Origin: Collimonas sp. PA-H2
GTDB taxonomy: Bacteria > Pseudomonadota > Gammaproteobacteria > Burkholderiales > Burkholderiaceae_D
Assembly: GCF_002564105.1 (NCBI RefSeq)
Contig: NZ_PDBX01000002.1
Coordinates: 62,001 to 126,000 of the forward strand
Direction of reading: 5' to 3'
Length of the DNA stretch: 64,000 nucleotides
Below the pieces are notes generated by a model. It searched no databases, had not been told where the DNA came from, and was given only the letters and a program-made list of their open reading frames with translations. A program made the translations under genes and the position numbers. Below are positions 1-64,000 of this stretch, piece by piece (within the stretch, counting starts at the first letter, position 1; every line of letters begins with the position of its first letter).

Positions 1-147
1 GGAATAGCCACATAAACATCGCGTCCGTAGAGTGAGAGGGTTCTACTGTACTGTAAAAAAAGCCACATTATTTTTTTCAGTAACAATAACACCCTCTCAT
101 TATCATATTTTAACAATACTGAACTATATGACTATTCCGGCCCTTGA

Positions 148-945
148 TCATCCCTTCCCTCTGCCGTGAAGGTCGCCGCGGCTGGGAGCAGATTGAGGGG
201 CCGCCAGGAAATTGGAAGGCTGATCCAGCATCAAATCCGCATGGTGTATCTCAAACATCAAGGAAAACAGTGGATGGGCGGCGGCGCTCCAGCGCGCTCT
301 GGCAGTCGCAACTTCAAACGCCATGACGCGGTGAGGCAGCATGCCGACGTGCTGCATGGGGATGAACTGGCCGCCGGCAAAGACATCTTGAAACAGCAAG
401 GCGTCATATTGCCGGTCCAGAGGCGAACGCGCTGTGATCACCATCCAGTCGATCTCGTTTTCGACACAGTACAGAAAATAGGCTTTAAACAACAAGGTTT
501 TCACCATCTTGCCGACCTGTCCGGGGGCTACGCCCAAACGTGTCGCCTCCGCCAGGCGCTGTCCCTGCAGCCACGCCGGCAAGGTCACCGAATGCTCCAG
601 CACCAGGGGCTGGTCATGGTTGGTCTGGATGCGCATCGTACCTAAAGACGAGCCGTCGAGCTTGGACTCCGCCAACAGGATGATCGTATCCTGAGCCAGG
701 TCTGCCGGTTCGAACCGCGACAGCTTACGCGCCAGTTCCGGCAAGTGGCGGCTATAGGCCGCATGCCGGATCCCTACCGCTTTCTGCAAAGCCTGTTCGT
801 CATTCACTATGCGGATAGTGAACGGCAAGCGCTGCTCGCGCAGCGCCGCCACTGCTGGGTTCGAGGACGAGGAAGATGACGGCGGCGGCGTGCTGCCGCC
901 GTCGGCGAGGTGGCCGGACGTGACGACTGTATGATCTTGTTTCAT
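148..945 (-). CDS. FeeM-like N-acyl amino acid synthase / GNAT acyltransferase
   Basis: A protein of about 265 residues resembling the FeeM/PEP-CTERM-associated N-acyltransferase group, which is related to autoinducer synthases and moves acyl chains from acyl-ACP to an amino group. After a Ser/Pro-rich N-terminus, the fold begins with an RIV-ND-x-A segment, followed by the family-like R(H/Y)AAY (about residues 60-64), an 'EATRLGV' strand and the 'LFKAYFLYCVEN' helix. I chose the ATG at 945 because GGAG lies 9 nt upstream; a longer reading to 999 has no such site. It is transcribed in the same direction as the liv genes but lies about 195 bp beyond livF, so it is probably a separate unit. The acyl substrate and acceptor cannot be read from sequence. 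Confidence 0.72.
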   Translation of the reverse strand: MKQDHTVVTSGHLADGGSTPPPSSSSSSNPAVAALREQRLPFTIRIVNDEQALQKAVGIRHAAYSRHLPELARKLSRFEPADLAQDTIILLAESKLDGSSLGTMRIQTNHDQPLVLEHSVTLPAWLQGQRLAEATRLGVAPGQVGKMVKTLLFKAYFLYCVENEIDWMVITARSPLDRQYDALLFQDVFAGGQFIPMQHVGMLPHRVMAFEVATARARWSAAAHPLFSLMFEIHHADLMLDQPSNFLAAPQSAPSRGDLHGRGKG

Positions 946-1139
946 GTTGAATGCTCCGAAATAGAAAACATGGTTGGCCGTTTTATGCGCGTATTGCATT
1001 ACGGTATTGCCAGATTCTCACGTTCGGCACACTGTAGAAAACTAAACCCTGTCCGCGTTTAAGCCATTAGTGGCATATAACTCACGCAAAATGACTACTC
1101 GCCAACATTAATTTCCGCACATCAACATACTGCACCGTT

Positions 1140-1865
1140 TCAGTGCTGAGAGCCGCCCAGATACGCCGCCTTGACCGCAGGATCGTTCTTCAGCTTCTCG
1201 GCCGGGCCATGCACGGAAATCCGCCCATTTTCCAGCACATAGCCGTAATCGGCGACATTCAGGGCGGCGGCGGCGAACTGCTCCACCAGCAGCATCGTCA
1301 CACCCTCCGCCTTGAGCCGGGAAATGATGCGAAACACTTCTTCCACCAGGATGGGCGCCAGCCCCATCGAAGGTTCGTCGAGCAGTATCACTTCAGGGTT
1401 GAGCATGACGGCGCGCGCCATCGCCAGCATCTGCTGTTCACCGCCGGACAAGGTGCCGGCCAGCTGGCCTTGGCGCTCTTTCAAACGCGGGAACAGTTCC
1501 AGCGCCCGCTCCAGATCGAGCTTGATATCGCCGCGCGGACGCATGCGGGTGAAGCGCGGAAAAGCGCCTAGCAGCAGGTTGTCGACCACGCTCATGGTGG
1601 CGAACACGCGACGCCCCTCAGGCGAATGGGCCAGGCCGGCGCGGGCGATCTTGTGCGACGGCAAACCGGTGACGTCGACCCCGGCCAGCGTCACGCAGCC
1701 GGACTTGGCCTTGATCATGCCGGAGATGGCGCGCATGGTGGTGGTCTTGCCGGCGCCGTTGGAGCCGATCAGGGTCACCACTTTGCCTTTCGGCACGTCC
1801 AGCGAAATACCGTGCAGCACTTCAACCTTGCCGTAAGCCGCATGCAAATTGGAAATCGAGAGCAT
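1140..1865 (-). CDS. livF: Branched-chain amino acid ABC transporter ATP-binding protein LivF
   Basis: One of two ATPases of a Liv-type (HAAT) uptake system, energising import on the cytoplasmic side of the membrane. Walker A GSNGAGKTT (about residues 35-43), signature LSGGEQQML and Walker B VILLDEPSMGL are all intact, and the length of about 241 residues is normal for LivF. The start at 1865 lies 1 nt after the stop of the upstream livM-livG gene (TTATAAGATG) and is preceded by GGGG, so it is translationally linked to it; the in-frame extension to 1916 would run inside livG. It is last in the order livK-livH-livMG-livF. Substrates could be branched-chain amino acids, urea or amides. Confidence 0.93.
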   Translation of the reverse strand: MLSISNLHAAYGKVEVLHGISLDVPKGKVVTLIGSNGAGKTTTMRAISGMIKAKSGCVTLAGVDVTGLPSHKIARAGLAHSPEGRRVFATMSVVDNLLLGAFPRFTRMRPRGDIKLDLERALELFPRLKERQGQLAGTLSGGEQQMLAMARAVMLNPEVILLDEPSMGLAPILVEEVFRIISRLKAEGVTMLLVEQFAAAALNVADYGYVLENGRISVHGPAEKLKNDPAVKAAYLGGSQH

Positions 1866-1866
1866 C

Positions 1867-3876
1867 TTATAACCCCGCTGGCTTGGAAGTGGATGGCACA
1901 CCGGCCTCGGCTGCAACTACAGCAGCAGCGCTGTCAGCGTCTTCGCCGGCGCTGCCACCGAGATAGGCTTCGATCACCTTGGCATCGCTTTGCACCGCCG
2001 CCGGCTTGCCTTCGGCGATTTTCTGACCGAAATCCAGCACTGTTACCGTATCGGAAATCGACATCACGACGTCCATGTGATGTTCGATCAGGATAATCGT
2101 GATGCCGTGCTGGCGGATCTTGTGGATGATCGCGATCAGCTCCTTGATGTCCGGCGCGGTCAGGCCGGCCGCCGGTTCATCCAGCAACAACAGTTCCGGA
2201 TTCAAGCCAAGCGCGCGGCCGATTTCCAGCAGGCGCTGCTTGCCGTAAGGCAGGTTGCGCGCCTCTTCGCCGGCCAATTCGCTGAGACCGACGAATTCCA
2301 GGATGCTGGCGGCGCGCTGCCGTGCCTGCTGCTCTTCGCGCCGGTAGCGCGGCGTGTGGAAGATCACGTCCAGCACATTGCTACGGAAGGTGTGATGCAG
2401 GCCGACCAGGACATTCTCGGTGGCGCTCATTTCGCCGAACAGTTGCACATTCTGGAAAGTGCGAGCGACGCCGCCCAGGGCAATCGCCGCCGGCGTGGTG
2501 CCGGAAATCGTCTTGCCGTTGAATTCCACCTTGCCGGCAGTCGGCTTGTAGATGCCGGTGAGGACGTTCATCAAGGTGCTCTTGCCGGAACCGTTCGGCC
2601 CGATCAGGCCATGCACGCTGCCTTTGACGATATCCAGGTTGACTTCATTCAAGGCCTTGAGGCCGCCGAACTGCATCAGGATTTTCCGGCCGCTAAGCAG
2701 CGTGCTGCCGACAGCGGCGCCGCCGACAGCTGGCCCCCAAGCCTGTCCAGGCTGGGCGGCAACGCTGACCGGCTGGTCGCTTGCCGCCGCTTTGTAGCCA
2801 AGGAGATTGCGAGCGAAGCCGACGATCCCGTCCTGCAGGTAATACACCACGAACAGCGTCATCACGCCGAAGATCGTCAGGCGCCAATCGGTGATGTTTT
2901 CCAGCCGATAGGAAAATATCGCCATGCCGACAGTCGCGGCCAGGGGCACCGCCAGTTCGCGCAAGGTTTTGCGTTTTTTCCATAGCAGGAAGGCGCTTGC
3001 CAGCACGCCGATCACGGCCGCCGCCGTAGCGATCTGGCGGAACAGTTCGATATCAGCCAGCAGACTCGGCAGCATGACCACGATCAGCGCGCCCAGCAGC
3101 GAACCGATGCGGCTCTTGCGCCCCCCCATGATCACCGCCAGCAGGAACAGGATGGTCAGCTCGAAGTTGTAGGTGTTCGGCGAGATATATTCTTCCGAAT
3201 AGGCATACAGGCTGCCAGCCAGGCCGGCCAGCGCGGCGCTGATCACGAACGCGATCACTTTGTAGCGGTACACTGAGACGCCCATGCAGTCCGACGCAAT
3301 CGGGCTATCGCGCAGCGCCTGGAAGGCGCGCCCGAGATACGATTTGACGATACGGTGGACCACGATCAGCGACAGCACCATCAAGGCCGCCACCAGGTAG
3401 AAGTAACCGACTTCGCTGAGACGGTGGCCGAAGAACTCCGGCTTGGTCAGCTTGATCCCCATCGGTCCGTCTGTCAGGAAACTCATTTCATTGATCAGGA
3501 TCTGGATGATGGTGCCGAACGCTAGCGTCACCATGGCCAGGTAAGGCCCGGTCACGCGCAGCGCCGGCAAGGCCAGGATGGCGCCGAACAAGGCGGTCAC
3601 CGCCAGGCTGGCCGGGGCGGCGATCAGGAACGGCCAGCCCAGCTTGAACACCAGCACGCCGGTGGTATAGGAACCGATGCCGAACAGGCCGGCATGGCCC
3701 AGCGACACCTGGCCGGTATAGCCGACCACGATATCCAGACCGAACAGCAGGATGGCGTAAATCAGGATGGTTTCCGCCAGGTGGATGTAATACGGATTCG
3801 GGATAACTTGCGGAAACGCCAGCAGCAGCAAGATGCCGGCTATCGACAGTGCGAATAACTTTTTACTCATCTTCAC
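1867..3876 (-). CDS. livM-livG: Fused ABC permease-ATPase, LivM-LivG
   Basis: A 669-residue fusion of two subunits usually encoded separately. Residues about 10-295 are a LivM permease with multiple membrane segments, including the conserved 'GYTGQVSLGHAGLFGIG' start. Residues about 308-350 add two further hydrophobic segments that a plain LivM lacks. After an Ala/Gly/Pro-rich linker (about 362-392), a LivG ATPase begins: Walker A GPNGSGKST at 426-434, a degenerate signature LPYGKQRLLEI near 542, and Walker B LLLLDEP at 562-568. The C-terminus has an Ala-rich tail of about 25 residues. The gene overlaps the 3' end of livH by 4 nt. Such LivM-LivG fusions are known in Burkholderiales; the reading frame is uninterrupted, so it is not a frameshift artefact. 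Confidence 0.93.
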   Translation of the reverse strand: MKMSKKLFALSIAGILLLLAFPQVIPNPYYIHLAETILIYAILLFGLDIVVGYTGQVSLGHAGLFGIGSYTTGVLVFKLGWPFLIAAPASLAVTALFGAILALPALRVTGPYLAMVTLAFGTIIQILINEMSFLTDGPMGIKLTKPEFFGHRLSEVGYFYLVAALMVLSLIVVHRIVKSYLGRAFQALRDSPIASDCMGVSVYRYKVIAFVISAALAGLAGSLYAYSEEYISPNTYNFELTILFLLAVIMGGRKSRIGSLLGALIVVMLPSLLADIELFRQIATAAAVIGVLASAFLLWKKRKTLRELAVPLAATVGMAIFSYRLENITDWRLTIFGVMTLFVVYYLQDGIVGFARNLLGYKAAASDQPVSVAAQPGQAWGPAVGGAAVGSTLLSGRKILMQFGGLKALNEVNLDIVKGSVHGLIGPNGSGKSTLMNVLTGIYKPTAGKVEFNGKTISGTTPAAIALGGVARTFQNVQLFGEMSATENVLVGLHHTFRSNVLDVIFHTPRYRREEQQARQRAASILEFVGLSELAGEEARNLPYGKQRLLEIGRALGLNPELLLLDEPAAGLTAPDIKELIAIIHKIRQHGITIILIEHHMDVVMSISDTVTVLDFGQKIAEGKPAAVQSDAKVIEAYLGGSAGEDADSAAAVVAAEAGVPSTSKPAGL

Positions 3877-4763
3877 ACCTTCTTGATGGCAGTCTTGCCG
3901 AACAGGCCGGCCGGTTTGATCGCCAGCACCAGCAACAGCAGCACCAGACCCGGCACTTCCTTGTAGCCGGTGGAAATATAAAATCCGGTCAGGGTCTCGG
4001 CAACGCCCAGGATCAGGCCGCCGACAATCGCCCCCATGCCGGATGTGAGGCCGCCGATGATCGCCACCGCGAATGCCTTGAGGCCGAGCGAAGTGCCCAT
4101 GGTTGCTCCGGTCAGCGTCAGCGGCGCCACCAGCACGCCGGCAAAAGCCGCCGTGGCCGACGACAGCGCATAGGAAAACGTGATCACCATACTGGTGTTG
4201 ATGCCCATCAGGCCAGCCGCATCGCGGTCGTTCGAGGTGGCCACCACCGCCTTGCCGTAAATCGATTTGCGATTGAACATTTCCACCGCCAGCATCATCG
4301 CCAGCGCGCCCAGCACCACCACGATCTGCATCGGCTGCACATTGGCGCCGAACACCTGGAACGGCGTCGCCGACAGCGGCGTGGGAAAGGTCAGGTCGTC
4401 CTTGCCCCAGATGTTTTCCGCGACATTCTTGAAGATGATCGCCAACGCAATGGTCGACATGATCCAGCCGAATTCAGATTTGATCTTGAGCGCAGGCCGC
4501 ACGCCTATCCATTCCACCACCACGCCTTGCAGCGCGCCGAACACGATCACCACCGGAATCATCAGCCAGTAGTTCAGATAGGGGCCGCCGTGGATGTTGC
4601 CAACCAGGCTGAGGCCGACCAGCGCGCCCAGCATCAAGGCTTCACCCTGGCCGAAATTAAGGGTGCCGGAAGTGGCGAAGGTGAGTTGATAACCGAATGC
4701 GATGACCGCGTAGATCATGCCAAGCGCGATACCGCTGAAGACCAGTTGCAGCAGGATTTCCAT
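3873..4763 (-). CDS. livH: Branched-chain amino acid ABC transporter permease LivH
   Basis: Integral inner-membrane permease of about 296 residues, partner of the LivM half of the downstream fusion. It starts with the typical LivH sequence MEILLQLVFSGIALGMIYAV, and the internal 'GTLNFGQGEALMLGA' and 'DRDAAGLMGIN' are characteristic of the family. I place the start at 4763. An in-frame extension to 4895 adds 44 residues of non-membrane sequence typical of read-through of an intergenic region. It lies about 186 bp downstream of the binding-protein gene and overlaps the next gene by 4 nt, which indicates translational coupling. Confidence 0.92.
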   Translation of the reverse strand: MEILLQLVFSGIALGMIYAVIAFGYQLTFATSGTLNFGQGEALMLGALVGLSLVGNIHGGPYLNYWLMIPVVIVFGALQGVVVEWIGVRPALKIKSEFGWIMSTIALAIIFKNVAENIWGKDDLTFPTPLSATPFQVFGANVQPMQIVVVLGALAMMLAVEMFNRKSIYGKAVVATSNDRDAAGLMGINTSMVITFSYALSSATAAFAGVLVAPLTLTGATMGTSLGLKAFAVAIIGGLTSGMGAIVGGLILGVAETLTGFYISTGYKEVPGLVLLLLVLAIKPAGLFGKTAIKKV

Positions 4764-4949
4764 GATGTATATCCAAGAGACATCGCCGGGGAGCGACGCA
4801 GGTAAAGGCGTAAGCGACAATCGCAGTATGGCAGAAACAATAGTTGCGACAACAGCGTCAGACGCAGAAAATCCGGCGCACAGGCCGGATCGCAAGCGCA
4901 GTCAAACAGATTGCGGCCGGCCTTTGCTGCTGCCGAGGCCGGCCTGCTA

Positions 4950-6107
4950 TCACTTGGCCAGGACTACGCGGCCACCCTTCACTTCGCCGATCACCACCAT
5001 GTTCGGCTTGATCGCCTCATGATCATCATGGGTGTAAGGCTTGGTATAGCTGGTCACCACGCCGTCGACCGTACCGTTCAGGTTTTCCAGCGCCTCCCTG
5101 ACCTTGACGCCGTCAGTGCTGCCGGCCTGCTTGATGGCAGCCGCCAGCAGATAGACCGAGTCATAGCCCTGGGCCGCGGAGACCGGGGACGGCATGCGAT
5201 CGATCTTGTAGGCTTTCTGATAGGCCTCGATGAAGGCCTTGCGCTTAGGCGAGCTTGGATCCTGGATGAAGGTTTGCGGCATGCGCGCGCCGTCGCCGTT
5301 CTTGCCGGCGTTATCGATGAAGTTCCCCATCGACAAAGTCCAGCTGCCGATGATAGGTACTTTCCAGTTGAGTTTTTCCATGCCGTTGGCAATCTGCGCC
5401 AGCTCAGGGCCGATGCCGTAGGTCAGCACCACTTCCGCGCCGCCCTGCTTGGCTTTCAGCAGCTGCGCCGTCATGTCGACGTCTTTCAGGTTGTATTTTT
5501 CAACTGCGACCGGCTTGATCCCCTTGGCAGCCAGGGCGCGCTCCAGGTCTTCGCGGCCGAGCTGGCCGTAGTTGGTGGAATCCGCCAGGATCGCTACCTT
5601 GGTATGTTTCTGCCGCACTACCGCTTCGTCGACGATCATTGCCGACTGGATGGTGTCGTTGGCAGCGTTACGGAAAACGTAGTTATCCTTGTTGTCCGGC
5701 CCGACGAACTGCTTGGTGACGATGCTGCCGGTGGCGACATTGTTCATGACCGGAATCTTGGCTTCCTGGTAGAAGCGCTGCGACGCCAGGGCGACGCCGG
5801 TATTGATGAAGCCGACCGTGCCGACCACTTTTTCCTTGTTGATCAGTTCCTGAGCAACCTGCACTCCGCGTTCATTCTTCGCTTCATCGTCGCGCTCGAC
5901 CAGTTGCAGCTGACGCCCCAGCACGCCGCCATGCGCATTGATGTCGGCTACCGCCAGCTTGACGCCGTCGCGCATGGAAACACCCATCGGCGCGGAACCG
6001 CCGGTGAAAGGACCGCTCACACCAATCTTGATTGGTTCCGCTGCCATGCCGGCCAGCGACCAGCTTATCAGCGCTGCCGCCACACACGCTTTGCTTATGG
6101 TGTTCAT
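4950..6107 (-). CDS. livK: Periplasmic branched-chain amino acid-binding protein
   Basis: A 385-residue type I periplasmic binding protein that captures the ligand and delivers it to LivH/LivM. A Sec signal peptide (about residues 1-22, ending AGMAA) precedes 'EPIKIGVSGPFTGGSAP', the usual start of the mature Liv/amide-binding fold; 'ADSTNYGQLGREDLE' and 'QGYDSVYLLAAAIKQAG' are further family signatures. GAGGAG sits 7 nt before the ATG. It is the first gene of the liv operon and is probably the most strongly expressed. Ligand specificity (Leu/Ile/Val, other amino acids or amides) cannot be fixed from sequence. Confidence 0.92.
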   Translation of the reverse strand: MNTISKACVAAALISWSLAGMAAEPIKIGVSGPFTGGSAPMGVSMRDGVKLAVADINAHGGVLGRQLQLVERDDEAKNERGVQVAQELINKEKVVGTVGFINTGVALASQRFYQEAKIPVMNNVATGSIVTKQFVGPDNKDNYVFRNAANDTIQSAMIVDEAVVRQKHTKVAILADSTNYGQLGREDLERALAAKGIKPVAVEKYNLKDVDMTAQLLKAKQGGAEVVLTYGIGPELAQIANGMEKLNWKVPIIGSWTLSMGNFIDNAGKNGDGARMPQTFIQDPSSPKRKAFIEAYQKAYKIDRMPSPVSAAQGYDSVYLLAAAIKQAGSTDGVKVREALENLNGTVDGVVTSYTKPYTHDDHEAIKPNMVVIGEVKGGRVVLAK

Positions 6108-6361
6108 GCTTTCTCCTCTGTATTTTTTATAAGATAAGTACCGGCATGCACAAATACCGAAGTACTCGATTAACGTAAAACCTCACCCAGCTTACTGTAA
6201 AAAAATGTTATCTGTATACAGCAGACTTCTCCAGCATTTCAGGCCACCCTTACAGCTTCCTGACAGCGGCCTTCCTTTACGTTCTTATGGAAAATATATA
6301 GAGTATGTCGCGCGGCGCATCTACCCGCATTACAGCGTGCTATTTGCGTTTGCTACAGACG
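6108..6361. other. Intergenic region upstream of liv operon
   Basis: An AT-rich stretch between livK (transcribed leftwards) and the cold-shock gene terminator. It must hold the liv promoter, but I cannot assign -35/-10 boxes with confidence. I see no gene; short open frames here lack ribosome-binding sites and family resemblance. Confidence 0.5.
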
Positions 6362-6391
6362 AAAAAAATCCCCGGCGAACCGGGGATTTTT
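6362..6391 (-). terminator. Rho-independent terminator of the cold-shock gene
   Basis: Perfect 8-bp GC-rich stem ATCCCCGG/CCGGGGAT with a four-base loop, flanked by A7 on the left and T5 on the right, so it can act in both directions. It lies about 27 bp after the cold-shock stop codon. Confidence 0.9.
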
Positions 6392-6418
6392 GCGATGCTG
6401 ATTCAGCGACTAATTAAA

Positions 6419-6622
6419 TTAGATAGCTTGAATGTTCGAAGCTTGCTTACCCTTTGGGCCAGCAGTAACTTCGAAAGAAACACGTTGGTTCTCTTGCAGC
6501 GACTTGAAGCCGGAAGAATTGATTGCGGAGAAGTGCGCGAACAGATCTTCACCACCTTCGTCAGGAGTAATAAAACCAAAACCCTTCGAATCATTGAACC
6601 ACTTTACGATACCAGTTGCCAT
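6419..6622 (-). CDS. Cold-shock protein, CspA family
   Basis: A 67-residue single cold-shock domain that binds single-stranded RNA/DNA and melts mRNA structure. Both RNA-binding motifs are present: RNP1 KGFGFI (residues 14-19) and RNP2 DLFAHF (about 27-32). The start '[18 protein letters not shown]' is the classic betaproteobacterial form, and AGGAAA precedes the ATG. It is monocistronic with its own terminator and has a gene-free upstream stretch, which could be the long structured leader seen in cold-inducible csp genes. Whether this copy is cold-induced is unknown. Confidence 0.97.
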
Positions 6623-6969
6623 TACATTTCCTATTTCAGTTAAGTTGGGCTGTCGCCCGTTAGATCGTTTGAAGCAAGAAAGAAATGACAGACTAATACT
6701 GCACTACTAGCTCGAATCTTAAACGATGTGCCATTATAACCGATAATTTTATTAAAAGCACCGGCCGGGTAAATAAATATTGCATCGGGAGAAAGAGTTG
6801 CCTTTTCGACTGCCCGCCACCGCCTTCTGCTCCCCTTCAGCCGCTGCTTCTGCGCAAAGCGTATATAACTAAAAGACATAACAAAAAGAAATTATTGTGT
6901 TTTGATAATTATATGCCCAGTCATAGAATAGGCTCAGTCTTATTTACCTCACACCGATTGGGAGATCGC
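6623..6969. other. Divergent intergenic region, csp leader and solute-binding protein promoter
   Basis: AT-rich gene-free region between the divergent cold-shock and peptide-binding-protein genes. It probably contains the csp 5' untranslated leader and both promoters. A 79-codon open frame on the minus strand (6640-6879) has no family resemblance and lies where the leader is expected, so I do not call it a gene. Confidence 0.5.
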
Positions 6970-8553
6970 ATGTTTCAGCTTTCCAGAAAGAAAGTACTTG
7001 TCCTGGCTTTCGCCGGCCTTAGCGCCCTGGCCTCTTTGAGCCCCGCAGCCAGCTACGCCGCAGATCTGAAGATCGGATTATATGCCGATGTCTCCACCCT
7101 GGATCCGCATTTCAACAATATCGCGCCGAATATCTCGCTTTCTTCGCATCTTTTCGATGCCCTGGTGAATGTCGATGCCAACGGCCAGCTGATTCCCGGC
7201 TTGGCGACATCCTGGAAAGCCATCGATCCGCTGACCTGGGAATTCAAGCTGCGGCATGGCGTCAAGTTCAGCGACGGCTCCGAACTCACCGCGGAAGATG
7301 TTGTATTTTCGCTGGACCGCCCCGCCACCCTGACCACCAGCCCCGGCCCGTTCACCAGCTACACCAAGCAGATTATCGGCAAGCAAGTGGTCGATCCGTA
7401 TACAGTGCGCCTGAAAACCGCCACTCCGTACGGCCCGCTGGCGCTGGATGTCAGCACGATTTTCATCGTTTCCAAGAAAGCCGCGCAAAACGCCACGACC
7501 GAAGACTTCAACAGCGGCAAGGCGCTGGTCGGCACCGGCCCCTTCAAATTCGCCAGCTTCAAGCGCGGCGACAGTATCGAGCTGGTGCGCAACGATGCCT
7601 ACTGGGGCGAGAAACCGGCCTGGGACAAAGTCACTTTCCGCATCCTGACCTCTGACGGCGCCCGCCTGGCCGCCCTGCTGGCGGGTGAAGTCGACGCTAT
7701 CGAAAACGTGCCGCCGGCCGACCTGGCCAAGCTGAAGACCAATCCGAAATTCACGCTGGCGCAAAAGATCTCTTGGCGCACCATTTTCTGGACCCTGGAC
7801 CAGTCGCGCGACAAGTCGCCCGATATCACCGACAAAAACGGCAAGCCGCTCGACAAGAATCCTTTGAAAGACGTGCGAGTACGACAGGCGATTTCCAAGG
7901 CCATCAACCGCCAGGCATTGGTCGAGCGCACGCTGGAAGGATTGGCAGTGCCGGCCTCGAACATCATCGCGCCCGGCATCCTGGGTTATGCCGATACGCT
8001 GAAAGTGGAAAAATACGATCCTGAAGGCGCCAAGAAGCTGCTGGCTGCGGCCGGCTATCCGAACGGCTTCGGCATCACGCTGCATGGCCCCAACAATCGC
8101 TACATCAACGATGAGCGCGTGGTGCAGACGGTGGCGCAATTCCTCAACCGGGTCGGCATCCAGGCCAAGGTCGAAACGCTGCCGCTGGCAGTCTATTTCG
8201 GCAAGGCGCGCGCCGGCGAATATAGCGCGGCTTTGCTGGGCTGGGGCACGCTGGCTGGCGATTTTGGCTTGCGCACCCTGCTCGGCACCACCAATCCGGA
8301 CACCGGCTGGGGTTCCTGGAACTGGGGCAAATACAGCAATCCGAAACTCGACCAGCTGGTGCAATCCTCGCTGGCCTCGGTCGATCAAAAACAGCGCCAG
8401 GACTTTGCCCGTCAGGGTGCGGTAGTTGCCCTCAGCGACTACGCCGTGATTCCGCTCTATCATCAATACGCCACCTGGGCGCTGCGCAAAGGCTTGAAGT
8501 ACACGCCGCGCACGGATGAATTCACCTTTGCCTATCAGTTCCGTCCCGAATAG
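6970..8553 (+). CDS. ABC transporter substrate-binding protein, family 5 (peptide/nickel type)
   Basis: A 527-residue SBP_bac_5 protein, the periplasmic receptor class for dipeptides, oligopeptides, nickel or opine-like ligands. A signal peptide (about residues 1-27, ending ASYAA) precedes 'DLKIGLYADVSTLDPHFNN', the canonical start of the mature fold; 'LVGTGPFKFASFKRGDSIELVRNDAYWG' is the family core motif. The ATG at 6970 follows GGAG at 9 nt spacing; an extension to 6895 is unsupported. No permease or ATPase genes adjoin it, so it must work with a transporter encoded elsewhere. A strong terminator follows directly, so it is monocistronic. Confidence 0.93.
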   Translation: MFQLSRKKVLVLAFAGLSALASLSPAASYAADLKIGLYADVSTLDPHFNNIAPNISLSSHLFDALVNVDANGQLIPGLATSWKAIDPLTWEFKLRHGVKFSDGSELTAEDVVFSLDRPATLTTSPGPFTSYTKQIIGKQVVDPYTVRLKTATPYGPLALDVSTIFIVSKKAAQNATTEDFNSGKALVGTGPFKFASFKRGDSIELVRNDAYWGEKPAWDKVTFRILTSDGARLAALLAGEVDAIENVPPADLAKLKTNPKFTLAQKISWRTIFWTLDQSRDKSPDITDKNGKPLDKNPLKDVRVRQAISKAINRQALVERTLEGLAVPASNIIAPGILGYADTLKVEKYDPEGAKKLLAAAGYPNGFGITLHGPNNRYINDERVVQTVAQFLNRVGIQAKVETLPLAVYFGKARAGEYSAALLGWGTLAGDFGLRTLLGTTNPDTGWGSWNWGKYSNPKLDQLVQSSLASVDQKQRQDFARQGAVVALSDYAVIPLYHQYATWALRKGLKYTPRTDEFTFAYQFRPE

Positions 8554-8565
8554 CCGACATGCTAC

Positions 8566-8596
8566 AAAAAAGCCGCTGAAGTTAGCGGCTTTTTTT
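8566..8596 (+). terminator. Rho-independent terminator after the peptide-binding protein
   Basis: Stem AAAAAAGCCGCT/AGCGGCTTTTTT with a six-base loop, followed by T7, 12 nt after the stop codon. Confidence 0.93.
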
Positions 8597-8652
8597 ATCG
8601 GATCGGCATATCCTATGGCCTCGCCCTGATTCCCCGACTCCGCCCCCGCACA

Positions 8653-9945
8653 ATGACTGCCCCCGCCGCCACTCCCCCTGACCCCGAATCCGTCCTGCGC
8701 CATCGCCCCTTTACCCTGTTCTGGGGTGCGCGCGTTGCCTCCACCCTCGCCAACCAGATGCAGATCGTCGCAGTCGGCTGGCAGGTTTATCAGCTCACTC
8801 ATAGCGCTTTCGACCTCGGCATGGTCGGCCTGGTGCAATTTCTGCCTGCCCTGGTGCTGGCGTTGGTGGTCGGCCATGTCGCCGACCGCTACGACCGTCG
8901 CAAGATTGCCCGCATCTGCCTGTTCATCGAAGGCCTGGCTGCCGCCGCGCTGGCCATCGGCAGTTACAACGGCTGGCTGACCAAGGAAGTCATCTTTGCG
9001 ATCGTGTTCGTGATCGGCGCCACCCGCGCCTTTGAATCGCCGACCTTGCAGGCGCTGGTGCCGGGACTGGTGCCGCCGCGCCTGCTGCCGCGCGCGATCG
9101 CCTGGTCGGCATCGGCCACGCAAACCGCCGTGATCATCGGCCCAGCGCTGGGCGGCTTTATCTATGTATTGGGGCCAAGCGCGGTGTATGCCAGCAGCAG
9201 CACCCTGTTCCTGGCGGCCAGCCTGCTGGTGGCGCTGATCCGGATTGAAAGCGTATTGCCGCGACGCGAACCCGCGACCATCAAATCCGTGCTGGCGGGA
9301 ATCGCCTTCATCAGGAGCCGGCCGGCAATCCTGGGCGCGATTTCACTGGATTTGTTCGCTGTATTGCTGGGCGGCGCCACCGCACTGCTGCCGATCTATG
9401 CGCACGATATCCTGGCCACCGGCCCGCTCGGCCTCGGCCTGCTGCGCTCGGCGCCGGCGGTCGGCGCTTTGTCGACTGCCATTTTCCTGGCGCGCAAGCC
9501 CTTGAGCAGGAAGGTCGGCCGCAGCATGTTTACCGCTGTCGCCATCTTCGGCCTGGCAACTGCGGTGTTTGCGCTGTCGCGCTCGTTTCCCTTGTCGCTG
9601 GCGGCGTTGGTGGTGCTTGGCGCTTCCGACATGATCAGCGTAGTGGTGCGCTCTTCCTTCGTGCAGCTGGAAACGCCAGACCATATGCGCGGCCGGGTCA
9701 GCGCCGTCAACTCAGTGTTCATCGGCACCTCCAACCAGCTGGGCGAATTCGAATCCGGCGTGACGGCGGCCTGGCTGGGACCGGTGCATGCAGTGGTGCT
9801 GGGAGGCGTTGGCACCATCATTGTGGTGCTGCTGTGGATACGGCTGTTTCCTACCTTGTTCAAGCTCGACCGGCTGGCCGATCCGCATGCGCAGGCATCT
9901 GCCACGTCCGAGCCGCAGTCCGCCGGTACAGCCAAGGCCGGCTAA
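8653..9945 (+). CDS. MFS transporter, EntS/DHA3-like exporter
   Basis: A 430-residue major facilitator with about 12 hydrophobic segments. 'LFWGARVASTLANQMQIVAVGWQVYQLT' at the N-terminus and 'GHVADRYDRRKI' (motif A, residues about 75-86) place it in the DHA3 group, which includes the enterobactin exporter EntS and macrolide exporters. 'METPDHMRGRVSAVNSVFIGTSNQLGEFESG'-type sequence in the second half is typical of the same group. No clear Shine-Dalgarno precedes the ATG. The exported compound is not indicated by the neighbours, so the family name does not imply siderophore export here. Confidence 0.9.
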   Translation: MTAPAATPPDPESVLRHRPFTLFWGARVASTLANQMQIVAVGWQVYQLTHSAFDLGMVGLVQFLPALVLALVVGHVADRYDRRKIARICLFIEGLAAAALAIGSYNGWLTKEVIFAIVFVIGATRAFESPTLQALVPGLVPPRLLPRAIAWSASATQTAVIIGPALGGFIYVLGPSAVYASSSTLFLAASLLVALIRIESVLPRREPATIKSVLAGIAFIRSRPAILGAISLDLFAVLLGGATALLPIYAHDILATGPLGLGLLRSAPAVGALSTAIFLARKPLSRKVGRSMFTAVAIFGLATAVFALSRSFPLSLAALVVLGASDMISVVVRSSFVQLETPDHMRGRVSAVNSVFIGTSNQLGEFESGVTAAWLGPVHAVVLGGVGTIIVVLLWIRLFPTLFKLDRLADPHAQASATSEPQSAGTAKAG

Positions 9946-10134
9946 CGGACCCACAGCCTGGCGGGCCGCGGCCTGCAACGAAACGCGCTTGCGGCTATAC
10001 TCACTATCCTCTTTTTAGAGTATGGCGTGCAACGCGACGACTAGTCCGGCCAGCCACCGGCACAGGCAGGCAAGCTGCCCTGTATTTGTGCAAATCATTC
10101 AATTCTCATTCGGCCCGTAGCAAAGGAAGCATCA

Positions 10135-11184
10135 ATGCAATATCGTGAACTGGGACACAGCAATCTGAAAGTCAGCCTGATAACACTCGGCACCATGACC
10201 TGGGGTGAGCAAAACAGCGAGGCCGAAGCGCATGCACAGATCGAGCTGGCGCTGGCGCACGGCGTCAACTTGATCGACACCGCGGAAATGTACCCGGTGC
10301 CGCCGCGCGCCGAGACCCAGGGCTTGACCGAACGCTATGTCGGCAGCTGGCTGAAAAAATCCGGCAAGCGCGACCAGGTGATGATCGCCACCAAAGCCAC
10401 CGGACCCGCGCGCAAGCCGCACAATCCGCGTCACGTACGCGGCGGCATCAATAATTTCGACCGCAAGGGCCTGACCGAAGCCCTCAATGGCAGCCTGGAG
10501 CGGCTGCAGACGGACTACGTCGATCTGTACCAGCTGCACTGGCCGGACCGCAGCGTCAACTGCTTCGGCACGCTGAACTATAATCACATTGCCGATGAAG
10601 ATACGGTGCCGATCGAAGAAACGCTGACCATCCTGGCCGATTTCATCAAGGCCGGCAAGGTACGCCATATCGGGATATCGAATGAAACGCCGTGGGGCAT
10701 CGCACAGTTCTTGCGGGCTTCGGAAAAATTCGACCTGCCGCGCGTGGTCAGCATCCAGAATCCGTACAGTCTGCTGAACCGTACTTTCGAGATCGGCCAT
10801 TCGGAGTTTTCTTACCGCGAACAAGTCGGCCTGCTGGCCTATTCGCCGCTCGCCTTCGGCGTGTTGTCGGGGAAATACCTGGACGGCGCGCGCCCTGCCG
10901 GCGGCCGCCTGACTTTGTTCGAACGCTTCAGCCGCTACACCAATCCGCAAGTCAACCGGGTCATTGGCGACTATGTAGCGCTGGCGAAAAAGCACAATCT
11001 GGATCCGGCGCAAATGGCGCTGGCCTTCGTCAACAGCCGCGGCTTCCTGACCAGCAACATCATCGGCGCCACCACGCTGGAGCAGCTGCAAAGCAACCTG
11101 GACAGCGTCAACCTGACGCTGGATGAAGAGATCTTGCGCGAGATCGAGGCGATTCATTCGCGTCAGCCTAATCCCGCTCCCTAA
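10135..11184 (+). CDS. tas: NADP(H)-dependent aldo/keto reductase, Tas family
   Basis: A 349-residue aldo/keto reductase with the (beta/alpha)8 barrel. 'NLIDTAEMYPVPPRAETQGLTE' carries the catalytic Asp and Tyr, and 'YVDLYQLHWPDRSVNCFG' carries the active-site His, as in E. coli Tas. The C-terminal 'GATTLEQLQSNLDSV' is the usual cofactor-phosphate-binding segment. AAAGGAAG stands 5 nt upstream of the ATG. The substrate is unknown; family members reduce aldehydes and ketones and E. coli Tas complements tyrosine auxotrophy. It is probably monocistronic. Confidence 0.93.
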   Translation: MQYRELGHSNLKVSLITLGTMTWGEQNSEAEAHAQIELALAHGVNLIDTAEMYPVPPRAETQGLTERYVGSWLKKSGKRDQVMIATKATGPARKPHNPRHVRGGINNFDRKGLTEALNGSLERLQTDYVDLYQLHWPDRSVNCFGTLNYNHIADEDTVPIEETLTILADFIKAGKVRHIGISNETPWGIAQFLRASEKFDLPRVVSIQNPYSLLNRTFEIGHSEFSYREQVGLLAYSPLAFGVLSGKYLDGARPAGGRLTLFERFSRYTNPQVNRVIGDYVALAKKHNLDPAQMALAFVNSRGFLTSNIIGATTLEQLQSNLDSVNLTLDEEILREIEAIHSRQPNPAP

Positions 11185-11245
11185 GCCTGCAAGCCGGGTT
11201 GGCCAACACTAAATCAAGTCAAATCAAGCCAACCCCGGCAAGCTA

Positions 11246-12265
11246 TCAATCTTCCGGACTGACGTCCGACCACACCGGCCCAGGGGCGCCAGCCACGATC
11301 TCTACCGGCCGGCTGGCGTAGCGCCTGGCCAGCACCGCGCACACCATCAGTTGAATCTGGTGAAACAGCATCAGCGGCAAAACGATCATGCCCACGGTAT
11401 GTCCGGCAAACAGGACTTTCGCCATTGGCACGCCGCTCGCCAGGCTTTTCTTCGATCCGCAAAAGACGATGGTGATCTCGTCTTCCTTGTTGAAACCCAT
11501 GCGCCTGCTGGCGAAGGTGGCGATGCTCAGCATCACGAACAGCAGCAGCGACACCACTACCATCAAGCCCAACAGAGAAACCGGCGGCAACTGCTGCCAC
11601 AAGCCCTGCACCACCGCTTCGCTGAAGGCTGTATACACCACCAGAAGGATCGAACCCTGGTCGACGATCTTCAAGATGATCTTGTGCTTTTCGATCCAGC
11701 CGCTGATCCAGCGCCGCGCAATCTGGCCGGCGACGAACGGCACCAGCAGCTGCAGCACGATGTTCATGATGGAATCGAAGGAGCCCTTGCCCTGGCCGTG
11801 CACCACCACCACCAGCCCGACCAGCACCGGCGTCAGGAAAATCCCCAGCAGATTCGAGGCGGAGGCGCTGCAGACTGCCGCCGGCACGTTGCCGCGCGCG
11901 ACCGAGGTAAAGGCGATTGAGGATTGCACGGTGGACGGCAAGGTGCATAAAAACAGGATGCCCAGGTACAAGTCGGGCGTGACCAGCGGCAGCAAGGCCG
12001 GCTTCAGCACCAGCCCGAGCAGCGGGAACAAAACGAAAGTGGCAAGCAGCACCGTCAGGTGCAAGCGCCAGTGCAGCGCGCCCTGCACTACCGCTTCGCG
12101 CGACAGCTTGGCGCCATGCAGGAAAAACAGCAGGCCGATGGCGAGTGTCGTGATCAGATTGAAAGACAGCGCGACCTGGCCTCTGGCGGGAAGAAGACTG
12201 GCGATAAGAACGGTAGTAACCAGCAACAACGTGAAGTTGTCGGGCAAGAAACGGGGGCGAGCCAT
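11246..12265 (-). CDS. Bile acid:sodium symporter-like membrane protein (YfeH/SBF-like)
   Basis: A 339-residue protein with about 10 membrane segments of the SBF-like family (YfeH/RCH1-type). Characteristic stretches are 'LLFFLHGAKLSREAVVQGALHWRLH', 'CTLPSTVQSSIAFTSVARGNVPAAVCSASASNLLG' (the internal crossover region) and 'CGSKKSLASGVPMAKVLF'. YfeH's own substrate is not established; eukaryotic RCH1 relatives affect calcium homeostasis. It is convergent with the aldo/keto reductase gene, and an imperfect GC-rich inverted repeat lies between them (about 11193-11234). No transport partner is encoded next to it. Confidence 0.9.
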   Translation of the reverse strand: MARPRFLPDNFTLLLVTTVLIASLLPARGQVALSFNLITTLAIGLLFFLHGAKLSREAVVQGALHWRLHLTVLLATFVLFPLLGLVLKPALLPLVTPDLYLGILFLCTLPSTVQSSIAFTSVARGNVPAAVCSASASNLLGIFLTPVLVGLVVVVHGQGKGSFDSIMNIVLQLLVPFVAGQIARRWISGWIEKHKIILKIVDQGSILLVVYTAFSEAVVQGLWQQLPPVSLLGLMVVVSLLLFVMLSIATFASRRMGFNKEDEITIVFCGSKKSLASGVPMAKVLFAGHTVGMIVLPLMLFHQIQLMVCAVLARRYASRPVEIVAGAPGPVWSDVSPED

Positions 12266-12444
12266 GATCAGGAAGGTCAGCTAGAGTTTAAAAAAGCCAT
12301 CCCGCCATCGCTGCTTTCTATGGATAGAAGGCAAGGCAACGCAGTAAACATAGACGGGATAACAACCTCATTTTACGCATTAACCGCGGCAAACAGCGGG
12401 GGATTTTGGTTTTAAGCGCACAACAATGAGGAAGCGATGGGTAT

Positions 12445-13851
12445 TTACCACAGCCAGAACATCAGCAACCAGGCGAAATTGACCAGCGCCAGGCCGGCAA
12501 TCACCGGCGCCATGCTCGCCAGCCGCCGCCCAAAGGACGGCGTATAGCGGCCGGTGACACGCCACGCCAGCCATACGCTCCACAAGGTGGTGGCGACCAG
12601 CAGGATCGCGCGCAAGTCATTGGCCCAGAATACCGGCAGATGTTCGCCGCGCAGCAGGCTGATGGTGGTGGCCGACAAGCCGACGAAGACGCCGCAGCCG
12701 GCCAGCGGAATGGTGGACTGCACCAGATGGTTGAAACGTTTGTGGTCCCAGCTGCCGAGCACGCGGCTGCTCAGCGCAAACAGCAGGCTCAGCGCGCTGC
12801 CGAGCACCAGACCGGTGGTCAGGATATAAGCAATCACCAGACCGCCGTCGAGCCAGCTGAAAACATCGTTCTGCGCCGGATAATTGGTAAACACCCACCA
12901 CGGCGCATGCGTATCGAAAGGCCACATGATGTCGCGGTCGATCAGCCAGGTGGCGATGATCTGCTTAATCTGCACAAACCAGGGACTGGCCGACCAGTGG
13001 AAAGCGCCGATGGCGATCCCCATCAGGCCGTACAGCGCCAGGGCGCTTTCCCACAGGCTGTTTTGCTGCTCGCCATGGCGCACGATTTCCTCGGTCGGCG
13101 CGCGCCAGGTCAGTTCGATGGCGTCGCGGTGTCCGCTGCAGCGGCCGCACATATGGCAGTCGGCGGCCCCCTTCATGGCCCGCAAAGGCAGCAGCGGCGC
13201 ACAGTTGACCGGAATCACGGTGCGTCCCTGCGTATGGCTGTGGGTGCCATAGGAAGCGCGCCAGGCGGTTTCGTCGACCTTGTAGTGGAACGGCGCCAGC
13301 TTGGCCAGCAAGCCGAACACGCCGTTCACCGGGCACAGATACTTGCACCAGACGCGCTTGTCGCGGCCATACAGATAGCCGACTATAATGGCGCCGACGG
13401 TAGAACCACCCAGCACCAGCAGTACAGCCTTGGGGTATTGATAGACGCTGACCATCTGGCCGTAAACCGTGGTCAGGGCAAAGGCCACGAACGGCCAGCC
13501 GCCCCAGCGCATCCAGTGTGGAATCGCCTTGCCAAGGCCGTGGCGGCTGGCGAATTCGGTCAACGCCCCTTCCGGACACAGCACGCCGCACCAGACCCGT
13601 CCCATCAGCACCATGCTGATCAGCACGAACGGCCACCAGATGCCCCAGAAGGCAAACTGCGCGATCAGGGTCAGATTCGACCAGAGGTGCGCAGTCTCGT
13701 CGGGCAGCGGCAAAAAGATCGGCACCAGGATCAGGAAGCCGTAGACCAGCACAATCCCCCACTGCACCCAGCGAATCAGCTTCGCATGGTCCCGCATCCA
13801 GTCAGCCGTGCGGGAAAGTCGTGTCGTCTGGGGAATTGCACAAGTAGTCAT
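12445..13851 (-). CDS. ftrD: Polyferredoxin-like membrane protein FtrD
   Basis: A 468-residue multi-spanning membrane protein with three cysteine motifs: 'VWCGVLCPEG', 'VWCKYLCPVNG' and 'DCHMCGRCSG'. The first two are the NapH/RdxA-type CxxxCP pairs in loops between membrane segments; the third resembles half of a 4Fe-4S ferredoxin site. In Bordetella and Brucella FtrABCD the equivalent protein is thought to carry electrons connected with oxidation/reduction of iron at the permease. It follows ftrC with a 4-nt gap and is last in the operon. The assignment rests on gene order plus the motifs. Confidence 0.88.
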   Translation of the reverse strand: MTTCAIPQTTRLSRTADWMRDHAKLIRWVQWGIVLVYGFLILVPIFLPLPDETAHLWSNLTLIAQFAFWGIWWPFVLISMVLMGRVWCGVLCPEGALTEFASRHGLGKAIPHWMRWGGWPFVAFALTTVYGQMVSVYQYPKAVLLVLGGSTVGAIIVGYLYGRDKRVWCKYLCPVNGVFGLLAKLAPFHYKVDETAWRASYGTHSHTQGRTVIPVNCAPLLPLRAMKGAADCHMCGRCSGHRDAIELTWRAPTEEIVRHGEQQNSLWESALALYGLMGIAIGAFHWSASPWFVQIKQIIATWLIDRDIMWPFDTHAPWWVFTNYPAQNDVFSWLDGGLVIAYILTTGLVLGSALSLLFALSSRVLGSWDHKRFNHLVQSTIPLAGCGVFVGLSATTISLLRGEHLPVFWANDLRAILLVATTLWSVWLAWRVTGRYTPSFGRRLASMAPVIAGLALVNFAWLLMFWLW

Positions 13852-13855
13852 CAGA

Positions 13856-14686
13856 TCATTTCACCGGGGTTGCTTTAGGCCGGGCGCGTTTCAGGAACAG
13901 CAGGACACCGATCCAGTAAGCCGCATACACCAGCAAGCTCATCAGCGCAGGCTGTGCGCGATAGCCGGTCAGCGTGGATACCAGGTTGCCAAAGGTAGTC
14001 GTATCGTCGAGCAGGCGGGAGCTGTCCCAGACCGGATCGATCAGCGTCGGGATGATATCCAGCGACATCAGACGCTCGATACCGGTCAGCAGCAAACCTG
14101 CGGCCAGGAACAATAATATGATTTCGGTGACTTGAAAGAAGCGGCGCCAGGAGAAAATTCTGCCGCCGAGCTGCAGCAGATAGAAAGTCAGGAAGGCCAG
14201 CGCAAAGCCCAGCACTGCCGCCAAGATCATGACTCCGGCGGTTTCGCCTTGCTGCGCCAGGCCGAGACCGTACAGAAAAATCACGGTTTCGCTGCCCTCG
14301 CGCGCAATCGCCAATGCCGCCAGGGCGAACACGCCCCACCAGCTGGCCTTTTGCATATTCTCGCTGAGCGAGGTTTCCATGTCGCGCTTGAGCGTGCGGC
14401 CGTGCTTGCGCATCCAGAACACCATCTGCACGATCAGGAAGGCCGCCAGGATCACCATCACGATCTGGAAGTAATCCTGGGCATCTCCCGACAGCAGCTC
14501 GCTGAAACCCAGCAGTGCCGCACCGAGGCCAATCGCGCCCAGGACGCCGACGCCGACGCCGCCCCACAGATAAGGCAGGCCGCGGCGCGCCGCCGCGCCG
14601 CCGTTCTTCAGCCACGCATGCAAAATACCCACTACCAGCAAAGCCTCGACGCTTTCGCGCCAGACGATGAATAAAACCTGGCCCAT
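13856..14686 (-). CDS. ftrC: FTR1-family iron permease FtrC
   Basis: A 276-residue inner-membrane iron permease of the FTR1/EfeU family. Both REXXE iron-binding motifs are intact: RESVE near residue 10 and REGSE in the middle of the protein, each within a hydrophobic segment. The start at 14686 gives the usual FTR1 N-terminus (MGQVLFIVWRESVEALL) with GGAG 8 nt upstream; a longer reading to 14731 would use a start inside a hairpin. It imports iron after oxidation by partner proteins. It is the third gene of ftrABCD, separated from ftrB by 91 bp that form two hairpins. Confidence 0.95.
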   Translation of the reverse strand: MGQVLFIVWRESVEALLVVGILHAWLKNGGAAARRGLPYLWGGVGVGVLGAIGLGAALLGFSELLSGDAQDYFQIVMVILAAFLIVQMVFWMRKHGRTLKRDMETSLSENMQKASWWGVFALAALAIAREGSETVIFLYGLGLAQQGETAGVMILAAVLGFALAFLTFYLLQLGGRIFSWRRFFQVTEIILLFLAAGLLLTGIERLMSLDIIPTLIDPVWDSSRLLDDTTTFGNLVSTLTGYRAQPALMSLLVYAAYWIGVLLFLKRARPKATPVK

Positions 14687-14704
14687 TCCCAATCTCCAGT
14701 CAGT

Positions 14705-14732
14705 CGTGGCTGCGCCGTTCGACGCAGCCACG
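14705..14732. repeat. Hairpin in ftrB-ftrC gap (proximal)
   Basis: Perfect inverted repeat CGTGGCTGCG/CGCAGCCACG with an 8-base loop, 18 bp upstream of the ftrC start. It has no T-run on the minus strand, so it is more likely an RNA-stability or translation element than a terminator. Confidence 0.7.
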
Positions 14733-14757
14733 CAAATATCTACAATCCGAATAACGA

Positions 14758-14777
14758 AGCCTCTATATATAGAGGCT
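14758..14777. repeat. 20-bp perfect palindrome after ftrB
   Basis: AGCCTCTATATATAGAGGCT lies immediately after the ftrB stop codon. It could be a protein-binding palindrome in DNA or an RNA hairpin at the 3' end of ftrB; no long T-run follows in the direction of transcription. Confidence 0.75.
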
Positions 14778-15113
14778 CTATTTAGCGACGATCACACCCT
14801 GCGCGGTGGCATGGAAATCGTCGAAGAACTTGTACTCGCCCGGCGACAGCGGCGCAATCACCACGAAAGACTCCGCGCCAGGCGCCAATACTTTTTCCTT
14901 GCGCAGCTGGACGCTTTCAAATTCCGCCGCCGACTTGCCGAGATTATGGATTTCGATTTTGATTTTTTTACCGGCCGGCACTTCGATCCGCGCCGGATTC
15001 AATACGCCATCCTTCATTTCCAGCTTGAAGGTCGGCAAATCGGCGGCCAACGAAACCGCCGCCGCAAAGAATAAGCCGATACCCAGCAAGCCGCGCACTT
15101 TGGCAGACACCAT
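14778..15113 (-). CDS. ftrB: Periplasmic cupredoxin-like protein FtrB
   Basis: A small secreted protein of about 111 residues with a cupredoxin-1 fold. A signal peptide (residues about 1-23, ending SLAA) precedes 'DLPTFKLEMKDGVLNPARIEVPAGKKIKIEIHNLGKS', the usual start of EfeO/FtrB cupredoxin domains; 'PGEYKFFDDFHA' is near the C-terminus. The start at 15113 has GGAGAG at 7 nt spacing; the ATGs at 15119 and 15140 are poorly placed or lack such a site. FtrB is believed to act with the P19 protein in oxidising or handing over ferrous iron to the permease. It lies between the P19 gene and ftrC. Confidence 0.9.
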   Translation of the reverse strand: MVSAKVRGLLGIGLFFAAAVSLAADLPTFKLEMKDGVLNPARIEVPAGKKIKIEIHNLGKSAAEFESVQLRKEKVLAPGAESFVVIAPLSPGEYKFFDDFHATAQGVIVAK

Positions 15114-15146
15114 GCTCATGCTCTCCGATCGAAAATTCATGAGAGA

Positions 15147-15689
15147 TTAATATCCGCCTTTTTTGCCGACGCCGGCGAAGGTGAATTCGTTGACCACTTC
15201 AAACGGCTTGAACCAGGCGCCGACACCGGTTTCCTTATCCACGTGACGGCCGAAATGCGCGCCGACATTGGCCGACGGCGGCGAGATGATCATCTTCAAG
15301 GTGTACTTGCCCGGCCCCGCCAGCTTGACGTTGTCGCCGTAATGGGGACCATCGCTGGCCACCATCGGCATCATGTCGCCCTTGATCACCTGGTTCGAAC
15401 CGGCTTTGGTGAATACGTAAGAGATGACCAGGTTCGGCATCCAATCGCCCTCGGCAAAGCCGTTGGGATTGTTTTTGACGGCCCGGATATCCGCCTCGAC
15501 ATGGATGTCCGACAGCTCCGCCTTGCGCATCATGCCTTCCGGTTCCATCTTGATCGGCTGCAGGTAAACAGCGGCAATCTCCAGGCCGTTCATGATCTGC
15601 TGCTTGCCGATCGGGTACTCAGCCGCTGTCGCGGCGCCGGCAATACCAAGAGATAACAATACAGCTGCCGCAATTACTTTTACCTTCAT
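15147..15689 (-). CDS. ftrA: P19-type periplasmic iron/copper-binding protein FtrA
   Basis: A 180-residue secreted protein of the P19/Tpd family, which binds copper and iron in the periplasm. A signal peptide (about residues 1-22) leads into 'AEYPIGKQQIMNGLEIAAVYLQPIKMEPEGMM'; the Met, Glu and His residues in this segment and in 'HVEADIRAV', 'SDGPHYGDN' and 'AHFGRHVDKETG' match the family's metal ligands. The start at 15689 has AAGAAGG 8 nt upstream; the longer frame to 16016 runs through the promoter and the tRNA. First gene of ftrABCD, with a Fur-box-like sequence about 30 bp upstream. Confidence 0.93.
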   Translation of the reverse strand: MKVKVIAAAVLLSLGIAGAATAAEYPIGKQQIMNGLEIAAVYLQPIKMEPEGMMRKAELSDIHVEADIRAVKNNPNGFAEGDWMPNLVISYVFTKAGSNQVIKGDMMPMVASDGPHYGDNVKLAGPGKYTLKMIISPPSANVGAHFGRHVDKETGVGAWFKPFEVVNEFTFAGVGKKGGY

Positions 15690-15719
15690 GTGATCAACCT
15701 TCTTTCGCAAACAACAAAT

Positions 15720-15738
15720 GATAATGATTATTGTTTGA
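15720..15738 (-). promoter_or_regulatory. Probable Fur box upstream of ftrABCD
   Basis: GATAATGATTATTGTTTGA, read on the minus strand, matches 14 of the 19 positions of the Fur consensus, including an unbroken run of 12 (ATAATCATTATC). It lies 31 bp before the ftrA start codon, where bound Fur-Fe would block transcription. It fits an iron-uptake operon induced when iron is scarce. Confidence 0.82.
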
Positions 15739-15934
15739 TTATAGCACCGGGCGAATTTCCTCATTGCCCGGGCATCCCAGGCAAGCTTCAGCAAAAAAAT
15801 AGCAATTAATTGCAGAAAAGGCTTCCCATTCTGCAATTGTTCAGGCATAGTAACGGACTTGGTTGAGGGCAAGCAGAAAAAGAAGTTTAGCTCTGCAAGC
15901 GAAGCGAAATATGAAGTTTTTAAATATTTCCCTC

Positions 15935-15963
15935 TTCCAAAATAAACAAAGATCGTATATAAT
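15935..15963 (+). promoter_or_regulatory. Probable promoter of tRNA-Arg
   Basis: A perfect -10 box TATAAT (15958-15963) lies 10 nt before the mature tRNA, with a weak -35-like TTCCAA 17 bp further upstream. The surrounding sequence is strongly AT-rich. Confidence 0.6.
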
Positions 15964-15973
15964 TTTGTTTTTC

Positions 15974-16050
15974 GCGGCTGTAGCTCAGCTGGATAGAGTA
16001 CTTGGCTACGAACCAAGGGGTCGTGGGTTCGATTCCTGCCAGCCGCACCA
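15974..16050 (+). tRNA. tRNA-Arg (anticodon ACG)
   Basis: A 77-nt cloverleaf with encoded CCA. The acceptor stem GCGGCTG/CAGCCGC is perfect; the D-arm is 'GTAGCTCAGCTGGATAGAGTAC', the anticodon arm CTTGGCTACGAACCAAG presents ACG, and the T-arm is 'GTGGGTTCGATTCCTGC' with the invariant GGTTCGA. ACG is read as ICG after A34 deamination and serves CGU/CGC/CGA codons. Confidence 0.97.
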
Positions 16051-16057
16051 GTAATTC

Positions 16058-16091
16058 AAGGGGTTGCAAGAGAAATCTTGCAACCCCTTTC
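16058..16091 (+). terminator. Terminator of tRNA-Arg
   Basis: A 13-bp perfect stem AAGGGGTTGCAAG/CTTGCAACCCCTT with a six-base loop, followed by a short T-run, starting 8 nt after the tRNA CCA. Confidence 0.88.
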
Positions 16092-16452
16092 TGGTTTACA
16101 TCACCCAATTTCTTACAATTTGCAGCCGGCGTTATTATTAGCCGATGGCATCCGTTGACCAGATAATCTGCTGATACATGCGACGGCGCCTCACATTGAA
16201 TCGCATCGATTTGCTCAGGTATGCGCTCAAATTATTTCCGAGAAAACCTCGCTGGAAGTTAATATCGCTTGCCGACATACGCGAGAAAACAGCCGCTCTG
16301 ATTGCGTATCAAGCTGCTCCTTTTTCTGCTGGTCCGCATAGAGCATCTGCTGTGCCGCATGCTTAGGAAAATGCGGCACATCATTCAATTCAGCGACGAA
16401 TGCGGCACGCGTCTTAACGGCCAGCGAAATCTGGCTTTTGAATGAATCAGCC
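16092..16452. other. Gene-free, AT-richer stretch
   Basis: No supported gene. A 97-codon minus-strand frame (16227-16520) overlaps the end of the next gene by 68 nt, is charged and low in complexity, and has no recognisable motif. Base composition is clearly more AT-rich than the flanking housekeeping genes. Confidence 0.45.
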
Positions 16453-17208
16453 TCATCGCTCCTCTTTCTGATTATCAGTTGCAGTTCGAACGTAGGTGCC
16501 TTTGACGATTCCACCTTCATCTTCTACGATTAATTGATTAGGCTTATTCGAATCAACGCTTACTGCAGCCGTTTTGAATGCCTGAGATAATTTACCCAGC
16601 TCCAATATTGCCACAACGATTTTTGTTTTCTTGCCGTCCACTTTGAACCACTTGCGTTCAAGCTCTATTGTGGGAAAAGCCAAACCTATTTCAGTAACTT
16701 CAACACCCTTCCAGTCCGGCGTTTGCCTATCGGCTAAGAAGACCTGGCCTGAACTACCAGTTTTCGCGCTCCGAATTTTCCCATTCGAGAATTTAAAATC
16801 GACCTCGACATCTTTCCATCGCATTCCGATTTTCGGAGTACCTGCTACAAGCCCCATCAGGACAGGTTCCTGAGCACCTTTCGTAAAATCAGAATCAAGC
16901 TGATCAATTTGCTGAATTTCGCTAAAGTATGGCGGTGACTGATCTGCATTCAAATAGACTTGATTCCCTGTCACAGACCAAGCCCCATCCGCCTGTGCGT
17001 CCGTGCCGCCATACATAGCAGCATATTTAAAGTGATGATCGACTTGCAGAATAATGTCTGCTGCGGCCTCACGTGCACCTTTCAGAGAGTAATGCCCTAC
17101 TAGCGACGAACCGACATTCATATCAGTTGCTTGCCCCAATACGGGCATGAACTGTGCGAATAGGGCAACAGCGAAAGTACAAGGTTTAAATAATCTGGAG
17201 AAATTCAT
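16453..17208 (-). CDS. Secreted hypothetical protein
   Basis: About 251 residues beginning with a probable signal peptide (MNFSRLFKPCTFAVALFAQFMPVLGQA). The mature part contains 'GSSLVGHYSLKGAREAAADIILQVDHHFKYAAMYGGTDAQADGAWSVTGNQVYLN', which resembles beta-rich proteins that describe a response curve ('G-x-Y') rather than an enzyme; no catalytic motif is visible. I place the start at 17208, where the signal sequence begins. The frame stays open a further 69 nt upstream (to 17277) because it runs into the 3' part of the gene remnant described next. Function unknown. Codon use and AT content differ from the flanking core genes. Confidence 0.6.
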   Translation of the reverse strand: MNFSRLFKPCTFAVALFAQFMPVLGQATDMNVGSSLVGHYSLKGAREAAADIILQVDHHFKYAAMYGGTDAQADGAWSVTGNQVYLNADQSPPYFSEIQQIDQLDSDFTKGAQEPVLMGLVAGTPKIGMRWKDVEVDFKFSNGKIRSAKTGSSGQVFLADRQTPDWKGVEVTEIGLAFPTIELERKWFKVDGKKTKIVVAILELGKLSQAFKTAAVSVDSNKPNQLIVEDEGGIVKGTYVRTATDNQKEER

Positions 17209-17510
17209 AGCATCTTTTATTTTATTTAATATGCATTGCATGAGTGATTCGGATATCAGCGCGTCGTCTGACAGCAATTCGATTTTATAAGAAAAGTCCC
17301 TGCTTAAACCTTCGACTGCTTCGAGCTTATTAATCAGCAGCTCGGCCTGCGGACCGTCGTTGTTGACGAACGAAACCCGCAGGATACTTTGAGGACCGCC
17401 TCATGCACTACGCTTAGGAAGCCAATATCCAACGGCTTTTCGTCGTCTGGAATATCAGCTATCGACGTGTATTTCTTCGAAAATTTAGAAATCGATATAT
17501 CCCAACTCAT
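17209..17510 (-). pseudogene. Frameshifted remnant of a small hypothetical gene
   Basis: One frame starts at 17510 with MSWDISISKFSKKYTSIADI and reads about 40 sensible residues (to ...VHEAVLKVS) before turning into Ser/Thr/Arg-rich sequence and stopping at 17334. A second frame, open from about 17399, has no start of its own but encodes sensible sequence: RVSFVNNDGPQAELLINKLE, then EAVEGLSRDFSYKIELLSDD. The two halves look like the N- and C-terminal parts of one protein separated by a frameshift or small internal deletion near 17360-17400. I do not recognise the family. Confidence 0.5.
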
Positions 17511-17724
17511 GGATGTGCTCCTGTCCGTTCTTACCAGATCACATGCCAATCGCTTTACGAAGAAGCTGAATGACTGCGACCTCCTCCCAACTTTTTCACG
17601 GCTTTGCCGATCAACGGCGATAGATTCGCAATGCCCCCACTAAACGGACAGTCGCCCTTGTGCAATCATCAAAACTACCCTAGTTTACAAAGAGTAGCAA
17701 CCAGATTGAACAAGGAGGATGTCA

Positions 17725-18123
17725 ATGAAAAAACTTCTCTTGTTTGTAGGTTGGGTATTGTTCACGAGTGCCACGACGGCACACGCTCAAGAAAAATCCT
17801 ATATCGTCGGTGATGAACTTAGCCAGTTTGTCAGCCAGCCGGTTTCCGTCATTCGTGCGCAAGACCAGATGAGCTTTCGCTTCCAGTTCAAGAGTGACAG
17901 TACGGCGTATCTAAATGTCGGCATCGGCATCTCTGGAACCATAATAAAAAACTACAGCGGCACATGGAAGCTCAATCCGAAGCAAACTTTGGTGTGTACT
18001 ACCTGGAATTCTGTTGACATCAAAAATTGGTGCTTCGGCTATTACCACGAGGGCGACGGCGTGAAAATGTATACGTATGGCGGCCCGAATAATCCGCACG
18101 TTGAGTTTGGGACGGTGAAGTAA
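17725..18123 (+). CDS. Small secreted hypothetical protein
   Basis: About 132 residues: a signal peptide (residues about 1-22, ending AHAQ), then a beta-rich segment with 'FRFQFKSDSTAYLNVGIGISGT' and a C-terminal part with two cysteines (LVCTTW and NWCFGYY) that could form a disulfide. The ATG at 17725 has an ideal AAGGAGG 6 nt upstream, which excludes the in-frame ATG at 17719. The family is unknown to me. It lies alone in the AT-richer patch after tRNA-Arg. Confidence 0.65.
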   Translation: MKKLLLFVGWVLFTSATTAHAQEKSYIVGDELSQFVSQPVSVIRAQDQMSFRFQFKSDSTAYLNVGIGISGTIIKNYSGTWKLNPKQTLVCTTWNSVDIKNWCFGYYHEGDGVKMYTYGGPNNPHVEFGTVK

Positions 18124-18198
18124 TCGGCGCCTCAAGATTGTTCTTCATAATGACAATGAGACCGTCAAAAAAAATTCGGGCATGGAGGCACATTCGAA

Positions 18199-18288
18199 AT
18201 GTCTAACGTCATCACCGCTGATACCTATGTTCTCCGTGACTGGAACGCAGACTGGTCCCAAAATAGGCGCACAAAAATCATCACTTAA
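18199..18288 (+). CDS. Possible 29-residue ORF
   Basis: MSNVITADTYVLRDWNADWS... ends at a TAA, with GGAGG about 10 nt upstream of the ATG. The ribosome-binding site is the only support. It could equally be the broken 5' end of a longer gene, since the region around it carries other gene debris. Confidence 0.25.
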   Translation: MSNVITADTYVLRDWNADWSQNRRTKIIT

Positions 18289-18495
18289 AAGACGGCTTCA
18301 CTGACTTTCGCGTCCCTTATGCAAGGTGACGAACATTTGCAGTCGCCCCTGCCCAATTAGTCCCGCAGGTTTCCAGCCCCGGCAACTACTTGCATAAATA
18401 GTTTCCACGTGGGAACATACCAATTGTGGGTGTTCGCGTACAAGGTCATCAAGCAAAGGCAACGACGGCGATATGCGCAAACCGGCCGCCAATAA
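18289..18495. other. No recognisable gene
   Basis: Between the possible short ORF and the terminator at 18496 there is only a 64-codon minus-strand frame without a ribosome-binding site or known motif. Confidence 0.4.
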
Positions 18496-18525
18496 AAAAA
18501 CCGGCGACTTATATCACCGGTTTTT
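18496..18525 (-). terminator. Terminator after the Arg-rich secreted protein gene
   Basis: Stem AAACCGG/CCGGTTT with a long AT-rich loop, A7 on the left and T5 on the right. It can serve minus-strand transcription of the adjacent gene and any plus-strand read-through. Confidence 0.75.
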
Positions 18526-18559
18526 GTCGCGCAAGCAGCGCATGCTCATCCTGTCGAAA

Positions 18560-18850
18560 TCAACGCCGCTGCGGATAGATATCGCGGCCTGCCCTGTCGA
18601 TCTGCTGGCGCAGGGCGCGCCGCTCATCCGGCGACATGCGGTTGCGCGCATTGCCATCGCCTGGTTCGGCGTTGCGTTCGCGGCCTTGCCACTGTTCGCC
18701 TGGCGCAGGACCACGGCGTGGTTCATACTGAGAGGGCGGCATGCGGCGCTCGCCACGCTCCTCAGGTCCCCGGTCGGAACGTGCAGAGGCGCCCATCATT
18801 GCCGACAGCAATAATAAACAAACACTGATTTTCCGAAACTTCATCATCAT
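18560..18850 (-). CDS. Small secreted Arg/Pro-rich hypothetical protein
   Basis: About 94-96 residues: a signal peptide (about residues 1-23, ending MGASA) followed by a strongly basic, Arg/Pro/Gly-rich, probably disordered chain. The end, 'MSPDERRALRQQIDRAGRDIYPQRR', resembles a C-terminal motif seen in small secreted proteins of Burkholderiales. It is divergent from the ompR-like gene, an arrangement that may mean shared regulation. No enzymatic motif; function unknown. Confidence 0.65.
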   Translation of the reverse strand: MMMKFRKISVCLLLLSAMMGASARSDRGPEERGERRMPPSQYEPRRGPAPGEQWQGRERNAEPGDGNARNRMSPDERRALRQQIDRAGRDIYPQRR

Positions 18851-19015
18851 ATGGACTTCTTTGCTGTGTGTTCAGGATAACGGTTAAGATTAATCGTCAC
18901 GAATTCAGTGTAAGCTCCTCGACTTATCGCCATAAGACGATTTTGGTAAAGTTTGTAACACTTTGTAATCCATGGGTCCTAACTGTATTTTTGATGCGCA
19001 CTCTGAAGTTACCAT

Positions 19016-19777
19016 ATGACCATGAATACGATCAACACCCCAACACAAACATCCACTGCCCACCAACATAAAATTCTGGTGGTCGACGACGACATTCGCT
19101 TGCGCGATCTGCTGCGGCGCTATCTGACGGAGCAAGGCTTCCAGGTGGTCACGGCGGAGAACGCGCAGGCCATGAACAAGTTGTGGATACGCGAGCGTTA
19201 CGACCTGCTGGTGCTCGACCTGATGCTGCCGGGCGAAGACGGCCTGGCCATCTGCCGCCGTTTGCGCGGCGCCGGCGACCAGACGCCGATCATCATGCTG
19301 ACCGCCAAGGGCGAAGACGTGGACCGCATCGTCGGCCTGGAAATGGGAGCGGACGATTATCTGCCGAAGCCGTTCAACCCGCGCGAACTGGTGGCCCGCA
19401 TCGGCGCCGTATTGCGGCGCAAGGGTCCGGACGAACTGCCGGGCGCGCCGTCGGAAACGCCGCAATCCTTCGAATTCGGCGAATTCGTGCTGGACCTCGG
19501 CACCCGCACCCTCAAAAAGAACGGCGAATCGATTCCCCTGACCACCGGCGAATTTTCGGTGCTCAAGGTATTTGCGCGGCACGCACGGCAACCGCTGTCG
19601 CGGGAAAAGCTGATGGAGCTGGCGCGCGGCCGCGAATATGAAGTCTTCGATCGCAGCCTGGATGTACAGATTTCGCGCCTGCGCAAGCTGATCGAGCCGG
19701 ATCCGGCCAGCCCGCTTTACATTCAAACGGTATGGGGGCTGGGCTACGTGTTCATTCCGGAAGGCCAGCCGCGTTGA
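19016..19777 (+). CDS. ompR: OmpR-type response regulator
   Basis: A 253-residue two-domain regulator. The receiver domain has the acidic pair DDD (about residues 24-26), phosphoacceptor D68 in 'LLVLDLMLPGEDG', and the conserved T/K switch positions ('MLTAKGED' and 'LPKPFNPRELVARI'). The C-terminal winged-helix DNA-binding domain ends in 'VQISRLRKLIEPDPASPLYIQTVWGLGYVF', the OmpR/PhoB recognition segment. Start ATG at 19016 or 19022. It is followed after 54 bp by its probable cognate kinase. The OmpR name follows similarity and order; osmoregulation here is not shown. Confidence 0.9.
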   Translation: MTMNTINTPTQTSTAHQHKILVVDDDIRLRDLLRRYLTEQGFQVVTAENAQAMNKLWIRERYDLLVLDLMLPGEDGLAICRRLRGAGDQTPIIMLTAKGEDVDRIVGLEMGADDYLPKPFNPRELVARIGAVLRRKGPDELPGAPSETPQSFEFGEFVLDLGTRTLKKNGESIPLTTGEFSVLKVFARHARQPLSREKLMELARGREYEVFDRSLDVQISRLRKLIEPDPASPLYIQTVWGLGYVFIPEGQPR

Positions 19778-19831
19778 TGCCTGTTTGCGCGGCATGGCTT
19801 TTCTCCAACGAAGGTTGCATCGCGTGGTCGC

Positions 19832-21169
19832 ATGGTAACCACTAACCGCCTGGCCTGGCTGAAAAGCGGTCTGCTGTGGCGGACCTTTTTCATGCTGGCG
19901 TTCCTGATCACGGTCAGCATGGTGACCTGGATCGCCAGCTTCCGCATCGTCGAGCGCGGCCCGCGGGCGCAGGCGCTGGCGGCGCAGATCATCTCGATCG
20001 TCACCATCACCCGCGCCGCCCTCACCCACTCGGCGCCCGACTTGCGGCGCGAGCTACTGTTCGACCTCGCCAGCAACGAAGGCATCCGCATCTATCCGCT
20101 GGAAGACACCGACCAGATCGATCCGCCGGTCGACGATTCCATCATGCCGGACCTGGAAAAGGAAGTGCGGGCAAAGCTCGGCAACCAGACCCGGTTTTCT
20201 TCCAAGGTCAACGAGATCGGCGGCTTCTGGGTCAGCTTCAAGATCGACGGCGATGAATACTGGCTGGTGCTGGACCGCGAGCGGGTCGAGCGCGGCTCCG
20301 GCGTGCAATGGCTGCAATGGGCCAGCGTGGCGCTGATACTGTCGTTGCTGGGCGCGATGTTCATTTCGACCCTGATCAACCAGCCGCTGTCGCGCCTCAC
20401 GGCTGCCACCCGGGCGGTGGCCAAGGGCTTGCAGCCGGACCCCTTGCCGGAAACCGGCCCGACCGAAATTGAAGAGGCCAACCGCAGCTTCAACCAGATG
20501 GTCAGCGATTTGCAGCGCATCGAATCGGACCGCGCGATCATCCTGGCCGGCATCTCGCACGACCTGCGCACGCCGCTGGCGCGCATGCTGCTGGAAGTGG
20601 AAATGGCGAACCTGTCCGACGACGCCCGCAGCGGCATGCAATCCGACCTGGCGCAGATGGATGGCATCATCGGCCAGTTCCTGCATTACGCCAAGCCGAC
20701 CGACACCAGCAGTTTCGAGCGGATCAACCTGAGCGAACTAATCGAGAATGTAGTGCAAACGGCGGAACGCCAGTCTGATATCCGTATCCTGGCCCAGATC
20801 GCGCCGGATATCCATGTCTCCGGCAACGAGACCGAACTGCGCCGCGTGCTGAACAATGTCATCGAGAATTCCCGCCGCTACGGCAAGAAGGACGGCGACG
20901 ACTGCGTCACTATCGATATCAACTGCCAGGCGCGCCAGGACCGGGCTATCGTGATCCTGGCCGACCACGGCCCCGGGATTCCCGATAGCGAAATAGACCG
21001 CTTGCTGCGGCCGTTCACCCGCCTCGACGTCGCCCGCGGGCAGGCCAACGGTTCCGGCTTGGGGCTGGCGATTGTCAGCCGCATCGTCAAGCAGCACGGC
21101 GGCAAACTGCGCCTCAGCAACCGCGAAGGCGGCGGCTTGTCGAGCCAGATCGAACTGCAGCTGAGCTGA
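19832..21169 (+). CDS. envZ: EnvZ-like sensor histidine kinase
   Basis: A 445-residue membrane sensor kinase. Two membrane segments (about residues 18-38 and 162-182) bracket a periplasmic domain; then a HAMP linker (about 183-235), a HisKA domain with phosphorylated H243 in 'GISHDLRTPLARML', and an HATPase domain with N box 'NVIENSRRYGK', G1 box 'DHGPGIPDSE' and G2 box 'GSGLGLAIV'. It is the expected partner of the upstream response regulator. The stimulus cannot be deduced. Confidence 0.92.
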   Translation: MVTTNRLAWLKSGLLWRTFFMLAFLITVSMVTWIASFRIVERGPRAQALAAQIISIVTITRAALTHSAPDLRRELLFDLASNEGIRIYPLEDTDQIDPPVDDSIMPDLEKEVRAKLGNQTRFSSKVNEIGGFWVSFKIDGDEYWLVLDRERVERGSGVQWLQWASVALILSLLGAMFISTLINQPLSRLTAATRAVAKGLQPDPLPETGPTEIEEANRSFNQMVSDLQRIESDRAIILAGISHDLRTPLARMLLEVEMANLSDDARSGMQSDLAQMDGIIGQFLHYAKPTDTSSFERINLSELIENVVQTAERQSDIRILAQIAPDIHVSGNETELRRVLNNVIENSRRYGKKDGDDCVTIDINCQARQDRAIVILADHGPGIPDSEIDRLLRPFTRLDVARGQANGSGLGLAIVSRIVKQHGGKLRLSNREGGGLSSQIELQLS

Positions 21170-21180
21170 CTTTTATTTAA

Positions 21181-21666
21181 TCAGCGTGCGAACAGCAAGG
21201 CCACGGCTTCCGCCGCAATGCCTTCTTCCCGTCCCAGGTAACCCAGCTTCTCGTTGGTCTTGGCCTTGACGTTGACCTGGCCGGCGGCGATGCCGCAATC
21301 CTCGGCGATATGCGCCACCATCTGCGGGATATGCGGCGCCATTTTCGGCGCCTGGGCGATGATGGTCGAATCGATATTGCCGACCACATAGCCGGCTTCG
21401 CCGATCAAACGTACCGCTTCCCGCAGCAGCTTGCGCGAATCAGCACCGGCAAACTGCGCGTCGGTATCGGAAAAATGACGGCCGATATCGCCCAGCGCAG
21501 CGGCGCCGAACAAGGCGTCGATGATCGCATGCAGCAGGACGTCAGCATCCGAATGGCCCAGCAGGCCGGTTTTATGCGGAATCGTCACGCCGCCGATGAT
21601 CAATGGCCGTCCGACCTGCAAGGCGTGGCAATCGTAACCCTGGCCGATGCGAAACTGCTGATTCAT
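21181..21666 (-). CDS. ispF: 2-C-methyl-D-erythritol 2,4-cyclodiphosphate synthase
   Basis: A 161-residue enzyme of the non-mevalonate isoprenoid pathway, converting CDP-ME 2-phosphate to the cyclodiphosphate with release of CMP. The metal-binding 'GYDCHAL' (residues 9-15) and '[19 protein letters not shown]' motifs are intact, as is the C-terminal '[20 protein letters not shown]'. Length is typical. It lies 10 bp downstream of ispD, the usual pairing. It is convergent with the EnvZ-like gene, with only 11 bp between stop codons. Confidence 0.97.
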
Positions 21667-21676
21667 GCCCGCTCCT

Positions 21677-22375
21677 TCATACCTGCTCCTTTAAAAACAT
21701 TTCTGCCAGGGCGACGTCGTGCGGCAGCGTCACCTTGAAATTACGCGGACTACCCTCGACCAGGCGCGGCCGCAGGCCCAGCAACTCGACCGCGCCGGCC
21801 TCGTCGGTGACGGTGCCGGCCAGCGTCAAGGCGCGCACCAGCAGCCCATGGCGGAACATCTGCGGCGTTTGCGCCGCCCACAGCCCGCTGCGCTCGACGG
21901 TTTGCGCCACGCGCGCATTCTGGTCGCCGCGCTTGAGGGTATCGACCACCGGCAGTGCTAGCAAGCCGCCCACCCGGTCATCTTTCAAGGCCGCGATCAG
22001 ATGCGCGATCAAGCCTTGGGTCAGGCCAGGGCGGGCGGCGTCGTGCACCAGCACCCAGTCGTCCTCGCCCACCTGCTCCTTGATCGCCTGCAAGCCGTTC
22101 AGCACCGATTCATGGCGGCTGGCGCCGCCCTGGAACAGTACCGTCACCCGCCCCTGCAAATGCGGCGCGGCCGCCATCAGGCCGGCGATATAGCCGTCAT
22201 CGGGGCTGACCACCACGAATACGTGGCTGATCTCGCTGGCGGCGGCAAATGTCGTCAGGACATGCGCCAGCATCGGCTGGCCGGCCAATGGCATATATTG
22301 TTTCGGGATCGCGGTTCCCAGCCGGGCGCCGACACCGGCAGCGGGAATCAGCGCAAAATAAGGGGATGCATTCAT
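21677..22375 (-). CDS. ispD: 2-C-methyl-D-erythritol 4-phosphate cytidylyltransferase
   Basis: A 232-residue cytidylyltransferase preceding IspF in isoprenoid synthesis; it forms CDP-methylerythritol from MEP and CTP. The nucleotide-binding loop '[21 protein letters not shown]' near the N-terminus and '[12 protein letters not shown]' in the middle are diagnostic. I take the ATG at 22375; a TTG two codons upstream is the only alternative. Forms an operon with ispF and is divergent from mfd. Confidence 0.96.
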
Positions 22376-22639
22376 GCGCAATGGGCTCGCTGGAGTTGCT
22401 GAAGAAATGTCATGAATAATTTAGATAAATAGCGAAAAACCGCGCATAGCCTGCATTCCGTGGCGGAAATCGGCAATTCAGCCCGTGGTTTATAATGCGG
22501 CTCTGAATTTTAACTGTCAAATCAGGCGTATTGTGGCTTTTTTTGACCATGCAAGACCACCGGCAGGCCATGTGCATCCCATCGGTTGCGTCATCGCTTG
22601 CTTCAGCGCTTGCCTTACGTTTCATGTTAACAGGCTCTA

Positions 22640-25600
22640 ATGTCCCTTGATCTAGAAAAATTGCTGCCCAAGCCAGCCACGCGCTTCGCCCTGCCGGCCC
22701 TGCACGGCTCGGCCGATGCCTACGCCCTGGCGCAGGCCGCGCTGGCGCTCAAGCCGCAACAACGCATGCTGGTGGTAATCGTGGCCGACGCCACCGACGG
22801 CCAGCGCCTGCGCACGGAAATTCCGTGGTTCCAGGCCAGCGGCGAGCAGCCCAACGGCTTGCGCTGCCATTTGCTGCCGGACTGGGAAACCCTGCCCTAC
22901 GACGCCTTTTCGCCGCACCAGGACCTGGTGTCGGAACGTCTCGCCACGCTATATGAAGTGCAGAGCGGCCAGTGCGACGTCTTGCTAGTGCCTGCCACCA
23001 CGGCGCTGGTGCGGATGGCGCCGCCCTCTTTCCTGGCCGGCTACACCTTCTTTTTCAAGCAAGGCGAGACGCTCGATGAAGCGCGCCTCAAATCGCAGCT
23101 GACGCTGGCCGGCTACAGCCATGTCAACCAGGTCATGTCGCCCGGCGAGTATTCGGTGCGCGGCGGCCTCATCGATATTTTCCCGATGGGTTCGGTGCTG
23201 CCCTACCGGCTCGACCTGTTCGGCGACGCCATTGAAACCATCCGCACCTTCGACGCCGACACCCAGCGCTCGCTCTACCCGGTGAAGGAAGTGCGCCTGC
23301 TGCCGGGCCGCGAATTCCCCATGGACGAAGCCGCGCGCTCGGCTTTCCGCAGCCGCTGGCGCGAAGTGTTCGAAGGCGATCCCTCGCGTTCGGCGATCTA
23401 CAAGGACATCGGCAACGGCATCGCCTCGGCCGGCATCGAGTACTACCTGCCGCTGTTCTTTGAAGATACCGCAACCCTGTTCGACTACCTGCCCGAGAAC
23501 GCCACCTTCGCCCTGGTGGGCGACATCGACGGCGCCATTCAGCGCTTCTGGGGCGATACCCAGTCGCGCTATAAATTCCTGAAATCGGACCGCGAGCGGC
23601 CTCTGCTGGCGCCGGAAGCCCTGTTCCTGACCGCCGAAAATTTCTTCGGCCTGGCCAAACCCTTCGGCCGCTGGGTGATCCAGCACAGCGACGCCGCCTC
23701 CGACCTGTCGGCGCCGATTCCGAATATCGCCGTCAACCGCCGCATCGACGACCCGCTGACCAACCTGCGCTCTTATCTGCTGCAGAGCGGCAGCCGGGTC
23801 ATGATCTGCGCCGAAACCAACGGCCGCCGCGAAACCTTGCAGCAGTATTTCAATGAATACGACCTGCCGCTGGCCTTGTGCGACGGCTACGCCGATTTCA
23901 TCACCTCGAAACACCAGCTGATGCTGGGCGTGGCGCCGCTGCACGCCGGCTTCGAGCTGCCTCAGCTAACCTTGACCTTCATCACCGAAACCGAACTGTA
24001 TGCAGGTTCCGGTCGCAGGATAGGCAAGAAGAAGCAGGAAGGCGCGACCCAGGTCGAATCGATGGTGCGCGACCTGTCCGAGCTGAAGATCGGCGATCCG
24101 GTGGTGCATATCAATCACGGCATCGGCCGCTATATGGGCCTGCTCAGCATGGACCTGGGTGAAGGCGAGACTGAATTCCTGCATCTGGAATACGCCAAGG
24201 ACACCAAGCTGTACGTGCCGGTCTCGCAGCTGCACGTGATTTCGCGCTACTCAGGCGCCTCGCCGGAAGACGCGCCGCTGCATGCGCTCGGCTCCGGCCA
24301 GTGGGAAAAGGCCAAGCGCCGCGCCGCCCAGCAAGTGCGCGATACCGCGGCCGAACTGCTCAATCTGTATGCACGGCGCGCGGTGCGCCAGGGCCACGCC
24401 TTCGAATATTCCGCGCACGATTACGAAGCCTTCTCCGAAAGCTTCGGCTTTGAAGAGACCGCCGATCAGGCTGCCGCCATCAATGCCGTTATCAAGGACA
24501 TGACCAGCGGCAAGCCGATGGACCGCCTGATTTGCGGCGACGTCGGCTTCGGCAAGACCGAAGTCGCCTTGCGCGCCGCCTTTGTCGCGGTGCTGGGCGG
24601 CAAGCAGGTCGCCATCCTGGCGCCGACCACCCTGCTGGCGGAACAGCATGCGCAGACTTTTGCCGACCGCTTTGCCGACTGGCCGGTGAAAATCGCCGAA
24701 CTGTCGCGCTTCCGCTCCGGCAAGGAAATCACACAAGCCATCAAAGGCATGGCCGACGGCACGCTGGACATTGTAATCGGCACCCACAAATTATTATCGG
24801 ACGATATCAAGTTTTCCCGGCTGGGACTGGTGATCATCGACGAGGAACACCGCTTCGGCGTGCGCCAGAAGGAAGCACTGAAGGCGCTGCGTTCGGAAGT
24901 CGACGTACTGACGCTGACCGCCACGCCGATCCCGCGCACGCTCGGCATGGCACTGGAAGGCTTGCGCGAATTCTCCATCATCGCCACCGCGCCGCAAAAG
25001 CGCCTGGCGATCAAGACCTTCGTCCGCAGCGAAGGCGAATCGACCATCCGCGAAGCGTGCCTGCGCGAGCTGAAACGCGGCGGCCAGGTCTACTTCCTGC
25101 ACAATGAGGTGGAAACCATCCAGAACCGCAAGGCCATGCTGGAAGCCTTGTTGCCGGAGGCGCGCATCGCCGTCGCCCACGGCCAGATGCACGAGCGCGA
25201 CCTGGAAAAGGTGATGCGCGATTTCGTCGCCCAGCGTTTCAACATCCTGCTCTGCACCACGATCATCGAAACCGGCATCGACGTACCGACCGCCAACACC
25301 ATCATCATGCACCGCGCCGACAAGTTCGGCCTGGCGCAGCTGCACCAGTTGCGCGGCCGCGTCGGCCGCTCGCATCACCAGGCTTATGCCTACCTGCTGG
25401 TGCATGACGTGCAAGGCCTGACCAAGCTGGCGCAGCGCCGCCTGGACGCGATCCAGCAAATGGAAGAACTGGGCAGCGGCTTCTACCTGGCCATGCACGA
25501 CCTGGAAATCCGCGGCGCCGGCGAGGTGCTGGGAGACAACCAGTCCGGCGAGATGCACGAGATCGGCTTCCAGCTGTATTCCGACATGCTGAATGAAGCG

Positions 25601-26086
25601 GTGCGTTCGCTGAAGAACGGCAAGGAGCCGGACCTGGCGGCGCCGCTGGCCAGCACCACCGAGATCAATCTGCATGTGCCGGCCCTGCTGCCCAACGATT
25701 ACTGCGGCGACGTCCACGAGCGGCTGTCGATCTACAAGCGGCTGGCCAACTGCAATGCGCAAGACAAGATCGACGACCTGCAGGAAGAACTGATCGACCG
25801 CTTCGGCAAGCTGCCGGATCCGGCCAAGGCGCTGATCGAAACGCACCGGCTGCGGATTTCCGCCAAGTCCATCGGCATCGTCAAGATCGACGCCCACACC
25901 GATTCGGCCTTGCTGCAGTTCTTGCCGAATCCGCCGATAGACGCCATGCGCATCATCGATCTGATCCAGAAAAACCGCCATATCAAGCTCAACGGCCAGG
26001 ACAAGCTGCGGATTACCGTCAACATGCCGGACCTGGCGGCGCGCCTGACCCAGGTCAAAGCCACCATCAAAGCCCTGGCCGGATGA
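22640..26086 (+). CDS. mfd: Transcription-repair coupling factor Mfd
   Basis: An 1148-residue DNA translocase that removes RNA polymerase stalled at lesions and recruits UvrA. The N-terminal UvrB-like part is followed by the RNA-polymerase-interacting CarD-like domain (about residues 480-560, 'LKIGDPVVHINHGIGRYMGL'), then RecG-like helicase motors with Walker A GDVGFGKTE near 633, the DEEH box near 733, motif III 'TLTATPIPRTL' and the translocation motif region 'HQLRGRVGRSHHQAYAYLL'. The C-terminal UvrA-binding-masking domain is present. Full length for the family. Confidence 0.98.
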   Translation: MSLDLEKLLPKPATRFALPALHGSADAYALAQAALALKPQQRMLVVIVADATDGQRLRTEIPWFQASGEQPNGLRCHLLPDWETLPYDAFSPHQDLVSERLATLYEVQSGQCDVLLVPATTALVRMAPPSFLAGYTFFFKQGETLDEARLKSQLTLAGYSHVNQVMSPGEYSVRGGLIDIFPMGSVLPYRLDLFGDAIETIRTFDADTQRSLYPVKEVRLLPGREFPMDEAARSAFRSRWREVFEGDPSRSAIYKDIGNGIASAGIEYYLPLFFEDTATLFDYLPENATFALVGDIDGAIQRFWGDTQSRYKFLKSDRERPLLAPEALFLTAENFFGLAKPFGRWVIQHSDAASDLSAPIPNIAVNRRIDDPLTNLRSYLLQSGSRVMICAETNGRRETLQQYFNEYDLPLALCDGYADFITSKHQLMLGVAPLHAGFELPQLTLTFITETELYAGSGRRIGKKKQEGATQVESMVRDLSELKIGDPVVHINHGIGRYMGLLSMDLGEGETEFLHLEYAKDTKLYVPVSQLHVISRYSGASPEDAPLHALGSGQWEKAKRRAAQQVRDTAAELLNLYARRAVRQGHAFEYSAHDYEAFSESFGFEETADQAAAINAVIKDMTSGKPMDRLICGDVGFGKTEVALRAAFVAVLGGKQVAILAPTTLLAEQHAQTFADRFADWPVKIAELSRFRSGKEITQAIKGMADGTLDIVIGTHKLLSDDIKFSRLGLVIIDEEHRFGVRQKEALKALRSEVDVLTLTATPIPRTLGMALEGLREFSIIATAPQKRLAIKTFVRSEGESTIREACLRELKRGGQVYFLHNEVETIQNRKAMLEALLPEARIAVAHGQMHERDLEKVMRDFVAQRFNILLCTTIIETGIDVPTANTIIMHRADKFGLAQLHQLRGRVGRSHHQAYAYLLVHDVQGLTKLAQRRLDAIQQMEELGSGFYLAMHDLEIRGAGEVLGDNQSGEMHEIGFQLYSDMLNEAVRSLKNGKEPDLAAPLASTTEINLHVPALLPNDYCGDVHERLSIYKRLANCNAQDKIDDLQEELIDRFGKLPDPAKALIETHRLRISAKSIGIVKIDAHTDSALLQFLPNPPIDAMRIIDLIQKNRHIKLNGQDKLRITVNMPDLAARLTQVKATIKALAG

Positions 26087-26132
26087 GTTTGTTTACCCGA
26101 TTGTTCATATTTTAGTAAAGCCACAGCGAACC

Positions 26133-26993
26133 ATGAATCTTATCTTGCAAAGCCTGAACGCAGACCGCAGCGCCATTGACCGCATCGCCAGCCTGGCCGA
26201 CGTTACGGCGGAAGACATCAGCAGCGGCGGCCGCCATGCATGGCGTTGCGCCGGCGTCGCCTATTCCGCCAGCTTGAAAGCACTGATCGATGCCGCCTGC
26301 TATGGCGCCTGCATCGATTGCGCCTGGCTGCCAGCGGCGCCGAAACTGGGCGCGAAACTAGCTGACTTTAAATTGCTAGCCATGGACATGGATTCGACCC
26401 TGATCACCATCGAATGCATCGACGAGATCGCCGACATGCAAGGCCTGAAGCCGCAGGTCGCGGCAATCACCGAAGCCGCCATGCGCGGCGAACTGGAGTT
26501 CAACGAGAGCCTGACGCGGCGCGTTGCCTTGCTCAAGGGCCTGGAAGCCTCAGCCTTGCAGCGAGTGTACGACGAACGGCTGCAACTGTCGCCGGGCGCG
26601 CAAACCATGCTGACGGCGGTCAAGGCGGCCGGCATCAAGACCTTGCTGGTCTCTGGCGGCTTTACCTTTTTCACCGATCGCATGAAAGACGCTCTCGGCC
26701 TCGACTACGCCCATTCAAACGTGCTCGAAATCGTCGACGGCAAGCTGACCGGCAAAGTGGTCGGAGGCATCGTCAACGCCGAGGAAAAGAAAAACACGGT
26801 CGAGCGCGTCTGCGCCGAACTGAATATCGCCCCCAGCCAGGCGATCGTCATGGGGGACGGCGCCAACGACCTCAGCATGATGAGCATCGCCGGCCTCTCG
26901 GTGGCCTTCCGCGCCAAGCCGGTGGTGAGAGAAAAAGCCAGCGTGGCCTTGAATTTTGTCGGTTTGGATGGCATCTTGCCTATATTGGCGTGA
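26133..26993 (+). CDS. serB: Phosphoserine phosphatase
   Basis: A 286-residue HAD-family phosphatase catalysing the last step of serine synthesis. The nucleophile motif 'AMDMDSTLI' is near residue 85, motif II 'LLVSGGFTFFTDRM' in the middle, and motif III/IV 'IVMGDGANDLSMMSIAGLSVAFRAKPVV' near the C-terminus. The first 80 residues form the poorly conserved ACT-like N-terminal region found in proteobacterial SerB. It starts 47 bp after mfd. Confidence 0.96.
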   Translation: MNLILQSLNADRSAIDRIASLADVTAEDISSGGRHAWRCAGVAYSASLKALIDAACYGACIDCAWLPAAPKLGAKLADFKLLAMDMDSTLITIECIDEIADMQGLKPQVAAITEAAMRGELEFNESLTRRVALLKGLEASALQRVYDERLQLSPGAQTMLTAVKAAGIKTLLVSGGFTFFTDRMKDALGLDYAHSNVLEIVDGKLTGKVVGGIVNAEEKKNTVERVCAELNIAPSQAIVMGDGANDLSMMSIAGLSVAFRAKPVVREKASVALNFVGLDGILPILA

Positions 26994-27053
26994 TTTCCCA
27001 GGAAATCGGCGCCGACGGTAACGTTAAATCCTGAATAACATAGAAGGAAAAAC

Positions 27054-27416
27054 ATGGCCAACGAACTGGTTTTCGATAACAAGCTGCACTCCGAGAAAAA
27101 TCTGGCCTGGTGGCTCTATTTCGCTCACGCCGCCAGCCTGCTGTTCTCGCTCGGAACGCTTTCCTGGATCCCCTTGATCATCAACTACGTCAAACGCCAG
27201 GATGCGGCAGACACGTTTGTGTATAGTCACCACAACTGGCAGATCCGTTCGTTCTGGTGGTATCTGCTGTGGGTGGTCGTCGGCGGCGTGCTGTGCCTGA
27301 CCTTGGTCGGGATTCCACTGGCGCTGGTGGTGTGGGGCCTGGCCTGGCTGTGGAAGGCCTACCGCCTGATCAAGGGCCTGGTAGACCTGAACGACAACAA
27401 GGCAATGCCTGCCTGA
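27054..27416 (+). CDS. Small membrane protein, DUF4870-like
   Basis: A 120-residue protein with three or four hydrophobic segments: 'WWLYFAHAASLLFSLGTLSWIPLIINYV', then 'SFWWYLLWVVVGGVLCLTLVGIPLALVVWGLAWLWKAYRLIKGL'. This layout and the central 'VYSHHNWQIRSFWW' match the DUF4870/YtcJ-like small membrane proteins of Burkholderiales. GAAGGAAAAAC precedes the ATG. Function is not established. It lies in a same-strand series with serB and a GNAT gene, with gaps of 60-70 bp. Confidence 0.8.
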   Translation: MANELVFDNKLHSEKNLAWWLYFAHAASLLFSLGTLSWIPLIINYVKRQDAADTFVYSHHNWQIRSFWWYLLWVVVGGVLCLTLVGIPLALVVWGLAWLWKAYRLIKGLVDLNDNKAMPA

Positions 27417-27484
27417 ACTGGCGCAACACTGCCCGCTGCTGCGGGCAGTGGCAGCATCATCATTCCCTCACATAGCTTCCAGGC

Positions 27485-28018
27485 ATGAGCAATACCCTCG
27501 TTTCACCTGTCCGGCCCATGCTTGCCGGCGACATCTCGGCCGTCATGCGGATCCAGGCCGAGTGCTATCCGCCATCGATGCTGGAAGCAGAAGACGTATT
27601 CCGCGCCCGTCTGGCGCTGACGCCAGCCACCTGCTGGATCTGGTCGCCGGCTCCTGATAACGCGGCAGCTTATCTATTCAGCTATCCGTCCCGCAAAGAT
27701 GCAATCACCCCGCTCGGCGCCCAGTTCAAGCTGGCCGCGGCGCCGGATTGCCTGTACCTGCACGACCTGGCCGTCGCGCCAGACGCCCGCGGCCAACGCG
27801 CAGCCAATGCACTGGTCGCGGCAGCGCTCGACCATGCGCGCGCAGAAAACCTGGAGTGGAGCGCGCTGGTGTCGGTGCAGCAATCGCAGGAATTCTGGGG
27901 CAGGCTTGGCTATGCCGCGATCGAAGTCGAACACTCCCCGGTCAAAGAAAACCTCGACAGCTACCGAGTGTCCGGCAGCACACAGGCCGCGATTTATATG
28001 CTGCGAGAATTGACCTGA
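27485..28018 (+). CDS. GNAT-family N-acetyltransferase
   Basis: A 177-residue acetyl-CoA-dependent acetyltransferase. The acetyl-CoA-binding motif A is 'LYLHDLAVAPDARGQRAANALVAAAL' (about residues 88-113), containing the R/Q-x-x-G/A signature in the slightly altered form RGQRAA, and 'EFWGRLGYAAIE' is the usual C-terminal element. The N-terminal 'MLAGDISAVMRIQAECYPP' fits the same fold. The acceptor is unknown. Confidence 0.9.
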   Translation: MSNTLVSPVRPMLAGDISAVMRIQAECYPPSMLEAEDVFRARLALTPATCWIWSPAPDNAAAYLFSYPSRKDAITPLGAQFKLAAAPDCLYLHDLAVAPDARGQRAANALVAAALDHARAENLEWSALVSVQQSQEFWGRLGYAAIEVEHSPVKENLDSYRVSGSTQAAIYMLRELT

Positions 28019-28166
28019 CGACCGCTGCGGCGATAAGATGAAACACGGCATAAGCCGCAACACCGCCCGCCATTTCCGGGCCCGACAGACTGGAGGCTGG
28101 GTATGAAAGCTTGCGTTTCTTTTAAGAGTGAAAAAAACATCAACCACTTTAAAGGAACGCGCCGTC

Positions 28167-28934
28167 ATGGCCACTTCTATTTCTGCCCAAGATCCATTCA
28201 AGTACACCACCATCGCCCATAGCGGCCATCATTACTGCAGTCCGCTTTCTTCCAACAAAGCCGTCGGCTTGCTAGCTGCGCTGCAGCTGCAGGCTGACGC
28301 CCTGGTGCTGGATGCCGGTTGCGGCAAAGCGGCATTGCTGCGCGACTTGCTGGCATCGCAGCCGGTGCGCGGCGTCGGCGTCGACATCAATCCGGCTTTC
28401 CTGGCTGAGGCCGCGCATGCCTGGGCAGCCAGCCATCCTGGCGACGGCCGCCTGACCCTGATCGCACACCAGCTTGAGCAGCATCCCCTTCCCCCCAAAG
28501 GCTACGACGCCATTCTGTGTGTCGGCTCCACTCATGCGCTTGGAGGATTTGAACGTAGCCTCACCACCTGCCGGCAATGGCTCAAGCGCGGCGGCGTGCT
28601 GTTGATTGGCGAAGGTTATTGGAAACAGCAACCATCTGAGGAATATCTGGCCACTCTCGGCGCCACGGAAGATGAGCTGACCAGTCATGCGGAAAACATT
28701 AAACGTGCGCTTGCGCATGGTTTCAAGCTGCGCATCGCCACGGAGAGCAGCGATGACGAATGGGATCAATACGAGAACATGTACTGCCAGGCAGTGATGG
28801 AGTATTCGGCATCTCATCCGGATGACCCTGACACCCTCGCTTTCCGTGAAAGAGCCCGGCGCTGGCACGACAGCTATCTCGCATCTGGCCGTTCGACGCT
28901 CGGATTCGGCTTCTATCTGCTGGAAAAGAGCTGA
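28167..28934 (+). CDS. SAM-dependent methyltransferase, class I
   Basis: A 255-residue Rossmann-type methyltransferase. Motif I is 'VLDAGCGKAALLRDLLAS', followed by an acidic 'GVGVDIN' strand that holds the SAM ribose, and 'YDAILCVGSTHALGGFERSL' for the central strand and substrate region. I prefer the ATG at 28167 with AAAGGA at 10 nt spacing; a GTG at 28128 gives 13 extra residues. The C-terminal domain is Trp/Tyr-rich. The substrate is unknown. Its terminator appears to have been interrupted by a palindromic element. Confidence 0.85.
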   Translation: MATSISAQDPFKYTTIAHSGHHYCSPLSSNKAVGLLAALQLQADALVLDAGCGKAALLRDLLASQPVRGVGVDINPAFLAEAAHAWAASHPGDGRLTLIAHQLEQHPLPPKGYDAILCVGSTHALGGFERSLTTCRQWLKRGGVLLIGEGYWKQQPSEEYLATLGATEDELTSHAENIKRALAHGFKLRIATESSDDEWDQYENMYCQAVMEYSASHPDDPDTLAFRERARRWHDSYLASGRSTLGFGFYLLEKS

Positions 28935-28970
28935 TACTGCCGTCGCATAAAAAAGCCGGCAGTGCAAGCC

Positions 28971-29430
28971 TAATGCCGTTCAGTTAAGACTGAACGGCAT
29001 TTTTATTTGCGGAACTCGTAGGGTGGGCACTCCGTGCCCACGCGGACGGGCCGGGGCGCGTAGCCGGGGCACGAATGTCAGGGACACGAATATCCATGAT
29101 ACTGCGTGGGCACGGAGTGCCCACCCTACGGCAGCGATTTTCAGTAGGGAATGATTAATTGTGTAGCGATTTTGTATCCAGCCGGTTGCTGTGCCCCTGC
29201 TTGTGTGGTCGAACTGATGGCGCTGCTGTTCGCATTCGGCGCGATAAGCGCTGCGGGCTTCCTGAGCTCGCGACAAAGCACCGGTAGGGTGGGCACTCCG
29301 TGCCCACGCGGATAGGACCGGGGCGCGTAGCCCGGGTGCGAATGCCCAGGGACGTAAATCTCCACGGTACTGCGTGGGCACGGAGTGCCCACCCTACGCC
29401 ATGTCGTCCTGCCCTAACTGAACAGCATTA
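28971..29430. mobile_element. Palindromic element, double-core copy, inserted in a terminator
   Basis: Terminal inverted repeats TAATGCCGTTCAGTTA and TAACTGAACAGCATTA (one mismatch) bound 460 bp. At the left end, the inverted repeat and its complement form a 13-bp hairpin (28972-29001) followed by a T-run, a terminator-like structure. Two 112-114 bp cores follow (29018-29129 and 29284-29397). Each is bounded by GTAGGGTGGGCACTCCGTGC and its complement, and each arm is itself a hairpin (GTGGGCAC-TCC-GTGCCCAC). 154 bp without a recognisable gene separates the cores. The element is flanked by 13-bp direct repeats (28958-28970 and 29431-29443, 11/13 identical) and lies between convergent genes. 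No transposase. Confidence 0.75.
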
Positions 29431-29490
29431 GGCAGTGCGGGCCGGCTTTTAAAATCGCAATCGCACCGGCTTCACGCCACTTATCTGTCG

Positions 29491-30654
29491 CTACATTACG
29501 GCCAAGGCCTGTTCGATATCAGCAATCAGATCCTGCGGATCTTCCAGGCCGATGTTGAAGCGCACCAGGATGCCCTTGCCTTGCCAGTTCTGGCGCATGG
29601 CCTGGATGCGGTAAGGCACGCACAGGCTATTCGCGCCGCCCCAGCTGTAGCCGATCTTGAACAGCTGCAAGCTGTCGACGAAACGGTCGGTCTGCTCTTC
29701 GCTGTAGTGCTCGTCGAACACCACCGAAAACAAACCCGCGGCGCCGCTGCAATCGCGCTGCCAGATGTCATGACCCGGGCAATCCGGGAAGGCTGGATGC
29801 AGCACCCGGCTGATCTCGGGCCGCTGCTTGAGCCAGCCCGCAATGTTGCGCGCCGCTGCATCATGCGCTTCGAAACGCATCTTCATGGTCGGCAGGCTGC
29901 GCAGCACCAGATAGACATCGTCCATGCCGACGCCGAAGCCAAGCCGCATATGGGCGGTCTGCAGGCGCTGGTTCAAGGCGGCGTCACGCGTGATGACCGC
30001 CCCCATCAGGACGTCCGAGCCGCCCGACTGGTATTTGGTGAGGGCATGCATGACGATATCGACGCCAAGGTCGAAAGCGCGCAGGGCCAGGCCGGCCGAC
30101 CAGGTGTTATCGATCGCTACCAGTACATTGTTGGCGTGGGCCGCCTGGCAGATGGCGGGAATATCCGGCATTTCCATCGACACCGAACCCGGCGCTTCGG
30201 TCCAGATCAGGCGGGTATTCGGCTGGATCAGGGCGGCAATGCCGGCGCCGATCAATGGATCGTAATAGCGCGCGCTGATGCCGAAATCGCGCGCCAGCCA
30301 GTTGCCCAGGTCGCGGTTCGGGTTATAGACGTTATCCGGCAGCAGCACGTCGTCGCCGCTCTTCAGCAAAGCCAGGTTGACCATCGTGATCGCCGCCAGG
30401 CCGCTGGGGGCCAGCAGGCAGTGCTGGCCACCTTCGATTTCCGCCAGGCGCGCTTCCAGCGTGAAGGAAGTCGGGGTGCCGTGCAGGCCGTAAGTGTAGC
30501 CGTTCTTTTCCTGCCAGTTGCGCGCCCGCATCGCGGCGACATTCTTAAACAGGACTGTAGAGGCGTGGTGTATGCCGACCGGGAAGGCGTCAAAGCCTGC
30601 CGGAGCCTGGTAATCGCTGTGGATCACCGCGGTTTGAAAATTCTTTTTTGCCAT
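29491..30654 (-). CDS. metC: PLP-dependent cystathionine beta-lyase-like enzyme
   Basis: A 387-residue enzyme of the Cys/Met metabolism PLP family. The PLP lysine is K207 in 'MHALTKYQSGGSDVLMG', preceded by the PLP-contacting 'AIDNTWSAG'; 'YTYGLHGTPTSFTLEARLAEIEGG' near residue 53 is the conserved tyrosine-containing segment. The T-W-S-A-G sequence and the tail 'YRIQAMRQNWQGKGILVRFNIGLEDPQDLIADI' agree better with MetC-type beta-lyases (cystathionine to homocysteine, pyruvate and ammonia) than with gamma-synthases. It is convergent with the methyltransferase gene. Confidence 0.87.
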   Translation of the reverse strand: MAKKNFQTAVIHSDYQAPAGFDAFPVGIHHASTVLFKNVAAMRARNWQEKNGYTYGLHGTPTSFTLEARLAEIEGGQHCLLAPSGLAAITMVNLALLKSGDDVLLPDNVYNPNRDLGNWLARDFGISARYYDPLIGAGIAALIQPNTRLIWTEAPGSVSMEMPDIPAICQAAHANNVLVAIDNTWSAGLALRAFDLGVDIVMHALTKYQSGGSDVLMGAVITRDAALNQRLQTAHMRLGFGVGMDDVYLVLRSLPTMKMRFEAHDAAARNIAGWLKQRPEISRVLHPAFPDCPGHDIWQRDCSGAAGLFSVVFDEHYSEEQTDRFVDSLQLFKIGYSWGGANSLCVPYRIQAMRQNWQGKGILVRFNIGLEDPQDLIADIEQALAVM

Positions 30655-30693
30655 ATGCCTTGGAAGAATTTCTTGATGAATTATTTGCCCGGA

Positions 30694-31146
30694 TTATTTA
30701 CTTGAATGGGTGGCCTGCGCCGGCTGCTGCACCACCAGTACGAATGGCTTGGTCACCGCATCGTCGGTGGTCGACCAGGTGCCGCTGAAGGTGTTGCCGA
30801 CCAGGGCGCCGGTCCACTCGCCGGAGACATCCTTGCCGTTGAGCGACTCTTCCATGACGACATCAGTATTTTCCGATTCGCCGGCCAGCAGGATCTTGGC
30901 GTTCTGCCCTGCAATCACGTAGCTACCCTGGATGCCCTCAGTCGGATCCGGCTTCAATTGCAGATGCATTTCTATCTTGGCGTCGCCCAGTGTGCCGCGC
31001 AAGGTCAGCGGCTTGGCGAACAGGCCGGCTGCGGCAGGCGCCGTGGCAGAAACCGTCGCCGCGCCGCTATCGCTATCAGCTAGCGCCAGGCTCGAAGCCA
31101 ACCCCAGCGATAAAGTCAGCGCAACGACAAACTTCCCTGCCGTCAT
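30694..31146 (-). CDS. Secreted hypothetical protein
   Basis: About 150 residues with a signal peptide ([23 protein letters not shown]) and a short beta-rich domain containing '[35 protein letters not shown]' and '[19 protein letters not shown]', a pattern of alternating hydrophobic strands often seen in small lipocalin-like or cell-surface proteins. The ATG overlaps the rimO stop codon (ATGA), so it is translationally coupled to rimO. No function is indicated; the coupling may be simple genome compaction. Confidence 0.75.
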
Positions 31147-32525
31147 GCAGCTGCCCACAGGTCATGCGCATCGGAGGCGGTGATGGTGACATCGACAAAC
31201 TCGCCGACCACCAGCTTCTTGTGCGGCTCATACGGCGGCTTGACATACACCACGCCGTCGATTTCCGGCGCATCGGCGCTGGAACGGCCGACGCCGCCGC
31301 TGCGGTCGACGGAGTCGATCAGCACGCGCATGGTCTTGCCAACCTTGGCTTGCAGACGCTTCTTGGAAATCTCTTCCTGCAGCTGCATGACGCGGCCGCG
31401 GCGCTCTTCGCGCAGCTCTTCCGGCACCGGATTATCCAGGGCGTTGGCAGTCGCGCCTTCCACCGGCGAATAGGCGAAGCAGCCGAGACGGTCGATTTCG
31501 GCTTCCTTGAGGAAGTCCAGCAGGTATTCAAACTCGGCTTCAGTCTCGCCCGGGAAGCCGGCGATAAAGGTCGAGCGGATAGTCAGGTCCGGGCACATGG
31601 CGCGCCAGGCCTGGATCCGTTCGATATTCTTTTCGCCGCTGGCCGGGCGCTTCATGCGCTTGAGGACATCCGGATGCGCGTGCTGCAACGGCACGTCCAG
31701 GTATGGCAGCACCTTGCCTTCGGCCATCAGCGGGATGATCTGATCGACGTGCGGATACGGGTAAACGTAGTGCAGGCGCACCCAGGCGCCGTATTGGGCG
31801 GCGATCTCGCCCAGTGCAGTCACCAGTTGCGTCATGTGAGTCTTGACCGGCTTGCCGTTCCAGAAACCCATGCGGAACTTGACGTCGACGCCGTAGGCGC
31901 TGGTGTCCTGCGAGATCACCAGCAGTTCCTTGACGCCGGCCTTGAACAGGTTCTCGGCTTCCATCATGATGTCGGCGATCGGACGCGACACCAGGTCGCC
32001 GCGCATCGACGGGATAATGCAGAAACTGCAACGATGATTACAGCCTTCCGAGATCTTCAGGTAGGCGAAATGCTTTGGGGTCAGCTTGATGCCTTGCGGC
32101 GGCAGCAGGTCGATGAAGGGCGCATGCGGTTTCGGCAGATGCTTGTGGACGGCAAACATGACTTCACCGACAGCGTGCGGGCCGGTCACTTCCAGCACTT
32201 TCGGGTGGATTTTCTGGATGATGTCGTCGCCGTCGGCGTCTTTCTTGGCGCCCAGGCAGCCAGTGACGATAACCTTGCCGTTTTCGCTCAGCGCTTCGCC
32301 GATGGCGTCCAGCGACTCTTGCACGGCGGCGTCGATAAAGCCGCAAGTGTTGACGATGACCAGGTCGGCGCCTTCATAAGACTTGGCAGTTTCATAACCT
32401 TCCGCGCGCAACTGGGTGAGGATTTGTTCAGAATCGACCAGTGCCTTAGGGCAACCAAGGGAGACGAAACCGACTTTAGGGGCTGGAACTGGTGCAGCTG
32501 GCGCTGCGGAAATGACATTGGACAT
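31143..32525 (-). CDS. rimO: Ribosomal protein uS12 methylthiotransferase RimO
   Basis: About 460 residues; a radical-SAM enzyme that adds a methylthio group to an aspartate of ribosomal protein uS12. The N-terminal MTTase domain begins '[22 protein letters not shown]'; the radical-SAM cluster motif CxxxCxxC is in '[19 protein letters not shown]'; a C-terminal TRAM domain ('[33 protein letters not shown]') binds the substrate. The ATG at 32525 is chosen over a TTG at 32543. It is followed directly by an overlapping secreted-protein gene. Confidence 0.97.
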
Positions 32526-32635
32526 GACGAAAGGTGGGGTCAAAGCGAAAGACGCTATTGTACCCCTTCCCTTGCCATGGTTACCCGTGATGAGCCCTAA
32601 AAACCTGTCACAGGATCAAGAGCCCTTCAGGGCGT

Positions 32636-33202
32636 TTACTTTTTGGTCTTTTCCGCTGGCGGCGGAGGCGCAAACGGGAAGGTGCCGAACATGTTCTTGG
32701 TCTGGTTCTGCATCTGCTCCTGCATCTGGATGAACAGGCCCTTGCTCTGCTCGATGTAGTTGCTCATCATGCCCTGCATCATCGGTCCCTGGACATTCAT
32801 GAACTGGGTCCACATCTCCGGGCTGAAAGGCTTGCCTTCGTACAGGCCCTTGGAGTTCTCCGCCAGCTTGTTCTGGATATCGATGAAAGCCTGGATGTTC
32901 TTTTCCAGGTAGTTGCCCATCATCCCCTGCATGGCGTGGCCGTAGTAGCGGATGATTTGCGACAGCGCCGCGCTGGAGAACATGGGCGTGCCGTTGGATT
33001 CTTCTTCCAGGATGATCTGCAACAGGATACTGCGCGTCAGATCGTCGTCGGTCTTGGCGTCCAGCACCACGAACTCTTCATTGTCCAGCACCAGCTGCTT
33101 GACGTCAGTCAGAGTGATATAGGAGCTGGTCTGCGTATCGTACAAACGCCGATTCGGATATTTCTTGATCAAGCGTTCAGACGTCTTTTTTGTAGTAGTC
33201 AT
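32636..33202 (-). CDS. phaR: Polyhydroxyalkanoate synthesis repressor PhaR
   Basis: A 188-residue DNA-binding regulator that senses PHA granules and represses phasin genes. The N-terminal PHB_acc_N domain has the hallmark 'RLIKKYPNRRLYDTQTSSYITLTDVKQLV'; a central PHB-accumulation domain ('FVVLDAKTDDDLTRSILLQIILEEE') is followed by a Met/Gln-rich stretch. It lies about 200 bp downstream of phaB and 280 bp from rimO, in the same direction as phaC and phaB. This gene order is common in Oxalobacteraceae. Confidence 0.96.
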   Translation of the reverse strand: MTTTKKTSERLIKKYPNRRLYDTQTSSYITLTDVKQLVLDNEEFVVLDAKTDDDLTRSILLQIILEEESNGTPMFSSAALSQIIRYYGHAMQGMMGNYLEKNIQAFIDIQNKLAENSKGLYEGKPFSPEMWTQFMNVQGPMMQGMMSNYIEQSKGLFIQMQEQMQNQTKNMFGTFPFAPPPPAEKTKK

Positions 33203-33401
33203 TTCTGTCCCAGGTTACTGCGCTATAACGCGCTTATAGGTGCTGAGCCGCAATCAATTTGCTGCAACACCTCATTATATTGCGCAAAACATGTGCAACC
33301 GGCTTTTATAGGGAGATTTATTGCATTGCAATATGGACAAGCAAATCCAGCAGCCCGCGCGGACCGGCAATGCGGTCCACACGAGTCTGGCAAGGGCTGG
33401 A

Positions 33402-34142
33402 TCAGCCCATATGCAAGCCGCCGTTCAGCGAGAAGTCGGAGCCGGTGGCATAGCCGCCTTCATCCGACACGATCCAGGAGATGATGGAAGCGATTTCTTC
33501 CGGCTCGCCCAGGCGCTTGACCGGAATCCCGGCCACGATCTTTTCCAGCACATCCGGTCGGATCGAACGCACCATGTCGGTCCCGACATAGCCTGGCGAG
33601 ACGGTATTGACGGTCACGCCCTTGGTTGCCACTTCCTGCGCCAGCGCCATGGTGAAACCATGGATCCCGGCCTTGGCGGTCGAATAGTTGGTCTGGCCGA
33701 ACTGGCCCTTCTGGCCATTCACCGACGAGATATTGACAATCCGGCCCCAGCCGCGGTCGGCCATGCCATCGATTACCTGCTTGGTGACGTTGAACAGCGA
33801 ATTCAGGTTGGTGTCGATCACCGCATCCCAGTCAGCCTTGGACATCTTGCGGAACTGGCCGTCGCGGGTGATGCCTGCGTTATTGATCAGGATATCGATT
33901 TCGCCGATCTCAGCCTTGACCTTCTCGAACGCCGCCTTGCAGGAATCCCAGTTGGAGACATTCCCTTCCGAGGCATGAATATCAAAACCCTTGGCGCGCA
34001 TATCGGCCAGCCATTTGTCCTTGCGCGTTGAATTCGGACCGCAGCCAGCGACTACGGTAAAACCATCTGTGCAAAGACGAGTACAAATTGGGGTGCCGAT
34101 ACCGCCCATTCCCCCGGTCACATAAACGATTCGCTTTGCCAT
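33402..34142 (-). CDS. phaB: Acetoacetyl-CoA reductase PhaB
   Basis: A 246-residue short-chain dehydrogenase that makes (R)-3-hydroxybutyryl-CoA from acetoacetyl-CoA with NADPH. The cofactor loop is 'VTGGMGGIGTPI' (residues 8-19); catalytic Ser-Tyr-Lys are in 'NISSVNGQKGQFGQTNYSTAKAG', with Y and K in YSTAK. The string 'NAGITRDGQFRKMSKADWDAVIDTNLNSLFNVTKQV' is diagnostic of PhaB. GAAGGAGA precedes the ATG. It lies about 140 bp after phaC; phaA (thiolase) is not in this window. Confidence 0.96.
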   Translation of the reverse strand: MAKRIVYVTGGMGGIGTPICTRLCTDGFTVVAGCGPNSTRKDKWLADMRAKGFDIHASEGNVSNWDSCKAAFEKVKAEIGEIDILINNAGITRDGQFRKMSKADWDAVIDTNLNSLFNVTKQVIDGMADRGWGRIVNISSVNGQKGQFGQTNYSTAKAGIHGFTMALAQEVATKGVTVNTVSPGYVGTDMVRSIRPDVLEKIVAGIPVKRLGEPEEIASIISWIVSDEGGYATGSDFSLNGGLHMG

Positions 34143-34192
34143 CTCTTGTCTCCTTCAAAAAAACAATTCAATAATCGATCTGCTATTCATTT

Positions 34193-34234
34193 ACTGCTGC
34201 CTTCTGCACATCCACTGCTGCCTTCTGCACATCC
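34193..34234. repeat. 21-bp tandem duplication between phaB and phaC
   Basis: Two exact adjacent copies of ACTGCTGCCTTCTGCACATCC (34193-34213 and 34214-34234) in the gap between the phaC stop and the phaB start. Non-coding; could change spacing or stability of the phaC-phaB transcript. Confidence 0.9.
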
Positions 34235-34285
34235 GCACATTCCTGTGACTTGTTTTATTCTGCCCTGATTTTGTTCTGTTCCAGT

Positions 34286-36055
34286 CTATTCTGCCCTGAC
34301 TTTGACATAGCTGCCCGGCGCCGCTTCGATCACGCTGTGCTTAGTATTTCCTAATTTGCGCGGCGCTGCCACTTGTTTTCCTGCATGTTCCGATAAAAAT
34401 TTCGACCATTCGGTCCACCAGCTGCCAGGATGCTCGGCGGCGCCGGCCAGCCAGGCGTCGGCATCGGCTGCCTTGCCGCTGTCATTGGTCCAGTAGCTGC
34501 GCTTGTTCTTGGCCGGCGGGTTGATGACGCCGGCGATATGGCCGGAGGCGCCCAGCACGAAGCGGTTCTGCTTCGGCTTTTTCGGATTCAGCAAGCCCAG
34601 CGAAGCATAGGCCGAAGTCCAGGGCACGATGTGATCTTCGCGCGAGGCGTAGATGAAAGCCGGCGCATCGATCTTGCCGAGGTCGATCTTGGCGCCGCCC
34701 ACGGTCAGCTTGCCGGCATCCTTCAATGAATTATCCAGGTACATATTGCGCAGGTAATAACAAAACATCGGCCCCGGCAAATTGGTGCTGTCGGCGTTCC
34801 AGTACAACAAGTCGAAGGAGCTCGGCTGCTCGCCCTTGAGGTAATTCGATTCGACATAATTCCACAGCAGGTCGTTCGGCCGCAGGCTGGAAAAGGCCGA
34901 GCCGAACTCGCGCCCCGGCATCAGGCCGCCCTGGCCGATCGCCTGTTCGCGCATGCGGATCTGCATATCGTCGATGTAGACGTCGAGGATGCCGGTATCG
35001 CTGAAATCCAGGAAAGCGGTCAGCAAGGTCAGGCTGGCCACCGGATTGAGCTTGGCCGCCGCCAGTTTCGCCAGCGCCGTCGAGAGGATGGTGCCGCCGA
35101 CGCAAAAGCCGAGCGCGTTGACCTTGTCCTGGCTGGAAATTTCCTGCACCAGTTCCAGCGCCTTGATGGCGCCGTCGTCGATGTACTGATCCCAGGTCGT
35201 GTGTGCCAGCGACTCGTCGGCATTGCGCCAGGAAACCAGGAACACGCTGTGGCCCTGCTCTACCGCATAGCGCACCAGCGAGTTCTGCGGCTGCAGGTCT
35301 AGGATATAGAATTTGTTGATGCACGGCGGCACGATCAGCAGCGGCCGCTCAAACACCTTGGCGGTCAGCGGCTGGTACTGGATCAGCTGGAACAGCGCGT
35401 TTTCAAACACCACCGCGCCTTCAGTGGTGGCCACGTCCTTGCCCACTTCAAACGCCGTTTCATCGGTCTGCGAGACGCGGCCCTTGTGCATGTCGGCAAT
35501 CAGCTGGGCGATACCCTTGGTCAGGCTTTCGCCGTTGGTCTCGACGATTTTCTGCTGCGCCACCGGATTGGTCGCCAGGAAATTCGACGGCGCCATGGCG
35601 TCTATCATCTGCTGCACGGTAAAGCCGATCTTGCGCTTGATCTTGGGCGGCGCGTCCAGCGCATCGACCATGGCGTTGAGGAAATGCGCATTCAGCAAGT
35701 AGGCAGCGGCATTAAAGGCATACAGCGAATTGCCATGCCAGGCAGCCCCGCTGAAGCGGCGGTCGGCGAAGTCCGGCGGGCGCGCCGCCAGCATGTCTTG
35801 CCACAAGGCCGACAGCTTTTGCGTGTACTCCACCTGCAGCTTTTCCAACGCTACCGGGTCCAGCGCAATGCCCAGCTCGCTCAGTCCGGCTGGGCCTTGG
35901 CCGTGGGCCGACGCGTTCAACGCACCGAGGAACATATTGGGATCGCCGATGTGGCTGAGCTGCTGGAGAAACTGGGGATTGAAGGCTTGATTGAACTGCT
36001 GCGAGAGTTGCAGCAAGGCGGCAGGGTCGAAGACGGAAAATTGGGGCGTATTCAT
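34286..36055 (-). CDS. phaC: Class I poly(3-hydroxyalkanoate) synthase PhaC
   Basis: A 589-residue polymerase that joins hydroxyacyl-CoA monomers into PHA on the granule surface. The lipase-like box has the catalytic cysteine C318 in 'NALGFCVGGTILSTALAKL'; the catalytic aspartate is in 'FLDFSDTGILDVY' and the histidine in 'GASGHIAGVINPPAKNKRSYW'. The N-terminal domain (about residues 1-200) and the C-terminal 'GSYVKVRA' are typical of class I, short-chain-length synthases. It is the first gene of phaC-phaB with phaR downstream. Confidence 0.97.
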   Translation of the reverse strand: MNTPQFSVFDPAALLQLSQQFNQAFNPQFLQQLSHIGDPNMFLGALNASAHGQGPAGLSELGIALDPVALEKLQVEYTQKLSALWQDMLAARPPDFADRRFSGAAWHGNSLYAFNAAAYLLNAHFLNAMVDALDAPPKIKRKIGFTVQQMIDAMAPSNFLATNPVAQQKIVETNGESLTKGIAQLIADMHKGRVSQTDETAFEVGKDVATTEGAVVFENALFQLIQYQPLTAKVFERPLLIVPPCINKFYILDLQPQNSLVRYAVEQGHSVFLVSWRNADESLAHTTWDQYIDDGAIKALELVQEISSQDKVNALGFCVGGTILSTALAKLAAAKLNPVASLTLLTAFLDFSDTGILDVYIDDMQIRMREQAIGQGGLMPGREFGSAFSSLRPNDLLWNYVESNYLKGEQPSSFDLLYWNADSTNLPGPMFCYYLRNMYLDNSLKDAGKLTVGGAKIDLGKIDAPAFIYASREDHIVPWTSAYASLGLLNPKKPKQNRFVLGASGHIAGVINPPAKNKRSYWTNDSGKAADADAWLAGAAEHPGSWWTEWSKFLSEHAGKQVAAPRKLGNTKHSVIEAAPGSYVKVRAE

Positions 36056-36123
36056 GCGGTAACCGTTGATTTGGCGTATTTTCGTGTATCTTTTATCGGA
36101 TTGACTCTAAAGCAGGAAACACA

Positions 36124-36387
36124 ATGTATATCGTCGCCATCGCATGGATCTACGTCGTCTTCATGATGGCAATAACGGAAGCTAACGCAGTCGCCGGTGT
36201 AATGACATTTTTGCTGTACGGTGTTTTTCCTTTGACAATTGTTTTATACCTGATGGGCACGCCGCAGCGCAAGAGAAATCGACAGCGAGCTGAAAACTCT
36301 GCCAGGTTGGCGGCGCAAGAAAAAGCCGCGGAAGCCGCTGCCAAAGCGGCTCAGCAGCCAGCTCCGGCAGAAAAAGCAAAGCCGTAA
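36124..36387 (+). CDS. Small membrane protein with charged Ala-rich tail
   Basis: An 87-residue protein with two hydrophobic segments (about residues 2-18 and 24-43) and a highly charged, Ala/Lys/Glu-rich cytoplasmic tail ('ENSARLAAQEKAAEAAAKAAQQPAPAEKAKP'). GGAAACA precedes the ATG. It is divergent from phaC with only 68 bp between starts and converges on pgeF, 1 bp from its stop codon. Similar small proteins occur next to phaC in related genera; the function is unknown. Confidence 0.75.
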   Translation: MYIVAIAWIYVVFMMAITEANAVAGVMTFLLYGVFPLTIVLYLMGTPQRKRNRQRAENSARLAAQEKAAEAAAKAAQQPAPAEKAKP

Positions 36388-36388
36388 C

Positions 36389-37174
36389 TTATTTCAGCCA
36401 GATCAGCGACGCCATGCGTCCGGTGACCCGGTCCCTGCGATAAGAATAACAATTCCGGTCATTCACGGTGCACAAACCACCGCCGTAAACCTGTGCCACG
36501 CCTGCCTGTTTCAATGCAATTCGCGCAAGCTGGTAGATATCCGCCAGGTATTTTCCCGGCCGCTGCGCAATGGCTACGAAACATGCCTGGATTTGCGCCA
36601 CGCGACTTGCAGCATCGGCATCGCCAGGCTGCACCGCATCGACAAACGCCTGCAGCACATCGGCGCCGACTTCGAAACTGTCAGGGCCGATAGCCGCGCC
36701 CAGCCAGGCCACGATAGGTCCGGCGCCGGCAGCCCGCATGCGCGCCGCCGTATTCTGCAGCACCCCGCCCTGCAAGCCCCTCCAACCGGCATGCGCGGCG
36801 CCGACCACGCGCCCGTTCACATCGGCAAACAAGACCGGCAGGCAATCAGCCGTCTGGATTGCGCAAACCACTCCCGGACGCGTGGCAATCGCGGCATCCG
36901 CTTCCATCACGGCGCCATCGGCCGTGCCAGCATCCACCACATCGTGGCCATGCACTTGCGTCAGCCAGAGCGGCGACGCCGGCAGCAAGACATCCAGCAG
37001 CGCTCGGTTGTGCGCCACCGCCTGCGGCGCATCCTCGACATGCGCGCCAAGGTTCAGGCCGCCGCCGCCGTTGCCGTCGTCATAAGGCCCCTGGCTGACG
37101 CCGCCGCTGCGTAAAGTGGCGAAAGCGCCGATGTTGCCCGGCACGCCCGTCCAGTTCGGAATAATCAGTTGCAT
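36389..37174 (-). CDS. pgeF: Purine nucleoside phosphorylase / peptidoglycan editing factor PgeF (YfiH)
   Basis: A 261-residue zinc enzyme of the multicopper-polyphenol-oxidase-like (DUF152) family. The metal and substrate ligands are in 'LTQVHGHDVVDAG', 'AIQTADCLPVLFADVNG' (Cys) and 'GAAHAGWRGLQGGV' (His). YfiH proteins cleave purine nucleosides and also affect peptidoglycan composition. The length is usual. It lies 79 bp downstream of rluD, the standard neighbour in proteobacteria, and is probably co-transcribed with it. Confidence 0.95.
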   Translation of the reverse strand: MQLIIPNWTGVPGNIGAFATLRSGGVSQGPYDDGNGGGGLNLGAHVEDAPQAVAHNRALLDVLLPASPLWLTQVHGHDVVDAGTADGAVMEADAAIATRPGVVCAIQTADCLPVLFADVNGRVVGAAHAGWRGLQGGVLQNTAARMRAAGAGPIVAWLGAAIGPDSFEVGADVLQAFVDAVQPGDADAASRVAQIQACFVAIAQRPGKYLADIYQLARIALKQAGVAQVYGGGLCTVNDRNCYSYRRDRVTGRMASLIWLK

Positions 37175-37253
37175 CTGCTTAGCATTCCCAGCTTTTCATT
37201 TTGCTCATAAAAAAAACAGCCGCCAACAGCGACTGCTTTCTCCCACAAACCTG

Positions 37254-38309
37254 CTATTCCGGCACGCTCATGCCGGCCCGGGTCAGCAGCTCGGCGAAAT
37301 CCTGCGGCAACGGCGCAAACCATTCGCAAGGCTTGCCGGTAGTCGGATGGATCAGTCCCAAGCGCGATGCCTGCAAGGCCTGGCGCGAGAATGCCGGCAT
37401 CAGATGTTGCTTGCCGTACAAGGCGTCGCCGACCAGGGAAAAGCCGAGCGATTGCATATGTACGCGGATCTGGTGGGTGCGCCCGGTTTCCAGGCGACAA
37501 CCCATCAGGCTGACCGGACGCCGCTCCAGCAAGCCGGTTCCCAGGCGCTGGTAATGCGTGATGGCCGGCTTGGCGATCAGGCTGTCCGACACCGCCATCT
37601 TGATGCGGTCGCGCGGATGGCGCGCCATCGGGCTGTCGACCGTGCCGTTCAGCTGCGGCGTGCCCCACACCAGCGCCAGGTACTGGCGCTTGACGGTACG
37701 CGCCTGCAGCTGGCGCACCAGGTCGGTCTGGGCTTCCAGCGTCTTGGCGACCACCATCAGGCCGCTGGTGTCCTTGTCCAGGCGATGCACGATGCCGGCG
37801 CGCGGCACCCCGGCCAGTACCGGCCAGCGGAACAGCAGGCCGTTGAGCAAGGTGCCCGACCAGTTGCCGGCGGCCGGATGGACCACCAGGCCGGCCGGCT
37901 TGTCGATCACGATGATGGCCGCGTCTTCATAGACTACGTTCAGCGGCATGTCTTCCGGCGTGAAGGCCTGCTCGTCCGGCGCAGGCTGCGGCAGCACCAC
38001 CACGGTTTCGTCGCCGTAGGTGGTCATCTTGGTGGTGGTCGCAACCTTGCCGTCCACCGTAACGTGGCCGGCTTCTATCCACTGCTGGATGCGGCTGCGC
38101 GAAAACTGGGGCACCAGGCTCGAAACCACCTTATCCAGGCGCGTTCCGCACACATCAGGCGTTAATTGCAATACTATCGGCGCGCTGGCCGTAGCGGCGT
38201 CGCCGTCGTCGACGCCTTCATCGAGATCTTCAATATTGGCCTCTAAATCAGCTTCCGGCAGAATTTCAGCCAAATTTGGCTTGGTAAATGACATCAGAGG
38301 AAGTCCCAT
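37254..38309 (-). CDS. rluD: 23S rRNA pseudouridine synthase RluD
   Basis: A 351-residue RluD, which makes pseudouridines in helix 69 of 23S rRNA (U1911, U1915, U1917 in E. coli). The acidic N-terminal extension (about residues 10-45) is followed by an S4 domain ('GTRLDKVVSSLVPQFSRSRIQQWIEAGHVTVDG') and the catalytic domain with D178 in 'GIVHRLDKDTSGLMVVAKT'; 'LETGRTHQIRVH' is the second hallmark. The start is 38309 or 38294; neither has a strong ribosome site. It is divergent from bamD, a widespread pairing. Confidence 0.96.
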   Translation of the reverse strand: MGLPLMSFTKPNLAEILPEADLEANIEDLDEGVDDGDAATASAPIVLQLTPDVCGTRLDKVVSSLVPQFSRSRIQQWIEAGHVTVDGKVATTTKMTTYGDETVVVLPQPAPDEQAFTPEDMPLNVVYEDAAIIVIDKPAGLVVHPAAGNWSGTLLNGLLFRWPVLAGVPRAGIVHRLDKDTSGLMVVAKTLEAQTDLVRQLQARTVKRQYLALVWGTPQLNGTVDSPMARHPRDRIKMAVSDSLIAKPAITHYQRLGTGLLERRPVSLMGCRLETGRTHQIRVHMQSLGFSLVGDALYGKQHLMPAFSRQALQASRLGLIHPTTGKPCEWFAPLPQDFAELLTRAGMSVPE

Positions 38310-38389
38310 CGGCTATAATCGATCAATCGTTAAAGTAATTACCCAAACACAGTAACTACAGGTAAACATACGCAATCTTGCAAAAAACT

Positions 38390-39205
38390 ATGCAAAAAAG
38401 ACTCTTAAAACTAGCTGCAGCGGCATTCGTTCTATCCTTATCTGCGTGTGGCTTGCTGCCAGACAAAGTCGATGAAACCGCAAACTGGTCCGCCCCCCGA
38501 TTATACTCGGAGGCCAAGGATGAAATGAACAGCGGTGGCTACGATAAGGCAATTAAGTACTTCGAAAAGCTGGAATCGCGTTATCCGTTCGGCACCTATG
38601 CGCAACAGGCGCAGATGGATATTGCCTATGCCCACTATCGCCAGGGCGAACAGCCTGAAGCGCTGGCTGCGATCGACCGCTTCATCAAGCTGCATCCGAA
38701 TCACCCTAACGTCGACTATATGTACTACCTGCGCGGCCTGGTGAACTTCAACGACAAGGTCAGCATTTTCGACTTCCTGTCGAGCGAAGACGCCACCGAA
38801 CGCGATCCGAAAGCCGCACGCGATGCATTCGATGCATTCAAGCAAGTTGTGGTGCGCTTCCCGAACAGCACTTATGCGCCGGACTCCATGGACCGCATGA
38901 AGTACCTGGTGAATGCGCTGGCGCAGTATGACGTCCACGTCGCCGGCTACTACTACCGCCGCGGCGCCTATGTTGCTTCCGTCAATCGCGCCCAAAGCGC
39001 AATCTCGGAATACCGTGACGCGCCCGCAGTGGAAGAAGCGCTGCACATCATGGTGCAATCGTATGACGCCCTGGGGATGCCCCAGTTGCGCGACGACTCC
39101 GAGCGCGTGCTGAAGAAGACCTACCCTAACAGCATCTATGTGGGCGGCACCGGTACCGATAGCAAAAAGGTAGCGGCCAAGGCCCCTTGGTGGAAGTTCT
39201 GGTAA
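38390..39205 (+). CDS. bamD: Outer-membrane assembly lipoprotein BamD
   Basis: A 271-residue lipoprotein of the Bam complex that folds beta-barrel proteins into the outer membrane. The lipobox is LSAC with the lipidated cysteine at about residue 20; five TPR-like helical hairpins follow, e.g. 'AKDEMNSGGYDKAIKYFEKLESRYPFGTYAQQAQMDIAYAHYRQGE'. I choose the ATG at 38390 over a TTG at 38378. Its terminator was GCCCCGCAC/TGCGGGGC before a palindromic element inserted there. Confidence 0.97.
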   Translation: MQKRLLKLAAAAFVLSLSACGLLPDKVDETANWSAPRLYSEAKDEMNSGGYDKAIKYFEKLESRYPFGTYAQQAQMDIAYAHYRQGEQPEALAAIDRFIKLHPNHPNVDYMYYLRGLVNFNDKVSIFDFLSSEDATERDPKAARDAFDAFKQVVVRFPNSTYAPDSMDRMKYLVNALAQYDVHVAGYYYRRGAYVASVNRAQSAISEYRDAPAVEEALHIMVQSYDALGMPQLRDDSERVLKKTYPNSIYVGGTGTDSKKVAAKAPWWKFW

Positions 39206-39249
39206 TCCGGCGGAAAATATCCTGCCTCAAAAAAAGCCCCGCACTGCGG

Positions 39250-39440
39250 TAATGCCGTTCAGTTAAGACTGAACGGCATTTTTATTTGCGGAATTCGTAG
39301 GGTGGGCACTCCGTGCCCACGCGGACCGGCCGGGGCGCGTAGCCGGGGCACGAATGGCAGGGACACGAATATCCACGATACTGCGTGGGCACGGAGTGCC
39401 CACCCTACACCGTGTCGTTCTGCCCTAACTGAACGGCATT
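39250..39440. mobile_element. Palindromic element, single-core copy, inserted in the bamD terminator
   Basis: A 191-bp non-coding element bounded by TAATGCCGTTCAGTTA at the left and TAACTGAACGGCATT at the right. Its order equals that of the copy near 29 kb: end hairpin (13-bp stem) with T-run (39251-39285), then one core (39297-39408) whose two hairpin arms are inverted to each other. It is flanked by exact 13-bp direct repeats CCCCGCACTGCGG (39237-39249 and 39441-39453). Deleting the element and one repeat restores the uninterrupted terminator A7-GCCCCGCAC-TGCGGGGC-T6. It lies between convergent bamD and the glycosyltransferase gene. Confidence 0.82.
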
Positions 39441-39462
39441 CCCCGCACTGCGGGGCTTTTTT
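39441..39462 (+). terminator. Terminator retained at the right edge of the element
   Basis: CCCCGCA/TGCGGGG stem followed by GC and T6. Because the target was duplicated, this right-hand copy still folds; it can end plus-strand transcription from bamD. Confidence 0.8.
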
Positions 39463-39467
39463 CATGG

Positions 39468-40526
39468 CTACAGACCGGACGCCGGCCGCGACTGGCTGGT
39501 CAGCAGTTTCTTGGGGCGTACCTTGACGCCCTGGATCTGATGCAGGTGCTGCTGGAACTGCAGGGTCGCCGTTTCCCACGAGTACTCAAGTGCGTGCCGC
39601 CGCACCTCGCGGCGGTCGAGGCTGAGCGCCATCAGGCAAGCCGAGGTCAGATCGTGGTCCAGTATCCCCGAACGGCCGTGCGCCACCACGTCCACCGGGC
39701 CCGGCACCGGATAGGCAGCGACCGGCACCCCGCAGGCCATGGCTTCCACCATGACCAGGCCGAAGGTATCGGTATGGCTAGGGAAGACCATGACGTCGGC
39801 GCAGTTGTAGTAGGAGGTCAGCTCGTGGTGCGCCTTGGCGCCCAGGAATTGCACCTGCGGATAGCGTTGCTGCAGTTCTTCGCGCAGCGGGCCGTCGCCG
39901 ATTACCCATTTGGTGCCGGGCAAATCGACCTGCAGGAAGGATTCGATATTCTTTTCCACCGCGACCCGGCCGACATACAGATACAGCGGGCGGACGATGC
40001 AGGCGTGATCCTCATCGACTGGCTTGAAGCGCTCGGTATCTACGCCCCTGCCCCACAACACCAGATGGCGGAAACCGCGCTGTTCCAGTTCCCGCATCAC
40101 ATGCGGGGTCGGCACCATGACAGCCTTGGAAGGGCCGTGGAACCAGCGCAGCCAGCGATAAGTGACCGCCTTGGGCAGCATGGAACGCGCGCTCAGGTAT
40201 TCCGGAAAACGGGTGTGATAAGCGGTGGTGAAGCCTATGCCCTGGCGCAGGCAGAAGCGGCGCGCCGCCAGCCCCATCGGACCTTCCGTTGAGATATGGA
40301 TGCAATCAGGAGCAAACGCCTTCAGGCTGGCGGCGACCCTGGCATACGGCTTGTAGGCCAGGCGGATTTCCGGGTAAGTGGGACAGGCAAAGGTCTGGCA
40401 ATCGTCCGGACTGAGCAGCAATACTTCATGGCCATTGTTGCGCAGGCCGGCGCTGGTGGCACGCAGCGTGTTGACCACGCCGTTGATCTGGGTCTGGGCG
40501 GCGTCCGTTACGATGGCAATTCGCAT
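39468..40526 (-). CDS. GT4-family glycosyltransferase
   Basis: A 352-residue GT-B fold retaining glycosyltransferase. The start MRIAIVTDAAQTQINGVVNT is typical of the MgtA/alpha-mannosyltransferase branch; the donor-binding site includes 'YVGRVAVEKNIESFL' and the E-x7-E-like 'FPSHTDTFGLVMVEAMACGVPVAAYPV'. The start at 40526 overlaps the upstream phosphatase gene by 19 nt; a longer frame to 40658 is read-through. Last of three overlapping genes with the OlsB-like acyltransferase and LpxH-like phosphatase. It probably glycosylates a membrane lipid; the acceptor is inferred from context. Confidence 0.85.
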   Translation of the reverse strand: MRIAIVTDAAQTQINGVVNTLRATSAGLRNNGHEVLLLSPDDCQTFACPTYPEIRLAYKPYARVAASLKAFAPDCIHISTEGPMGLAARRFCLRQGIGFTTAYHTRFPEYLSARSMLPKAVTYRWLRWFHGPSKAVMVPTPHVMRELEQRGFRHLVLWGRGVDTERFKPVDEDHACIVRPLYLYVGRVAVEKNIESFLQVDLPGTKWVIGDGPLREELQQRYPQVQFLGAKAHHELTSYYNCADVMVFPSHTDTFGLVMVEAMACGVPVAAYPVPGPVDVVAHGRSGILDHDLTSACLMALSLDRREVRRHALEYSWETATLQFQQHLHQIQGVKVRPKKLLTSQSRPASGL

Positions 40527-41389
40527 AAGTCTCTGATCTGGTTGCTGGAAACTGCCTTTTTCTGCTGCATGATTTCCTGCCAGGTGACCAGTCGCAGTTC
40601 GCCGCTGGCCTCTTCCACCAGCGCCGACAGGCTCTCCACCCAATCGCCGTCGTTGCAATAGGTGATGCCGTCGATGTCGCGGATTTCCGGCTTGTGGATA
40701 TGGCCGCAGATGACGCCGTCCAGTCCCTTCTTTTTCGCCTCGGCAGCCAATGCATCTTCAAACGAAGAGATGTAGTTGACGGCGTTTTTCACTTTCAGCT
40801 TGAGGTATTGCGACAGCGACCAGTAAGGCAGGCCGGCGCGCGCGCGCCAGCCGTTGAACCACTGGTTGAATTTCAGAATCACGGTGTACAGGCCATCGCC
40901 GACATACGCCAGCCACTTGGCGCAGGCGATGACGCCGTCGAAACGGTCGCCGTGCAGCACCAGCATGCGTTTGCCGTTGGCGGTGGTATGCACCAGCTCG
41001 TCACGGATGCGGATGCCGCCGAAATCGAGATCGACGAACTGGCGCACCGCCTCGTCGTGGTTGCCCGGCACGAAAATCACTTCGGTGCCCTTCTTGGCCT
41101 TTTTCAATACCGTCTGCACCACGTTGTTGTGGACCTGATCCCAGTACCAGCGCCGCTTCAACTGCCAGCCGTCGATGATATCGCCGACCAGATACAGGGT
41201 ATCCGATTCGGTGGCGCGCAAGAATTCCAGCAGGCGAGCAGCCTGGCAGCCAGTGGTGCCCAAATGGACATCAGAAATCCAGATCGTGCGGAAGCGGATC
41301 GGATCGCGCTTCGACGAGGTGGAGGTGGAGCCGGCGCCCGCATTGGCGCCGAACAAAGCCGCTTCCAGAAACTGTTCGCCTGGTTTCAT
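40508..41389 (-). CDS. LpxH-like metallophosphoesterase
   Basis: A 293-residue calcineurin-type phosphoesterase. The metal ligands appear in order: 'WISDVHLG' (D, H), 'YLVGDIIDGW' (D), 'VPGNHDEAV' (N, H), 'LHGDRFDGV' (H) and 'CGHIHKPEI' (GH-x-H). It resembles the UDP-2,3-diacylglucosamine pyrophosphatase branch, but the N-terminal extension (about residues 1-32, Ala/Ser-rich) and operon context suggest a relative rather than the lipid A LpxH itself. Its ATG overlaps the OlsB-like stop (ATGA), and its own 3' end overlaps the glycosyltransferase start. Confidence 0.87.
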   Translation of the reverse strand: MKPGEQFLEAALFGANAGAGSTSTSSKRDPIRFRTIWISDVHLGTTGCQAARLLEFLRATESDTLYLVGDIIDGWQLKRRWYWDQVHNNVVQTVLKKAKKGTEVIFVPGNHDEAVRQFVDLDFGGIRIRDELVHTTANGKRMLVLHGDRFDGVIACAKWLAYVGDGLYTVILKFNQWFNGWRARAGLPYWSLSQYLKLKVKNAVNYISSFEDALAAEAKKKGLDGVICGHIHKPEIRDIDGITYCNDGDWVESLSALVEEASGELRLVTWQEIMQQKKAVSSNQIRDLCELPS

Positions 41390-42153
41390 GTCGTCCTCGC
41401 TTCTTTCAAGTAGTGACGTGCATAGCGGCCGTCCAGTTTCGACAAGGGCAGCAGCAGGAAAAAATCGGCGGAATGGAAATCAGGATCCCAGGCCGGATCG
41501 CCGCAGACCCAGGCGCCGCTGCGCAGATAGCCTTTCAGCAGCGGCGGCATTTGCGCCACGTGGCCGGATTCGCGCTCATAGACTGGGAACGGCACATGCG
41601 GCGTGACCCGGTATTCGGCGGGTGCAAAGCTGTTTTGATCGAGCGCGTGGTACAGCGCCGCGGCATTGTGGCCGCCGTCGGCCAGGCTGACGCTGGCGCA
41701 ACCCATCAGGTAATCGCAGCGCTCGCGCCGCATGAATGCGGCCAGGCCGGCCCACAGCAGCATGATGACGCTGCCGCTGCGGTAGTCGGGGTCGATGCAG
41801 GCGCGTCCGGCTTCGGCGATGCTGCTGCGCAGGTTGTCGAGCCGGCCCAGGTCGAATTCCTGTTCGGAATAATAGCGGCCCATGCGCCGCGCGCCGTGCG
41901 GGCTCATGACGCGATAAGTGCCGACCACGCGCAGCGTCTTGGTGTCGCGTACGATCAGGTGATCGCAGTAAGCGTCGAACTCGTCGCTGTCGAGTCCATC
42001 GGCATTGGCCAGCGCAGACAGGCCCATCGTCTCGATAAAAACCTTGTAGCGCAGGCGCTGCACTTCGCGCACTTCTTCCTGCGTGCTGGCCAGGCTAACC
42101 GTCAACTTGGCTTCACTTGAGCTCGCTGCGCCAGCATTAGTTAGGAGTTGCAT
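41386..42153 (-). CDS. olsB: OlsB-like L-ornithine N-alpha-acyltransferase
   Basis: A 255-residue GNAT-type acyltransferase of the hemolysin/OlsB group, which forms lyso-ornithine lipid from ornithine and 3-hydroxyacyl-ACP. Typical motifs are 'QRLRYKVFIETMG' near residue 31, 'VGTYRVMSP', 'EAGRACIDPDYRSGSVIMLLWAGLAAFM' and the C-terminal 'MPPLLKGYLRSGAWVCGDPAWDPDFHSADFFLLLPLSKLDGRYARHY'. AAAGGA lies 6 nt before the ATG. No OlsA is visible in the window; the second acylation would need a gene elsewhere. First gene of an overlapping three-gene set. Confidence 0.85.
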   Translation of the reverse strand: MQLLTNAGAASSSEAKLTVSLASTQEEVREVQRLRYKVFIETMGLSALANADGLDSDEFDAYCDHLIVRDTKTLRVVGTYRVMSPHGARRMGRYYSEQEFDLGRLDNLRSSIAEAGRACIDPDYRSGSVIMLLWAGLAAFMRRERCDYLMGCASVSLADGGHNAAALYHALDQNSFAPAEYRVTPHVPFPVYERESGHVAQMPPLLKGYLRSGAWVCGDPAWDPDFHSADFFLLLPLSKLDGRYARHYLKEARTT

Positions 42154-42409
42154 TCATCGTCCTTTCAGATTGTGACGATGACAAGCCTAACCACCGATTA
42201 CTTCAAGAAAATGACAAAATTATTTCGGTTTTATGACATAGCAACAGTGACTAAATGGCAATTTTCAAGGCAAAAAAAACACGAAAAACGTGGAAATAAC
42301 CAGAAGGATATTTCATGTTTTTCGTGTTTATTGCGTCCTGAATCAGGACACTGGCAGTTTGCCGAGCCGCGGCGAAAGCCACGGATCTCGCTACCTTGCA
42401 GGCCGCTGT

Positions 42410-42937
42410 TTACTTCTCTTTTTTCGGCCGGCCGGCCTTGACTGGCGGCAGGCTGGCGACTGCCAGCTTCAGGTTTGCCAGGCTCAGGTCACGGATCAGG
42501 GCAACGCCGACGCGCAGCAATTCGCTCTTTTTCACTTCCAGGCCAGCCTTCAGGAAAGTCTTTTTGACGTCGCCCAGCACCTGGTATTCATCGGCCGGCA
42601 TGGTGAAACTGTCGCGCACCAGCTTGGCCTTCTTGACCTTGGCTTTGGCGTCCGGCAAAGCCTTCAGGCTTGGCGCCGGCTTGACGGCCAGCGGCTTGGC
42701 AGCGATCAGCGGCTTCAGCGCGGCTTTCAGTTCCGGCTTGGCTGCTGGCTTCGGCCCCGGCTTGGCCGCCGCTTTCACTGATGGTTTCGCCGCAGGTTTT
42801 GCCGCGGCCTTTATCACGGGCGCCGCCTTCGGGCTGGCCTTGACTGCGGGCCGCGCGGCCGGCTTGGCTTTGGCGGCCGCTCTGACTGCGACTACCGGCT
42901 TTTTAACAGCGCGTTTAACAATTTTACTGGCAACCAT
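42410..42937 (-). CDS. Histone H1-like basic protein with a C-terminal folded domain
   Basis: A 175-residue protein. The first about 100 residues are Ala/Lys/Pro repeats (KPAAKP, KAAAKP units) as in bacterial histone H1-like DNA-binding proteins. The last about 70 residues form an ordered segment, 'KLVRDSFTMPADEYQVLGDVKKTFLKAGLEVKKSELLRVGVALIRDLSLANLKLAVASL', resembling a small helical or ribbon-helix-helix-type domain conserved in Burkholderiales. GGAGAATTGA precedes the ATG. Monocistronic; a nucleoid-associated role is likely but unproven. Confidence 0.8.
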   Translation of the reverse strand: MVASKIVKRAVKKPVVAVRAAAKAKPAARPAVKASPKAAPVIKAAAKPAAKPSVKAAAKPGPKPAAKPELKAALKPLIAAKPLAVKPAPSLKALPDAKAKVKKAKLVRDSFTMPADEYQVLGDVKKTFLKAGLEVKKSELLRVGVALIRDLSLANLKLAVASLPPVKAGRPKKEK

Positions 42938-43132
42938 TCAATTCTCCATTAACAAATCGTATAAATAATATATACAATTCTTTGACCTTCGGCAAGAACA
43001 GCTTTATCGAGCGCTCCATTTCCAGGCCTGCCAATACAACATCAAGACGGCGGCCGACGCCGCAATTTCATCAAGCGGTCATATTAAACAAGGACACTGC
43101 GACTCCTCCGCCACCTTATTTCAATTTTTCTG

Positions 43133-44257
43133 ATGAACTTAAACTTGAAACGCATTTTGTGCAAGTGCCTGGCTGCTTTCTCTTTGTTCCTGCCCTTGCT
43201 GGCGCATGCTGCCGACACCATCGTGGTCGGCCAGGCCATCGACCTGTCCGGTCCGAACGCCGATCTTGGACGGGACTATGTGGCCGGTATAAAAACCTAT
43301 TTTGACGTGCTGAACACCAAAGGCGGCATCAACGGCCGCCGTATCCAGTACCTGGTGCGCGACGACCGCGGCCAGGCCGACCTGGCTGTCAAGGCGGTGG
43401 CCGAGCTGATCGAGCAGGCCCACGTCTCTTATCTGTTCGGCGGCGTCGGCGACGACGTCACCCGCGCGGTGCTGAATTCCGCCGATTTCAAGCGCAGCGG
43501 CCTGACCCTGTACGCGCCGCTGGCCGGCGCCGACTACCTGAAGGACGCCAGGATCCTGTTCTGGCGGCCCAGCTACCAACAGGAAATCCGCCACATATTT
43601 TCCCATTTCGACAAGCTGGGAATCAAGGATATCGGCATCGTCTACCAGGAATCGGCCGCCAGCGCCGATGCCTATCAGCGCCTGCTGGAGCAGATGAAGG
43701 AAAGCGGCCTCAAGCTCAGCGGCACCGTCCACCTGAGCAAGGATGCGAAACAGATCAGCAAGGAAACCGCCGCCCTGGCGGCAGCCAAGCCGGGCTTCGT
43801 GATCATGGTGGCCGACACCGTCAACGCCGGCGTGTTCCTGAAAGAATTCCGCAAGCTGGCGCCGCAAACTTTTGTGGCAGGCTCTTCCCTCACCAACCTG
43901 ACCACCCTGCGCCAGCTGGCTGGCGGCAAAGCCGTGGAATGGACGGTGTTTTCGCAAGTGGTGCCAAATCCCGGCATCGGCAGTTCGCCTATCCAGCTGG
44001 AACACCTCAACATGATGCGCAAATACCGCGATGAACCGGTGTCAGCCCTGACGCTGGAAGGCTTTGCCGCGGCCAAGACCTGGATCCGCCTGTTGCAGCT
44101 GGGCGCCAAGCGCGCGGCCGGCCAGCCTGAATACATCATTCCCGGCGGCGGCTTTGATATCGGCGGCTATATGATGGGCGAAACCGCCAGCAGCAACCAT
44201 CTATCCAATTATGTCGATATTGCGCTGTTCAACAAGGCTAGCGGGCTGACCTACTAA
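43133..44257 (+). CDS. Orphan Liv-type periplasmic binding protein
   Basis: A 374-residue type I periplasmic binding protein (Peripla_BP_6). A signal peptide (about residues 1-26, ending AHAA) leads to 'DTIVVGQAIDLSGPNADLGRDYVAGIKTYFDVLNTKGGINGRRIQYLVRDDRGQAD', the standard start of the family. It stands alone with no permease, ATPase or two-component genes, unlike livK near 6 kb. It could feed another transporter or act as a sensor subunit. Confidence 0.87.
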   Translation: MNLNLKRILCKCLAAFSLFLPLLAHAADTIVVGQAIDLSGPNADLGRDYVAGIKTYFDVLNTKGGINGRRIQYLVRDDRGQADLAVKAVAELIEQAHVSYLFGGVGDDVTRAVLNSADFKRSGLTLYAPLAGADYLKDARILFWRPSYQQEIRHIFSHFDKLGIKDIGIVYQESAASADAYQRLLEQMKESGLKLSGTVHLSKDAKQISKETAALAAAKPGFVIMVADTVNAGVFLKEFRKLAPQTFVAGSSLTNLTTLRQLAGGKAVEWTVFSQVVPNPGIGSSPIQLEHLNMMRKYRDEPVSALTLEGFAAAKTWIRLLQLGAKRAAGQPEYIIPGGGFDIGGYMMGETASSNHLSNYVDIALFNKASGLTY

Positions 44258-44276
44258 GAACGCTTTACCTCATGCG

Positions 44277-44394
44277 TAGCGAGGACACTTCGTGCCCACG
44301 CGGGAATTCACTTCATCTACTAGTTATTTTGATGCTGCACGGGTCCGTACTCCGCCTATAGCGGTTACGCGCGGGCACGGGGTGCCCGCCCTAC
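44277..44394. repeat. Decayed core of the palindromic element
   Basis: Left arm GTAGCGAGGACACTTCGTGC... and right arm ...CACGGGGTGCCCGCCCTAC correspond to the core arms at 29018-29129 and 39297-39408, with several substitutions, and the spacing is about the same (118 bp). I see no TAATGCC ends or flanking repeats. It lies between convergent genes, and its right arm (CTAC) supplies the ppx stop codon. Confidence 0.65.
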
Positions 44395-45845
44395 GTCCGG
44401 CGGATAGCGAAATCGACGCCGATCTCGCGCCACCAGTCCTGTTCCTTGGTCATCCAGTAGGTCGCGGTGGGATGGTCCTCGATCCAGTCGCGCTTGATGT
44501 CGAGCTCGATCTTGCTCTTCATTTTCAGGCGCAGTTCGTCAAGATCGATCTCTATGCGCGAATGCAGGAACATGACGGCCAGGCGCAGCGCCAGCACCGC
44601 CTTGGAGAAATCCGGATCAAGCAAGGCGTCGCTGATCTTGCGCAGGTTGCCCTTCTGCCCAAGGATCAGCATGCTCATCGCGCGCTGCTCGCGGGTGGTG
44701 AAACCGGAGAGGTCGGCGTTTTCGATCAGGTACGCGGCATGCTTGTGATAGCCGCTTTGCGACACCACCAGCCCGACCTCATGCAGCAAGGCGCTCCAGT
44801 GCAGATACTGGCTGAGGCCGTCACTGGCCGGCTTGAGCATTTCAAACAGCGAGGTTGCCGTTTCCGCAACACGGCTGGCGCGCAGCTGGTCGACGTGGAA
44901 ACGCTGCGAGAAATCGTGCACCGACTGGTCGCGCCGGTCTAGCCGCGTGCCGCGCAACTGTAAATCCCACATCACGCCCATGCGCAGACCGGCTTCGATC
45001 GGCTGGATCACTTCAATGCCGAGTTCTTGCATCAGGCCGATCAGCACCGCCAGGCCGCCGACCATGACGGCGGCGCGCTCGGGCTTCATGCCGAGCAGGT
45101 CGATACGGCTGACATGACCGAACTCGACGAAGCGCGCGCGCAAGGCCTCCAGGCTGGTGTAAGACAGGCGATGATCGCCCAGGCCGTTCTTGTCGATGGT
45201 TTCGGCAATCGCGCGGATGGTGCCGGAAGAACCGTAGGCATGGCTCCAGTTTTGCGGCCGGTAAGGCGGCGCGGCATCTTCGAAATGGCTGCGCGCCGAC
45301 AGCACCGCGGCATCGTAGGCGGCGGCGGTGATCTGGCCGTCGGCGAAGAACGCCAGGCTCTGGTTGACCGTGCCGATGCCGAACGATTCGACCCGCTCGA
45401 TCTGCTGGCCGCGGCCCAGGATCAGTTCGGTGGAGCCGCCGCCGATGTCCAGCACCAACCGCTTTTCGTTGGGCAGGCGCAGCATGCTGGCGACACCCAT
45501 GTAGATCAGGCGGCCTTCTTCCTCGCCCGAAATGATTTCAATCGGATAGCCGATCACTTGCTCGGCGATCGGCAGGAATTCGGCGGCGTTCTTGGCCACC
45601 CGCAGAGTGTTGGTGGCGACCACGCGCACCGCTTCCAGCTGGTAGTCGGCCAGGATATTGCGGAAGCGCGCCAGAGAATCCAGCGCCACCTGCATCGCCT
45701 GTTCGGTCAGGTAACCTTTGCTGTCGAGGCCGGCAGCCAGGCGGATCGGGTCGCGCGCACTCTTGATGACGCGGATCGCATCACCATTATATTTGCCAAT
45801 ATGCAAACGAAAACTGTTGGACCCCAAATCCACTGCTGCAAACAT
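44391..45845 (-). CDS. ppx: Exopolyphosphatase, Ppx/GppA family
   Basis: A 484-residue phosphatase with the ASKHA fold, removing terminal phosphates from polyphosphate. The N-terminal 'FAAVDLGSNSFRLHIGKYNGD' and 'LVLDIGGGSTELILG' are the two nucleotide/phosphate-binding segments; the E-Y-G box-like 'ISGEEEGRLIYMGV' is present, and the C-terminal HD-like part ('LHWSALLHEVGLVVSQSGYHKHAAYLIENADLSGF') follows. The stop codon lies in the arm of a repeat, and the last residues (IRRT) are encoded partly at its edge. Confidence 0.93.
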   Translation of the reverse strand: MFAAVDLGSNSFRLHIGKYNGDAIRVIKSARDPIRLAAGLDSKGYLTEQAMQVALDSLARFRNILADYQLEAVRVVATNTLRVAKNAAEFLPIAEQVIGYPIEIISGEEEGRLIYMGVASMLRLPNEKRLVLDIGGGSTELILGRGQQIERVESFGIGTVNQSLAFFADGQITAAAYDAAVLSARSHFEDAAPPYRPQNWSHAYGSSGTIRAIAETIDKNGLGDHRLSYTSLEALRARFVEFGHVSRIDLLGMKPERAAVMVGGLAVLIGLMQELGIEVIQPIEAGLRMGVMWDLQLRGTRLDRRDQSVHDFSQRFHVDQLRASRVAETATSLFEMLKPASDGLSQYLHWSALLHEVGLVVSQSGYHKHAAYLIENADLSGFTTREQRAMSMLILGQKGNLRKISDALLDPDFSKAVLALRLAVMFLHSRIEIDLDELRLKMKSKIELDIKRDWIEDHPTATYWMTKEQDWWREIGVDFAIRRT

Positions 45846-46047
45846 TGCTTACCTTTATCCAAACGAACGTTCGACAAAAACCCGCACCCTCAGCGCGCAG
45901 GGCTTGCGAAATGCAAGCTGCGACAATAGAGGCAGATTATTACATGCTGATGACAAGGCAGAGAGGCGTTCCTCAGCCCAGCTTAGCCGATCATGGCGGA
46001 TCGCGCCAGCCGCGCCGTCATGAATGACGCAAGAACGATCATGCCAG

Positions 46048-48111
46048 TTATTCGGCAACCGTGTCGCCGCGCCAGAATGCCTTCACCGCATCCAACTCGC
46101 GGGTACGCTTGAACGGCGGCAGGCTTTGCCAAATGCGGCGGCCGTAGCCCTTGGAGATCAGGCGCGGATCACAGATCATCAGGACCCCGCGATCGCTTTC
46201 ATCGCGGATCAGGCGGCCGGCGCCCTGCTTCAAGTTGATGATCGCGGCCGGCAGCTGATGGTGCATGAAGCCGTTCATGCCCTTGGATTCGAGCGCTTCG
46301 ATGCGCGCCGCCAGCACCGGATCGTCCGGCGGCGAGAACGGCAGCTTGTCGATGATCACCAGCGACAGCGCTTCGCCGCGCACGTCGACCCCTTCCCAGA
46401 AGCTCTGGCTGCCGATCAGCACCGCATTGCCGGCGGCGCGGAAGCGGTCCAGCAGTTCGGTACGGCCGGCTTCGCCCTGCACCATCAGCGGAAAATCCAG
46501 ATGGCGCGCTTCAAATTCGGCGCGCAGACGCTCCGCCGCGCGGTTGACGGCGCGAATGGTAGTACACAGCAGGAAAGCACGGCCGCCGGAGGCTTCGATC
46601 ACTGGCAGCGCGGCATCGATCACGGCGTCGGTATAGTCCGGCGAATTCGGCTGCGGCAGGTTCTGCGGCACGTATAGCAGGCCTTGCTGGCCGTAGTCGA
46701 AGGGACTGGGCCAGGATTGCGCCGGCTCGTCGCCCAGGCCCATCTGCGCCGCGTAGTGCTGGAAATCGTTCTTGACCGCCAAGGTCGCCGAGGTAAAGAT
46801 CCATGAGCGCGCCACGCCTTCGCGCTGCTTGTTGAAAATCGGCGCGATCGACAAGGGCGTCTGGTGCAACTGCAGCGACGACGAGAAAGCCTCGACCCAC
46901 AAGACGCTGCCTTCGCCTTCATCAGCGGCCACCGCTTTGCCGGCCTTCTTGCCGCCACCCGCGACCGGCGTACTGTTCCAGCCGTCCAGCTTGTAGCCCA
47001 GTTCGACCGCGCGGGTGCGGCACTGCTCGATGGTTTCCGCTCGTTCCGCCTGCTTTTCCAACACGACGATCATGCCGTGCAACTGGCTGCGCATGGTTTC
47101 CAGCGCCGGGAAGAAAATGCTCGATGGCGCAATCTGGTTGACCGACAGCCGCACCACGTCTTGCGGGAAAGCCAGGCGCAGATCGCGCGCGGCCTTTTCC
47201 ACCGGCAGCACGACCTGACCCCAGTCGGCGCCGTCGCGTGCGTGCGACAAGCCTTCCGCCAGCACATCGCGGCACAGCTCCAGGATCTGCGAGGTGGAGA
47301 CGGTATTGCCAAAGAACAAAGTAGCGACTTCGGGCAGCTGGTGCGCCTCATCGAAGATCACGGTATTGGCCGACGGCAGCAATTCGGCGACGCCGGTATC
47401 CTTCAGCGCCACGTCGGCAAAGAACAGATGGTGATTGACCACCACCACGTCGGCCTGCTGCGCCTCCTTGCGCGCCTTCATGACGAAACAGTCCTGGTAG
47501 TACTGGCACTCGGCGCCCATGCAGGTATCGCGGGTCGAGGTCACCAGGTTCCAGATCGGCGCGGTTTCCGGCACCATCGACAGCTCGGCCTTGTCGCCGG
47601 ACGAGGTGGTTTTCATGAAACGCGAGATTTCGCGCAGGTAGCCGACATCCTCGCGCGAGGTCATGCGGCCGTTCTGCAGCGTGCGTTCAAGGTGGAAATG
47701 GCAGACGTAGTTGGCGCGCCCCTTGAGCAGCGCAATCGAGACCGGCGCGCTGAGCGCCTTGCGCACGGTCGGTATGTCGCGCAGGAACAGCTGGTCCTGC
47801 AGGTTCTTCGTGCCGGTCGAGACGATCACCTTGCCGCCCCACAGCAGCGCCGGCACCAGATAGGCGAAGGTCTTGCCGGTGCCGGTGCCGGCTTCGGCAA
47901 TCAGGGTTCTCTGCTGGGCGATCGCTTCGGCGATGGCTTTGGCCATTTCAGTCTGCGCTGCGCGCGGCCGGAAACCGCCTACCGCCTGTCCAAGCGGGCC
48001 GGAACTGGCGAACAGACGGTCAACATCAGCGTCGTGGACGCCGGGAGCGGGGATATTCGCTACGGCAGCAACGGCGATTTCGGCTGCAAGGGGGGATGTA
48101 TCTTGGGTCAA
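46048..48111 (-). CDS. dinG: ATP-dependent DNA helicase, DinG/YoaA family
   Basis: A 687-residue XPD-like superfamily 2 helicase with an iron-sulfur cluster. Walker A is 'AEAGTGTGKTFAYL' (residues about 74-81), the DEAH box is 'IFDEAHQLPEVA', and the cluster cysteines lie between: 'NYVCHFHLE' and 'DTCMGAECQYYQDC'. The C-terminal motor ends with 'GAGRLIRDESDRGVLMICDPRL'. It starts with TTG at 48111, because an in-frame stop lies just upstream and the first ATG would remove the Q-motif. It probably unwinds forked or damaged DNA. More like YoaA than the larger E. coli DinG. Confidence 0.93.
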   Translation of the reverse strand: MTQDTSPLAAEIAVAAVANIPAPGVHDADVDRLFASSGPLGQAVGGFRPRAAQTEMAKAIAEAIAQQRTLIAEAGTGTGKTFAYLVPALLWGGKVIVSTGTKNLQDQLFLRDIPTVRKALSAPVSIALLKGRANYVCHFHLERTLQNGRMTSREDVGYLREISRFMKTTSSGDKAELSMVPETAPIWNLVTSTRDTCMGAECQYYQDCFVMKARKEAQQADVVVVNHHLFFADVALKDTGVAELLPSANTVIFDEAHQLPEVATLFFGNTVSTSQILELCRDVLAEGLSHARDGADWGQVVLPVEKAARDLRLAFPQDVVRLSVNQIAPSSIFFPALETMRSQLHGMIVVLEKQAERAETIEQCRTRAVELGYKLDGWNSTPVAGGGKKAGKAVAADEGEGSVLWVEAFSSSLQLHQTPLSIAPIFNKQREGVARSWIFTSATLAVKNDFQHYAAQMGLGDEPAQSWPSPFDYGQQGLLYVPQNLPQPNSPDYTDAVIDAALPVIEASGGRAFLLCTTIRAVNRAAERLRAEFEARHLDFPLMVQGEAGRTELLDRFRAAGNAVLIGSQSFWEGVDVRGEALSLVIIDKLPFSPPDDPVLAARIEALESKGMNGFMHHQLPAAIINLKQGAGRLIRDESDRGVLMICDPRLISKGYGRRIWQSLPPFKRTRELDAVKAFWRGDTVAE

Positions 48112-48189
48112 GGTAACTTACTTAATATAAAGCGGCGGCTGGGATAGATGCCTGTTCTACTAGCATCCTACCAGCCTCAGGGTGAGCTA

Positions 48190-48390
48190 TCAGGCAGGGA
48201 TATCAGGAATTAATTGCATTCTTAACAGCGTAATCTGGTCCTTCAGTTGCAATTTGCGCTTTTTCAGGCGCCGCAACTGCAATTCCTCATACAGGACCTG
48301 GTTGGTCATGGTATGAATGGCGGCATCGAGATCGCGATGTTCGACTTCGAGTTCTATAATGCGGCGAAGGATTTCTTCTCGATCGATCAT
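48190..48390 (-). CDS. DUF465 family protein (YdcH-like)
   Basis: A 66-residue, entirely helical protein of the DUF465/YdcH family: 'MIDREEILRRIIELEVEHRDLDAAIHTMTNQ' followed by 'LRRLKKRKLQLKDQITLLRMQLIPDIPA', with the L-KK-KL-LKD hallmark. The ATG at 48390 gives the standard N-terminus; the frame extends to 48444 without cause. Function is not established for the family; short coiled coils of this type occur widely in proteobacteria. Confidence 0.9.
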   Translation of the reverse strand: MIDREEILRRIIELEVEHRDLDAAIHTMTNQVLYEELQLRRLKKRKLQLKDQITLLRMQLIPDIPA

Positions 48391-48583
48391 GGTCAGATTC
48401 TTGCGTTGGAAAATGTTAACATGTGGAAACACCTTGAAAATCATTCCTGCGTATAATATTTCCCATCAGCTTCTTACCGTTCTCATCCTGGATTGGTAAG
48501 CAGGTGGCGATCAGCGACGTGTTAGCGCCGGATCAAGGCCCGGCAAATCCGGAATTACCTGTAGTGTTTCGCATGTAAGGGCG

Positions 48584-48692
48584 CTTAAGAAATGGTGTAT
48601 TTTCGTGTCAGGCTAGGCGCAAACCGGAGCGATAGCGAGCTATCGCGAGGATTTGCAACGACGCATGGCGCGAAAAGACACCGTTTATTAAG
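48584..48692. repeat. 109-bp imperfect palindrome
   Basis: The ends pair as CTTAAGAAATGGTGTATTTT with CGAAAAGACACCGTTTATTAAG, and the centre as GCAAACCGGAGCGATAGC with GCTATCGCGAGGATTTGC around a GA loop. The long cruciform or RNA hairpin lies about 40 bp upstream of the PP2C gene. It differs in sequence from the terminator-associated element and resembles dispersed REP-type palindromes. Confidence 0.75.
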
Positions 48693-48731
48693 TGTCATTA
48701 TGTGCGAAATACTACAACTACATTGAACAGG

Positions 48732-49562
48732 ATGCAGTTTAATCTACCCAGACGAATGAGCCAATACAAGATCGAAGCCGGCACCGGCCAGCACATAGGT
48801 GACCGCCAGGAACAGCAGGACCGCACTGCACTATTTACCGCCCCGAAAGCGCCGGGCTACATGATGGCCGTGTTGGCGGATGGCATGGGCGGCCGCAGCG
48901 GCGGCGCGCTCGCCGCCGAGCAGGTGATTTGCACCGCCAAGCAGATATTCGAGGGATTTTCGCCCTTGATCGACAATGTCGAAGCCATGCTGCACAACAT
49001 CGCGCTGGAAACCCATACAGTGATCAAGCTGAGCGGCTTTTCCAACGACAAGGATCCGCACACCACGATGGTGATCCTGGTGCTGTCGCCGGATGGCACT
49101 GCGACCTGGGGCCATGTCGGCGATTCGCGCCTGTACCGCTTCGACGGCCCCAATTTCGCCGAGCACACTATCGACCATTCCTATGTCGAAAAGCTGGTGG
49201 CGGAAGGCAAGCTGTCGCGCAGCGAGGCGAAATCGCACAACCTGTCCAACATCCTGCTCAATGCATTGGGTTCCAGCACCGATACGCCGAAGGTCACCAT
49301 CAGCCGCCATACCGGCCTGAAGGCGGGCGACGCTTTCCTGCTGTGCTCGGACGGACTGTGGCATTACTTCACCGAAGACGAGCTGGGTGCGGCGATCGCC
49401 ATGAACAAGCCGCGCGATGCGGCGGAAATGCTGATCAACAAGACCCGCAAGCGCGCCGAAGGCCACGCTGCCGACAACTGCACGTTCGCCATCGTCAAGC
49501 TGGTGGCGCCGCCCAAGGAAGCTGCCAGCTACACCGTCAAGAAGATGCGCCGCGCGGTTTAA
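48732..49562 (+). CDS. PP2C-type serine/threonine protein phosphatase
   Basis: A 276-residue metal-dependent phosphatase of the PPM family, reversing Ser/Thr protein phosphorylation. Conserved aspartates occur in 'GDRQEQQDRTA', 'LADGMGGRSGG', 'WGHVGDSRLYRF' and 'LLCSDGLWHYF', with a further Asp in 'ADNCTFAIV'. The ATG at 48732 is a compromise; the frame opens at a GTG (48702) and another ATG at 48756 begins the conserved 'MSQYKIEAGTGQHIGDR'. No Ser/Thr kinase adjoins it. Confidence 0.87.
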   Translation: MQFNLPRRMSQYKIEAGTGQHIGDRQEQQDRTALFTAPKAPGYMMAVLADGMGGRSGGALAAEQVICTAKQIFEGFSPLIDNVEAMLHNIALETHTVIKLSGFSNDKDPHTTMVILVLSPDGTATWGHVGDSRLYRFDGPNFAEHTIDHSYVEKLVAEGKLSRSEAKSHNLSNILLNALGSSTDTPKVTISRHTGLKAGDAFLLCSDGLWHYFTEDELGAAIAMNKPRDAAEMLINKTRKRAEGHAADNCTFAIVKLVAPPKEAASYTVKKMRRAV

Positions 49563-49594
49563 AGCGGGGACTTAGAGCCGAAAAGAAGCAAGAT

Positions 49595-49632
49595 AGCCGT
49601 TAGCCGCGGACGCAGCTAACGGCTTTATTTTA
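49595..49632 (+). terminator. Terminator after PP2C gene
   Basis: Perfect stem AGCCGTTAGC/GCTAACGGCT with a ten-base loop and a TTTATTTTAT tail. The T-run overlaps the stop codon of the convergent gene. Confidence 0.88.
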
Positions 49633-50442
49633 TGGCTGTGCAGCGGGCGCCGCAGCCGGCGGCACAGGTGGCGTTGCAACAGGCGCTGCCGGCGCTTTCG
49701 TTTCAGCCGCCTTCTTGGCGGCCAGATCCTTGGCCTTGGCGGCCTTGTTGGCTGCTACTTCACGCTGGCGCGCCGCCGAATCCTGCGCCTTTTTCTCGAA
49801 AGCGGCGATATTCGCAGCCTTCTGCGATTCCTTGACGGCGGCGTCCTGCTTCGCTTTCAATTCACGCGCATTGTGGTCCGCCACGCGCTTGTCGGCCTCG
49901 CCCAGATGCTTGCGGGTGTTGGCTGCCACTTCTTTTTCCTTGGCCGCGCCCTGCTTGACCTTTTGCGCGTTGCTCAGTTTTTTTTCCTTCTGGTCCTGGG
50001 CCTTTTGCGTGTCCTCGGCCGGACGCTGGGCTTCGTTCGCCGCCAGCGCCTTGTCGCGCTCGTCGGCGCGATCCTTGCGCAAGAACGCATTGGCGGTGAT
50101 GTCGACCGGACGGATCGCCTTCAATGCCAGGCGGCGCTGTTCCTTGGCGGCGTCGAGGCAATGGTTGACGAAAAACTTGGTATAACAGACCCGGCGCTGC
50201 TCCAGATCGCGCGCCGCCACCTCGGCCTTGGCGTCGGCGACGTCGTTCAGCGCCTTGTTGGAGACGTCCACAGAAGTCAGCGATTCCAGCGGGTAGCGCG
50301 CGGTCAGCTCGGCGGCCGGTTCGGCAACCGATTTGAGCGGGACGGCGTCTGCCGCCTGCGCGCCGGCGCTCAAGGCCAGCAGTGCTGCGGCCAGCGCCGG
50401 CACCAGACGCCGCGGCGCCAAATTCAAAGAGGCAAATTCCAC
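49630..50442 (-). CDS. Secreted Ala/Lys-rich coiled-coil protein
   Basis: A 270-residue protein with a signal peptide (about residues 1-30, ending GAQAADA). The mature chain has a short N-terminal conserved part with two cysteines ('RRVCYTKFFVNHCLDAAKEQRRLALKAIRPVDITANAFLRKDRADERDKALA') followed by over 100 residues of Ala/Lys/Gln/Glu coiled coil and a Pro/Ala tail. The start is GTG at 50442. The first part recurs in Oxalobacteraceae/Burkholderiales proteins next to zapE. Function unknown; a periplasmic structural role is possible. Confidence 0.75.
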   Translation of the reverse strand: MEFASLNLAPRRLVPALAAALLALSAGAQAADAVPLKSVAEPAAELTARYPLESLTSVDVSNKALNDVADAKAEVAARDLEQRRVCYTKFFVNHCLDAAKEQRRLALKAIRPVDITANAFLRKDRADERDKALAANEAQRPAEDTQKAQDQKEKKLSNAQKVKQGAAKEKEVAANTRKHLGEADKRVADHNARELKAKQDAAVKESQKAANIAAFEKKAQDSAARQREVAANKAAKAKDLAAKKAAETKAPAAPVATPPVPPAAAPAAQP

Positions 50443-50492
50443 TAGGACCTATCCATTTCTATACATTGTTTAGACACTACCGCAGAGCCGGC

Positions 50493-51590
50493 TCAGACGA
50501 TGGAATCGGCTTCCGAGCGCCGTTCGCTATCCATGTACTCGCGCGACTGCATTTCCATGATACGCGACACGGTGCGGTGAAACTCATTGGCCAGCATGCC
50601 CTGCGTGTAGAGCTCTTCCGGCGGCACCGCCGCCGACATGATCAGCTTGATCTTGTGATCATAGAACACATCGATCAGCCAGGTAAACCGGCGCGCTTCG
50701 GACGACATGGCCGCCGACATCTGCGGGATACCGGACAATATCACCGTATGGAAGCGGCTGGCAATTTCGAGATAGTCATTTTGCGAGCGCGGGCCGCCGC
50801 ACAAGGTGTTGAAATCGAACCAGATGGCCCCGCCAGCCTTGCGCAAGGCCTTTATTTTACGCGCTTCGATGTCCACCAGCGGATCTTCGTCGGCGGTTTC
50901 GGCCACCCCGGCAAACGCATGGCGCAAGGCGCGGTCGGTATCGGCGTTGAGCGGCGAGTGATAGGTTTCCACCTGCTCGAGCGCGCGCTTGCGGTAGTCG
51001 ATGCCGGCGTCGATATTCATGACGTCCAGGTTGTCCTGCAGCAGCTTGATGGTCGGCAGCATGCGATCGCGGTGCAAGCCGTCCGGATACAGGGTGCTGG
51101 GCTCGTAGTTGGAGGTCATGACGAAAGACACGCCATTATCGAACAAGGCTCTCAGCAGGTTGTAGAGAATCATGGCGTCGGCGATATCGGACACATGAAA
51201 CTCGTCGAAACAGATCAGGCGGTATTTCTTGGCCACCCGCTTGGCGACCTCGTCGAGCGGATCGGCAACGCCTTTCAGCTCGTCCAGCTGGCGATGCACG
51301 GCGCGCATGAATTCGTGGAAATGCAAACGAGTCTTGCGCACCACCGGCACCACTGAATAGAAACTGTCCATCAAAAACGATTTGCCGCGCCCGACGCCGC
51401 CCCACATGTAGACGCCGCGCGGCACGTCCGGCCGGTTGATCAGGCGCTTGAAGGAGCTCGAACGTTGCGCCTTGTACGCTACCCATTCGTCGTAGGCCCG
51501 CTGCAGGCGATCGACCGCGCGCCGTTGCGCCTCGTCAGCCTGGAAGCCGCGCTGCGTCAGCGCCTGTTCGTAAAACTCTAATACATTCAT
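50493..51590 (-). CDS. zapE: Cell-division ATPase ZapE (AFG1 family)
   Basis: A 365-residue AAA+-like ATPase associated with the Z-ring. Walker A GGVGRGKS is at residues 64-71, Walker B 'LICFDEFHVSDIADAMIL' and sensor-like 'SFVMTSNYEPSTLYPDGLHRDRMLP' follow. 'FHEFMRAVHRQL' is a family hallmark. In many Burkholderiales zapE lies directly after the odhA-odhB-lpd genes, as it does here with one lipoprotein gene between. Confidence 0.95.
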   Translation of the reverse strand: MNVLEFYEQALTQRGFQADEAQRRAVDRLQRAYDEWVAYKAQRSSSFKRLINRPDVPRGVYMWGGVGRGKSFLMDSFYSVVPVVRKTRLHFHEFMRAVHRQLDELKGVADPLDEVAKRVAKKYRLICFDEFHVSDIADAMILYNLLRALFDNGVSFVMTSNYEPSTLYPDGLHRDRMLPTIKLLQDNLDVMNIDAGIDYRKRALEQVETYHSPLNADTDRALRHAFAGVAETADEDPLVDIEARKIKALRKAGGAIWFDFNTLCGGPRSQNDYLEIASRFHTVILSGIPQMSAAMSSEARRFTWLIDVFYDHKIKLIMSAAVPPEELYTQGMLANEFHRTVSRIMEMQSREYMDSERRSEADSIV

Positions 51591-51778
51591 GGCTTTTCAG
51601 TTCAAAAATTCACAGAGCCGATGCGCGAAGCGTCATCCGTTCCATATTTGTCAATATCGCGGCAACGACATTAACAGAAAATCAATACTCGTGATTTTGC
51701 AGGGTTCAAAGCGGCGGCTAAAAATAAAAATGGGCGAGCTTTCGCTCACCCACTTCAACTCAGGAACCAGCCAAGCAA

Positions 51779-52219
51779 CTATGACCGCCCCATTTCCACC
51801 AGCACACGGCTGGGATAGGCTTTTTCCTTGCCGCCGAAACTGAGCGGCAGGCTGACGCCGATCCCGATGCCGGAGGCGCCGACGCCGCCGCTGCCGCCCG
51901 CGGCGCCGATGCCGACGCTAGGGGAATTCAAGCCAGGCGGCGCCCGGTACACCACTTCCGAAGTGCGGTAGCCGGGCTTATCGCACACTACGTGCAGGTC
52001 GCCGTCGGCAGCGACGATCAGGACATCGCCCGGCGTCACCACATTCCAGCGGCTGCTGTCGGTTTTCACCACGCAGCGCGCCCCTTCCAGCTGCTGGCTG
52101 TCGGAACTGGCTTCGATCAGCACGTGACCGTTCTCCGACGCTACAGTGGCGCAACCGGATAATGCAAGGCCTAACATCAGAGTCAGCAACAGTGACGGCG
52201 ACAGCTGCAGAACACGCAT
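51779..52219 (-). CDS. Small lipoprotein, hypothetical
   Basis: A 146-residue lipoprotein: lipobox LSGC with the cysteine at residue 23, then a PEGA-like beta domain ('GHVLIEASSDSQQLEGARCVVKTDSSRWNVVTPGDVLIVAADGDLHVVCDKPGYRTSEVVY') with two cysteines that may pair. A Gly-rich segment (about residues 100-122) and a short C-terminal strand end the protein. It lies 12 bp downstream of lpd in the same direction and so may be co-transcribed. Function unknown. Confidence 0.78.
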   Translation of the reverse strand: MRVLQLSPSLLLTLMLGLALSGCATVASENGHVLIEASSDSQQLEGARCVVKTDSSRWNVVTPGDVLIVAADGDLHVVCDKPGYRTSEVVYRAPPGLNSPSVGIGAAGGSGGVGASGIGIGVSLPLSFGGKEKAYPSRVLVEMGRS

Positions 52220-52231
52220 CTTGCTTCTTTC

Positions 52232-53659
52232 TTAAAAATTCAAAGACCGCTTGTCGACCGCCAGCGCTGCTTCCTTGGTCGCTTCCGACAAGGATGGGTG
52301 CGCATGGCAGATACGGGCAATGTCTTCCGCCGAGGCGCGGAATTCCATCGCCACCACGGCTTCCGAAATCAGCTCGGAAGCCATCGGACCGACAATATGG
52401 ACACCCAGGATTTCGTCAGTCTTGGCATCCGCCAGGAACTTGACCATGCCCGAAGTATCGCCCAAGGCGCGCGCCCGGCCATTCGCCAAGAACGGGAAAG
52501 TGCCAGCCTTGTATGCTACTCCATCTGCCTTAAGTTGTTGTTCTGTCTTGCCAACCCATGCGATTTCCGGCGAGGTGTAGATCACCCACGGAATGGTGTT
52601 GAAATTGACGTGACCATGCTGCCCGGCAATACGCTCGGCAACCGCAACGCCCTCTTCCTCAGCCTTGTGCGCCAGCATCGGGCCGCGCACCACATCGCCT
52701 ACCGCCCAGACGTTCGGCAGGTTGGTCTTGCAGTCGTCGTCAACCGCGATGAAACCACGCTCGTCCAGCTTCAGGCCGACTGCTTCGCCATTCAAGCCGA
52801 TAGTGTTCGGCGTGCGGCCGATCGAAACGATCAGCTTGTCGTACACGGCTTTCTGTGCGGCGCCGGTGGCGTCGACATATTCCACTGTCACATCGTTCTT
52901 GCCAGTCGTGATGGCGCCGATCTTGACGCCCAGGCTGACCTTCAAACCTTGCTTGGCGAAAAGTTTACCGGCTTCCTTGGCGATCTGCTCATCGACTGCG
53001 CCGAGGAAAGCCGGCAGCGCTTCCAGCACGCTGACTTCCGCGCCCAGGCGGCGCCATACGCTGCCCATTTCGAGGCCGATGACACCGGCGCCGATAACAC
53101 CCAGTTTAGCCGGAACCGCGTCAATTGCCAGCGCGCCGGTATTCGACAGGATCAGTTTTTCATCGAACGGTGCGCCAGGCAGTTCGCGGGCGTTGGAACC
53201 GGTCGCCAGCACGATGTGCTTGGCGCTGATGGTTTCTTCCGTGGCGCCGGCAACCTTGATTTCATAACCGCCGGCATCGCCCTTGACGAAGGAACCGCGG
53301 CCGTGGAAAAAGGACACCTTGTTTTTCTTGAACAGGTACAGGATGCCTTCGTTATTCTGTTTGACAACGCCGTCCTTGCGCGCCAGCATCTGGCCCAGGT
53401 TCAGCTCCAGGCCCTTGACATTGATGCCGTGCTCGGCGAACGCATGACCGGCATGCTCGAAATGCTCAGACGACTGCAACAGCGCCTTGGAAGGAATGCA
53501 GCCAACGTTGGTGCAGGTGCCGCCCGGCGCCGGGCCGTTCTTGGCGTTTTTCCATTCATCGATACAGGCTGTGCTGAAACCCAGTTGTGCGGCGCGAATC
53601 GCTGCAATGTAACCGCCAGGACCGCCACCGATCACTACGACATCAAATTGTTTGCTCAT
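52232..53659 (-). CDS. lpdA: Dihydrolipoyl dehydrogenase (E3)
   Basis: A 475-residue flavoprotein that reoxidises the lipoyl groups of the 2-oxoglutarate dehydrogenase complex. FAD-binding '[21 protein letters not shown]' at the N-terminus, redox-active C49 and C54 in '[16 protein letters not shown]', NAD-binding '[16 protein letters not shown]' and the catalytic His-Glu in '[15 protein letters not shown]' are all present. AAGGA precedes the ATG at 53659; the upstream extension is rejected. Third gene of odhA-odhB-lpd, set apart by about 230 bp that hold a strong hairpin. Confidence 0.97.
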
Positions 53660-53802
53660 TTTCCATCCTTGGAGTTGTTGCCTTGCCATCTCGCCGCCGC
53701 TTTGCCTGCCGGCGCGGTCAATTGCCGCCGCTGCCGGCAAACGCCCGCAGCAAGAGACCAGGCGCTCATCAATTACTTATCATTACTTAGCCACCTAAGC
53801 GA

Positions 53803-53859
53803 CGCGCCCTGCTCTGTTTTCTGCACCGTTTAAAGGGCAAAAAACAGAATCAGGGCGCG
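53803..53859 (-). terminator. Strong hairpin between odhB and lpd
   Basis: Inverted repeat CGCGCCCTG..CTGTTTT paired with AAAACAG..CAGGGCGCG, 57 bp overall. It lies 28 bp downstream of odhB. Lacking a long T-run, it might be an attenuator or a 3'-end stabiliser that lowers lpd expression relative to odhAB, with lpd having its own start site. Confidence 0.55.
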
Positions 53860-53886
53860 CCTGCCTAGCCTTGGCGGATTTGAAGC

Positions 53887-55152
53887 TTACAGGTCCAGCA
53901 ACAGACGGGCTGGATCTTCCAGCGCTTCTTTCATCGCCACCAGCGCCAGCACTGCTTCACGACCGTCGATGATGCGGTGATCGTAAGACATGGCCAGGTA
54001 GTTCATCGGACGCACCACGATCTGGCCGTTTTCGACAACTGCACGGTCCTTGGTCGCATGCACGCCCAGGATCGCCGATTGTGGCGGGTTGATGATCGGC
54101 GTCGACAGCATCGAACCGAAAGTGCCACCGTTGGAGATCGAGAATGTACCGCCGGTCAGATCGTCCAGGGTCAGCTTGCCGTCCTTGGCCTTGGCGCCGA
54201 ATTCGCCGATTTTCTTCTCGATGTCAGCGATCGACATTTGATCCGCATCGCGCAATACAGGCACCACCAGGCCGCGTGGCGAACCGACCGCGATACCGAT
54301 ATCGAAATAGCCGTGGTAGACGATGTCGTTGCCGTCTACCGAAGCGTTGACGATCGGGTATTTTTTCAGTGCGGCAACCGCAGCCTTAACGAAGAACGAC
54401 ATGAAGCCGAGCTTGACGCCGTGTTCTTTTTCGAACTTGTCTTTGTACTTGGTGCGCAGATCCATGACCGGCTGCATGTTGACTTCATTGAATGTCGTCA
54501 GGATGGCGTTGGTCGATTGCGATTGCACCAGGCGCTCGGCGATACGTGCACGCAGGCGGCTCATCGGCACGCGCTCTTGCGGACGGTCGTCCAGGTTGGC
54601 TTTGGTCGGCACTGCAACTTGCTGCAACAGCGCTTTGGCTGGCGCTGCCGCCAGCGGCGCCGGCGCAGGTGTTGCTGCCTTGTTGGCTACCGCTCCGATA
54701 ACGTCGCCCTTGGTCACGCGGCCGTCTTTGCCGCTGCCTGCAACCTGAGTTGCCGACATATTGTTTTCCGCCAGCATTTTTGCTGCGGCCGGCATGGCGA
54801 TGCCTGCGGCCGATTTCGATTGCAACTCAGGCGCTGCCACCGGTGTCGGCGCGTGGCCGGCTTGCGGTACTGGCACGGCTGCGACTTCCATCGGGCTGAC
54901 CTTGGCCGAAGCGTCGGTGTCGATCACGGCGATGATTTCATCTGCCACCACGGTGCTGCCGTCGCCCTTGATCAGCTGGACGATCACGCCGTCGGCCGGG
55001 GCCGGCAGTTCCAGTACCACTTTATCTGTTTCGATATCGATCAGGTTCTCGTCGCGCTTGACTGCGTCGCCGATTTTCTTATGCCATGTCAACAAAGTCG
55101 CTTCGGCGACGGATTCCGACAATTGCGGAACTTTTACTTCAAGAAGTGCCAT
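53887..55152 (-). CDS. odhB: Dihydrolipoyl succinyltransferase, E2 of 2-oxoglutarate dehydrogenase
   Basis: A 421-residue core subunit that transfers succinyl groups from lipoyl-lysine to CoA. One lipoyl domain has the modified lysine at K44 in '[14 protein letters not shown]'; a peripheral-subunit-binding domain ('[34 protein letters not shown]') and the catalytic domain ending in '[19 protein letters not shown]' (His-Asp) follow, with Ala/Pro-rich linkers. GGAGAATTAA precedes the ATG. It lies 60 bp after odhA. Confidence 0.97.
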
Positions 55153-55212
55153 TTAATTCTCCGTAAGATGGTGCGGCGGCGGGCGGATCATCCAGACCCG
55201 CCCTATCGTCAA

Positions 55213-58068
55213 TTATTTGGTAAGAACAAAGCCTTTGAGCTTGGAAAATGCAGTGTCCAGCAATGCTTTTTGCTGCGCATAGTGCTTGTCGTAGTAACCG
55301 ACAGCAGGCGATGCGCTGGCTGGACGGCCTGCATACGCAAGCTTTTGACCATCTTCCAGATTTTCAAAAATATTGTGCTGGATCTGCAGCCAGGCGCCCT
55401 GGTTCTGCGGCTCGTCCTGCGTCCACACCAGCTCATTAAAGTTCGGGAACTGCTTCAGTTCGGCAGCGAACGCCTTGTGCGGGAATGGATACAGCTGTTC
55501 CACACGGATAATCGCGACATCGGTCTGACCACGCTCTTTACGGGCATTGACTAGATCGTAGTAAACCTTGCCGGAGCAAGCGACGATGCGCTTGACCTTC
55601 TTGGGATCGATCTTGTCATCGACTTCGCCGATGACGGTCTGGAAGCTGCCCTTGCTGAAGTCGGACAATGGCGAACCCGCGTCCTTGTTACGCAACAGCG
55701 ACTTCGGCGTCATGATCACCAGCGGCTTGCGGAACAGGCGGATCATCTGGCGGCGCAGCAGATGGAAGATCTGCGCTGCGGTAGTCGGCTGCACCACTTG
55801 CATGTTGTTGTCCGCGCACAGCTGCAGATAACGTTCCAGGCGTGCCGACGAGTGTTCCGGACCCTGGCCTTCGTAACCGTGCGGCAGCATCATGACCAGG
55901 CCGGAAGCGCGGCCCCACTTCACTTCGCCGGAGCTGATGAACTGGTCGATCACGACTTGCGCGCCGTTGGCGAAATCGCCGAACTGGGCTTCCCAGATGG
56001 TCAGCGTGTTTGGCTCCGCGGTGGAGTAACCGTATTCGAAACCGAGCACGGCTTCTTCCGACAGCACCGAGTCGATCACCTTGAACGGCGCTTGCTGTTC
56101 CGAGATGTTTTGCAGCGGAATGTAGCTGCCGGCATCCCAACGCTCACGGTTTTGATCGTGCAGCACCGCGTGGCGATGGACGAAAGTACCGCGGCCGGCA
56201 TCTTGGCCTGTCAGGCGGATGGCGTAGCCCGACGATACCAGCGATGCGTATGCCAGATGCTCGCCCATGCCCCAGTCGAGGTTGAGTTCGCCGCGGCCCA
56301 TGGCGGCGCGGTCGTTCAGTACTTTCTCGACCAGCGCGTGGACCTTGAAGTTTTCCGGCACGGTAGTGATACGGCCGGCCAGGCGCTTCAGCTCAGTCAC
56401 CGGCACCGAAGTGTCGGCAGCGTCAGTCCACTTGCGGTTCAGGAACGGCAGCCAGTCGACTGCATACTTGCTCTTGAAGTTGGAGATGACCGGATCGACC
56501 GTGTGCCTGCCGGCATCCATCGCATCGCGGAAAGCCTTGACCATGGCGTCGCCATCATCGGCTGCGATCGTACCCTGGGCAGCCAGTTTGTCCGCGTACA
56601 GCTTGCGGGTGCCCGGATGCTGGCCGATCTTCTTGTACATCAGCGGCTGTGTCAGCGCCGGCGTATCTTGTTCGTTGTGACCGAGTTTGCGGAAGCAGAT
56701 GATATCGACCACGATATCCTTCTTGAATTCCATGCGGTAGTCGAGCGCGATCTGGGTGGCGTACACCACGGCTTCAGGATCGTCGCCGTTGACGTGCAGC
56801 ACCGGCGCTTCAATCATCTTGACCACGTCCGAGCAATACAGGGTCGAACGGGAATCGCGCGGATCGGAAGTGGTGAAACCGATCTGGTTGTTGATCACGA
56901 TATGCACTGTACCGCCTGTGCCGTAACCGCGCGTCTGCGCCAGGTTCAGGGTTTCCATGACCACGCCCTGGCCGGCGAATGCGGCATCGCCGTGCACCAG
57001 GATCGGCAGCACTTGCGAACCGTCGGTATCGCCGCGGCGTTCCATACGGGCCTTGACCGAACCTTCAACCACAGGGTTGACGATTTCCAGGTGCGACGGG
57101 TTGAACGCCAGCGACAGATGCACCGGGCCGCCAGGGCTGGTGATGTCGGACGAGAAACCTTGGTGATACTTGACGTCGCCGGCCGGCAGGTCGTCGGCAT
57201 GCTTGCCTTCGAATTCCGCGAACAATTCCTGCGGCATCTTGCCCAGGGTGTTGACCAGCACGTTCAGGCGGCCGCGGTGGGCCATGCCGATAACGATTTC
57301 CTGGACGCCCTTTTCACCGGCGCGCTGGATGGTTTCATCCAGGGAGACGATGAAGCTTTCGCCGCCTTCCAGCGAGAAGCGCTTCTGGCCGACATAGCGT
57401 GTATGCAGGTAGCGCTCCAGGCCTTCAGCCGCGGTCAGGCGGTCGAGGATGTGTTTTTTCTTTTCCGCGGTGAATACCGGCGCCGAGCGGGTCGACTCCA
57501 GGCGCTCTTGCATCCAGCGCTTTTCAGTCGGATCGCTGATGTACATGTACTCGGTACCGATCGAACGGCAATAGGTCTCGCGCAGCGCATTCAGCAGATC
57601 GCGCAGGGTTGCCGTTTCGGGACCGAAATAGGTATTGCTGATGTTGAACACGATGTCCATGTCGGCATCGGTGAAACCGTAGAAGCTCGGCTCCAGTTCC
57701 GGCAGCGCGGAACGTTCCTGGCGTTGCAGCGGGTCCAGGTTGGCCCAGCGCGAACCCAGGTAGCGGTAGGCAGCGATCAGTTGCGTTGCAGCAACGCGCT
57801 TGAAGCCCATTTCAGCATCGGCTGAAGCGGAGATGGTACGGATAGGACCTTGCTTGGCGCGCTCGGCGAACGAGGCGATGACGGATGCGTGACCTACGTC
57901 AGGCTTGTCGGAACCGTCGACGGCAGGCACGTGCTGCATGGCGTCGAAATAAGCACGCCAGTTGTCGGCAACTGAACCGGGATTGTCGAGGTATGACTCG
58001 TACAGCTCTTCAATGTACGGTGCATTACCTCCGAAGAGATAAGAATTAGAGCGGTATTGTTGCATCAT
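55213..58068 (-). CDS. odhA: 2-oxoglutarate dehydrogenase E1 component
   Basis: A 951-residue thiamine-diphosphate-dependent decarboxylase catalysing the first step of 2-oxoglutarate to succinyl-CoA. The N-terminal E2-binding segment ('SYLFGGNAPYIEELYESYLDNPGSV'), the family-specific 'VIGMAHRGRLNVLVN' and 'HGDAAFAGQGVVMETLNLAQTRGYGTGGTVHIVINNQIGFTTSDP' ThDP/Mg region and the C-terminal 'WTQDEPQNQGAW' are all present. I choose the ATG at 58068 with AGGTGA at 5 nt; a GTG three codons upstream overlaps that site. First gene of the odhA-odhB-lpd block. Confidence 0.97.
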   Translation of the reverse strand: MMQQYRSNSYLFGGNAPYIEELYESYLDNPGSVADNWRAYFDAMQHVPAVDGSDKPDVGHASVIASFAERAKQGPIRTISASADAEMGFKRVAATQLIAAYRYLGSRWANLDPLQRQERSALPELEPSFYGFTDADMDIVFNISNTYFGPETATLRDLLNALRETYCRSIGTEYMYISDPTEKRWMQERLESTRSAPVFTAEKKKHILDRLTAAEGLERYLHTRYVGQKRFSLEGGESFIVSLDETIQRAGEKGVQEIVIGMAHRGRLNVLVNTLGKMPQELFAEFEGKHADDLPAGDVKYHQGFSSDITSPGGPVHLSLAFNPSHLEIVNPVVEGSVKARMERRGDTDGSQVLPILVHGDAAFAGQGVVMETLNLAQTRGYGTGGTVHIVINNQIGFTTSDPRDSRSTLYCSDVVKMIEAPVLHVNGDDPEAVVYATQIALDYRMEFKKDIVVDIICFRKLGHNEQDTPALTQPLMYKKIGQHPGTRKLYADKLAAQGTIAADDGDAMVKAFRDAMDAGRHTVDPVISNFKSKYAVDWLPFLNRKWTDAADTSVPVTELKRLAGRITTVPENFKVHALVEKVLNDRAAMGRGELNLDWGMGEHLAYASLVSSGYAIRLTGQDAGRGTFVHRHAVLHDQNRERWDAGSYIPLQNISEQQAPFKVIDSVLSEEAVLGFEYGYSTAEPNTLTIWEAQFGDFANGAQVVIDQFISSGEVKWGRASGLVMMLPHGYEGQGPEHSSARLERYLQLCADNNMQVVQPTTAAQIFHLLRRQMIRLFRKPLVIMTPKSLLRNKDAGSPLSDFSKGSFQTVIGEVDDKIDPKKVKRIVACSGKVYYDLVNARKERGQTDVAIIRVEQLYPFPHKAFAAELKQFPNFNELVWTQDEPQNQGAWLQIQHNIFENLEDGQKLAYAGRPASASPAVGYYDKHYAQQKALLDTAFSKLKGFVLTK

Positions 58069-58077
58069 CTTGCTCAC

Positions 58078-58318
58078 CTTTCTTCGCGTTTCGCGAGATT
58101 AGCGGGTTAACATAACCTTCCGCGACACGGCCTGACCGGTTAGCGGATTGCACATCAAGTTGTGGGGAAGGGCTCTATTGCTGTGTTCTTTTACTGCTAC
58201 TTAAAAATTCGGGTATTTCTTATTCCTGCCCTTCAAAACACGCTCACCACATGTTCTTACTACGCTGCAGCCTTATAAATCGGCACAGAATAAGAGCATA
58301 GCATAACCTGCAGAAATG
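58078..58318. other. Intergenic region carrying the odhA promoter
   Basis: Gene-free, AT-richer gap between gltA and odhA, both read leftwards. It should contain the odhAB promoter; I cannot name boxes with confidence. Confidence 0.5.
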
Positions 58319-58350
58319 CAAACAGCGAATCCGTGGATTCGCTGTTTTTG
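58319..58350 (-). terminator. Probable terminator after gltA
   Basis: Perfect 13-bp stem AAACAGCGAATCC/GGATTCGCTGTTT with a two-base loop, about 45 bp past the gltA stop. The T-run on the minus strand is short, while that on the plus strand is T5. Confidence 0.7.
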
Positions 58351-58393
58351 TGTTGTATCAGGATGTTAATGAACCCCGCCTACTGACGCAGGA

Positions 58394-59698
58394 TCAGCCG
58401 CGTTTGTCCATTGCAGGCACATCGCGGGTCGGCGAACCGACGAACAACTGGCGTGGACGGCCGATTTTTTGCTCGGGATCGGAAATCATCTCGTTCCATT
58501 GCGCGATCCAGCCGACAGTACGGGCCATGGCGAAGATGCCGGTGAACAGCGAGGTCGGGATGCCCAGCGCCGATTGCACGATGCCGGAGTAGAAATCGAC
58601 GTTCGGATAGAGCTTGCGGGAAACGAAGTATTCGTCTTCCAGCGCCACTTTTTCCAGCGCCATCGCCAGTTTGAACAATGGGTCGTCATGCAGGCCCAGT
58701 TCGTTCAGCACTTCGTAGCAGGTTTCACGCATCAGCTTGGCGCGCGGATCGAAGTTCTTGTAGACGCGGTGACCGAAGCCCATCAGCTTGACGCCGGAGT
58801 TCTTGTCCTTCACCTGGGCGATAAATGCAGGGATATTGTCGACCGTGCCGATTTCCTTCAGCATGTTGAGCGCCGCTTCGTTGGCGCCGCCGTGGGCAGG
58901 ACCCCACAGGCAGGCGATACCGGCAGCGATACAGGCGAACGGATTGGCGCCGCTGGAACCAGCCAGGCGCACAGTCGAAGTCGAAGCATTCTGCTCGTGG
59001 TCGGCATGCAGAGTCAGGATACGGTCGAGCGCGCGCACCAGCACGTCGTTGACCTTGTACTCTTCGCATGGCGTCGAGAACATCATGTGCATGAAGTTCG
59101 CGCTGTACGACAGTTCGTTGCGCGGATAGACGAAAGGCTGGCCAACGTTGTACTTGTAAGCCATGGCGACCAGGGTCGGCAGCTTGGCGATCAGGCGGAT
59201 GGCCGACACTTCGCGGTGGCGCGGATCGGTGATGTCCAGCGAATCATGGTAGAACGACGACAAGGCGCCGACGGTGCCGACCAGCACAGCCATCGGATGG
59301 GCGTCGCGACGGAAACCGCGGAAGAAGAATTGCATCTGCTCGTGCACCATGGTGTGCTGGGTCACGGTAGCGTCGAACTTTGTCTTTTCGGCCGCGGTCG
59401 GCAGTTCGCCGTTCAGCAGCAGGTAGCAGGTTTCCAGGAAGTCGCAATTGACCGCCAGCTGCTCGATCGGGTAACCGCGGTATTGCAGCTCACCCTTGTC
59501 GCCATCGATGTAGGTGATCGACGAATTACATGCCGCCGTCGACATGAAACCCGGGTCGTAAGTGAATTTGCCGGTAGCGCCGTACAGCTTGCGGATATCG
59601 ATGACTTCGGGGCCGACGGTGCCCTTGTAAATAGGAAATTCTACGGATGGGCTGCCATCGGAAAACGATAGCGTGGCTTTTGTATCAGCGGTGGTCAT
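58394..59698 (-). CDS. gltA: Citrate synthase
   Basis: A 434-residue type II (hexameric-type) citrate synthase joining acetyl-CoA and oxaloacetate. The active-site segments are '[48 protein letters not shown]' and '[21 protein letters not shown]', with the catalytic His and Asp ('[12 protein letters not shown]'). GAGGGAAGAGCC lies directly before the ATG at 59698. It is downstream of sdhE in the usual betaproteobacterial sdhCDAB-sdhE-gltA order. Confidence 0.98.
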
Positions 59699-59804
59699 GG
59701 CTCTTCCCTCAATCAAAAGGTGACTCTAAATCAAAAAAACAAAAGACGTGTTTGCAAGCTGTGCTACGTCTTCAGCGGCTGTCGCCGCCTGTGAAGACAC
59801 AAGC

Positions 59805-60074
59805 TTAAGCAGTGCGTATTCTGGCTAACAGGGCATGCACTTGCGGCAAATCAAGCAAGCCGTCCGGTTCTTTACGGACCAGTAGCAAATCCATTAGTTC
59901 ATTGTCTGACAATTCCATCAAACGCGAAAAAGCGTCGACGTCATCATCCGTCATGCTGGCTTCATTTGCATCCAGGTAACGGGTCAGTATCAAATCGTTT
60001 TCAAGCAGACCGCGTCTTGCGCGCCAGCGCAGTCGGGCTCGGTTGGCGGGATCGGCTTGATGGGTGATAGTCAT
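59805..60074 (-). CDS. sdhE: Succinate dehydrogenase assembly factor SdhE
   Basis: An 89-residue protein that promotes covalent FAD attachment to SdhA. The RGxxE signature is present as 'RARRGLLENDLILTRYLDAN', and 'FSRLMELSDNELMDLLL' is the second conserved helix. The ATG at 60074 is used; a TTG three codons upstream is the alternative. It lies 110 bp after sdhB. Confidence 0.95.
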   Translation of the reverse strand: MTITHQADPANRARLRWRARRGLLENDLILTRYLDANEASMTDDDVDAFSRLMELSDNELMDLLLVRKEPDGLLDLPQVHALLARIRTA

Positions 60075-60183
60075 GGCAAGCACTTATTCTATTTGAAATC
60101 GCTGTTCGCCGCAGTCGACGAACAGTTCTAAAACCAGGGCGGGAGATTGCAACGGTGCGCCACAGTCTCGCCACCCTGCTCGC

Positions 60184-60897
60184 TTATACCGCGCGACGCA
60201 CCATCAGTTCTTTGATCTTGCCGATTGCTGCATTCGGGTTCAGACCCTTAGGACAGACATCGACGCAGTTCATGATCGAACGGCAACGGAACAAACGATA
60301 CGGATCTTCCAGGTTGTCCAGGCGCGCGCCGGTGGCTTCGTCGCGGCTGTCGGCGATGAAACGGTAGGCTTGCAGCAGGCCGGCCGGACCGACGAACTTG
60401 TCCGGATTCCACCAGAACGACGGGCAGGAAGTCGAGCAGCATGCGCACAGGATGCACTCGTACAGGCCATCCAGTTCTTCACGCTGTTCAGGCGATTGCA
60501 GACGCTCTTTTTCCGGCGGGATGTTGTCGTTGATCAGGAACGGCTTGATCGACTCGTACTGCTTGAAGAACTGCGTCATGTCGACGATCAGGTCGCGGAT
60601 CACCGGCAAGCCTGGCAGCGGCTTCAAGATGATCGGCTCGCTCAGCTCGTTCAGGTTGGTGGTGCAAGCCAGACCGTTCTTGCCGTTGATGTTCATGGCG
60701 TCGGAACCGCACACGCCTTCACGGCACGAGCGGCGCAGGGCCAGCGAATCGTCGACGTCGGCCTTGATGCGTTGCAGCGCATCCAGCAGCATCTTGTCGG
60801 TTGGCAGCAGTTCCACCGTCAGGTCCTGCATGTAAGGCTTGGCATCCTTATCGGGATCGTAGCGGTAGATTTTGAATTTCAAAGTACGTGATGACAT
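60184..60897 (-). CDS. sdhB: Succinate dehydrogenase iron-sulfur subunit
   Basis: A 237-residue electron-transfer subunit. The 2Fe-2S site is 'SCREGVCGSDAMNINGKNGLAC', the 4Fe-4S site 'CILCACCSTSCP' and the 3Fe-4S site 'CRSIMNCVDVCPKG'. Length and order of clusters are normal. It follows sdhA by about 95 bp. Confidence 0.98.
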   Translation of the reverse strand: MSSRTLKFKIYRYDPDKDAKPYMQDLTVELLPTDKMLLDALQRIKADVDDSLALRRSCREGVCGSDAMNINGKNGLACTTNLNELSEPIILKPLPGLPVIRDLIVDMTQFFKQYESIKPFLINDNIPPEKERLQSPEQREELDGLYECILCACCSTSCPSFWWNPDKFVGPAGLLQAYRFIADSRDEATGARLDNLEDPYRLFRCRSIMNCVDVCPKGLNPNAAIGKIKELMVRRAV

Positions 60898-60992
60898 GGC
60901 TATACCTCTTGTTTTGGCGTTTTTATCTAGTCAGTTGAGGACAGAGTAATTCGGCGCACGGCGGCGCCTCTTAAACTCTGTCCCGCAACCAG

Positions 60993-62771
60993 TTAGAACG
61001 TGCGTGGCTTTGGCTTGAACGTATCAACTGTCAGCGGTTTGGTAATCACTGGCTTGTAGTCGAGACGATTACCTTCGGAGTACCACAAGGTGTGCTTCAT
61101 CCAGTTTTCGTCATCACGCTTTTCATAATCGCGATGCGCGTGGGCGCCGCGCGATTCCTTACGGGCTGCGGCCGAAGTGATGGTGGCCTTGGCGGTTTCG
61201 ATCAGATTGTCCAGTTCCAGCGCTTCGACACGTGCGGTGTTGAAGACCTTGGACTTGTCCTTGAACGAAACATGCTTGCGCCGCTCGTCCAGCACCATGA
61301 TTTCCTTGTAGCCTTGCTGCAGCAGCTCGTCGGTACGGAACACACCGCAGTAGTGCTGCATGGTCTTGCGGATATCGCCGGCCACGTCTTGCACGCGCTC
61401 GGAACCGGTGCTGGTTTCCAGCTTGGCCAGACGCGCCAGGGCGACGTCGGCTGCATCCGCCGGCAACGGCTTGTTGCTGCGCTCCTTGAGCTTGCTGTCG
61501 ACAATGTGATTGCCGGCCGCGCGGCCGAACACCACCAGGTCCAGCAGCGAGTTGGTGCCGAGGCGGTTGGCGCCGTGCACCGAAACGCAGGCGCATTCGC
61601 CGATAGCGTACAGACCGTTGACCACCGCGTTAGGGATACCGTTTTTCGGCACCACCACCTGACCATACACATTGGTTGGGATACCGCCCATTTGATAGTG
61701 GATGGTAGGCACGACCGGGATCGGTTCTTTCAGGGCATCGACGTTAGCAAACTTGTGGCCGATTTCCAGGATCGACGGCAGGCGCTTCATGATGGTTTCG
61801 GCGCCGATGTGGCGCAGGTCCAGCATCACGTGGTCCTTGTTCGGACCGCAGCCGCGGCCTTCCTTGATTTCCTGGTCCATCGAACGCGACACGAAGTCGC
61901 GCGGCGCCAGGTCTTTCAGGGTTGGCGCATAGCGCTCCATGAAACGTTCGCCGTTGGCGTTGATCAGGATCCCGCCTTCGCCGCGCACGCCTTCAGTGAT
62001 CAGCACACCCGCGCCGGCCACGCCGGTCGGGTGGAACTGCCAGAATTCCATGTCTTCCAACGGCAGGCCGGCACGCGCCGCCATACCCATGCCGTCGCCG
62101 GTATTGATGAAGGCATTGGTGGAAGCCGCCCAGATGCGCCCTGCACCGCCGGTCGCCATAACCGTGGTCTTGGCTTCCAGGATCATGACATCGCCGGTTT
62201 CCATTTCCAGCGCAACCACGCCGATGACATCGCCTTCGGCATCGCGCACCAGATCGATCGCCATCCACTCAACGAAGAAGTGGGTCTTGGCGCGCACATT
62301 GCGCTGGTACAGCGTGTGCAGCAGTGCGTGACCGGTACGGTCGGCAGCGGCGCAGGCGCGCGCTACCGGCTTTTCGCCGAAATTGGCCGAGTGGCCGCCG
62401 AACGGACGCTGGTAAATGGTGCCGTCGGCGTTGCGGTCGAACGGCATGCCGAAGTGTTCCAACTCGTACACAGCCTTAGGCGCTTCGCGACACATGAATT
62501 CGATCGCGTCCTGGTCGCCCAGGTAATCCGAGCCCTTGACGGTGTCGAACATGTGCCAGTACCAGCTGTCCTCGGACATGTTGCCGAGGGAAGCGCCGAT
62601 ACCGCCCTGCGCTGCCACTGTGTGCGAACGGGTAGGAAATACCTTCGACAGTACTGCAACGTTCAAGCCAGCTTCCGCCAACTGCAGCGAAGCACGCATG
62701 CCGGATCCGCCGGCGCCAACGATAACCGCATCAAAGCGGCGTGTAGGAATTGTGGATTTGATTGCTGACAC
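60993..62771 (-). CDS. sdhA: Succinate dehydrogenase flavoprotein subunit
   Basis: A 592-residue subunit oxidising succinate to fumarate. The FAD-linked histidine is H50 in 'FPTRSHTVAAQGGIGAS'; 'FHPTGVAGAGVLITEGVRGEGGILIN' carries the substrate and catalytic residues, and 'LYAIGECACVSVHGANRLGTNSLLDLVVFGRAAG' is the second FAD contact. I set the start at the GTG at 62771, with GGAGAG at 7 nt and the first residues (SAIKSTIPTRRFDAVIVGAG) of the usual form. It begins 3 nt after the sdhD stop; the ORF upstream overlaps sdhD. Confidence 0.96.
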   Translation of the reverse strand: MSAIKSTIPTRRFDAVIVGAGGSGMRASLQLAEAGLNVAVLSKVFPTRSHTVAAQGGIGASLGNMSEDSWYWHMFDTVKGSDYLGDQDAIEFMCREAPKAVYELEHFGMPFDRNADGTIYQRPFGGHSANFGEKPVARACAAADRTGHALLHTLYQRNVRAKTHFFVEWMAIDLVRDAEGDVIGVVALEMETGDVMILEAKTTVMATGGAGRIWAASTNAFINTGDGMGMAARAGLPLEDMEFWQFHPTGVAGAGVLITEGVRGEGGILINANGERFMERYAPTLKDLAPRDFVSRSMDQEIKEGRGCGPNKDHVMLDLRHIGAETIMKRLPSILEIGHKFANVDALKEPIPVVPTIHYQMGGIPTNVYGQVVVPKNGIPNAVVNGLYAIGECACVSVHGANRLGTNSLLDLVVFGRAAGNHIVDSKLKERSNKPLPADAADVALARLAKLETSTGSERVQDVAGDIRKTMQHYCGVFRTDELLQQGYKEIMVLDERRKHVSFKDKSKVFNTARVEALELDNLIETAKATITSAAARKESRGAHAHRDYEKRDDENWMKHTLWYSEGNRLDYKPVITKPLTVDTFKPKPRTF

Positions 62772-62773
62772 GA

Positions 62774-63142
62774 TTACACTCTCCACAAAATCTGCGCCGC
62801 CCATCCGGCACAACCGACCAACCACAGGATTGTGGCAACTTGCAAGACCAGACGCAGAGCGACCGGCTTGACGTAATCCATCCAGATATCACGCACGCCT
62901 ATCCATGCATGAAAAAACAGCGCCATCAGCGCTACAAAAGTAGCCAGCTTGAACCACTGGTGAGAAAACAGACCTGCCCAGCCTTCATAGGTGAAGTTGC
63001 TGGCAGTCAGGAAAGAAATCAGAAGAATGACGGTATAGAGCGCCATGACCACGGCTGTAACGCGCTGCGCCAGCCAGTCGCGCAAACCGTAATGCGCTCC
63101 CACTACCAGGCGCTTACCGCCGATATTGTTGTTATCAGCCAT
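62774..63142 (-). CDS. sdhD: Succinate dehydrogenase membrane anchor SdhD
   Basis: A 122-residue anchor with three membrane segments. The cytoplasmic start 'NNIGGKRLVVGAHYGLRDWLAQRVTAVVMALYTVILL' holds the conserved H-Y-G-x-x-D/W-x-x-QR segment, and 'FFHAWIGVRDIWMDYVKP' has the heme-associated His and the D-Y quinone-site pair. The ATG overlaps the sdhC stop (TAATG), giving translational coupling. Confidence 0.95.
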   Translation of the reverse strand: MADNNNIGGKRLVVGAHYGLRDWLAQRVTAVVMALYTVILLISFLTASNFTYEGWAGLFSHQWFKLATFVALMALFFHAWIGVRDIWMDYVKPVALRLVLQVATILWLVGCAGWAAQILWRV

Positions 63143-63552
63143 TAGAATGCTCCGAACAGTTTCAATGCAACGACCAGCGCCAGCGGCACGCTGATGATCA
63201 GGACGCTTGCAGCCGACTTGCGCGCGCTTTCCTTGCTCAGGCCGATATGATTGTCCATGACGAGGTGGCGGATGCCGGCGCAGAAATGATGCAGGTAAGC
63301 CCAGGACAGGGCCAGTATGACAAGCTTGACGAACCAGCCCGACGTAAAGCCTTTGAAATATTCGAAAGAGCTTTCAGATACCAGGCTTTTATCCAGCATG
63401 AACAAGATGAAAGGCAAGAGCAAAAACATCAGCAAGCCACTAACACGATGCAAGAAAGAAACTAGACCAGCCAATGGCAAACGATAGCTGCTTAGTTCGG
63501 TAATGTGAATATTACGAAACTGTGGCCGATTGGGCTTCGCGGCTTCAGACAT
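63142..63552 (-). CDS. sdhC: Succinate dehydrogenase cytochrome b556 subunit SdhC
   Basis: A 136-residue membrane subunit with three hydrophobic segments. 'PLAGLVSFLHRVSGLLMFLLLPFI' contains the quinone-site S/R motif (HRVSG), and 'YLHHFCAGIRHLVMDNHIGLS' holds the heme-ligand histidine. First gene of sdhCDAB. An upstream gap of about 180 bp to the GntR-type gene should hold the promoter. Confidence 0.96.
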   Translation of the reverse strand: MSEAAKPNRPQFRNIHITELSSYRLPLAGLVSFLHRVSGLLMFLLLPFILFMLDKSLVSESSFEYFKGFTSGWFVKLVILALSWAYLHHFCAGIRHLVMDNHIGLSKESARKSAASVLIISVPLALVVALKLFGAF

Positions 63553-63735
63553 AACAGGGTTCTCCTCAGTTTAAAAATTTACTGCAAGCGCAATCCCGCA
63601 ATTTTCGCCGATTTTTGTGCAGCACACCAATAGTTATTATTCGTTATTGCGAATAATCGCCGGCGCCTCTCGAACTTTGCCATTTTGCCACCACTCGGTC
63701 GCGCTCACACGCGATCGCCATTTCCACCCACGCCC

Positions 63736-64000
63736 TCAGCTCAGTTCGTTCTGATAGTGATGGCGGTTGGTGACATACAAACCGCGCCGCACTTCCACCG
63801 GCTTGTCGCCGTAAGTGAAAGACACGCGCTCGACACACAATAAAGGCGATGATTTTTCCACGGCCAGCAATTCAGCAGCATCTGCATCGGCGCTGGCGGC
63901 GCGGATCTGCTCGGTCGCACGTATCATGCGCGTGCCGAATTCGGTTTCAAACAGGCCGTACATCGGCCCTTTGTACTCAGCCAGGCGCTCCAGCGTCAAA
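63736..64000 (-). CDS. GntR-family transcriptional regulator, UTRA domain (partial)
   Basis: Only the last about 88 residues are in the window; the 5' part, with the winged-helix domain, lies beyond its right end. What is visible is the effector-binding UTRA domain of the HutC subfamily: 'GLFETEFGTRMIRATEQIRAASADADAAELLAVEKSSPLLCVERVSFTYGDKPVEVRRGLYVTNRHHYQNEL', including the 'P-L-L-x-V-E-R' and 'Y-x-x-x-x-P-V-E' strands. A GntR regulator upstream of sdhCDAB is common in betaproteobacteria and might control it; that is an inference. Confidence 0.88.
   Translation of the reverse strand, partial: LTLERLAEYKGPMYGLFETEFGTRMIRATEQIRAASADADAAELLAVEKSSPLLCVERVSFTYGDKPVEVRRGLYVTNRHHYQNELS

Follow-up and report, generated by a model that had tools for sequence, protein, structure and literature searches.

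A putative REP-carrying MITE of the IS4 subgroup and its mostly terminator-borne insertion sites in a Collimonas genome

Introduction

Terminator hairpins are the targets of group IIC introns, which have an intron RNA with a domain V and leave no target duplication. For the insertion sequence (IS) IS4 the target consensus is AAA-N20-TTT, and a report from 1984 is said to have described an IS4 insertion in the pheST attenuator. The matches listed in our literature search did not include the AAA-N20-TTT consensus for IS4.

The IS4 subgroup has ends of the form -AATR--------WTW and direct repeats of 10-13 bp (De Palmenaer et al. 2008, PMC2266710, Table 1), and the same work ascribes a 'spectacular' target-arm specificity to some of its elements; in the accessible portion of its text the words terminator, AAA and MITE give no match. 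ISRm22, an IS4-family element of S. meliloti, has all of its nine copies in REPs according to the text available from PMC1525189, and the BrickBuilt MITE of Porphyromonas gingivalis is described, in the excerpted text of PMC4596501, as lying near predicted terminators. Insertion inside a terminator hairpin is not mentioned in the examined part of a review of bacterial MITEs (PMC10969869).

The locus compared with these systems lies in a 64,000-nucleotide stretch of the genome of Collimonas sp. PA-H2 (contig NZ_PDBX01000002.1), hereafter the window, to which all plain coordinates refer. An earlier note, made from the letters of the window, had read it as a palindromic element of a class without a name that had inserted in a terminator.

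Results

A 460-bp non-coding unit occupies positions 28971-29430 between two convergent genes and is set in the hairpin of an intrinsic terminator. Sequence inspection and end searches placed its 16-bp ends TAATGCCGTTCAGTTA (28971-28986, + strand) and TAACTGAACAGCATTA (29415-29430, - strand), which are inverted with one mismatch, and next to them lie the direct repeats GGCAGTGCAAGCC (13 bp, 28958-28970) and GGCAGTGCGGGCC (29431-29443), identical at 11 of 13 positions. The inverted ends and flanking repeats described earlier for 28958-29443 are thus confirmed. Target sites were reconstructed by deletion of the insert and one repeat, which at this site yields A6-GCCGGC-N7-GCCGGC-T4; the proposal of an insertion with target duplication in an intrinsic terminator holds. 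The A-tract of the interrupted terminator (a T-tract on the other strand) is at 28949-28954 and its T-tract at 29447-29450, both assigned from the sequence and the reconstruction. Open reading frames and comparison with congeners define the gene upstream of the terminator (28128-28934, + strand; labelled 'methyltransferase' in the earlier note) and the convergent gene that uses the same terminator (29491-30654, - strand).

The element, delimited by genome search and extraction of its copies, is in + orientation, i.e., with its hairpin/T-run end on the left. This end folds into a terminator-like hairpin with a 13-bp stem, a 4-nt loop and a T-rich tail (28972-29008, +), which lies within 38 bp common to an autonomous IS described below. 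Then follow a first inverted pair of GTAG-headed REP palindromes (29017-29130; arms 29017-29043 and 29104-29130), a spacer (29131-29283) that over roughly its final 27 bp is like the outer flank of a REP pair of the chromosome (L044), a second inverted REP pair that differs from the first in sequence type (29284-29397; arms 29284-29309 and 29372-29397), and the right end (29399-29430, -), which resembles the left end without the T-run when read inward. The two nested-hairpin cores that had been described as 154 bp apart are these two REP pairs, which are separated by about that distance. A 133-aa open reading frame over the element was not counted as a gene because it lies in palindromic DNA. 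No known RNA family was found in Rfam, where just microRNA-precursor matches far under gathering scores fell on the REP hairpins. A group IIC intron was rejected: Rfam gave no group II match for 28500-29900 at E values up to 1, and the element has target duplications. The window holds a second copy at 39250-39441 (+), which is of a short 192-bp form with one REP pair and is flanked by a perfect 12-bp repeat, CCCGCACTGCGG (39238-39249 and 39442-39453).

With up to two mismatches allowed, the 16-bp end matched the host genome 84 times and the reversed control pattern once. These searches led to 36 full copies of 176-700 bp: 29 measure 176-222 bp (16 exactly 192 bp), six 459-460 bp and one 700 bp, with a median identity of 93% for short and 96% for long copies. 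Nine more host loci with single, diverged or chance ends contain no full element under the criteria used and were left out. The best-scoring direct repeat is 12 bp long in 31 copies and 13 bp in five; it is perfect in 19/36 and has at most two mismatches in 34/36. When left and right flanks were swapped among copies, 33 of 1260 pairings reached the weakest observed repeat score, and the best of them scored as a perfect 12-mer, which is expected for sites such as L012 and L249 that have the same 12-mer. As each of the 36 copies has a repeat of 12-13 bp, chance is an unlikely explanation for the duplication. The 700-bp copy (L242, C1:723656-724355) has its internal REP unit repeated at 253-bp spacing, and at L243 (C1:949693-950282) a copy plus flank is tandemly repeated at about 213-bp spacing. 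IS4-like ends, as elements or single ends, also occur with other cores at L233 (C1:1077875-1078073), L235 and L239, possibly further MITE types.

The insertion reading had been staked on empty sites in relatives and on direct repeats in terminators at other copies. Both were found: other copies have repeats and are mostly in terminators, and empty sites, mostly intact terminators, exist in congeners for both window copies. For the first site, 13 congener loci were compared, with both flanking genes present in seven and the right gene alone in six; five of the seven have a terminator without the element (L199, L202, L203, L204, L207), and the exceptions are a 26-bp gap without a terminator (L209) and a different intergenic stretch of 308 bp (L210). 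For the second site, both genes were found in 11 of 14 congener loci, none of the 11 with the element. Ten of them have a clear terminator and one (L231) a weaker hairpin with no clear T-tract; all terminators at empty sites were read by eye. The empty terminator of the closest of these loci (L218) is GCCCCGCACTGCGGGGC, with an A-run on one side and a T-run on the other; the duplicated 12-mer is part of it.

By eye, TAATGCCGTTCAGTTA fits the IS4-subgroup end -AATR--------WTW position by position, and the best repeat of 12 or 13 bp in 36/36 copies falls within the 10-13 bp of the subgroup. In the congener Collimonas humicola (G186), the left 38 bp of the element match the ends of two full ISs with 97% identity (37/38), beside an Nterm_IS4 gene. 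These ISs are 1415 bp long and have the same 16-bp ends; the one copy that was translated encodes an ORF of 441 aa, so that an autonomous partner with one ORF and the same ends exists within the 1400-1650 bp typical of the subgroup. The 441-aa transposase matches Nterm_IS4 (PF13006), DDE_Tnp_1 (PF01609) and the NCBIfam model NF033592 'IS4 family transposase', and by eye it has the motif Y-2-R-3-E-6-K as Y-ER-R-WQI-E-TSYREL-K. Its ends, its duplication length and the 37 of 38 bp shared with the congener IS mark the element as a putative MITE of the IS4 subgroup of the IS4 family, a new member of a known subgroup. It has the features of a MITE, being short, non-coding and multicopy, with inverted ends, duplications and empty sites. 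The class of DNA palindromes without a name is hence dropped: the nested hairpins are REP pairs that are also found outside the element.

Nterm_IS4 (PF13006) matched in 18 of 195 genomes of the host's family, among them the congeners G143 and G186. In the host genome the same search gave no match and no IS4-type transposase was found, and beyond the shared end the host loci examined yield just a 73-bp piece of the IS left end with 78% identity (L234). This is a point against the proposed movement by an IS4-type transposase, which would have to act in trans. Four full-length PF01609 transposase genes of the host (L031-L034) were rejected as mobilisers, as their ends (GGGAAGCACTGA) do not match, and a fifth, short PF01609 match (L035) gave no hit in an end search or in a tblastn search with the IS4 transposase. 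L031-L034 are four copies of another host IS, identical over about 1.2 kb and with a 353-aa open frame, which we take to be IS5-like.

One of the G186 ISs (L079, contig C23) and a host mini-copy (L017, C1:798767-798957) lie in the same terminator, in equal orientation and with near-identical outer flanks, and share the 12-bp duplication CAGCCTCGGCTG; either a repeated hit or a replacement through the shared ends could account for this. Mini-elements of 196-197 bp in the congener G130 have the same left end, an IS-like right end and no REPs, and the congener G143 has at least one related copy with REP-like palindromes. Read inward and compared by eye, the MITE right end agrees with the left end in 25 of 32 bases, and the IS right end diverges from the left-end sequence soon after the 16-bp repeat, which suggests that both MITE ends may derive from a left end.

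The insertion sites have a common layout. The 31 sites with 12-bp duplications align as A-tract, 12 bp and T-tract; position -6 is A in 97% of them, position +18 is T in 100%, and dyad symmetry peaks with the duplication as its centre. The 20-21 intervening bases give a hairpin of -5 kcal/mol or better at 31 of the 36 host sites, compared with 418 of 3000 random window positions, and both tracts (at least 3/5 A and 3/5 T) are present at 34/36. Controls were window positions of the same tract geometry, with overlaps collapsed and the same hairpin threshold of -5 kcal/mol. Hairpins occur at 30 of the 34 tract-bearing targets versus 28 of 218 tract-matched window controls (p ~1e-18) or 5 of 57 intergenic ones (p ~1e-14). 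With stricter tracts (at least 4/5 on each side), a hairpin is present at 25/25 targets and 7/27 sites of the whole window (p ~7e-9); intergenic controls of this kind are few, five sites of which one has a hairpin. Repeated, site-type-specific insertion, as claimed earlier for this element, is thus seen in 36 full copies with duplications of 12-13 bp, 31 of them at hairpin sites.

A simple codon-usage call assigned neighbour genes to 34 copies, the two copies without a call being left out: 20 pairs are convergent, 12 co-directional and two divergent. At the 12 co-directional sites the element faces either way relative to the upstream gene (7 vs 5, p 0.77), hence there is no sign that its own terminator is selected to serve one neighbour, and we rejected an orientation picked to serve the upstream gene.

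The same target was tested elsewhere in 59 named loci with the 31-bp left end and in 11 further loci from family and congener searches. A right end and a duplication that could be scored were found for insertions at 19 distinct sites. Every one of these 19 sites has a hairpin that reaches -5 kcal/mol, and both tracts are present at 17. They span Massilia, Duganella, Pseudoduganella, Janthinobacterium, Herbaspirillum, Undibacterium, Caballeronia, Collimonas and other family members, and the L079 site is counted once, as the named record L193. Outside the 19 are 113 left-end matches without a scorable partner (a mixture of both strands, palindromic re-hits and contig ends), two loci missed by the left-end criterion (L078 and L089, duplications 12/12 and 11/12), and L082 and the second full IS in G186 (L096), both without a scorable duplication. 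Two further IS4-type elements outside this set (L080, L085), with ends TAATG(C/G)CGTTAAGTTA, 9/11 repeats and GGGTCTGACCC at the right junction, have a different kind of target.

E. coli IS4, with the ends TAATGCCGATCAGTTAAGG..., is represented by 17 records that reduce to nine sites of different sequence; the adhE terminator accounts for two of these. A hairpin at -5 kcal/mol or better is present at seven of these nine sampled sites and absent from the bcsG site and the K-12 site, the latter common to 8 of the 17 records. Both tracts (3/5) are likewise present at seven of nine sites, which are not the same seven, L262 and L264 being short on the T side. Most full-length IS4-family transposons examined, E. 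coli IS4 included, also sit in terminator hairpins.

In the core of the MITE, REP palindromes with a GTAG head are arranged as one inverted pair or two. Palindromes of the form GTAGGGTGGGCAC-NNN-GTGCCCACGC have 158 matches in the host, many inside MITE copies, and none in the four congeners G130, G175, G186 and G195. The same REPs occur outside the MITE at L044-L047. The REP pairs at L044, L045, L046 and L047 have short flanks of their own, e.g., AAACAGGACAAGCC and GACAAATC; since these are shared, the pairs may constitute a second family of interspersed REP elements.

Discussion

We consider it highly probable that the window element is a non-autonomous MITE of the IS4 subgroup that depends on a transposase from elsewhere, uses A-tract/T-tract targets that are mostly terminators, carries a core of REP pairs, and has a recombinant long form. 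The interpretation given in the earlier note is partly supported overall. We propose that a transposase encoded elsewhere would bind the 16-bp ends, pair them and excise the element by cut-and-paste, which would then be joined with a 12-13 bp stagger across the top of a terminator hairpin. The target would be read as an A-tract and a T-tract about 20 bp apart, a pattern that for the most part means the hairpin of an intrinsic terminator working in both directions.

Neither hairpin nor tract pair is strictly required, as 5/36 host sites and the K-12 and bcsG sites of E. coli IS4 have no hairpin at -5 kcal/mol or better and 2/36 host sites have no tract on one side. Since the tracts are fixed and the centre of the hairpin is displaced by at most 1 bp relative to the duplication in 30 of 31 hairpin sites (and by more in L020), the tracts probably set the insertion register and the hairpin contributes a preference, and the tract rule would then be the feature read by the transposase. 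The present-day distribution of sites is also filtered by tolerance of intergenic insertions. A possible, if doubtful, alternative is that the transposase reads the A-tract/T-tract pair alone, terminators being the commonest tolerated places with such a pair and the hairpin irrelevant. The pair is indeed the most constant feature (97% A at -6 and 100% T at +18, n = 31), both tracts are kept by four of the five hairpin-less host sites and by the K-12 IS4 site, and the hairpin centre floats as just described; however, where the tracts are equal, targets have a hairpin far more often than window sites do (25/25 vs 7/27, p ~7e-9). It seems rather unlikely that transposases of the IS4 subgroup recognise intrinsic terminators as such, i.e., that besides the tracts they sense the hairpin, extruded as a cruciform, or local conditions around a polymerase that is terminating. 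If they did, terminators would serve the whole family as a safe harbour, where an insertion would copy the hairpin and thereby keep termination intact.

Two other explanations concern the REP core and the long form. The 460-bp form, with its two REP cores plus spacer, might be taken for one mini-element inserted in another, which we regard as very improbable: a pattern search finds no internal IS4 ends, the six copies of 459-460 bp are 94-98% alike and each has its own duplication, and the second REP pair with about 27 bp of outer flank resembles the chromosomal pair L044, while the same type of second pair is joined to the MITE right end in a short copy (L246, 94%). Apart from the window's own locus and one 18-bp match, the rest of the long-form spacer has no match in the loci compared. 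The long copy appears instead to be a recombinant, produced by exchange through REP sequence, the partner being a chromosomal REP pair, and later transposed as a unit; of the earlier suggestion that it was a composite of two insertions or a recombinant, the second part therefore stands, given the L044-like second core, and the first falls with the missing internal ends. That the element is a REPIN and owes its movement to a REP-associated tyrosine transposase (RAYT) is scarcely credible, even though GTAG-headed palindromes form an inverted pair in the core, the host has many such REPs (158 matches, many within MITE copies) and one Y1_Tnp gene is present. The moving unit is bounded by IS4 ends and 12-13 bp duplications and not by REPs, the congener mini-elements L114 and L134 share the left end but have no REPs, and no such REP was found in the 3.3 kb around the host Y1_Tnp gene, so that we rejected a REPIN/RAYT system as the mover.

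Insertion of the MITE presumably costs the host little in termination. The duplication would cover the hairpin top, so that each outer side keeps a short copy beside its T-run, and the left end would supply a strong hairpin and T-run of its own; with both, little harm to termination would be expected. The hairpin of the left end, followed by a T-rich tail, has a folding energy of -19.3 kcal/mol, and this end is kept within three mismatches in 34/36 copies. On the right, the hairpin remnant is weaker than the hairpin of the empty site (median -4.15 vs -11.85 kcal/mol; -4 kcal/mol or better in 20/36 vs 33/36), and termination may therefore be reduced. The findings suggest a simple target rule for a transposon subgroup that includes its type element, E. 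coli IS4. The duplicated hairpin top could be the reason why such elements multiply with little harm, and REP pairs as cargo of a DNA transposon are a possible second route of REP spread.

In its ends and duplications the window element is like the IS4 subgroup as characterized in the available text of PMC2266710, and its autonomous partner is so in its size within 1400-1650 bp, its one ORF and its Y-2-R-3-E-6-K motif. Unlike the ISs of that subgroup, the element has no transposase gene and contains REP pairs. It is short, non-coding, mostly intergenic and has inverted ends and duplications, as bacterial MITEs do according to the examined part of the review PMC10969869. With ISRm22 it shares the choice of palindromic intergenic DNA by an IS4-family element; however, ISRm22 targets REPs, going by the accessible text of PMC1525189, whereas the window element carries REPs as its cargo and is targeted to terminators. 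In the BrickBuilt example, as presented in the excerpt of PMC4596501, the element lies beyond a terminator that is left undisrupted, whereas here it lies inside the hairpin, the top of which is duplicated. GTAG-tagged REPs and REPINs, as portrayed in the portions at hand of PMC3733652 and PMC3116915, have the GTAG head and the inverted pairs in common with the core of the element. Unlike them, the REPs of the window element are enclosed in a mini-transposon with its own ends, and no RAYT link was found. In the literature found, which left most subscription journals uncovered, a terminator rule for ISs or MITEs is stated nowhere, the nearest case being BrickBuilt. Compared with these known systems, what looks new is the terminator rule, along with the REP cargo.
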